DNA from: Candidatus Aminicenantota bacterium
Lineage (GTDB): Bacteria > Acidobacteriota > Aminicenantia > UBA2199
Assembly (NCBI GenBank): GCA_022865785.1
Contig: JALHTJ010000083.1
Coordinates: 1-34,275 of the forward strand
DNA length: 34,275 nucleotides
Direction: 5' to 3'
Below are positions 1 through 34,275 of the stretch, piece after piece. Below the pieces are notes generated by a model. It was given only the letters and a program-made list of their open reading frames with translations, was not told the DNA's origin and did not search any database. The stretch's first letter is position 1. Each line of letters begins with the position of its first letter. The position numbers were made by a program, and so were the translations under genes.

Positions 1-877
1 AGACATGGTCGGTGCGGCTTTCCCGGGCCTGGATGCGCTTCTGGATATCCTTCATTTCTGTCGTGTAATCGCGGTTCTTGCTGCCCATGCTCTCAAGGTC
101 GTTCAGCACGTCCGTGGCCAGGGCGTAGCGCACCTTCAGGTCAGCGGCCATGGTTTTCATGATCACAAAATTCAATTCAGGGGACACGGATGGGTTTTTT
201 TGGGCCAGGGGCATCCATTGGCCAGCTTTGGCTTTCTTGTAAATTTCCATGGGATTGGCCAGGACGATAGGCGGGAAACCGGTCACCATTTCATAAAAAA
301 GGCTGCCGGCCGAGTAGATATCCGAGGCGAAAACCGCCTTGCCTTCGAACTGTTCCGGGGCCATATAAGGCGGGGATCCGATCTTGGTGGTGGCGAACTG
401 TTTTTCCTGCAGCAGGGTCGAAGTGCCGAAATCGGCGATCTTGACTTCGCTGTCCATGTTGATCAAAATATTTGAAGGGCGGATATCGCGGTGAATCACC
501 AATTTCTGATGGGCGAAAGCCAGCGCCGAAAGGATCTGCTTGAAATATTTCAAGGCGGTCTTGATCTCCAGGGTGCTCGTTTTGTCGAGGATCTTCTCCA
601 GGTCGGTGCCTTCAATATACTCCATGACCATGATCAGGATCCCTTCGTGGATGTCCACGGTCAGCAGTTTGACGATGTGCGGATGATCAAGCAGTCGGGT
701 CTGCAGGATGGATTCCTGCAGCAATTTGTCGGCCTGGGTGCTGGTGCGATGCGGGATCTTCAAGGCCCGCAGGCATTTCAAAATAGTGTCTTCAGCCAGA
801 TATACCGTGCCGAAACCGCCGCTTCCCAATTTCTTCACGATCTTATATTTCCCGAGCTGCCCTTTCAGTTCAAGCAT
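1..877 (-). CDS. Serine/threonine protein kinase (C-terminal part lies beyond the window start)
   Basis: Reverse-strand reading from ATG at 877: MLELKGQLGKYKIVKKLGSGGFGTVYLAEDTILK..., then VIHRDIRPSNILI (HRD loop), KIADFGTS (DFG), YMAPEQFEG (APE). Open to the window edge, so it is absent from the ORF track. Its start overlaps the rsmE stop by 8 nt. Confidence 0.93.
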   Translation of the reverse strand, partial: MLELKGQLGKYKIVKKLGSGGFGTVYLAEDTILKCLRALKIPHRTSTQADKLLQESILQTRLLDHPHIVKLLTVDIHEGILIMVMEYIEGTDLEKILDKTSTLEIKTALKYFKQILSALAFAHQKLVIHRDIRPSNILINMDSEVKIADFGTSTLLQEKQFATTKIGSPPYMAPEQFEGKAVFASDIYSAGSLFYEMVTGFPPIVLANPMEIYKKAKAGQWMPLAQKNPSVSPELNFVIMKTMAADLKVRYALATDVLNDLESMGSKNRDYTTEMKDIQKRIQARESRTDHV

Positions 878-1565
878 TTTTATAAATGGCGGCGATGGCC
901 AGCGCCGCGGTCTCGGTTTTCAGTATGCAGTCATTGATCAGGATCGGCACAAAATCATTTCCCCGAAACATTTTCTTTTCATTTTCACTGAAATCTCCGG
1001 GAGGGCCGATCACGGCCAGTACAGGGAAGGGAAAAACTTGCCCGGTTTTTTTTTCCGCATCGATATCCAGCAGGACCTTTCCCGGTATTTTTTCTGCCTG
1101 CACAACTATTTCGGCCGGCGCGACCGGAGGGAAAATCCGGGTCAGCCAATATTTCCTGTTGACTTTTAGGGACTGGGCGGCGATTTTTTCCCAGCGCCGC
1201 AATTGAGCGGCATTGTATGAAACATCGGTACGCTCGCAAAGCAGCGGCCGGATCTCATCCACGCCCATTTCCGTCAGTTTCTCGATCAGCCAGTTCATGG
1301 CATGTCCCCTGGTCAGCGAAGGAGCGATGATGATCCGTGGCTTGGGCATGGGGAAATTTTCAAAACGCAGCACCTTTACCTGCAGGCAATGGTTCTTCAG
1401 GGCGGAGATGCGGCCATGCAGCAAGCGTCCCCGGCCGTTGATAATCTCCAATTCATCACCCGGACGGCAGCGCATGACATTGGCCACATGATGGTACTCC
1501 TCGCCATCGATATTAACCTGATCATTGATAATTTCACTTGGGGAAAAAAAACGCCTTAGCCCCAT
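870..1565 (-). CDS. rsmE: 16S rRNA (uracil(1498)-N(3))-methyltransferase, RsmE family
   Basis: 231 aa; RsmE-like N-terminus (MGLRRFF...HHVANVMRCRPGDELEIINGRGR), and SPOUT C-terminal pattern VIGPPGDFSENEKK...LKTETAALAIAAIY. Confidence 0.93.
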   Translation of the reverse strand: MGLRRFFSPSEIINDQVNIDGEEYHHVANVMRCRPGDELEIINGRGRLLHGRISALKNHCLQVKVLRFENFPMPKPRIIIAPSLTRGHAMNWLIEKLTEMGVDEIRPLLCERTDVSYNAAQLRRWEKIAAQSLKVNRKYWLTRIFPPVAPAEIVVQAEKIPGKVLLDIDAEKKTGQVFPFPVLAVIGPPGDFSENEKKMFRGNDFVPILINDCILKTETAALAIAAIYKNA

Positions 1566-2668
1566 CAGTCGATCCGCTCACTCTCAAAAAGAGTTTTGTC
1601 CTTGCCGGTTTCCAGCTCACGCAGTTTTTTGAACAATTCGCTTTCCTGGCGGGAAAGGGTTTGCGGGGTCATGACGTTGATCTGGATCAGCAGGTCGCCC
1701 CGGCTCCAACGGTTAACCTGCCGGAATCCCTTGTTTTTGATCTTTAACATCTGTCCATTCTGGGCCGCGGCAGGAATTTTTATTTTTTCAGTTCCATCGA
1801 ATGCCTTGATACTGACATGGTCGCCGAGCGCGGCCTGGGAAAAAGTGATCGACAATTGGAAAAGCAGATCATTGCCATGCCTTTGAAAATATTTGTCCGC
1901 CTTGATCTTTACCATGACATACAGGTCCCCAGGTGATCCTCCCTCACTGCCGCCGGCACCTTCACCTGTTACGCGCAAACGGTTTCCCGCATCGATCCCG
2001 GCCGGAAAAATCACTTTGATTTTTTTGCTTTCGCGCACTCGCCCCTGGCCGCGGCATGTTTTGCATGGATGGGCAATAACTCGGCCGCGACCCTGGCAGG
2101 ATGAGCAGGTCGTGGCAATGGAAAAAAAACCTTGAGACATCCGCACATTCCCGCTGCCGCCGCATTTGCTGCAAACATCAGCGCTTTTTCCGGGTTCACT
2201 TCCCGCTCCATCGCAAACATCGCAGTTCCTTTCCCGGTCGACTCCAATTTCCTTTTCCACGCCCAGAAATGATTCTTCAAGGGTCAACATCACTTCCAGT
2301 CCCAGATCGTTTCCTTTGCGCGGCCCCCGCCGTTGCCGGCCGCCCGAAAAAGATCCGCTAAAACCAAACAAATCACCTAAAATATCTCCAAAATCGGAAA
2401 AGATAGAATCGGAAAAAAAACCGGAATCCTGGCCACCCCTGCTACGCAAACCCTCAACGCCATATTGGTCATAGATCTGCCTTTTTTCAACATTTCCCAA
2501 GACCGAATAGGCTTCAGAGGCCTCTTTGAATTTATCTTCAGCCTCGGGATCGTCGTGGTTGCGATCAGGATGATGCCGCATGGCCATCTTGCGATAGGCT
2601 TTTTTTATCTCTTCGGCGCTGGCATTGCGATTCACTCCTAAAATTTGATAATAATCCTTTTTGGCCAT
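1565..2668 (-). CDS. dnaJ: Molecular chaperone DnaJ
   Basis: J-domain [34 protein letters not shown] (HPD present), G/F region, four CxxCxGxG zinc-binding repeats. Confidence 0.97.
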
Positions 2669-2674
2669 GCGCAG

Positions 2675-4489
2675 TTACTTGGAAAATTCAGCAGTGAGAA
2701 TGCTGTTGATCATGATACGATAAGTTTTCATTTTTTTTAAAAGGGTTTCCAGCAATTCCACATCATTGCCTTCCAGGGCTTTCTGGGAACGGTTGATCAG
2801 TGCATCGATTTCTGCGCTGTCATGAGGAGACAATTTATCAATGTATCGCTGGTAATAAAACTTGACGGTTTCCCACTCCTCCTTCAGTTGCAATTTGTCC
2901 CGAGTCAGCCTCAACTCCATTTTGTCCTTTTCTTCATATTTTTGGGCATCCTGGATGATTGTTTCGATTTCTTCCGGCGACAAGCCGCTGGAAGGCTGGA
3001 TCTTCATGCTTTGGGTGAGACCGGTCGCCTTGTCCTGCGCCGAAGCCCTGACAATGCCATTGGCATCGATTTCAAATGTGACATCAATTTGCGGAATCCC
3101 TTTCAAGGTTTGGGGGATACCGACCAAATTGAAAAATCCGAGCGATTTGTTTCCCGAAGCCGTGGCCCTTTCTCCCTGGAGCACATGGATTTTTACCGTT
3201 GTCTGGTTATCGGTGATGGTAGTGAAAACCATGGTCTTTTTTGTGGGGATGGTGGCATTGCGTTCGATGATCTTGGTGAACATGTCACCTTTGGTTTCAA
3301 CTCCCAGCGAAAGGGGGGTTACGTCAAGCAACAGCAAATCACGGACCTTACCCTTGATTATTTCCGCCTGCAGCGCCGCGCCCTGGGCAACGGCTTCTTC
3401 CGGATTGATCTGAATGTCGGGCGGCTTTCCAAAATATTCTGATAATTTTTGATAAATAATGGGCATGCGGCTCTGGCCGCCCACCAAAATGATCCGCTCA
3501 ATCTGCTCGGGCTTGACATTGATATCGCCCAATGAACTCTTTATTAAATCCAGAGAGCGGTCAATGAAATCCATGGTGAAAGATTCCAACTGGGGGCGAG
3601 TCAATTTTTTTTGAAAATGATAATTGGAGCCGTCGCTGAAATGATGCAGGTAGGGAATTGAGATCAGGGTTTCCTGATCAAATGACAATTCGATTTTTGC
3701 TTTTTCGGCGATCTGAATGACACGTTGTACGATGTCCTTGCTATCCCGTAGGTCGACGGTACTTTCCCTTTCCACTTCATGGAAAATCCAGTCACAGACC
3801 TGGGCGTCGAAATCGCTGCCCCCCAAAAAAGTGTCCCCCAGGGTGGAAACCACTTTGTAGATATCGCCATTGACTTCAACGATGGAAATGTCAAAAGTGC
3901 CGCCACCCAGATCATAAACAGCATACAGGCCATTTTTCTTGATCTTCTGCCCATAGGAGATCAAAGCTGCTGTGGGTTCATTGATGATGCGTGTGACATT
4001 CAGTCCGGCAATTTCCCCGGCTACCTTGGTAGCCTGCCTTTGGGCATCATTGAAAAAAGCGGGGACCGTGATGACCGTGTCGCCGATGGCTTCTCCCAAA
4101 TAATTTTCAGCGATGTTTTTCAGATAGGTGAGGAACATGCCGGAAATTTCTTCGGTAGAATACAGCTTTTCCGCCAACTTGATCTTGATGTCCCCGTTCT
4201 CCGCCTCTACAATATCATAGCCAACCCTTGTGCCGATCTCCTTGATCTCCGGGCTGTTGAATTTGCGGCCGATCAAACGCTTGATGCCCCAAATTGTATT
4301 TTTGCCGTTTGTGATCATTTGCCGCTTGGCGGCATTGCCGAAAATCCTCTTTTTATCATGCGTTTGGGCCAGAACCGACGGGATCACCCTGGCGCCCTCG
4401 GGATTGGGAACGATCAGGGCATCACGCCCTTCAAGGTAACTGATGCAGGAATTCGTGGTGCCCAGATCGATACCTATGTTTTTGCCCAT
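2675..4489 (-). CDS. dnaK: Molecular chaperone DnaK (Hsp70)
   Basis: 604 aa; GIDLGTTNSCISYLEG, VITVPAFFNDAQRQATKVAGEIAGLNVTRIINEPTAA, YDLGGGTFDISI, LVGGQSRMP. Confidence 0.97.
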   Translation of the reverse strand: MGKNIGIDLGTTNSCISYLEGRDALIVPNPEGARVIPSVLAQTHDKKRIFGNAAKRQMITNGKNTIWGIKRLIGRKFNSPEIKEIGTRVGYDIVEAENGDIKIKLAEKLYSTEEISGMFLTYLKNIAENYLGEAIGDTVITVPAFFNDAQRQATKVAGEIAGLNVTRIINEPTAALISYGQKIKKNGLYAVYDLGGGTFDISIVEVNGDIYKVVSTLGDTFLGGSDFDAQVCDWIFHEVERESTVDLRDSKDIVQRVIQIAEKAKIELSFDQETLISIPYLHHFSDGSNYHFQKKLTRPQLESFTMDFIDRSLDLIKSSLGDINVKPEQIERIILVGGQSRMPIIYQKLSEYFGKPPDIQINPEEAVAQGAALQAEIIKGKVRDLLLLDVTPLSLGVETKGDMFTKIIERNATIPTKKTMVFTTITDNQTTVKIHVLQGERATASGNKSLGFFNLVGIPQTLKGIPQIDVTFEIDANGIVRASAQDKATGLTQSMKIQPSSGLSPEEIETIIQDAQKYEEKDKMELRLTRDKLQLKEEWETVKFYYQRYIDKLSPHDSAEIDALINRSQKALEGNDVELLETLLKKMKTYRIMINSILTAEFSK

Positions 4490-5133
4490 TATGGTTTAGC
4501 TTCGTCTTCCTGGGGGTTGTCTTTTTCCATGGGGATCGCCACCTTGGTCAGAACCGGACGCAGTAATTTGTCATTGTAGGTAAATCCCTTCTGGTATATT
4601 TCCACTACAATCGCTTGAGTAATTCCGTCCCGCTCCTCCTTGCTCAATGCCTCGTGAAAGACCGGATCGAAGTGCTTGCCCAGGGCATCAATCTCCAACA
4701 CCTGGTTTTTCTTCAGCAAATCGAGAAACTGCCTGCGGATCATTTCCACTCCGGAAATGATCCCTTTATCGGCATCATGGCCTTTGGCCTTCAAAGCCCT
4801 CTCCAAATTGTCATATATCTGCAGCAGATCGAGCAAGAATTCATTCATCACATATCTCTGATATTCTTCCTTCTCCTTCTTCATGCGCTTGCGGAAATTG
4901 TCCATTTCGGCCAGGCCGCGCAAATATTTATCTTTGAACTCATCGCGTTCAGTCTGAATTTTCAGCAAGGCGTCTTCGGGTTCATGGATTTTGTGATGGG
5001 CTCTTTTTGCAGCTTTTTTCTTGTGACTTGTTTCGTCAGGGGAGTTTTTGTCACGGGCCTTGGCTTCATCCGCTTCCTGTTCATCGTCATCGGGAACATA
5101 GCCAATGCCTTCCTTGTTCTCATCCATTTCCAT
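4489..5133 (-). CDS. grpE: Nucleotide exchange factor GrpE
   Basis: 214 aa; GrpE-like coiled coil and EIYQKGFTYNDKLLRPVLTKVAIP; located upstream of dnaK with a TAATG junction; SD GGGGAGGG before ATG. Confidence 0.94.
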   Translation of the reverse strand: MEMDENKEGIGYVPDDDEQEADEAKARDKNSPDETSHKKKAAKRAHHKIHEPEDALLKIQTERDEFKDKYLRGLAEMDNFRKRMKKEKEEYQRYVMNEFLLDLLQIYDNLERALKAKGHDADKGIISGVEMIRRQFLDLLKKNQVLEIDALGKHFDPVFHEALSKEERDGITQAIVVEIYQKGFTYNDKLLRPVLTKVAIPMEKDNPQEDEAKP

Positions 5134-5232
5134 TTAACCCTCCCCGTTTTTGTCTGAAAAAACTCTCTCAGAGCATAGAGTGAATCCCGGCGCTGAATCG
5201 AAAAGCACCCGATTTTTTATTACATTCCGCAT
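5134..5232 (-). CDS. Putative 32-aa leaderless leader ORF immediately before grpE (MRNVIKNRVLFDSAPGFTLCSERVFSDKNGEG)
   Basis: ATG lies 6 nt after the -10 hexamer of the grpE promoter; stays open to a TAA directly abutting the grpE ATG (TAAATG). No similarity recognised. Confidence 0.4.
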   Translation of the reverse strand: MRNVIKNRVLFDSAPGFTLCSERVFSDKNGEG

Positions 5233-5238
5233 TAAAAA

Positions 5239-5267
5239 ATTTTAATATAATATACACCACTTGTCAA
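5239..5267 (-). promoter_or_regulatory. Sigma70-like promoter of the grpE-dnaK-dnaJ operon
   Basis: Reverse strand TTGACA (5267-5262), 17-bp spacer, TAAAAT (5244-5239). Confidence 0.7.
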
Positions 5268-5350
5268 TTTTTTTAACAGTTCCCCAAGACAACAATGAAC
5301 CGCACGTTTGAACAAAGCAAATATCTATCGGCTTTTTCGGAGGTGGGCGA

Positions 5351-5379
5351 TTGCGTCCAGCCTGGATTTATGCTATTTT
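5351..5379 (+). promoter_or_regulatory. Sigma70-like promoter upstream of ftsB
   Basis: TTGCGT, 17-bp spacer, TATTTT with TGc extension (TTTATGCTATTTT); 14 nt ATTTATGCTATTTT also present in the promoter at 23642-23670. Confidence 0.55.
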
Positions 5380-5417
5380 AAAAACAATGCCGGGAGCAGA
5401 ATGAGGCCGAGAATCGC

Positions 5418-5744
5418 TTGAATAAAAAAAAAGAAAATTCCCTTATCCAATCGCGCGGACTTGCTCTGCTGCTAATTTTCTTTTTGTTCATTCTGATCCT
5501 GGCTTTCGTATTCGGTGATCGGGGAATCGTTGAGATCGTCAAAACTCAAAAACAGATCAAATTCCTCCAGCAAACCATAAAAAACCTGGAAATGGAAAAA
5601 CAAAAATTAAACGAAGAAATCGAACTGCTCAAGAAAAATCCTTTGGCCTTGGAAAAAAAAGCCCGCGAAGATCTGTGGTTGATGAAAAAAAATGAAAAAG
5701 TGATTGTCCTGGTCGATGATAAAAAGGAAGCAAAACATGAATAA
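5418..5744 (+). CDS. FtsB/DivIC-like septum formation initiator protein
   Basis: 108 aa, TTG start; short N-terminus, one TM segment, coiled coil, then PLALEKKAREDLWLMKKNEKVIVL, typical of the FtsB/DivIC family. Confidence 0.85.
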   Translation: MNKKKENSLIQSRGLALLLIFFLFILILAFVFGDRGIVEIVKTQKQIKFLQQTIKNLEMEKQKLNEEIELLKKNPLALEKKAREDLWLMKKNEKVIVLVDDKKEAKHE

Positions 5745-6582
5745 CATGAAAACAGCGATACTGCTGGGAACGCTTACCGGGATTTTTCTGATTAGCGGCG
5801 CTATGGCAGGCGGAAGACAGGGCATGCTGCTGGCACTGGTTTTTGCCGGCCTGATGAATTTCGTCTCTTACTGGTTTTCTGATAAAATCGTTCTTAAGGC
5901 CTACCGGGCAAACGAATTGCCTGAAAGTGAAGCACCGCGGATATATGCCATGGTCCGCGAGCTTTCCCAGCAGGCGCAGATTCCCATGCCCGGCATTTGC
6001 GTGTTCGAGCAGGATTCCCCCAATGCCTTTGCCACCGGCCGCAACCCTGACAAAGCGGTCATTGCCCTTTCCCGCGGCATCATCCATTTAATGGGGGAAG
6101 CGGAATTAAAAGGGGTGGTCGCCCACGAATTGACCCACGTTATCAACCGTGACACATTGCTGGCCACCATTGCCGCCACCCTGGCCGGCGCCATTATGTT
6201 CCTGGGTTATCAGATGCGCTGGCTTGGCTTGTTTTCCGGCGGCGGACACAATGATGACAACCGCGGCGGCGCCTTGGGCATGATCCTGATGGCTATCTTG
6301 GCTCCTTTGGCTGCCACCATTATTCAAATGACTATTTCCCGTTCCCGGGAATTCAAGGCCGATGCCGGCGCTGCCCAGCTCACCCATAACCCCGAAGGTT
6401 TGGCTTCAGCGCTGGAAAAGCTCACCGCGTATTCCAAAAGATTGCCCCTGCAGGCCACTCGGCAAACAGCACACCTGTTCATCGTGTCGCCCCTGAGCGG
6501 CAAGGGACTGCTGTCTCTTTTTTCGACCCATCCACCGATCGAGGAACGGGTCACCCGCTTGCGGGAAATGCGCTTTACCTGA
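5737..6582 (+). CDS. htpX: Zinc metalloprotease HtpX
   Basis: VVAHELTHVINRDTLLATIAATLAGA (HExxH), NAFATGRNP, SREFKADAGAAQLT, STHPPIEERV. Start taken at ATG 5737 (MNNMKTAILLGTL) rather than the track's TTG at 5704. Confidence 0.96.
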   Translation: MNNMKTAILLGTLTGIFLISGAMAGGRQGMLLALVFAGLMNFVSYWFSDKIVLKAYRANELPESEAPRIYAMVRELSQQAQIPMPGICVFEQDSPNAFATGRNPDKAVIALSRGIIHLMGEAELKGVVAHELTHVINRDTLLATIAATLAGAIMFLGYQMRWLGLFSGGGHNDDNRGGALGMILMAILAPLAATIIQMTISRSREFKADAGAAQLTHNPEGLASALEKLTAYSKRLPLQATRQTAHLFIVSPLSGKGLLSLFSTHPPIEERVTRLREMRFT

Positions 6583-6603
6583 AACGAAACCGGATGATAG
6601 GGC

Positions 6604-7071
6604 TCAACCGACCTGAGTGGTCAGGAAAATGGCTGCCCCCATCTGGGAAATCTGATCCTGCAATTCCTCAATTTTATCAATATGGGCATCTTCATCTTTT
6701 AAAATGCTCTCTAAAATTTGACGCGTGGCAAAATCAGCCACCTCTCCGGCCAATTTGATGGATTGGTTGTAGGCCACAATGGCTTCAACTTCCGCGGCGT
6801 GATCATTGGCAAGCTGCTTGGCTATATCGGCACCGATGGTGATTTTTTTCAAATTAGAAACCACGGGCAGCCCCTCAAGGAAAAGAATCCTCCCGATAAG
6901 TTTTTCAGCGTGCTTCATCTCATCGATCGCCCTTTTTTCGAAATGCTTGTGCAGTTTCTCATAACCCCAGTCCGCGTTCATTTCAGAATGCACCATGTAT
7001 TGGTTGACAGCCGTCAGTTCGTCGGTCAAAAGCGCATTCAGCGTTCCAAGCAGTTTTTTGTTTCCTTTCAT
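6604..7071 (-). CDS. bfr: Bacterioferritin / ferritin-like diiron protein
   Basis: MKGNKKLLGTLNALLTDELTAVNQYMVHSEM...EMKHAEKLIGRILFLEGLP...EDAHIDKIEELQDQI. Start set at ATG 7071 preceded by GGAGG; the track extends further upstream in frame. Confidence 0.93.
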   Translation of the reverse strand: MKGNKKLLGTLNALLTDELTAVNQYMVHSEMNADWGYEKLHKHFEKRAIDEMKHAEKLIGRILFLEGLPVVSNLKKITIGADIAKQLANDHAAEVEAIVAYNQSIKLAGEVADFATRQILESILKDEDAHIDKIEELQDQISQMGAAIFLTTQVG

Positions 7072-7131
7072 TCTATCCTCCATAGTTGGTTTGCGACAAG
7101 GGGATTGCCCCATTTTCGCAACTCCTTGTAT

Positions 7132-7160
7132 ATGGTATATGTTTGGCAGAAAAATGTAAA
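7132..7160 (-). promoter_or_regulatory. Sigma70-like promoter upstream of bfr
   Basis: Reverse strand TTTACA, 17-bp spacer, TACCAT. Confidence 0.5.
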
Positions 7161-7228
7161 GCAAAGAAATTGCTTTCAATATTAATTAAAAACTTTGTCA
7201 GCCAATCACCAAATTGTTGCGGACTCTT

Positions 7229-8008
7229 TCAATGCTTCTCGCGGTTAAAGAGCGAGGGCAGCACTTTTTTCAGCAGCTTTTCTCCTTTTTCTTTCATTTG
7301 ATCCGAAAATTTCTTTTCAGGGCCGGTTATCTCGGCCAATTTTTTTCGAGCTAAGTCATGGTTCGGCTCGAGCTCGAGTGTTTTGCGGAAATAAACTTCA
7401 GCACGTTTCCGCAAGCCCACTGAATAAAAAAGCATGCCCAGGGCTGCAACATGTACGGCATTCCAAGGTTCAATTTCGACGGCTTTCAACAGGTTTTGCT
7501 CGGCTTGGCGTTTCATAGGGGGGAATTCACTCTGGCATAACCCGAGCAACAAATAGTATTCGGCTTTGCTAGGATTTTGCCGGATTGCCTCTTCGATTGC
7601 TATAATGGTTTTCTGGAAATTTCCCTGATTGAAAAGGGTTAATGCCTTCCGGTATAGAGTCTTGGCAAATTCGACCGTGTCTTCCTTGGCATCGGGAGGG
7701 ATGAACTCTTTATAGCCTCGCCTTTCATATTCACCGCGTTTGTTATAGTCGCTAAGGACTTGGAAAGCGCGCTGCAATTGCTTGGCAATCGCTTGACCTC
7801 TACGCGCGGCTTCATTCTGCCCCAGAGAAGCAAGCCGAGCGCTTGACAACTCTTCGCTAAGTTGGCGATACGCCGCTTCAATCTCCTTTTGTGTTGCCGT
7901 CAGTGTCAACCCCAGCAGAGTAAAATAGTTATATCCCGGGGCTTTCAACCGCGCCTGCAATTCATCGATGCGGGCCACCAACTTTATATTCTGATTGGCC
8001 TCGTTCAT
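7229..8008 (-). CDS. TPR protein with an N-terminal J-like domain lacking HPD
   Basis: 259 aa; NYFTLLGLTLTATQKEIEAAYRQLSEEL...AFQVLSDYNKRGEYERRGYKEF resembles a J-domain; C-terminal TPR-like repeats (FQKTIIAIEEAIRQNPSKAEYYLLLGLC, KRAEVYFRKTLELEPNHDLARKKLAEI). Confidence 0.8.
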   Translation of the reverse strand: MNEANQNIKLVARIDELQARLKAPGYNYFTLLGLTLTATQKEIEAAYRQLSEELSSARLASLGQNEAARRGQAIAKQLQRAFQVLSDYNKRGEYERRGYKEFIPPDAKEDTVEFAKTLYRKALTLFNQGNFQKTIIAIEEAIRQNPSKAEYYLLLGLCQSEFPPMKRQAEQNLLKAVEIEPWNAVHVAALGMLFYSVGLRKRAEVYFRKTLELEPNHDLARKKLAEITGPEKKFSDQMKEKGEKLLKKVLPSLFNREKH

Positions 8009-8022
8009 ACTGTTTCCCCTTC

Positions 8023-8051
8023 TTTATATTATTTTTTGCTATTATTGTAAA
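8023..8051 (-). promoter_or_regulatory. Sigma70-like promoter upstream of the J-like/TPR gene
   Basis: Reverse strand TTTACA, 17-bp spacer, TATAAA, then an SD-like AAGGGG before ATG. Confidence 0.65.
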
Positions 8052-8120
8052 GCCAACGGAGATTTTTTTGAAGCCGTAGAAACTCAGAGCGATTTTCTAT
8101 TTGTTTGTTCCTGAATTAAG

Positions 8121-9278
8121 CTAGGCTTCAAACCTGGAGAGCATTAACAAGCGTTGATATAGTTCTTCTTGGCGGGAGACCATCACCGCGGCGTCCCATT
8201 CGCTAAAATCCTCACCATCATAACCGCTTAAGCGGTTTCGTAAAACTGGATCCGCTGCCAGTTTGAGGATGGCGGCGGCAAAGCGTTCGTGGTCGTCAAC
8301 CGGAAGCAAATATCCGCTCTCCCCATCACGAACCACTTCACGGTTCCCAGGGATATCACTGGCAATCACAGCCTTTTTTTTCAAGCGTAATTGCACCAAG
8401 CTCTGGGGCAGACCTTCCCAAAGAGCGGTGGACAGTCCGATATCGAAACAGTCCATGGCATTTTCCACGTCTTTAATGAATCCGGGCAAACGAAAATTTT
8501 GTGAAATCCCGCGCCGTTGCAGCTCATTCTCCAGTTCGCGCCGCTGCGCGCCGTCACCGGCAATGAAAAAAATAACCGCCGGATTCTGCCTGATGACGCG
8601 AGCGGCGATTTCGATCAGGTGAAAAAGACCCTTTTGCGGCTTAAAGGGGGCAATGATTCCGCAGACAAAGTGGCCATCCGTCAAATCGTATTTTTTTTTC
8701 AGAACTTCCGGATTTTCATGGCGGCCAATGAATTTTTCCATGGGAAAACCACTGCGGATAAGGGAATAATTCTTTGTGACCAATTTTTTTTTGCAGGCCA
8801 AATTCATGTCGCTTTGGGCGACAAAAATGAAATGACTGGTCAGGCGGCTGCAAAATTTTTCCGCCAGCAGGTAAAAATTCCGCTTGAAAAAAGATTGGCA
8901 TGGGGAAAAAGAAAAACCGTGCACCGAATGGATGATGACCGGGATTCCGGCTAAGTGGGCGGCCAGACGGCCAATTATGCCGGCCTTGGATGAATGGGTA
9001 TGAACGATCTGCGGCCGGATGTGTTTGAAAAACCGCAGGAGCGAAAAAAGAACCTGCAAGTCCCTGCCGAAATGTATTTCTCTGTCCAGAGCCGGCACAG
9101 CAACCTGGCGGTCCAGCTCGTCCAGCCTGCTTTTCAATGGTCCTCCGGCCCCGCTGAGCAAATACACATCGTAGCGCAGGGGATCGAGATGTTCGGCCGT
9201 ATAGATTGTGTTGAGCTGGGCTCCTCCCAGTTCCAGCTTGGTTATCAGGTGAACCACGGTGATTTTGCTGTTATTCAT
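8121..9278 (-). CDS. Glycosyltransferase, GT4-type
   Basis: 385 aa; KLELGGAQLNTIYTAEHL, HTHSSKAGIIGRLAA, FIAGDGAQRRELE, DIGLSTALWEGLPQSLVQL. Confidence 0.9.
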   Translation of the reverse strand: MNNSKITVVHLITKLELGGAQLNTIYTAEHLDPLRYDVYLLSGAGGPLKSRLDELDRQVAVPALDREIHFGRDLQVLFSLLRFFKHIRPQIVHTHSSKAGIIGRLAAHLAGIPVIIHSVHGFSFSPCQSFFKRNFYLLAEKFCSRLTSHFIFVAQSDMNLACKKKLVTKNYSLIRSGFPMEKFIGRHENPEVLKKKYDLTDGHFVCGIIAPFKPQKGLFHLIEIAARVIRQNPAVIFFIAGDGAQRRELENELQRRGISQNFRLPGFIKDVENAMDCFDIGLSTALWEGLPQSLVQLRLKKKAVIASDIPGNREVVRDGESGYLLPVDDHERFAAAILKLAADPVLRNRLSGYDGEDFSEWDAAVMVSRQEELYQRLLMLSRFEA

Positions 9279-10504
9279 TTTTGCCTGATATGGTCGGCTG
9301 TTTCCAGGGCCAATTGGATATCATCGGCCATGGAACTGTAATTCCAGCTGCCATAGCGGCCGATGGAAAAAATGTCCAGCCGGTGAAGATAAGAAAGGAT
9401 TGCCGGCACCAAGCGCGGCCAGTTCCTGTCAAAGACCACATAAGAAACGGGGATTTTCTTCAGGTCATGAAACAGGATCTCGCCCGGCTTGGAAATCATT
9501 CCGGTTTTGAGTAAGGTAGATGTCATTTCGCGGGCCACACTTGCTTTATCAATCGGCCCGGCCCCAGCGACTGTTTTTTCCAAATACACGGAAACCGCTA
9601 ACCCAACGGGATAATAACCGACCCGGTAAAATGAAAAACTTTTTTCCGGAAGATAAAGCCAATGAAAGCGGCGCTGGCGGCGCGCCAGTACGGCATTGAC
9701 CACCAGGGTAGAAATATTTTTCAGCCGCTGCCTGGGAAATGGCGGGGTTGGGGATATCATGCCCAGAAGTTCCTTCAAGGGCATGGTGCTGATCAAATTG
9801 TCATAGCCATAGGTTCCGCGACTGGTGACAACTTTTTTTCGCCGCGCGTCAATATGCTTAACCTTTTCAGAAAAATTGATTTTGCCCTGAAGCGGCCGGC
9901 AGTAACTTTCAATGAATTTTTGCAGCCCTTGGCCGGGATAAATAAAAACCGGGTTGTAACCCTCGGAAAACCGTTTTTTTTCACGGGACCCGGCCAGCAC
10001 ATCTTCCAGCTTGGGGACCGGGATGCTCCCTTTGTCCATGCCGGGGAGCAATCCCGTTAAAGGGCGGCGGTAAAATTTCTCTAAGTAAGGCTTGAAAAAA
10101 AGAAAATAAAACTGCTTGCCGAAATTGGCCAGCAGGAATTCTTCCAAATTTTCAGCGGGCCTTCCTTTACGGCGGCAAATTTCAGTCAGAATGGCATGGC
10201 GCTGCTGGGCCGGCAAATAGGCAAGGTGATATTGCAGCGAATAGGGGATGAAGCGATCCAGCATGAAAATTTTGCTATTGCGCTGGAAGGCTCTGAAATC
10301 GTGAAACTTTTCCACATGTTCTTTGATTGCGGGCTTGTTTTGAAAATGAAAATAATGGCCGCCGTAATCAAAGGCGAAACCATTGACCTGGTATTGTCCG
10401 GACAAACCACCGGGCCGGGCATTTCTTTCCAATACCAGCAATTCTCCCTCGAGCGCCTGGCCGGCACTTAATCCAGATATTCCCGCCCCGATGATAATGT
10501 TCAT
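9275..10504 (-). CDS. FAD-dependent oxidoreductase, UDP-galactopyranose mutase / protoporphyrinogen-oxidase-like
   Basis: 409 aa; FAD dinucleotide-binding N-terminus IIIGAGISGLSAGQAL...LERNARPGGLSGQY, FDYGGHYFHF; embedded among glycosyltransferases. Confidence 0.8.
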   Translation of the reverse strand: MNIIIGAGISGLSAGQALEGELLVLERNARPGGLSGQYQVNGFAFDYGGHYFHFQNKPAIKEHVEKFHDFRAFQRNSKIFMLDRFIPYSLQYHLAYLPAQQRHAILTEICRRKGRPAENLEEFLLANFGKQFYFLFFKPYLEKFYRRPLTGLLPGMDKGSIPVPKLEDVLAGSREKKRFSEGYNPVFIYPGQGLQKFIESYCRPLQGKINFSEKVKHIDARRKKVVTSRGTYGYDNLISTMPLKELLGMISPTPPFPRQRLKNISTLVVNAVLARRQRRFHWLYLPEKSFSFYRVGYYPVGLAVSVYLEKTVAGAGPIDKASVAREMTSTLLKTGMISKPGEILFHDLKKIPVSYVVFDRNWPRLVPAILSYLHRLDIFSIGRYGSWNYSSMADDIQLALETADHIRQK

Positions 10505-11502
10505 TCCATTTTAACGCGTCCCAGAACCACTCCCAAAACCAAAAAAAATCCGGCAAAAACAATGCTGACGATCAGGGTGATCCTGGGCGTAGAAAAGAAA
10601 TTAACGATCACGGCCCCGGAAAGGAACAATTGCAGCAAAACAACGGCGCTGACGGTTTGCCGGGAAGACCAGTTCATTTTTTTCCGCAAACGCAGGGCAA
10701 AATGGTCAGGACTGCCCCAAAAAGGCATTTTTCCTTTCATGATCCGCAAAATGCAGACATAGGCCAGATCGAACAACGGAATGCCCAGGATAAACAGGCT
10801 TGAAACAAAGGCCAGTTTATTGAAACGCGTATAGCGGAGCATCATGGTCAACGAGCCGATGATCAGGCCCAGGATCATGCTGCCGGCGTCACCCAAATAG
10901 ATGCGGGCCGGCTCCCAGTTGAATTTGAGAAAAGCCAGCAGGGACGCCGCCAGGCTGAGAGCCAGGATGGAAATCAGAAAATCATTTGTGTAAAGAGAGA
11001 TGATGAAAATCGTCAGGGCGCTCATGGCGCCGATGGACGCGGCAAAGCCGTCCATGATATCAATGATATTGAAAGCGTTGACCACGGTCAGAATCCATAA
11101 AAATGAAAGTCCCAGATCCAGCCAGCGCGGGAAAAATACCAGATCAATGACAATGCCGCTTTTGAGCAAAATATAAGTGGCCACAACCTGAAAAAGAAAT
11201 TTTATCCCCGGAGTGAGGGCTTTAAAGTCATCGAACAATCCCACCAGCAGCAAAATGGAACTGGCAAAAAGAATTCCCAGCAATTGCTGGTTGAAGGCAA
11301 ACACCAGGCTGATCGGAGAAATAAAGGCAAAATAAACGATCACCCCGCCCATGTACGGCACGGGCTGGGCCTGATTTTTAAGTTTGCCATCAGGCTGGTC
11401 CAGGAGCTGATAGCGAAAAGCCACCCGTTGGGCCAAAGGCGTACCATAAATCGTTAAAAAGAAAGAAAGGATGAAAGCGAAAACAAGTATGACCTCACTC
11501 AT
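10501..11502 (-). CDS. MraY/WecA-family undecaprenyl-phosphate glycosyl-1-phosphate transferase
   Basis: 333 aa polytopic; GLFDDFKALTPGIKFLFQ, NAFNIIDIMDG, RIYLGDAGSMILG: conserved Asp motifs of the family. Confidence 0.92.
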   Translation of the reverse strand: MSEVILVFAFILSFFLTIYGTPLAQRVAFRYQLLDQPDGKLKNQAQPVPYMGGVIVYFAFISPISLVFAFNQQLLGILFASSILLLVGLFDDFKALTPGIKFLFQVVATYILLKSGIVIDLVFFPRWLDLGLSFLWILTVVNAFNIIDIMDGFAASIGAMSALTIFIISLYTNDFLISILALSLAASLLAFLKFNWEPARIYLGDAGSMILGLIIGSLTMMLRYTRFNKLAFVSSLFILGIPLFDLAYVCILRIMKGKMPFWGSPDHFALRLRKKMNWSSRQTVSAVVLLQLFLSGAVIVNFFSTPRITLIVSIVFAGFFLVLGVVLGRVKME

Positions 11503-12424
11503 GTTTTTTTATCTTTGCCCTTTTTTTCAATGCCCGCTTAAAAATGTTCCGGGAACGAACCATGGCGATTATAATTTTGGGAGAACGGATTGTCAATGCA
11601 CCGACCCACAGAAAATCCTTGCCAATAACGAAAGGAAGCGCCCACCAGAATTGGGCCAAGCGAAAATTTTTGATCAGGGTCAGATAGCGATTTTTTACAA
11701 GATGAAAACGCAGGGGCGCGGGCCGCGCCAAAGCCAGGAAAAAACGTGACCACCATGTTTTTGTTAATGTGGCGCTGCGAAAATGATAAACCACGGCGGC
11801 GGGCGCAAAAAATGTTTTCAAGCCCAGGAGTTTGGCCCGCCAGCCGATATCAAAATCCTCCCAGAACATGAAAAAATCCTCGTCATAATATTCATTGTCG
11901 ATCTTTAATTTCTCCAGGGCGTTCCTCGAAAATACAGTCGCCGCCCCGCAAACGGAAAACACCTCCCTTTCGCCAAAACAAGTCCGCGCCAGCTTTTGAT
12001 TGAATCCGGCCTCACGGGGATACAGGGCCCGGGAACAGAGTTGACCGGCCGAATCGATGGTCTCGCGGTCAAAACGGAGAATGAGCGGGGAGAGCAATCC
12101 TGTTTGCGGGTGCCCGCTAAAAAACTCCAAGACCCGGCGATTGAAATCGTCGGCCAGGAAGATATCGGAGTTTGCCACCAAAACCAGGTCGGAGTCTGCC
12201 TGGCGAATTCCCAAATTGGCTGCCGCGGCATAGCCGACATTAACAGGCAGTACTGTTTTTTTCAGCATGGGGAACATATCCATGACAGCCTGGGAATCGT
12301 CACTGGAGGCATTGTCTACAACGATCACCTCTTTAAAAGCAACTGTTTGCCTGAAAAGAGAGTCGAAATTCTCCTTTAAGAACTTTTCAGAATTAAAACT
12401 GACAACAACCGCGCTTATATTCAA
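11495..12424 (-). CDS. Glycosyltransferase, GT2 (rhamnosyltransferase-like)
   Basis: 309 aa; ISAVVVSFNSEKFLKENFDSLFRQT...VIVVDNASSDDS, LVLVANSDIFLADDF, FFMFWEDFDIGWRAKLLG. Confidence 0.93.
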   Translation of the reverse strand: MNISAVVVSFNSEKFLKENFDSLFRQTVAFKEVIVVDNASSDDSQAVMDMFPMLKKTVLPVNVGYAAAANLGIRQADSDLVLVANSDIFLADDFNRRVLEFFSGHPQTGLLSPLILRFDRETIDSAGQLCSRALYPREAGFNQKLARTCFGEREVFSVCGAATVFSRNALEKLKIDNEYYDEDFFMFWEDFDIGWRAKLLGLKTFFAPAAVVYHFRSATLTKTWWSRFFLALARPAPLRFHLVKNRYLTLIKNFRLAQFWWALPFVIGKDFLWVGALTIRSPKIIIAMVRSRNIFKRALKKRAKIKKHE

Positions 12425-12458
12425 TTGGTTGCTGATTTTGCAGATCAGCTGCCGGCCG

Positions 12459-13640
12459 TCAGATCAGCCCCAACGACTTCCCGCCTTGTTTGAAACCTTT
12501 CAGGATGAAATCCAGGTCATCATCACTATGGGTGGCTGTAAATGAAGTCCGGATCAGGGAATCCTCTGGGGGAACCGCTGGCGCGATGACAGGATTGGTG
12601 AATACTCCATAATCACGCAAAAACTGCCAAAGCATGAAGGTTTTTTCCACATCGTGAATAAAAACCGGAATAATGGGCGTTTCGGTGTTGCCGGTATGAT
12701 AACCCATGGCCGTCAATTCCTTGTTCATGATCCGGGTGATTTCCCATAGGCGTTGGCGCCGCCATGGTTCGGCCTGAATGATTTCCAAAGCCTTGGACGC
12801 GGCCCCCAAAGCGGCCGGCGTGATCGAGGCGGAAAAGATCAACGCCCGGGCGTGGTGCTTGACATATTGGATGATCTTGCTGTCACCGACCACAAATCCT
12901 CCCAAGGAAGCGAAAGATTTGGAAAAGGTCGTCATGATCAGGTCAACCTCATCGACCAGTCCAAAATGTTCGGCCGTGCCCCGTCCCTTTTCACCCATGA
13001 CGCCGACGCCGTGGGCGTCGTCGACCATCAGCCGCGTGTGGTATTTTTTTGCCAGTTTGACGATCTGCGGCAGGTTGGAGAGATCGCCCTCCATGCTGAA
13101 GACGCCGTCCACAATGATCAACTTGCCTTTATCTGCAGGCTGATGGGCCAGTTTGTCTTCCAGGTCCTTCATATCGTTGTGCTTGAACTTGGCGATATGG
13201 GCGTAGGACAGGCGTACCGCGTCCATGATCGAAGCATGGACCATGCGGTCCAAAATGATGATATCATTGCGGCCGGCCAAAGCCGAAATGGCACCCAAGT
13301 TGGTCTGCATGCCGGTCGAAAAGGTAAGTGCTTCCTCTTTGCCCATAAATTGGGCCAATTTTTTTTCCAACTCAACATGCAAGGAATAGGTACCGTTTAA
13401 AAACCTTGAACCGCAAGTGGATGATCCGTATTTTTCCACCGCAGCAATTGTCGAAGCCTTTATCTTGGGGTCATCGAAAAGTCCAAGATAGTTGTTTGAG
13501 CCGACCATGAGGATCTTTTTACCGTTGACCCACACATAATTACCTTCCACCTTTTCAATCTCAGTGAAATAGGGATAGAGACCGGAGCTTTTAGCTTCTT
13601 CCGCCCGGGTGAATTCGTAGCATTTTTTAAAAACATCCAT
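12459..13640 (-). CDS. Alpha-oxoamine synthase family PLP enzyme, closest in motif pattern to bacterial serine palmitoyltransferase
   Basis: 393 aa; SGLYPYFTEIE, GSNNYLGLFDDPKI, GSRFLNGTYSLHVELE, VDGVFSMEGDL, MVDDAHGVGVMGEKGRGTAEHFG, MTTFSKSFASLGGF, LIFSASITPAALGAA. SD GAGGAG before ATG. Confidence 0.85.
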   Translation of the reverse strand: MDVFKKCYEFTRAEEAKSSGLYPYFTEIEKVEGNYVWVNGKKILMVGSNNYLGLFDDPKIKASTIAAVEKYGSSTCGSRFLNGTYSLHVELEKKLAQFMGKEEALTFSTGMQTNLGAISALAGRNDIIILDRMVHASIMDAVRLSYAHIAKFKHNDMKDLEDKLAHQPADKGKLIIVDGVFSMEGDLSNLPQIVKLAKKYHTRLMVDDAHGVGVMGEKGRGTAEHFGLVDEVDLIMTTFSKSFASLGGFVVGDSKIIQYVKHHARALIFSASITPAALGAASKALEIIQAEPWRRQRLWEITRIMNKELTAMGYHTGNTETPIIPVFIHDVEKTFMLWQFLRDYGVFTNPVIAPAVPPEDSLIRTSFTATHSDDDLDFILKGFKQGGKSLGLI

Positions 13641-13654
13641 GTTTCACTCCTCGT

Positions 13655-13683
13655 TTGCATATTTAAAACAGATTATATAGAAT
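13655..13683 (+). promoter_or_regulatory. Sigma70-like promoter, predicted leaderless, for the epimerase gene
   Basis: TTGCAT, 17-bp spacer, TAGAAT, TGCCCC (6 nt), ATG 13690; no SD. Confidence 0.6.
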
Positions 13684-13689
13684 TGCCCC

Positions 13690-14661
13690 ATGAAAATACT
13701 TGTAACCGGAGGCACGGGATTCATCGGCAGCCATCTGATCAGGGAACTGCTCAAAGATAGCCGCAACCAGGTGTACGCCCTTATTCGTGACGATATCAAA
13801 TTGGCAAGCTTTGATTTTAAAAATAATATTACCGCCATCCGCGGCGACCTGTTCCGCTCGGAACAATTTCCTGCCAATATTGAACTGGTTTTCCATCTGG
13901 CGGCTTTAACCAAGATCGTTTCTCCTCAAGAGTTCATTCACATCAATCATGAGGGCACGCTGTCACTTTTGGAAAAATTAAAACCGTTGAAAAATTTACA
14001 GAAAGTTATCCTGCTCTCTTCACTGGCTGCAGCCGGGCCCAATCGCGAACAGCCGGTTTTACGGGAAGAAATGCCGGCCCAGCCGATCTCGCTGTACGGG
14101 AAAAGCAAACTGGCGCAGGAAAGGCTTTTTCCCGAGCAGTGCCCGGCCCCGCATATCATCATCCGGGCACCGATCGTTTTCGGACCCGGCGACATGGATA
14201 TGCTGGAAGCCTTCCGCATGGTCCGCAAGGGAATGATTCCCGTACTCGGTAAAAAAGAACGGTGGTATTCCGTGATATACGTAAAAGATTTAGTGCGTGG
14301 CATGATCGCTGCCGCAGCCAGCCTTTGTCAAAACGAAGTTTTTTATATCGCCAATGCGCAACCCGTTGAATGGCAGAGTTTTCTGGAAGAAGTCTCCCGG
14401 CTGTTGGGAAGAAAAAAAATAAGAAAAATCGTAATCCCGGAAATTCTGGGCCGGATCCTGGCTGAACTTTCCGAAATGCGCATCCGCACCTTTAAAAGAA
14501 AGGCCATTTTCAACCGGGATAAATTTAATGAAATGAAATTTCCGGCCTGGGTGTGTTCGGCCGAAAAAATCGGCAATCTGCTTCATTTTCAACCCCAAAT
14601 CCCTTTACTTGAAGCTTTGCAAGAAACGATCCATTGGTACCAAGAGCAAAAAATGCTATGA
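13690..14661 (+). CDS. NAD-dependent epimerase/dehydratase (extended SDR); candidate ceramide-reductase-like partner
   Basis: 323 aa; LVTGGTGFIGSHLIRELL, LVFHLAALTKI, SLYGKSKLAQERL (YxxxK). Confidence 0.88.
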   Translation: MKILVTGGTGFIGSHLIRELLKDSRNQVYALIRDDIKLASFDFKNNITAIRGDLFRSEQFPANIELVFHLAALTKIVSPQEFIHINHEGTLSLLEKLKPLKNLQKVILLSSLAAAGPNREQPVLREEMPAQPISLYGKSKLAQERLFPEQCPAPHIIIRAPIVFGPGDMDMLEAFRMVRKGMIPVLGKKERWYSVIYVKDLVRGMIAAAASLCQNEVFYIANAQPVEWQSFLEEVSRLLGRKKIRKIVIPEILGRILAELSEMRIRTFKRKAIFNRDKFNEMKFPAWVCSAEKIGNLLHFQPQIPLLEALQETIHWYQEQKML

Positions 14662-14668
14662 CCGGGCT

Positions 14669-15145
14669 TCATTTTTTCTTGATTTTATAATTCCGGCGGG
14701 AAAAAAAATTGGCTGTGAATTTCTGGGTGGTTTTCACAGACCAGTTGTCCTGAAAGAGCATAGTAAAAATCACTTCACCGCTGACGGTCAGACTGCCGAT
14801 CAAGGCGCTTTCATTTAATTTGAAAGGGACTTCGATCTCTTTTTGCGGATCCAAAAAAATCCCCTCCTTTTCCTGGGTGGTCGGCAGGTTCAATTCCGAA
14901 CCGGCAAAAAATATTTTTGAAAAGGACAGGCTTTCATTTTCGTCCAAGCGGATCATGAACTCAGGATTGGCGGATATCTTGATGCCACTGCGCACATCGA
15001 TTTTGATCTTCAGCAGCCCATCATTGCCCTGAAGAATCGACCGAGGAGAAACCGTGCACTCGATCTTTAAAAAATCATCCTGGCATAATACATTGGAGAA
15101 AAACAAAAACAAGCAAATTATTAATAATACGCCATGTTTGGTCAT
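14669..15145 (-). CDS. Exported protein with DsbD N-terminal-like beta domain
   Basis: 158 aa; signal peptide MTKHGVLLIICLFLFFSNVLCQ; SPRSILQGNDGLLKIKIDVRSGIKISANP...QKEIEVPFKLN...VSGEVIFTMLFQDNWSVKTTQKFTANF. Confidence 0.55.
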   Translation of the reverse strand: MTKHGVLLIICLFLFFSNVLCQDDFLKIECTVSPRSILQGNDGLLKIKIDVRSGIKISANPEFMIRLDENESLSFSKIFFAGSELNLPTTQEKEGIFLDPQKEIEVPFKLNESALIGSLTVSGEVIFTMLFQDNWSVKTTQKFTANFFSRRNYKIKKK

Positions 15146-15159
15146 CTTGCCTTAACGTG

Positions 15160-15188
15160 AATATACTATATTTCAGCCAAACTGTCAA
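15160..15188 (-). promoter_or_regulatory. Sigma70-like promoter upstream of the DsbD-N-like gene
   Basis: Reverse strand TTGACA, 17-bp spacer, TATATT; predicted leader of only about 7 nt. Confidence 0.65.
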
Positions 15189-15233
15189 CCTGTCCCGCCC
15201 CGCAAGCATGTCCCCGGTTGAATTCCGGAGCAA

Positions 15234-15641
15234 TCAGTGTTTGCGAACTTTGTTGGTGAGAATATCATGGAGAGATACGGGCAAAAAATATTTTTCGATG
15301 GTTTTTTCAAGCATTTCCCAGACTTGTTTGGCCAAACAGGAGTCCTTTAATTCACATTTTTTGCCAAGCAGGCAATCGGCTAGCGATATCCGTTCATTGA
15401 AAGCGTCCATCAGCATCAGCAAAGTTATTTCTTCGGGCTTTTTATTCAACTCATAACCCCCGTAAATGCCCTGTACGCTTTTGATCAATCCGGCTTTTTC
15501 GAGCGGACCAGCCAATTTCCTGAGGTACTTAGGGGATACGCGCATGTCTTTTCCCAATCGGGTCGTATTCATTAGCTTACCGCTCTGGCCAATGGCGATC
15601 AACATGCGCAAACCATAACGGATCTTGGTGTTGACTTTCAT
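15234..15641 (-). CDS. Rrf2-family transcriptional regulator with Fe-S-type cysteine triad
   Basis: MKVNTKIRYGLRMLIAIGQ...RVSPKYLRKLAGPLEKAGLIKSVQGIYGGYELNK; CLLGKKCELKDSC (C-x5-C-x5-C). Start set at ATG 15641 instead of the track's 15677. Confidence 0.9.
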   Translation of the reverse strand: MKVNTKIRYGLRMLIAIGQSGKLMNTTRLGKDMRVSPKYLRKLAGPLEKAGLIKSVQGIYGGYELNKKPEEITLLMLMDAFNERISLADCLLGKKCELKDSCLAKQVWEMLEKTIEKYFLPVSLHDILTNKVRKH

Positions 15642-15648
15642 GCCTGAA

Positions 15649-15677
15649 AACATAACCTTTTTAGTATAATCTGTCAA
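15649..15677 (-). promoter_or_regulatory. Sigma70-like promoter, predicted leaderless, for the Rrf2 gene
   Basis: Reverse strand TTGACA, 17-bp spacer, TATGTT, TTCAGGC (7 nt), ATG 15641. Confidence 0.6.
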
Positions 15678-15699
15678 ATTTAAAATAATGGAATAAAAA

Positions 15700-15735
15700 A
15701 AAACCCCTTGTTTTTCGGGAAAAACAAGGGGTTTT
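15700..15735 (-). terminator. Rho-independent terminator of the TPR lipoprotein gene
   Basis: Perfect 16-bp inverted repeat AAAACCCCTTGTTTTT-CGGG-AAAAACAAGGGGTTTT; on the minus strand it continues as a T tract, just after the stop at 15740. Confidence 0.9.
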
Positions 15736-15739
15736 ATAA

Positions 15740-16735
15740 TTATTTATCTTTGGTCAAATCTTTCATGAATTGTTCGCTGGCCAGTTTACGTTTGCGCAGT
15801 TCCTGGAATTTCTGCACCATTTTTTCCCCTTCCTTATCATATTTGCCTTTGTTTAACGGCTCGGCAATGGATTTTTGCATGTAAAGCAATTTCATGTACG
15901 CCCAGGGATCGGGGAAATTGGGCGATAACTCGGCCGATTTTTTCAAGGCTTCAAAACCTTTATCCACAACTTGCAAGCGTTCGACCGATCCCATGACGTC
16001 AGGCGGGGTTTGGTAGCTTTTGTTCCAGCATACCACTCCCAGGCGATAATAGGCGTCTGCCAGGAGATCGTTTTTCTCCTTTTCATCCAGATCGGATTCG
16101 CTGATTTTCGTGATCCTCAATTCATGGTTTTGAATGGCTTCGTCCCATTTTCGTTTATCCTGGAAAAATCCGGCCAGATAAAGATAGCCTTCGGGGTCGC
16201 TGGGATTCAAAGCAATCCTTTTTTCATACATCTCAATGGCTTTGTCATACTTGCCGTTGTTATTGTAAAAACCGGCCAGGTTGTAATACGAAACAGGATC
16301 GTCAGGAGTGAATTTCTGCACTTGCAGGTAATACTTCTCAGCAAGATCAAAATTTCTCATTTTGTCGCTGATGTCACCCAGGGCCTGAAGGATGTCTTTG
16401 TTTTCCGGATTCAGTTCCAAAGCTTTCTGAAGGTAGTCGGTGGCCTTTTTGCCGTATTCCATGTTTTTTTCCGAATCATCACCAGGCCTGTAAACCATAA
16501 TGCAACTGGAACCGATATAATAAAAAGCGGCTTTCAGATTGGGATTAAGCTGCAGGGCAGCCTCGTATTCAGTGATAGCTTTTTTGAATTTTTCCTCGCT
16601 ATAGTATCTGTTGCCTGTTTTAAAATGCTTGTTGGCTTTCAAATTGGATATTTTCAATTTGTCGCAAGCAGTGAAACTTGTAATGATCAAGGTGGTCAAA
16701 AACATTATGAGCAGGACCGACCATAGTTTTTTCAT
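15740..16735 (-). CDS. TPR-repeat lipoprotein
   Basis: 331 aa; lipobox-like SFTAC after hydrophobic segment; repeats such as FKKAITEYEAALQLNPNLKAAFYYIGSS and YDKAIEMYEKRIALNPSDPEGYLYLAGFF. Confidence 0.85.
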   Translation of the reverse strand: MKKLWSVLLIMFLTTLIITSFTACDKLKISNLKANKHFKTGNRYYSEEKFKKAITEYEAALQLNPNLKAAFYYIGSSCIMVYRPGDDSEKNMEYGKKATDYLQKALELNPENKDILQALGDISDKMRNFDLAEKYYLQVQKFTPDDPVSYYNLAGFYNNNGKYDKAIEMYEKRIALNPSDPEGYLYLAGFFQDKRKWDEAIQNHELRITKISESDLDEKEKNDLLADAYYRLGVVCWNKSYQTPPDVMGSVERLQVVDKGFEALKKSAELSPNFPDPWAYMKLLYMQKSIAEPLNKGKYDKEGEKMVQKFQELRKRKLASEQFMKDLTKDK

Positions 16736-16758
16736 GAAAACCTCCTAAACAAGATAAC

Positions 16759-16787
16759 TTTATAATTTAATATTGAGAAAAAGTCAA
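16759..16787 (-). promoter_or_regulatory. Sigma70-like promoter of the TPR lipoprotein gene
   Basis: Reverse strand TTGACT, 17-bp spacer, TATAAA; followed by SD AGGAGG. Confidence 0.7.
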
Positions 16788-16814
16788 GTCGTTGAGGTTG
16801 TTTTTTTGGTGATT

Positions 16815-17159
16815 TCATTTTACCCGGTAGAACCAAAACAAAAAAAGCCACAGATCATGGATATAGGGGATCGCCTTGTTGTTCAGAAAGATTTTCGTGG
16901 TTTCATGATCTTTGACAAGTTCAAAGAGGTTGAAAAGATCCTCGACCTCGGCCGGATAGAAACTGGCGTAAGCTTTATAAAAATCACCTTCGCCTTCCTC
17001 CATGAAATACTTGTTTTGTCTGGCCAGTTCCAGGGCTTTTTCAAAATTCTTTGAAAAGCGTTTTTGAAAACGGATCGTGATCTTGAATTCCCGGTTTGAT
17101 TTGCGGGGATTCAGAATATTCTGCAGTTTTTCTTCCTGAATTTGCTGTCGGGCGTCCAT
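16815..17159 (-). CDS. Hypothetical protein, 114 aa
   Basis: Intact ORF preceded by a strong promoter; no family recognised. Confidence 0.6.
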   Translation of the reverse strand: MDARQQIQEEKLQNILNPRKSNREFKITIRFQKRFSKNFEKALELARQNKYFMEEGEGDFYKAYASFYPAEVEDLFNLFELVKDHETTKIFLNNKAIPYIHDLWLFLFWFYRVK

Positions 17160-17165
17160 GGCCGG

Positions 17166-17194
17166 ATTATAATACAGCCTGCCGCTTTAGTAAA
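17166..17194 (-). promoter_or_regulatory. Sigma70-like promoter, predicted leaderless, for the 114-aa ORF
   Basis: Reverse strand TTTACT, 17-bp spacer, TATAAT, CCGGCC (6 nt), ATG 17159. Confidence 0.65.
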
Positions 17195-17241
17195 GCCGGC
17201 TAGCTTTGTGTTCCATCCTTGAGAAATCAGTCTTTTCCTTT

Positions 17242-18297
17242 TTAAGTATAATTGCCCTTAGCGGCCAGCATTTTCTCCCAGGTCGTGCGGAAGATCTCCG
17301 GCATGTTCAGGTGGTAGGGGCATTTTTGCACGCACTGCCCGCAGGCAACACAATCCTTGTAGGTCTTGGCCATCGCGCCGATCCTTTCCCATGCCCAGTC
17401 CTGCAGATCGTAGAGAAAATAATAATTTTTCAGCACATGCAAAAAAGAGATCGGAAGTCCCTGGGGACAGGGCATGCAGTATTCGCAGCGCCGGCAAAAA
17501 CTATCGCCTAACCGGTCCTTTTCCTTCTGCAGCCGGGCGGTTTCCTCAAGCGTCAATGGCGACAGGTCGGCCAAAACCGCCACGTTCTCCTCGATCTGTT
17601 TTTCCGAATCCATGCCTGGGATGGCCACGTTAACTCCCTGGTTGAAAATAAAGCGGAAATTCAAATCGATCTCCGAGATATTGCCACCGCCTATCGGCTT
17701 CATGGCGATAATACCTATCTGCCTCTGGCGCGCCATGGGGATGAGTTCTTGCATGGCTTCGGTTTCCATAAAATTGCAGGGGACCTGAATGGTTTCAAAA
17801 GCAAAGCGCTCAAGGGCCATGGTCACGATCCTGGGCTTGTGTCCGGAAAGTCCGATATGGCGGATCTTCCCCTGCTCTTTGGCCTTGATCAGCCCGGCCA
17901 CAGCTCCGTGGACAGCAAAGATTTTTTCCAGATCGTCTGCACTGGCAATGTTATGACATTGATAAATATCGATATAGTCGGTTCGCAATTGCTTCAAACT
18001 GGCTTCGATATCCGTCAGGACCGTTGCCGCGTCACGATTGAAAGATTTGCTGGCGATGATTACCCGAGTGCGATAGCGGGGAAGGACCCGGCCGAATTTG
18101 CTTTCACTATCGGTATAAATGCGGGCAGTATCGAAAAAATTGATCCCCGCCGCCACGGCTTTTTCCAAGACCCGGTCCGACTGCTTCACATCAAGGCGCT
18201 GTATCGGGATCCCTCCCATGCCCATTTTCAGGACTTTTATTCCTGCGGCGACAACACTAGTTTTTTCGGCCAATTCCGACTGCATGGCTTCAGGCAT
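17242..18297 (-). CDS. Aldo/keto reductase with C-terminal 4Fe-4S ferredoxin domain
   Basis: AKR core (FFDTARIYTDSESKFGRVL, VIIASKSFNRD, YIDIYQCHNI, HIGLSGHKP) and Cys motifs CRRCEYCMPCPQGLPI and CVACGQCVQKCPYHL. Start placed at ATG 18297, overlapping the maf stop by 8 nt. Confidence 0.9.
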   Translation of the reverse strand: MPEAMQSELAEKTSVVAAGIKVLKMGMGGIPIQRLDVKQSDRVLEKAVAAGINFFDTARIYTDSESKFGRVLPRYRTRVIIASKSFNRDAATVLTDIEASLKQLRTDYIDIYQCHNIASADDLEKIFAVHGAVAGLIKAKEQGKIRHIGLSGHKPRIVTMALERFAFETIQVPCNFMETEAMQELIPMARQRQIGIIAMKPIGGGNISEIDLNFRFIFNQGVNVAIPGMDSEKQIEENVAVLADLSPLTLEETARLQKEKDRLGDSFCRRCEYCMPCPQGLPISFLHVLKNYYFLYDLQDWAWERIGAMAKTYKDCVACGQCVQKCPYHLNMPEIFRTTWEKMLAAKGNYT

Positions 18298-18862
18298 ACA
18301 AATCCAATTCCCGCTCACCAAGCATACGGTAAAACAGATTCAAGGGAAACCCCATGACATTGAAGAAACAACCGTCGATCCTTTCGACAAAAATAGCTGC
18401 CCGCCCCTGAATGGCATAGGCGCCAGCCTTATCCATGAAATTTTCGTGGTCAAGATAAAAATTGATTTCCCTTTCTTGAAGCGGCTTGAAATAGACATGG
18501 GTTCTGGAAATGGCAAAACGGGTATCGCCATGATACATAAGGGCCAGGCCGGTCAAAACCTCATGGCGCTGACCGGAAAGCTGGTTCAACATCCTGAAGG
18601 CATCGTCACGATCCGCGGGTTTGCCGATCAACGAATCATTAAGCAGAACTACGGTATCGGCGCTGATGAGCAAATGGGAGAAATGTTTTTTTTTATACAC
18701 CTCAATGCCCTTGGAGATGGTCACCCTTTCCAAAAAAGCATCGATCGCTTCAGCCGGCCTTACCACCTCATTGATATCCGGGGGGATGATCTCCGGGTTC
18801 AGGCCAATCAATTGCAGCAATTCTTTCCGCCGCGGCGAAGCGGAAGCCAATACGATTTTCAT
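18290..18862 (-). CDS. maf: Maf-family nucleoside triphosphate pyrophosphatase
   Basis: 190 aa; IVLASASPRRKELLQLIGL, LLISADTVVLLNDSLIGKP, YAIQGRAAIFVERIDGCFFNVMGFPL. Confidence 0.94.
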   Translation of the reverse strand: MKIVLASASPRRKELLQLIGLNPEIIPPDINEVVRPAEAIDAFLERVTISKGIEVYKKKHFSHLLISADTVVLLNDSLIGKPADRDDAFRMLNQLSGQRHEVLTGLALMYHGDTRFAISRTHVYFKPLQEREINFYLDHENFMDKAGAYAIQGRAAIFVERIDGCFFNVMGFPLNLFYRMLGERELDLYA

Positions 18863-19299
18863 ATTTTAAAGAACTCTTTGATCCTGCATTCGTAAGGAGT
18901 CGCGATAGCCAGTTTTTCTCCTCTTTGTAAAAATTGCTTCAGTTCCACCAGGGATTTTATCTTGTGCGTATCAAAAATTTTAAAAATGGTTTTGGGCCCG
19001 ATCCCCTTGATCTGAGACATGCCAAATAAACTTTCGGGAAATTCAAAAAGCAATTCATCTAAAATTTTCAGGGAGCCGATGATGACCAGATCTTCCACTT
19101 TCTGAGCCAGAATTTTCCCAATACCCTCGATTTTCGTCAGATCCTCTCCAGCCAAAAGTATGTCTTCAATGGCAACCGGCAATTCACGGATGCTCTTGGC
19201 CGCCTTGAAATAGGCACTGACCTTGAATTCATTTTCATCTTTAAGGGAGAGGAAAAAAGCCACCTTGTCAAAAACATTGGCAATTTCCTGGTTGTTCAT
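18859..19299 (-). CDS. Stand-alone helix-hairpin-helix protein resembling the N-terminal domain of PolX / DNA polymerase beta
   Basis: 146 aa; NNQEIANVFDKVAFFLSLKDENEFKVSAYFKAAKSIRELP, DLTKIEGIGKILAQKVEDLV, MSQIKGIGPKTIFKIF (two HhH motifs); no polymerase palm or PHP domain follows. Confidence 0.8.
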   Translation of the reverse strand: MNNQEIANVFDKVAFFLSLKDENEFKVSAYFKAAKSIRELPVAIEDILLAGEDLTKIEGIGKILAQKVEDLVIIGSLKILDELLFEFPESLFGMSQIKGIGPKTIFKIFDTHKIKSLVELKQFLQRGEKLAIATPYECRIKEFFKI

Positions 19300-19343
19300 T
19301 TTTGAAATCTTTTATGAATGCTTTTTTCTCGCGTGAATTTCAT
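19296..19343 (-). CDS. Putative 15-aa leaderless leader ORF coupled to the HhH gene (MKFTREKSIHKRFQK)
   Basis: ATG 7 nt after the -10 TATGAT; stop TGA overlaps the next ATG as ATGA. Confidence 0.45.
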   Translation of the reverse strand: MKFTREKSIHKRFQK

Positions 19344-19350
19344 CGATCCA

Positions 19351-19379
19351 ATCATAGCAAAATTCTCATTAAAAGTAAA
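19351..19379 (-). promoter_or_regulatory. Sigma70-like promoter upstream of the HhH-maf-AKR genes
   Basis: Reverse strand TTTACT, 17-bp spacer, TATGAT. Confidence 0.65.
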
Positions 19380-19380
19380 T

Positions 19381-19409
19381 TTGACATTAGCGCAAATCTT
19401 GAATAGAAT
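19381..19409 (+). promoter_or_regulatory. Sigma70-like promoter, predicted leaderless, for the P-loop kinase gene
   Basis: TTGACA, 17-bp spacer, TAGAAT, TCGGCC (6 nt), ATG 19416. Confidence 0.7.
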
Positions 19410-19415
19410 TCGGCC

Positions 19416-20000
19416 ATGCATAAGATTGCCTTTTCGGGAATCCCCGGCAGCGGCAAAACATCTATTTGGGCCGAAGTGAAAAAATTGCTGTCTCTGAAAT
19501 TCCGCGTGGAGGAAGTTGCGGATCTGAAGCTGAACAGCCCTTTTGATTTCGACCAAAAAGCCGGTTTTGTCAGCCAATTTTATTTTATCAGCAACCAGAT
19601 CAACGAAGAGAACATCCGCTCGCTGGCTCATCCCGATTTCCTCCTTTGCGACGGTTCGCTTCTGGATCAATGGCTGGAATGGCAGCGATTCCTGACTGAA
19701 AAAAAAAGCATCGCCCAGCTGGCGGAAAAAAGCGCTCTTATGGAAAATCTTTTCCGGTTCTGGATGCCCACCTATACCAAGACGTTCCGCATACGCCTGG
19801 ACGCGCAAATATTGGAAAAGAGGGCTCCCAAGGACGGATTGCGCGAATATCCTCTGGAGCGCTGCCCCCAGCTGGACGAGCTGTACGACCGCATCATTAA
19901 GCAAAACCGGATCCAAGCCAGCGATATCTGGAATCATCAATCGGTTGACGAAAGCGCCCAGGAAGTCATGAAACAGCTTGCGAACTTGAAGTTGATTTGA
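19416..20000 (+). CDS. P-loop ATPase/kinase (AAA_28 / NadR-kinase-like)
   Basis: 194 aa; Walker A GIPGSGKTS; FLLCDGSLLDQWLEW; KTFRIRLD. Confidence 0.75.
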   Translation: MHKIAFSGIPGSGKTSIWAEVKKLLSLKFRVEEVADLKLNSPFDFDQKAGFVSQFYFISNQINEENIRSLAHPDFLLCDGSLLDQWLEWQRFLTEKKSIAQLAEKSALMENLFRFWMPTYTKTFRIRLDAQILEKRAPKDGLREYPLERCPQLDELYDRIIKQNRIQASDIWNHQSVDESAQEVMKQLANLKLI

Positions 20001-20038
20001 AAAATCCTTTTCCGGCAAGGTGATATCGGGAGGAGAAA

Positions 20039-21499
20039 TTGCGGGTTAAATTGGCAGGTTTTAATATCGACTCAGGCATAATGGAACAACTGGATCCTCA
20101 CGGACGCAGGCATCTTACGCCGGAAACACTCAGCGCCGCCTACGCCCGCATCAGCCGCAGCCCGCTGTCCATCGACCAGCTAAGAAAAAAAACCTGCCTT
20201 GACGTGGAAAAAGCCAGAAAATCGAATCAAAAGATCATTTTTGAAATGGGCCACCATTCCGTGGCTGAACACGCGGTTTTCAATTTCGACATCATGGGGG
20301 TTTCCCGATTGGCTTTGGAAGAAATCGAAAAATTACGCCTGGTTTCCTATACTGAAAAATCGCAGCGTTATGTCACGCTTGATGGAGATTTTATCACTCC
20401 AGCGGAATTAAAGTCCCCGGCATTGAAAAAAGTTTTCCGGGGAACCATTAAAAAGCAAAATCGTTTTTATTTCAAAGCCTTTGCCATATTAAATAAAAGG
20501 CTGCAGGATCAAAACCGGGATTTGACCGGAAGTGTTCCCGGCCGGAACCTGGTTGAGGGCTGGGCCAAAGAAGACGCCCGCTATATTCTTTCGCTGGCCA
20601 CCAGCGGCCAGGTAGGCATGACCATCAATGCCCGCAACCTGGAACACCTGTTCCGCCGCTTGCGCCTCAGCCCCAGGGAAGAAGTACGAACCCTCGCTGA
20701 AAAATTGTATGCCCTGGTGCTGCCCATCGCCCCGTCCATCATCCTTTTTCCCGCACCATCCGTTTTTGAGCAGAAAGCTTTTTCCGCTATAGACAAGTGT
20801 TTTCGCCCCGTTACCCACAAAGCGGAAGCATGTTTCAGCCTTGAGCCCGAGATCATTTTCTGTACGGAAAACAGCGACGATCTGATCCTGGCTTCCCATT
20901 TGTGTATCAGCCAAAATCGAGAATTTGCCCGGGCCATGGCCACGGTCAAAAAAATGAACGGCGCGCAAAAAAAACTCATGTTCATGGAGTTTTTCCGCAG
21001 GATCCAATTTTTCGACGCTCCGCCTCGGGAATTCGAAATGGCCGACATCACTTTCCAGGCCATCGTCAGCGCAGCCAATTTTGCCCAGCTTAAACGCCAT
21101 CGCATGGCCACCCTGCTGTCCGGGCCCTATATCCCTGAATTGGGCAACACCGTGCCGGCCAGCGTGACCGCCGCCGGTCTGGAAAAAGAATTTCGCCAGA
21201 TTGTCAACACAACCAATAGCGCCTATTGCCAAATCAAGGAAATATCCTGTACCGCGGCCGACTATATCCTGACCAATTCCCATTGCCGCCGCGTGCTGAT
21301 GAAAATGAACCTGAGAGAGATGTACCATTTTGTCAGGCTGCGCGACGACGCCCACGCCCAGTGGGACATTCGCAACCTGGCCCACCATCTCTCCGAAAAA
21401 ATCAAAACGCTTATGCCGCTGACCGCCATGATGCTCTGCGGTAAAAGCGGCTTTGCGGAAGAATACAAAAAAATATTCAACACCCTGCCGTCTGACTGA
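20039..21499 (+). CDS. Tandem-domain ThyX-like flavin-dependent thymidylate synthase
   Basis: 486 aa, TTG start with SD GGAGGAG; domain 1 GHHSVAEHAVFNFDI...LRLVSYTEKSQRYV...GMTINARNLEHLFRRLRL; domain 2 ANFAQLKRHRMATLLSGPY...NLREMYHFVRLRDDAHAQWDIRNLA. Confidence 0.88.
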   Translation: MRVKLAGFNIDSGIMEQLDPHGRRHLTPETLSAAYARISRSPLSIDQLRKKTCLDVEKARKSNQKIIFEMGHHSVAEHAVFNFDIMGVSRLALEEIEKLRLVSYTEKSQRYVTLDGDFITPAELKSPALKKVFRGTIKKQNRFYFKAFAILNKRLQDQNRDLTGSVPGRNLVEGWAKEDARYILSLATSGQVGMTINARNLEHLFRRLRLSPREEVRTLAEKLYALVLPIAPSIILFPAPSVFEQKAFSAIDKCFRPVTHKAEACFSLEPEIIFCTENSDDLILASHLCISQNREFARAMATVKKMNGAQKKLMFMEFFRRIQFFDAPPREFEMADITFQAIVSAANFAQLKRHRMATLLSGPYIPELGNTVPASVTAAGLEKEFRQIVNTTNSAYCQIKEISCTAADYILTNSHCRRVLMKMNLREMYHFVRLRDDAHAQWDIRNLAHHLSEKIKTLMPLTAMMLCGKSGFAEEYKKIFNTLPSD

Positions 21500-21561
21500 G
21501 CAGCGGCGGCGGGCCGGGGATCACGTTCAGAAAAATTCAGGACAAATAAAAATCAACGGCG

Positions 21562-21600
21562 AAAAGGATGGCCAGCAGGGGGTGGACCTCATCCTTTTTT
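21562..21600 (+). terminator. Candidate Rho-independent terminator after thyX
   Basis: AAAAGGATG ... CATCCTTTT inverted repeat (9 bp, 19-nt loop) ending in T6. Confidence 0.45.
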
Positions 21601-21671
21601 CCGGCCCACGGTTGTTTGGTTGGCTTTCAGTTTAAAAATATCCATCTGCTTTTACATCCCTTGAAAATCGT

Positions 21672-23378
21672 TTAATCCCTGATGTAAACCTGATACTGAT
21701 AGGACAGTTTCAGCTCCTCTCCTGATTTCAATTCGATTTCCCAGGTCAGGTTGTGTTTCGGATTTACCTGCTTGAGACCCTTGGCGGTCCGGACGTCTTT
21801 GCCGGGCGGCAGCATTTCAAGAACCTGGCCGGACAGCTCTTTGCTGATTTCTACTTTCAGCGGTTTATCAATCCGGCTGCGCAGTTTTAGTTCACCCCGC
21901 ACCTTGACCAGGTCATACGAATAGCCATGGAATGTAGAAGCGTTGCGGCGGCGCTCGACTTCTACTTCCGCCTGCTCGGCCAAAATATTCAGGGCCCGGT
22001 TTATGCGGATCGTCGTTTCCGCTCCGGGTGCGGTGTAGTAGCATATATCCTGCCCAGTAAAGGCGCCATTCGTCATGAATTCCGTTGCCGCAGTCGTGAG
22101 CGGCATCTTCAAATTGTTAACCAGACGGCAGGAGTGCCATACCTCCTCGGCATTCTTCCCGTCCGTTCTTGCGGCATTGGGGCGATAACGATCTTCAGGG
22201 TCGAGAAAATCTCCAATCTTCCAAGTATAGATGTGTTTGTATGCCATCTCTGCCGTAAACAGCGGCAACCATGCGGTTTCTCCTCTCTTCAACGCGAAAT
22301 TCTCGACCGGATAGAGAAAGAGGTCTTCGGAAACCTTGCCCGCGGCTTCTGTTGAATACCCTGGGACAGGAAGGGTTTCCCTGGCGTCAAAAACCGGCGC
22401 GTTCACCAGAATGGCCTGCTGGGTCAGCATACCCTGACCGCTGCGGGTACGGTCAGTCCGGCCGCCAGCCAGAGAATTCAGGAAATCTGCCAGGCTCTGG
22501 GCCATGGCCAGCGGACTAAGGACATCGCCAAATTTGATGTTCGGAAAGCCCGTGACCAGATGAAGGGTAACATTATTGAAATCAGCCAGCTCATTGACGA
22601 CCAATGCCTGGGCACTGAACCTGGCGGTTTTTGCGTCCGAAAGATCGATCAGATAGGCCGGGGCCCAGCTGACACCCCGCGCCAGGTAGCTGACGGAGAT
22701 TTTTTTGCCATTGGCAGGAGAATCGAGCTCCAGGCGTATACTGGGACGTTTCTGTTTTATGGACATAGATGTCAGGATATCGCCGCCGCCAAAATCAGCA
22801 CGGGAGACAGAACCCGCATTCAGGGCAATGGTCCCCTTATCAGTTTTAATCAGCAGCACATTACCGGCAGGAACAGCGGACGAGTAGCGGTCATTCGGAT
22901 TCTGTCGCCGGCCACTGTCCATGAAATAGGGATTGGGCGGTTCCGGCACTCCTGTATCCGTCACTGGCCGAAGGACAATGCCTTCCAGAATATCTTTATC
23001 ACCCGATCCGGTGCGCAGTGTAACCCGGCGTCCGGCATTGATCTGTAAAATTTGGCCGAGGTTCTGCAAAGGAATCATTTCTTCCCAATCCTCCATTGAG
23101 GTGATCAGGCTGCGCACTTTCACGTCCTTGGCATAACCGACCCAGAATGAGCCGAATGAAGGTATTGGCAGTTGCCCAAAACGCACAGTTTTCTCGTTTT
23201 CAGGCAGCATGGCCGTGGAAGTGAAAAATCCGAGACCATTTTTAAAGAGTGCGACTGTTTCGATTTTCAAACTGACATCCGCTGGCCGGATCTTTTCCGC
23301 ATGGACATCGCCGGCTGAAAAAATCAAAAATAAAACAATTCCGAAATAAAAATATTTCATCCTGCCCATATGTTTCAT
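21672..23378 (-). CDS. Exported DUF4139-like protein
   Basis: 568 aa with signal peptide; VALFKNGLGFFTSTAMLP, VSYLARGVSWAPAYLIDL, C-terminal TWEIELKSGEELKLSYQYQVYI resembling DUF4139; SD AGGAGG. Confidence 0.7.
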   Translation of the reverse strand: MKHMGRMKYFYFGIVLFLIFSAGDVHAEKIRPADVSLKIETVALFKNGLGFFTSTAMLPENEKTVRFGQLPIPSFGSFWVGYAKDVKVRSLITSMEDWEEMIPLQNLGQILQINAGRRVTLRTGSGDKDILEGIVLRPVTDTGVPEPPNPYFMDSGRRQNPNDRYSSAVPAGNVLLIKTDKGTIALNAGSVSRADFGGGDILTSMSIKQKRPSIRLELDSPANGKKISVSYLARGVSWAPAYLIDLSDAKTARFSAQALVVNELADFNNVTLHLVTGFPNIKFGDVLSPLAMAQSLADFLNSLAGGRTDRTRSGQGMLTQQAILVNAPVFDARETLPVPGYSTEAAGKVSEDLFLYPVENFALKRGETAWLPLFTAEMAYKHIYTWKIGDFLDPEDRYRPNAARTDGKNAEEVWHSCRLVNNLKMPLTTAATEFMTNGAFTGQDICYYTAPGAETTIRINRALNILAEQAEVEVERRRNASTFHGYSYDLVKVRGELKLRSRIDKPLKVEISKELSGQVLEMLPPGKDVRTAKGLKQVNPKHNLTWEIELKSGEELKLSYQYQVYIRD

Positions 23379-23387
23379 AATTCCTCC

Positions 23388-23441
23388 TCAAGAAAACCGG
23401 ACGCCTGCCGTCCTGTAGTGAATGTCCGTATCCGGATGCAT
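23388..23441 (-). CDS. Putative 17-aa upstream ORF before the DUF4139 gene (MHPDTDIHYRTAGVRFS)
   Basis: AAGGA-TAGC-ATG start context; stop TGA runs directly into the downstream SD (TGAGGAGG). Confidence 0.3.
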   Translation of the reverse strand: MHPDTDIHYRTAGVRFS

Positions 23442-23641
23442 GCTATCCTTTTTGCTAGTTTGCTATCTCAAAATTATCAATAATCCTTAATAAATTCAAC
23501 ATAATATTCAAATTCTTCCTAAAAAAGACCGGAGCATGGGGAAAATATCCAGCCGCTGATATCGGCAAATGGGAGCACCGTAATCCTCACGGAAATGGTG
23601 TTAGGGAATCGATTGTGCACCTGGCAGACAACTAATTTTGG

Positions 23642-23670
23642 TTGACTGAGGCCGGTATTTATGCTATTTT
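23642..23670 (+). promoter_or_regulatory. Sigma70-like promoter of the M50-trpS-scpAB operon
   Basis: TTGACT, 17-bp spacer, TATTTT (TGc extended -10); ATG 9 nt downstream, no SD. Confidence 0.6.
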
Positions 23671-23679
23671 TTTGAGATC

Positions 23680-24351
23680 ATGACAGACATATTCCGCATC
23701 GTCATCCAGTTTGCCGTCGTTCTCTTTGCCATATCGATCCATGAGTCGGCCCACGCCTGGGTCGCCGACCGCTGCGGCGACCCCACGGCCAAGCTGATGG
23801 GCCGGGTCACCCTGAATCCCATCGCCCATATCGATCTCATCGGCACCATTATTTTCCCAATCCTGCTGGCGGTTATGGGGGCCCCTGTCTTCGGGTGGGC
23901 CAAACCGGTCATGGTCAATCCCTATAACCTGCGCAACCGCCGCCGCGACGGCATGTTCATTTCCGCGGCCGGTCCGATTTCCAACATTTTGGTCGCCCTA
24001 GGAGTGATCATATTGCTTGGACTTTTTAGCAATCCCATCATGCAGTCAACCAGCACCAGCATCGCCTTGTTAATAAAAATTGCCACTTATTTGCTGATGA
24101 TCAACATTTTCCTGGCCGTGTTCAACCTGATCCCGATCCCGCCCCTGGACGGCAGCGGTATCTTGGAGGGATTGCTTAAGGGCGAGGCCCTGGTCATGTT
24201 TGAAAAGATCAAACCCTATGGCTTTTTTATTCTTTTGTTAATTATCTACACCCATGCTCTTGATTCCATAGCCAATTTTATTTTTACCATTCTTTTTAAA
24301 ACCTTTCCTTTTTTGATTTTCATCATGATGAAGGCGGGAGTGGTCGGATGA
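23680..24351 (+). CDS. Site-2 protease family (M50) membrane metalloprotease
   Basis: 223 aa; ISIHESAHAWVADRCGDPTAKLMGRVTLNP (HExxH), FNLIPIPPLDGSGIL (second metal-binding motif). Confidence 0.94.
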   Translation: MTDIFRIVIQFAVVLFAISIHESAHAWVADRCGDPTAKLMGRVTLNPIAHIDLIGTIIFPILLAVMGAPVFGWAKPVMVNPYNLRNRRRDGMFISAAGPISNILVALGVIILLGLFSNPIMQSTSTSIALLIKIATYLLMINIFLAVFNLIPIPPLDGSGILEGLLKGEALVMFEKIKPYGFFILLLIIYTHALDSIANFIFTILFKTFPFLIFIMMKAGVVG

Positions 24352-25331
24352 ATCCCCGCATCATTATGAGCGGCATCCGGCCGACCGGCACCGGGGCCGC
24401 CCACCTGGGTCATTGGGAAGGCGCCCTTAAAAACTGGCTGAAGCTTCAGGATATGGGCGAATGCTACTATTCGATCGTCGACTGGCACGCCTTGACCACC
24501 GAATACCAGGATGTAAAAAATATCCAAAGCAATGTCCGCCAGATACTGCTTGACCTGCTGGCGGTGGGCATTGATCCGGAAAAAAGCGTCGTCTACCTGC
24601 AGTCTGCGGTCAAGGAGATCTCCGAACTTTTCCTGCTGCTGGGCATGATGACCCCCCTGGGCTGGCTGGAGCGGGTTCCTACCTTCAAGGAGCAACAAGC
24701 CCAACTGGGCGACCGTGACATCAATACCTTTGGCTTCCTAGGCTACCCGCTGCTGCAGACCGTGGACATCATCATCATGAAAGCCGATACCGTGCCGGTG
24801 GGCGAAGACCAGGTCTACCATCTGGAATTGGCCAGGGAGATCGTGCGCCGCTTCAACAACCTCTACGGCGACTGTTTCCCCGAGCCCCAGCCTTTCCTGA
24901 CCCCCATTCCCAAACTTCCAGGCGTGGACGGCCGCAAAATGAGCAAGAGCTACGGCAACGCCATCTATCTAAACGATTCTACAGCCGTGCTGGAAGAAAA
25001 AATCAGACCCATGGTCACCGACGTGCGCCGCAAGCGCCGATCCGATCCCGGCGTGCCCGAAGATTGCCCGGTGTTCACTTTGCACCAGGCTTATTCCAAT
25101 AGCGAAGAGATCGCCATGGTTTCTGCCGAATGTCGCACAGCCGGAATCGGCTGCCTGGATTGCAAAAAAATTCTGATCAGCAATATCAACACCTTTCTGG
25201 AACCCTTCCGCCAACGGCGCAGCAGATATGAAAAAATTGCCGTGGCCGACATTCTCGAGCCGGGCAACCGCCGTGCCGTCGAGCAGGCCCGGCGCACCGT
25301 ATCCCAGGTGCGTGAGCTGATGAACGTGTAA
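24348..25331 (+). CDS. trpS: Tryptophan--tRNA ligase
   Basis: 327 aa; SGIRPTGTGAAHLGHWEGALKNW (class I HIGH-like), VPVGEDQVYHLELAREIVRRFN, DGRKMSKSYGNAIYL (KMSKS). Confidence 0.96.
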   Translation: MNPRIIMSGIRPTGTGAAHLGHWEGALKNWLKLQDMGECYYSIVDWHALTTEYQDVKNIQSNVRQILLDLLAVGIDPEKSVVYLQSAVKEISELFLLLGMMTPLGWLERVPTFKEQQAQLGDRDINTFGFLGYPLLQTVDIIIMKADTVPVGEDQVYHLELAREIVRRFNNLYGDCFPEPQPFLTPIPKLPGVDGRKMSKSYGNAIYLNDSTAVLEEKIRPMVTDVRRKRRSDPGVPEDCPVFTLHQAYSNSEEIAMVSAECRTAGIGCLDCKKILISNINTFLEPFRQRRSRYEKIAVADILEPGNRRAVEQARRTVSQVRELMNV

Positions 25332-26062
25332 TGGAAATTGAAATCCCAGGCTACCAGGTACAGACCGATTTTTTCGAAGGTCCGCTGGACCTGTTGCTGC
25401 ATTTGATCCGCAAAAATAAAATGAAGATCGTGGAGATCCGCCTGTCGCAGATCACGGCCGAGTACCTGGCCTACCTGGAAAACAAGAAGGGGATCAATCC
25501 CTCGCGTGAAAGCGATTTTCTGACCACCGCTGCCACCTTGATCTACATAAAATCCCGTTCATTACTGCCCAAACCCGAAGACCCGGGCGAAGAATCACCG
25601 GAAAAAAAATTGATCCACACCCTGATCGAATACGAAAAAATCCAGAAAATTTCCAAAATGCTTCAGGATATGGAATATACGGAGCTCTTGCTTTGGCGGC
25701 GGCTTGAAATCGACGAAAATTTCACCAACCGCGAATACGCTTTAAAAGAAGTGTCGGCCTTTCAACTGGCGGAAATATTTTTTGATATCATTAAAAAGAA
25801 GGAAAATGAACAGTTTTTATACATTTCCTCAAAAAATTATTCCATTGCCGAAAAGCAGGAGGAAATTTTATCCCTTTTGAAGAAAAATGTCTTTATCGAT
25901 TTCAGCGAGTACATGTCCAAACTTGATTCCATCGAGGAAATACTGGTCAGTTTTTTCACCCTTTTGGAATTGATCAAGCGCCACCTGCTCATTGCCGTTC
26001 AGGAACAGCTGTTCGGGGCCATTTCCATATATCCGAACCAAGTCGGCAGACTGGAAAATTGA
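25331..26062 (+). CDS. scpA: Segregation and condensation protein A
   Basis: 243 aa; FFEGPLDLLLHLIRKNKMKIVEIRLSQITAEYLAYL, TAATLIYIKSRSLLP. Confidence 0.95.
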   Translation: MEIEIPGYQVQTDFFEGPLDLLLHLIRKNKMKIVEIRLSQITAEYLAYLENKKGINPSRESDFLTTAATLIYIKSRSLLPKPEDPGEESPEKKLIHTLIEYEKIQKISKMLQDMEYTELLLWRRLEIDENFTNREYALKEVSAFQLAEIFFDIIKKKENEQFLYISSKNYSIAEKQEEILSLLKKNVFIDFSEYMSKLDSIEEILVSFFTLLELIKRHLLIAVQEQLFGAISIYPNQVGRLEN

Positions 26063-26640
26063 AAAGCATGAACCCAGAGCCAATCACCCGTCAGATCGCT
26101 ATGATCGAAGCCGTTCTTTTTGTTTCCAAGGAACCGGTAGAACCGGGGCGGATCATGGAATTTTTGGAGATCAAGGATATCGGAGAATTTGAAAAACTCC
26201 TGGCAATTATGGAAAAAGAGCATCTGCAGGACCGCCCGGAGCGGGGGCTGCTGCTGAAAAGAAGCGGCGGCGGTTTGCAATTGGTGACCAAACCAGAGCT
26301 GCACGATGAACTGAAAGCATTTTTCACCATCAAGCAATCCACGAAATTGAGCCTGGCTTCGCTTGAGACCCTGTCGATCATCGCCTACCGCCAGCCTGCC
26401 ACGCTGGCTGAAATTTCCGACATGCGCGGCGTCAATTCTACCGGGCCGGTAAAAAGCCTGCTGCAGAAAAAATTGATCAAGATCACGGGCAGGAAAAAAG
26501 TGCCGGGACTCCCCCTATTGTACGCTACCACCCAGGAGTTTTTAGTCTACTTCGGCTTGAACGACATGACGGAATTGCCGTCGCTGGAAGAACTGACCGA
26601 ACTTTTCGAAGAAAAAGAACAGCCTTCATTATTTAAATAG
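26059..26640 (+). CDS. scpB: Segregation and condensation protein B
   Basis: 193 aa; IEAVLFVSKEPVE, LSLASLETLSIIAYRQPATLAEISDMRGVNS, LYATTQEFLVYFGLNDMTELPSL. Start may be ATG 26068. Confidence 0.94.
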   Translation: MKSMNPEPITRQIAMIEAVLFVSKEPVEPGRIMEFLEIKDIGEFEKLLAIMEKEHLQDRPERGLLLKRSGGGLQLVTKPELHDELKAFFTIKQSTKLSLASLETLSIIAYRQPATLAEISDMRGVNSTGPVKSLLQKKLIKITGRKKVPGLPLLYATTQEFLVYFGLNDMTELPSLEELTELFEEKEQPSLFK

Positions 26641-26649
26641 GAGGAATAC

Positions 26650-27771
26650 ATGGAATCTTTGGTCAATCCCCATGTGCTGCAGATCACTCCTTACAAACCG
26701 GGCAAACCGGTCGAAGACCTTCAGAGAGAATTCAATCTGAAAAAAATCGTTAAACTTGCATCCAACGAGAACATGCTGCCGATTCCGGAGCTGGTCAGAA
26801 AAGCAATAGACGAGGAATTGTCCCAGGTCCACTTATATCCCGATTCCGACAACCATTACCTGCGGCAACGCCTTGCCGAGTACAACGGCCTGCAGCTGGA
26901 CAACGTCATTGTCGGCGCCGGCTCGGTGGAGATTATCCACATGCTGATCCGCACTTTTCTCAAAAGCGGCGAAAAAGTCCTGAGTTCTGAAAAGACATTC
27001 CCTTTATACAAAATCGTCACCACGGAAATTGCCGGGGAGTCGGCCTATGTCGAGGCCCCGATGAACCGGGACCTGTGTTTCGACCTGCAAGCCATCGCCG
27101 CCAAGATCGATCCGCAAACCAAGATCATTTTTATCACCAATCCCAATAATCCGACCGGAACCTTCATCCACGCCCAACCTATCCGTGATTTTATTGAACG
27201 GGTTCCCAGCGATAAAATTGTTGTCCTGGACAATGCCTACCAGGAGTACATAGACAATCCAGACGATTATGTGAACGGCCTGGATGAGATCCGCCAGAAA
27301 AAAAACGTGGTGGTTTTAAGGACTTTTTCCAAAATTTATGGCTTGGCCGGCCTGCGTGTGGGCTACGCCCTGGCCAAACCGGAGACCATCGCCATCCTCA
27401 ATCGCGTCAAAGCGCCATTCAACGTCACCCGCATCAGCCAACGTGCCGCCCTGGCCTCCCTGGAAAGTGAAGATTATAAAAATGAGTCGGTGCGAATGAA
27501 CCGGGCCAATAAAGCCAAATTGTTCAGCCAGCTGCAAAGTTTGGGGCTGCGCGTGATTCCTTCACAAACCAATTTTCTCCTTTTTTTCCCAAAAATGGAC
27601 GTGGCCGAGTTGAATCTCCGCCTGCTCAAGGAAGGGGTGATCATCCGGCCAACCGCTGGGTTCGGCATACCGGAAGGCATGCGGGTTACGGTGGGCTTGC
27701 AAGAGGAAAACGATTTTTTTATAGCCAAGCTGCAAAAAGTTCTGGCAGAAATAAAAAAACAGGCAATCTGA
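26650..27771 (+). CDS. hisC: Histidinol-phosphate aminotransferase
   Basis: 373 aa; KLASNENMLP, FITNPNNPTGTFI, VLRTFSKIYGLAGLRVGYALA; SD GGAGG. Confidence 0.92.
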   Translation: MESLVNPHVLQITPYKPGKPVEDLQREFNLKKIVKLASNENMLPIPELVRKAIDEELSQVHLYPDSDNHYLRQRLAEYNGLQLDNVIVGAGSVEIIHMLIRTFLKSGEKVLSSEKTFPLYKIVTTEIAGESAYVEAPMNRDLCFDLQAIAAKIDPQTKIIFITNPNNPTGTFIHAQPIRDFIERVPSDKIVVLDNAYQEYIDNPDDYVNGLDEIRQKKNVVVLRTFSKIYGLAGLRVGYALAKPETIAILNRVKAPFNVTRISQRAALASLESEDYKNESVRMNRANKAKLFSQLQSLGLRVIPSQTNFLLFFPKMDVAELNLRLLKEGVIIRPTAGFGIPEGMRVTVGLQEENDFFIAKLQKVLAEIKKQAI

Positions 27772-27850
27772 AAATACACTTAAAACAGCCGGAATCGATT
27801 TTGGAAACATTACAAATTCCTTTTGTGGAGGGCCTTGTCTGAGAGATAAA

Positions 27851-27868
27851 AATTAAGTAAGCTTAATT
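27851..27868. repeat. Inverted repeat AATTAAG-TAAG-CTTAATT upstream of gcvT
   Basis: Perfect 7-bp stem with 4-nt loop, overlapping the candidate -35 at 27867-27872. Confidence 0.5.
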
Positions 27869-27936
27869 GATTTTTACTGACAATTATGATAAATTTTATT
27901 TTAAGTGAATTCTTTATTAAAAAAATGGAGGGTGCT

Positions 27937-29040
27937 TTGAAAAAAACAAAATTTAATGAAGCGCACTATGTGTTGAAAGGGAAAATGATCGAATTTTGCG
28001 GCTGGGATCTGCCCGTGCAATATTCGGGTGTTAGTGCCGAACATGTTGCGGTTCGGACCAGTGGCGGAATTTTCGATGTCAGCCACATGGGTGAGATCTT
28101 TTTCAGAGGCCCCCAAGCCTTGGATGCAGTGCAGTATTTAACTTCAAATGATGCTGCAAAATTATTTCCGGGAAAAGTTCAATATTCTGGTCTGATGACC
28201 GAAAAAGGCTGTTTTGTCGATGACCTGCTGGTACATAAAATCAGTGATACCGAATACTTTATAGTTGTCAATGCTGCCAATCTGGAAAAAGATTATGCAT
28301 GGATGAAGAGCAAGACAACCCAATTTGATGTTGAAGTAATAAATGAAAGTGCCGATTATGCCCAAGTTGCCATTCAGGGACCAAAAGCAGGTAAATTACT
28401 GGCTGAGTTTACCAAGACCGATCTTGCGGCCATGAGTTATTATACTTTCACCAAGGGTGAAGTTATGGGTATGGATGCCATAATCGCCAGGACCGGATAT
28501 ACCGGCGAATACGGCTTTGAAGTTTATATTAAAGATGATGCCCAGAAAGCGAGCAAACTATTTTTGGAATTATGTCAAAAAGGGGAAAAATACGGTATCG
28601 TTCCCGTTGGTCTGGGCGCGCGCGACTCTCTCAGACTCGAATGCTGCATGGCCCTGTATGGCAATGACATTGATGATTCCCATACGATTCTGGAAGCCAA
28701 TCTGGCCTGGATCCTGAAATTGCAAAAAGGTGATTTCATCGGTAAAAACGTGCTTTTGAAACAAAAAGAAACAGGCATTCAACGAAAACTGGTAGGCTTT
28801 GAAATGATCGGCCGTGGCATTGCCCGGCATGGCTACCCTGTTTATGTGGACGGCCAACAATTTGAAACTATTTGCAGCGGTACAATGACTCCCTTTCTTA
28901 AAAAAGCTGTGGGCATGACTTACCTGCCCATCGGAAAAACCGAACCGGGAAGTGAATTCCAGGTTAAAATTCGTGAAGAGTTGGTCACCGCCAAAGTTGT
29001 AGCAACGCCTTTTTATAAATTTGACCAAAAATCAATTTAA
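27937..29040 (+). CDS. gcvT: Aminomethyltransferase (glycine cleavage T protein)
   Basis: FCGWDLPVQYSGVSAEHVAVRTSGGIFDVSHMGEI; ARTGYTGEYGFEVY; LGARDSLRLECCMALYGNDID. TTG start at 27937 placed behind GGAGG; track start 27886 is less likely. Confidence 0.95.
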   Translation: MKKTKFNEAHYVLKGKMIEFCGWDLPVQYSGVSAEHVAVRTSGGIFDVSHMGEIFFRGPQALDAVQYLTSNDAAKLFPGKVQYSGLMTEKGCFVDDLLVHKISDTEYFIVVNAANLEKDYAWMKSKTTQFDVEVINESADYAQVAIQGPKAGKLLAEFTKTDLAAMSYYTFTKGEVMGMDAIIARTGYTGEYGFEVYIKDDAQKASKLFLELCQKGEKYGIVPVGLGARDSLRLECCMALYGNDIDDSHTILEANLAWILKLQKGDFIGKNVLLKQKETGIQRKLVGFEMIGRGIARHGYPVYVDGQQFETICSGTMTPFLKKAVGMTYLPIGKTEPGSEFQVKIREELVTAKVVATPFYKFDQKSI

Positions 29041-29060
29041 ATAATTTAAAGGAGATAAAA

Positions 29061-29450
29061 ATGAGCACAAAAGATTTGAAATTTACGGAAAAACATGAAT
29101 GGGCAAGTGTGAACGGCAATATCGCCACTTTCGGTATTACGGATTATGCGCAGCACCAATTTGGAGACATTGTTTTCATTGAACTTCCTGCTATGGGAAA
29201 AAGCTTCAGCAAAGGTGCTGCCTGTGCCAATATCGAATCGGTGAAAGCTGTTGCAGACATGTATGCCCCGGTTTCAGGTGAAGTGACTGAAATAAATAGT
29301 TCCCTTGAAAATGCTCCTGAACAAATCAATAAAGAACCTTATGGAGCAGGCTGGGTATGCAAGGTAAAAATGGCCGCTGCCGCAGAGCTCGATTCGTTAA
29401 TGGACGAAAGCGCCTATGAAAATTATGTAAAGAGTGTCGAGGAGAAATAG
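29061..29450 (+). CDS. gcvH: Glycine cleavage system H protein
   Basis: 129 aa; FTEKHEWA, GITDYAQHQFGDIVFIELP, NIESVKAVADMYAPVSGEV (lipoyl-Lys site). Confidence 0.97.
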   Translation: MSTKDLKFTEKHEWASVNGNIATFGITDYAQHQFGDIVFIELPAMGKSFSKGAACANIESVKAVADMYAPVSGEVTEINSSLENAPEQINKEPYGAGWVCKVKMAAAAELDSLMDESAYENYVKSVEEK

Positions 29451-30800
29451 ATGAGATACCTGCCCCTCACTGAGACTGAAAGGGAGGAAATGAGGAAAAC
29501 GATTGGTATAAAGGAAACTAAAGAATTATTTTCCGATATTCCCAAGGATAAATCCTATTTTTCTCTGGCTGACTTACCGTCTGCCCTTTCCGAATCAGAA
29601 CTGCTTGAAAAATTCAAAGAAATCGGTCGCAAAAATATTTTCCCCGGTTTTTTAAGTTTCTTAGGCGCTGGGGCGTATCAGCATTTCATTCCGGAATTGG
29701 TTAATTTCCTAAGCAATAAAAGCGAGTTTTTGACTCCCTACACCCCGTATCAACCCGAAGTCAGTCAAGGCAGTCTGCAAGGAATGTTTGAATATCAGAC
29801 CATGATGGCCCAGTTGACCGGCATGGATATTGCCAACAGTTCACTTTATGACGGCGGTACAGCGGCAGCTGAGGGCATTGTTTTGGCTTTGAAAAAGTCA
29901 AAAAAACAGCATATTCTGATTGCCGGCAACATTCATCCCGAATACATTGAAATCATGCAGACTTATATCAAGTATTTGGACTATAAAATGGATCTGGTAC
30001 CCTTTGATCCGCAATCCGGAAAACTGAAACTTGCTGAACTGGAAGGGAAAATAGACCAGGATACGGCTGGATTTATCTTTCAATCGCCAAATTTCTTCGG
30101 CGTAGTTGAAGAAGGGAAACAAATTTCCGCCATGCTGCATAGTAAAAATTCCTATTCCATACAGATTGTGACTGAAGCTTTATCATTGGCTTTTCTTGTC
30201 CCGCCCGGAGAAAATGACGTTGATCTTGTGGTAGGTGAAGCCCAAAGTTTCGGCTTGTCCTTGGGTTTTGGCGGTCCCTATCTGGGATTCATTGCCGCTA
30301 AAAGCGAATTTCTCCGGCAAATGCCCGGACGTTTTGTGGGTCAGACCTTGGATTCAAAAGGAAACCGGGGTTATGTGTTGACCCTTTCCACTCGCGAGCA
30401 ACACATCAAAAGGGAACGGGCCACCTCCAATATTTGCACCAACGAAGCATGGTGCGCTTTTCGGGCCGGAATCTATCTGGCTACAATGGGCAAAAAAGGG
30501 TTGCAATCAATTGCCAAAACAAACCATCTGAATACTGCTTATTTTGTCAAAGAAGTCTCCAAACTGAATAACGTAAAAGTAAAATATCAAAAAGATTATT
30601 ACAACGAAGTGGTCCTGGAAGTACAAAATGGCAAAACCGATGATTTTTTGAAAAAACTGGAAGCAAAAAAGATTCTGGCCGGCATTCCCCTGCACTGGTT
30701 TTATCCTGATCAGAAAAACACAATTTTAGTTAACTTTACCGAAATTCACAGGAAAAAGGATATTGATCAACTGGTTCAGGCTATCGGAGAGATAAAATGA
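29451..30800 (+). CDS. gcvPA: Glycine dehydrogenase (decarboxylating) subunit 1
   Basis: 449 aa; FLGAGAYQHFIPELVNFL, TPYTPYQPEVSQGSLQGMFEYQTMMAQLTGMDIANSSLYDGGTA. Confidence 0.97.
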   Translation: MRYLPLTETEREEMRKTIGIKETKELFSDIPKDKSYFSLADLPSALSESELLEKFKEIGRKNIFPGFLSFLGAGAYQHFIPELVNFLSNKSEFLTPYTPYQPEVSQGSLQGMFEYQTMMAQLTGMDIANSSLYDGGTAAAEGIVLALKKSKKQHILIAGNIHPEYIEIMQTYIKYLDYKMDLVPFDPQSGKLKLAELEGKIDQDTAGFIFQSPNFFGVVEEGKQISAMLHSKNSYSIQIVTEALSLAFLVPPGENDVDLVVGEAQSFGLSLGFGGPYLGFIAAKSEFLRQMPGRFVGQTLDSKGNRGYVLTLSTREQHIKRERATSNICTNEAWCAFRAGIYLATMGKKGLQSIAKTNHLNTAYFVKEVSKLNNVKVKYQKDYYNEVVLEVQNGKTDDFLKKLEAKKILAGIPLHWFYPDQKNTILVNFTEIHRKKDIDQLVQAIGEIK

Positions 30801-32251
30801 ATAAGCAATTACCTGAATTGATGTTTCTGAAAAGCCGGGACGGTAAAGAAGGTTGTTCACTTTCGGCTCCTGAGATTGCCGATGATTTATGCGTTTTGGC
30901 TGCGGATAAACTTAGAAAGGATATCGCAGATTTTCCACAGCTTTCGGAAGTGGAAATTGTCCGTCATTATACCAACCTGGCCCATCTGAATTACTCGGTA
31001 GATGCCGGATTTTATCCGCTCGGTTCCTGCACCATGAAATATAATCCGAAAATAAATGAAAAAATCGCCAATCAACCTGAATGGAATGCCCACCCCTATT
31101 CACCCATTCATCTAGTACAGGGGAATCTGGAAATAATGAAAAGCCTGGAAGAGTTGCTGATGAAAATCACGGCCATGGCTGCCTTCACATTGACGCCTGC
31201 CGCCGGAGCCCATGGCGAATTGACCGGACTGCGGGTGATTCGCGATTATTTAACTGACAAGGGTGATGCCCGTAAAATAGTACTGATACCTGATTCTGCC
31301 CATGGCACCAACCCGGCTTCTTCCGTGCTCTGCGGTTATCAAACCAAGGAAATTCCCTCCAATGAAAACGGTATCCTTGAGGTCGAAACATTAAAAAAAC
31401 ATCTCGATAAGGATGTGGCGGCTCTAATGATTACCAATCCCAATACTCTGGGAATATTTGAAAAAAATATCGTGGAAATTGCCCGGGTTTTGCATGAGAA
31501 TGGTTCACTTTTGTATATGGATGGCGCCAATATGAATGCCTTCATGGGCATTGCCAAACCGGGTGATCTGGGAGCCGATGTGATCCATTTGAATTTGCAC
31601 AAGACCTTTGCGACTCCTCATGGCGGCGGCGGTCCCGGCAGCGGGCCTGTTGGCGTGGCCAAAGACCTGGTGAAATTCCTGCCCGTTCCCATTATCACTC
31701 ACGAAGGCAAAGAATATAAAGTGCGTTATCACAACGAATCCGGCAGCAACCGCGTAAAGAATTTTTATGGGAATTTCCTGGTAATAATACGTGCTTTGGT
31801 GTATTTGCTGGAATTGGGCAAAGAAAACATACGCCAGGTTGCCGAAGATGCGGTTTTAAATGCCAATTACATCCGCAAAAAGCTCGAGCCCTATCTGGAC
31901 TTGCCCTACAAATCCAAATCGCTGCATGAAGTAATTTTTTCAGACAAGGGACTCACTGTAAAAACCCTTGATATTGCCAAACGCATATTGGATTACGGCA
32001 TGCATCCTTTTACCATCTATTTTCCGTTGATTGTACATGGGGCAATGATGATTGAACCGACCGAAACGGAAAGCAAGGAAACTTTGGATCAATTCATCGA
32101 TATTATGATCAAGATTCTCGACGAAGCCAAAAAAGATCCGGCTTTCGTGCAAGGCGCTCCCTATTCCACTCCGGTTACCAGACTGGATGAAGTCATGGCT
32201 GCCAAGCAGCTGATCTTACGCTGGAAACCTGCGGCGACACAAACAAATTGA
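30797..32251 (+). CDS. gcvPB: Glycine dehydrogenase (decarboxylating) subunit 2
   Basis: 484 aa; HYTNLAHLNYSVDAGFYPLGSCTMKYNPK, DSAHGTNPASS, LNLHKTFATPHGGGGPGSGPVGV (PLP-Lys). Confidence 0.97.
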   Translation: MNKQLPELMFLKSRDGKEGCSLSAPEIADDLCVLAADKLRKDIADFPQLSEVEIVRHYTNLAHLNYSVDAGFYPLGSCTMKYNPKINEKIANQPEWNAHPYSPIHLVQGNLEIMKSLEELLMKITAMAAFTLTPAAGAHGELTGLRVIRDYLTDKGDARKIVLIPDSAHGTNPASSVLCGYQTKEIPSNENGILEVETLKKHLDKDVAALMITNPNTLGIFEKNIVEIARVLHENGSLLYMDGANMNAFMGIAKPGDLGADVIHLNLHKTFATPHGGGGPGSGPVGVAKDLVKFLPVPIITHEGKEYKVRYHNESGSNRVKNFYGNFLVIIRALVYLLELGKENIRQVAEDAVLNANYIRKKLEPYLDLPYKSKSLHEVIFSDKGLTVKTLDIAKRILDYGMHPFTIYFPLIVHGAMMIEPTETESKETLDQFIDIMIKILDEAKKDPAFVQGAPYSTPVTRLDEVMAAKQLILRWKPAATQTN

Positions 32252-32356
32252 ATTTGCCTGACAATTTTTATTAATAGCACAAAAAATTACAGTTGTACTT
32301 TAGTTTTTTAGCAACTTGTTTTCTGCTAATAGCTGAGATCGCAATTGCCGCTTAGT

Positions 32357-33208
32357 TCAAGGCGCGACCAAATCTTTGGCATGATATGAACTTCGCACCA
32401 GCGTTCCCGATTCGACTCCCTTAAAACCCATTTGCAGGGCAATGGATTTTAATTCAAGAAACTCTACTTCGCTGTAGAATTTGGCAATTTTGGCATGGGC
32501 CGGGGATGGCTGCAAGTATTGACCGATAGTCAGCAGATCACATTGGCTGGCCGCTAAATCTTGCAAGGTAGCCACAATTTGCTCCTGCGTTTCGCCCAAG
32601 CCCACCATCAAGCCTGACTTGGTAATCATTTTTGCTGAGGCTGTTTTAACTCTGCGTAATAAATCCAGTGAAAGTTGATAGCCGCCCTTGGGACGCAAGC
32701 CGGGAAATAAATCGCGCACCACCTCAATATTGTGATTCAATACGTCGGGTTGGCTGTCAATAATTTGCTGTAACGCCGCAAAATTTCCATTCAGATCTGA
32801 AATCAGTAATTCTATTTTGCATGACGATATTTTTCTGATTTCTTCTACTACCGCGCAAAAATGGCCGGCTCCACCGTCTTCCAAATCATCCCTGGTTACA
32901 CAGGTAATTACCGCGTATTGCAGATTCATTTTTTTAATGGTTTCAGCAATCGCTTTGGGTTCGTCAGGATTCGTGGGTTGAGCTATGCCTTTACTGACAT
33001 TGCAATAGCGGCAATTTCTGGTACAAATATCGCCGAGAATCATGAAAGTAGCCGTACCTTGAGAAAAACATTCATAGCGATTAGGGCAATTGGCTTCCAT
33101 GCAAACGGTGTTGAGCTTATTTTTATGGATTAGATCATGCACTTCTTTGTATTTCCGGCGATCAAACGGCTTTATTTTAATATTCTTATACATAATTTGG
33201 CGATTCAA
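32357..33208 (-). CDS. lipA: Lipoyl synthase
   Basis: 283 aa; CMEANCPNRYECFSQGTATFMILGDICTRNCRYCNVSKG (both cysteine motifs), VMVGLGETQEQ-like region, C-terminal SSYHAKD. Confidence 0.96.
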   Translation of the reverse strand: MNRQIMYKNIKIKPFDRRKYKEVHDLIHKNKLNTVCMEANCPNRYECFSQGTATFMILGDICTRNCRYCNVSKGIAQPTNPDEPKAIAETIKKMNLQYAVITCVTRDDLEDGGAGHFCAVVEEIRKISSCKIELLISDLNGNFAALQQIIDSQPDVLNHNIEVVRDLFPGLRPKGGYQLSLDLLRRVKTASAKMITKSGLMVGLGETQEQIVATLQDLAASQCDLLTIGQYLQPSPAHAKIAKFYSEVEFLELKSIALQMGFKGVESGTLVRSSYHAKDLVAP

Positions 33209-33223
33209 TGTTTTATCCTGAAT

Positions 33224-33252
33224 ATTTTAACAAAATTATCCTCGTTTGACAA
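33224..33252 (-). promoter_or_regulatory. Sigma70-like promoter of lipA
   Basis: Reverse strand TTGTCA, 17-bp spacer, TAAAAT; short leader with AGGA before the TTG start. Confidence 0.6.
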
Positions 33253-33284
33253 TAAAACCTAACATAATTCCAGCTTTTTAAACC

Positions 33285-33313
33285 TTGACTTTCACAGCTG
33301 TTTACCCTAAAAT
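33285..33313 (+). promoter_or_regulatory. Sigma70-like promoter of the flavoprotein gene
   Basis: TTGACT, 17-bp spacer, TAAAAT. Confidence 0.65.
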
Positions 33314-33380
33314 CTTTTTTTGGAAAAATCAGATCGAAAATCACTCAGAAAAAAAAGGAATTCCCAAGGAGGTTATTTAA

Positions 33381-34275
33381 ATGCCGGCCCTTGAAAAAGA
33401 AATGAACGTTGTCGTCGTTGGCCTTGGCGTCGGAGGGTTATATGCCTCTAAATACGCTGCGGGAACAAACAGAAAAGCAAAAATTACGATAATAGAAAAA
33501 CGTGACTTTGACCAATTCAGCCCTTGCGGTCTGCCATATGCCATTGAGGGAGTTGTTAAAGACTTCATGGACTTACGCTACGCTGTGCCGGTCGGCGGCA
33601 GAACGACAAAGCTATTGAATCACGAGGTTCTGGCTATAGATAGCACAGCGCGGAAATTAAAAGTAAAGGACCTTCAAAGTGGCAACAGCGATGAAATACC
33701 GTTTGATACGCTGGTTCTGGCAACGGGCGCCGACCCGGTGCTCCTCCCTGTCCCCGGAGCCGGGGAGTTTTTAGGCAAGGGAGTGCATTTTTGCACCAAT
33801 CCCGCCAATGCCGAGGCCCTGCGCAATGCCGCTCTGGCTTCGAAGAAAAAAACAGCATGTGTCGTAGGTGGCGGTGCGACCGGACTGGAAGTGGCGGCGG
33901 CTTTAAAAGTTCTGGGGCTCGACGTTCACGTCACGAAAAGGACACCGCCGGTCATGGCGGATATTTTCGATCCGGACATGGGCGCACTGGTTTTAGCCAA
34001 ACTTGCCGAGTTGGGAATTCATGAATACTTCGGCAAGGGCATTGACAGCATTAACGGCAAGGACCAGGTTGAATCGGTAACTATCGCCGGTCAGATCATA
34101 CCTTGCGATCTTGTGGTAATGGCTGCGGGTATGAAGTCCAGGATACTGATTGCCGATGGTACCGGCATCATCGTGAACAAAAACGGTTTCGTCACTGACC
34201 AAGGCATGGAAACAAATATCAGTGGCATATTTGCGGTCGGTGACTGTGCCGAATCGTTCTCCCGATTGGATGGCA
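33381..34275 (+). CDS. FAD/NAD-dependent oxidoreductase, CoA-disulfide reductase / NADH oxidase-like (3' end beyond window)
   Basis: Open to the window edge, absent from the track. MPALEKEMNVVVVGLGVGGLYASKYAA, FDQFSPCGLPYAIEG (redox Cys), TLVLATGADPVLLPVPG, CVVGGGATGLEVAAALKVLG, GIFAVGDCAES; SD AAGGAGG. Confidence 0.92.
   Translation, partial: MPALEKEMNVVVVGLGVGGLYASKYAAGTNRKAKITIIEKRDFDQFSPCGLPYAIEGVVKDFMDLRYAVPVGGRTTKLLNHEVLAIDSTARKLKVKDLQSGNSDEIPFDTLVLATGADPVLLPVPGAGEFLGKGVHFCTNPANAEALRNAALASKKKTACVVGGGATGLEVAAALKVLGLDVHVTKRTPPVMADIFDPDMGALVLAKLAELGIHEYFGKGIDSINGKDQVESVTIAGQIIPCDLVVMAAGMKSRILIADGTGIIVNKNGFVTDQGMETNISGIFAVGDCAESFSRLDG

Follow-up and report, generated by a model that had tools for sequence, protein, structure and literature searches.

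RNA polymerase initiates transcription approximately 7 nt past the -10 box, and leaderless mRNAs are recognized by their 5'-terminal AUG through a 70S/initiator-tRNA route. According to the parts of the study by Zheng et al. (2011, PMC3160421) that were consulted, TA-led genes occur in 207 of 953 bacterial genomes. These include all three Acidobacteria genomes, with a mean of 13.3% of genes (9.7–19.4), a larger share than the one found here (lower bound about 8% of first genes). The TA-led genes described in those parts have a TANNNT that precedes the start codon by approximately 12 bp and lack an SD, as do the genes considered below; Aminicenantes are not mentioned by name in them. In Deinococcus-Thermus, the -10 motif beside ORFs was tested by Zhong et al. 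(2025, PMC12340547), who also scanned all bacterial phyla; that group and the present one share a TANNNT promoter 6–7 bp before the ORF, in genomes where an RBS motif is found as well. In mycobacteria, leaderless and leadered genes coexist, as they do here, according to the consulted parts of two reports (PMC3898074, PMC4633059). In Deinococcus-Thermus about 30% of ORFs are concerned and promoter activity is experimental, and the mycobacterial leaderless mRNAs are backed by TSS maps and ribosome profiles, whereas here a minority of genes is concerned and the evidence comes from the sequence only. GeneMarkS-2 (Lomsadze 2018, via PMC9581028) predicted that 21.6% of bacterial species use leaderless transcription; its leaderless-class bacteria likewise mix promoter-led and SD-led starts.

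The window, i.e., the whole stretch of DNA analyzed (34,275 nt), belongs to a MAG of Candidatus Aminicenantes (Acidobacteriota) of 3.05 Mb in 355 contigs; 16S was not found in this genome bin. Four of its genes have a promoter directly before the start codon. Below, Nx means that x nt separate the -10 box from the start codon.

13655..13660, + strand: epimerase -35 box TTGCAT, read from the sequence (TTTGCA at 13654 is an alternative reading that makes the spacer 18 bp)
13678..13683, + strand: epimerase -10 box TAGAAT, 17 bp after the -35 box, N6, ATG at 13690
13690..14661, + strand: NAD-dependent epimerase/dehydratase gene, predicted leaderless (PF01370, 1.4e-28)
15672..15677, - strand: rrf2 -35 box TTGACA, read from the sequence, kept in all orthologues
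15649..15654, - strand: rrf2 -10 box TATGTT, 17-bp spacer, N7, ATG at 15641
15234..15641, - strand: gene of an Rrf2-family regulator, predicted leaderless (PF02082, 1.2e-28)
17189..17194, - strand: -35 box TTTACT of the 114-aa ORF, read from the sequence
17166..17171, - strand: -10 box TATAAT of the 114-aa ORF, 17-bp spacer, N6, ATG at 17159
16815..17159, - strand: gene of an uncharacterized 114-aa protein conserved across the class, predicted leaderless
19381..19386, + strand: kinase -35 box TTGACA, read from the sequence
19404..19409, + strand: kinase -10 box TAGAAT, 17-bp spacer, N6, ATG at 19416
19416..20000, + strand: gene of a P-loop nucleotide-binding protein (the kinase), predicted leaderless, Walker A GIPGSGKTS read from the sequence

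When these promoters were re-read letter by letter, the coordinates, spacers and gaps given for them in the original prediction all matched, and the sequence reading found no SD upstream of any of the four genes (0/4). In a simple promoter scan, rrf2, the 114-aa ORF and the kinase gene had their promoters at identical positions, and that of the epimerase was shifted by one base (TTTGCA, 18 bp). In the Pfam searches, the 114-aa protein had no match, and the similarity of the P-loop protein to AAA_28 (E 1.3e-4) fell under the cut-off. The exact 17-bp spacing and the -10 box ending 6–7 nt before the ATG, both put forward as the common layout, stand for the four window genes; genome-wide, 17 bp is the commonest spacer but 16 and 18 bp occur, and some sites elsewhere are at N8–N9. 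Because of the latter, "leaderless or with a 1–3 nt leader" is the more exact wording. We estimate the probability at about 0.9 that sigma70-type promoters in this organism yield leaderless or near-leaderless mRNAs at a minority of first genes, alongside SD-led genes.

The coexistence of the two modes is visible within the window. The genes that had been named as SD-led were confirmed as such, with GGAGG before the ferritin/bfr-like gene, AGGAGG before the genes of the TPR lipoprotein and the aminotransferase, AAGGAG before gcvH and GAGGAG before the SPT-like gene. A fifth promoter is close to the layout of the four:

23642..23670, + strand: near-leaderless promoter of an M50 peptidase gene (PF02163; ATG at 23680), TTGACT-17-TATTTT, N9

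No strong SD was found before this gene, and its mRNA is predicted to have a leader of 2–3 nt. The 158-aa ORF at 14669-15145 has TTGACA-17-TATATT (15145-15188 region) with 14 nt to the ATG; the predicted leader of approximately 7–8 nt would be intermediate between leaderless and SD-led.

Genome-wide statistics were obtained for a 757-kb sample of the MAG, whose genes were called with a hexamer coding model blind to upstream sequence and motifs and were split into 266 transcription-unit-first and 288 internal genes. The strict pattern searches (TTGAC, 16–18 bp, TANNNT, N6, ATG) covered the entire genome, with the reversed pattern as a control; since this control is not positional, the N13 spacing in the same genomes was added. 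The original prediction had made itself dependent on an excess of -10 hexamers at this spacing across the genome, and a sharp peak at N6 with a shoulder at N7–N9 was found. TANNNT stands at exactly N6 in 22 of the 266 first genes of the sample, compared with 5.8 expected from other positions (Poisson 2.5e-7), and dinucleotide shuffles gave 4.7 ± 2.0 (maximum 11 in 200). The strict pattern occurs 52 times at N6 and 6 times at N13 in the entire genome, against one reversed control. The enrichment is almost confined to genes that head transcription units and goes together with -35 boxes and loss of the SD. A -35 box with at least 4/6 matches precedes 22 of 31 N6/N7 genes, compared with 42 of the 244 genes that lack a -10 box at N6 (P = 2e-9). 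Of the 22 N6 genes, 12 have TTG at exactly -35 relative to the start codon (0–3 at the other positions examined). An SD core was found in 1 of the 31 N6/N7 genes; among the remaining first genes it occurs in 85 of 235, and among internal genes in 109 of 288. With a scored version of the -10 box at N6–N8, the excess was 19–23 among 288 first genes vs. 2.6–2.9 among 270 internal genes (19.3/288 vs. 2.6/270 at the same threshold); with the same pipeline, it was 14.5/157 in close Aminicenantes loci and 1.0 among 333 first genes when loci from other phyla were pooled.

These figures bear on the objection that TANNNT is frequent in AT-rich intergenic DNA and that four good cases were picked by chance. 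The four cases were indeed picked by eye, and TANNNT by itself is common, its background in first genes being 5.8 per position on average, about 2%. However, an excess tied to one position in the sample and the strict whole-genome pattern refute this explanation, and the -35 coupling and the orthologue conservation described below also speak against it; we regard chance as vanishingly improbable.

When the gap was left free from 0 to 15 nt, the 94 distinct sites listed comprised 5 at N5, 32 at N6, 11 at N7, 11 at N8, 7 at N9 and 0–6 at the others. Among the 32 N6 sites of this list, 23 have a 17-bp spacer and 22 have C at -1, which is compatible with the expected C/A transcription start. Transcription from the typical site would therefore have its +1 at the A of the ATG, and a smaller number of sites would give leaders of 1–3 nt. 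GTG starts are common in mycobacterial leaderless mRNAs; they are rare here, where the 22 N6 first genes start with ATG in 20 cases, GTG in one (1/22) and TTG in one. Pfam scans of 30 proteins, mostly of N6/N7 genes, revealed no evident functional theme in this small sample.

With a start-choice mixture model, TATAAT and TTGAnA emerged at a 17-bp spacing, and a model blind to the -35 box placed the 17-bp spacing in 21 of 59 cases, against 0–9 at other spacings. The leaderless counts of the mixture model were rejected: with shuffled upstream sequences, 92–101 of about 267 first genes still fell into the TA class, vs. 84 of 261 in the real data. Because this shuffle control failed, the proportions were dropped, and the leaderless share was taken from the positional excess only. 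It amounts to about 8% of first genes, a lower bound since start calls are noisy.

The -10/ATG spacing was expected to be conserved in relatives, and this was found for all four window genes: in the family of the window, every orthologue examined has its -10 box 6–9 nt from the ATG. Among the promoters listed, of which some are closely related and hence not independent, the epimerase gene has TANAAT at N6–N8 in 17 of 17, with the -35 box 17 or 18 bp upstream, rrf2 has its -10 box at N6 or N7 in 10 of 10 (TATATA in one), and the kinase gene shows N6 in 5 of 5. The spacing is constant while spacers and discriminators vary. Epimerase orthologues at 35–41% identity keep N6–N8 though other upstream sequence has changed, and the -35 box is kept in close orthologues and is TTGACC or TTGACG in distant ones; the upstream conservation at this gene is partly due to the SD and leader of the divergent gene.

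It could be argued that the promoters are true and the start codons wrong, so that a downstream in-frame codon with an SD is used and the mRNAs carry ordinary leaders. MAG start calls are frequently wrong, and the motif-blind gene caller used here misplaced some starts. Against this, the epimerase start is fixed by homology through the Rossmann GxxGxxG (MKILVTGGTGFIG), that of the P-loop protein through Walker A (MHKIAFSGIPGSGKTS) and that of the regulator through the Rrf2 N-terminus. These three starts sit a few residues ahead of invariant motifs and therefore leave a later start little room. Upstream, the epimerase gene, the 114-aa ORF and the kinase gene have zero in-frame starts, rrf2 being the exception. 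The same start codon is found in orthologues, and an artefact would yield neither a peak at exactly N6 nor SD depletion. We consider misplaced starts highly improbable.

From the promoter anatomy, the statistics, the link with first genes, the lack of SD and the conservation, all of them observed, we infer the transcription start and the translation mode as follows. Housekeeping sigma70-type promoters (TTGAnA, 17 bp, TATAAT) would drive a minority of unit-heading genes, with the -10 box ending 6, also 7 and less often 8–9 nt ahead of the start codon. Since RNA polymerase normally initiates some 7 nt beyond the -10 box, the 5' end of the transcript would coincide with the A of the ATG, as at N6, or lie at most 3 nt ahead of it. 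Such an mRNA would have no room for an SD, and translation would probably start with recognition of the AUG at its 5' end. Genes inside operons, like most of the remaining first genes, would use an ordinary AGGAGG SD or have no clear signal.

A -10 box predicts a start site without proving it, and an additional upstream promoter could add leadered transcripts. In one alternative, the promoters are real but secondary, the main transcripts come leadered from upstream, and SD-free translation proceeds via S1 or low structure. The 114-aa ORF and rrf2 lie 80–100 nt after same-strand genes, so that read-through into both is possible. Immediately after the TPR lipoprotein gene, and approximately 23 bp before the -35 box of rrf2, lies a hairpin (15700-15735). 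Its stem has 16 pairs, both strands carry T-rich tails, and it looks like a terminator; this strong structure between the TPR gene and the rrf2 promoter argues against read-through there. The epimerase and kinase genes are divergent from their upstream neighbors, and a fixed -10/ATG distance is kept, which also counts against main transcripts from upstream. This alternative appears very unlikely, and transcription starting at or next to the ATG remains the preferred reading.

The gap between the SPT-like and epimerase genes (13641-13689, 49 bp) contains two -10 boxes back to back, TATAAT on the - strand at 13677-13672 and TAGAAT on the + strand at 13678-13683. The SPT-like gene has its own SD in this gap:

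13647..13652, - strand: SD GAGGAG of the divergent SPT-like gene (ATG at 13640), kept in orthologues

The - strand TATAAT would give a leader of approximately 25 nt with the conserved SD, and the + strand TAGAAT a leaderless mRNA. In several relatives, the paired boxes form a perfect palindrome, ATTCTATAGAAT. No -35 box was found at the standard distance on the SPT-like side, and a shared bidirectional promoter is for this reason only noted here. Outside the window, the relA/spoT-like gene (L153, 1683-3830, - strand) and the rsmD-like gene (3921-4469, + strand) diverge over 90 bp. Both arms of this intergenic region look leaderless, because both -10 boxes are close to the ATG in most readable members of the genus.

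The 114-aa protein is present in 33 of 40 Aminicenantia genomes (34–100% identity). Its gene has N6 in 11 and N9 in one of the 12 readable members of the window's family, with no SD, and has an SD instead in most members of families f3, f5, f6 and f7 of the same class (36–53% identity). In f2 and f9, the -10 box is again at N6, with less certain start codons. Because the gene is SD-led in several sister families, the initiation mode appears to switch between lineages. The window's family had strict N6:N13 counts of 166:32, f2 of 63:10 and f9 of 25:6. In f3, f5 and f8 of the Aminicenantia, the ratio was near 1:1 with no N6 excess, so the signal is not class-wide. Among distant Acidobacteriota families, the counts were 126:14 in f13 and 55:8 in f41. 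Genomes of these two families (G005, G020 and G060) have 55–69 strict N6 sites each, similar to the window's genome, and most others fewer than 10. Judging from these counts, the leaderless layout is phylum-wide but patchy in Acidobacteriota. It is a tentative and rather doubtful idea that leaderless starts, kept gene by gene, are a selected, switchable per-gene property, possibly one that determines the set of proteins produced under stress or during slow growth.

The literature search found no paper joining Aminicenantes with leaderless initiation. Aminicenantes are a new lineage for an already known mode, since the mode was predicted for Acidobacteria in the consulted parts of the 2011 study (PMC3160421), and the general picture published then is unchanged. 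Leaderless initiation is now well supported, at the level of sequence, in the uncultured Aminicenantes, and specific predicted start sites are named for the four genes. Gene callers that rely on the SD may misplace starts in this group. The 114-aa gene, predicted to be leaderless in one family and SD-led in its sisters, provides a usable case for initiation-mode switching.
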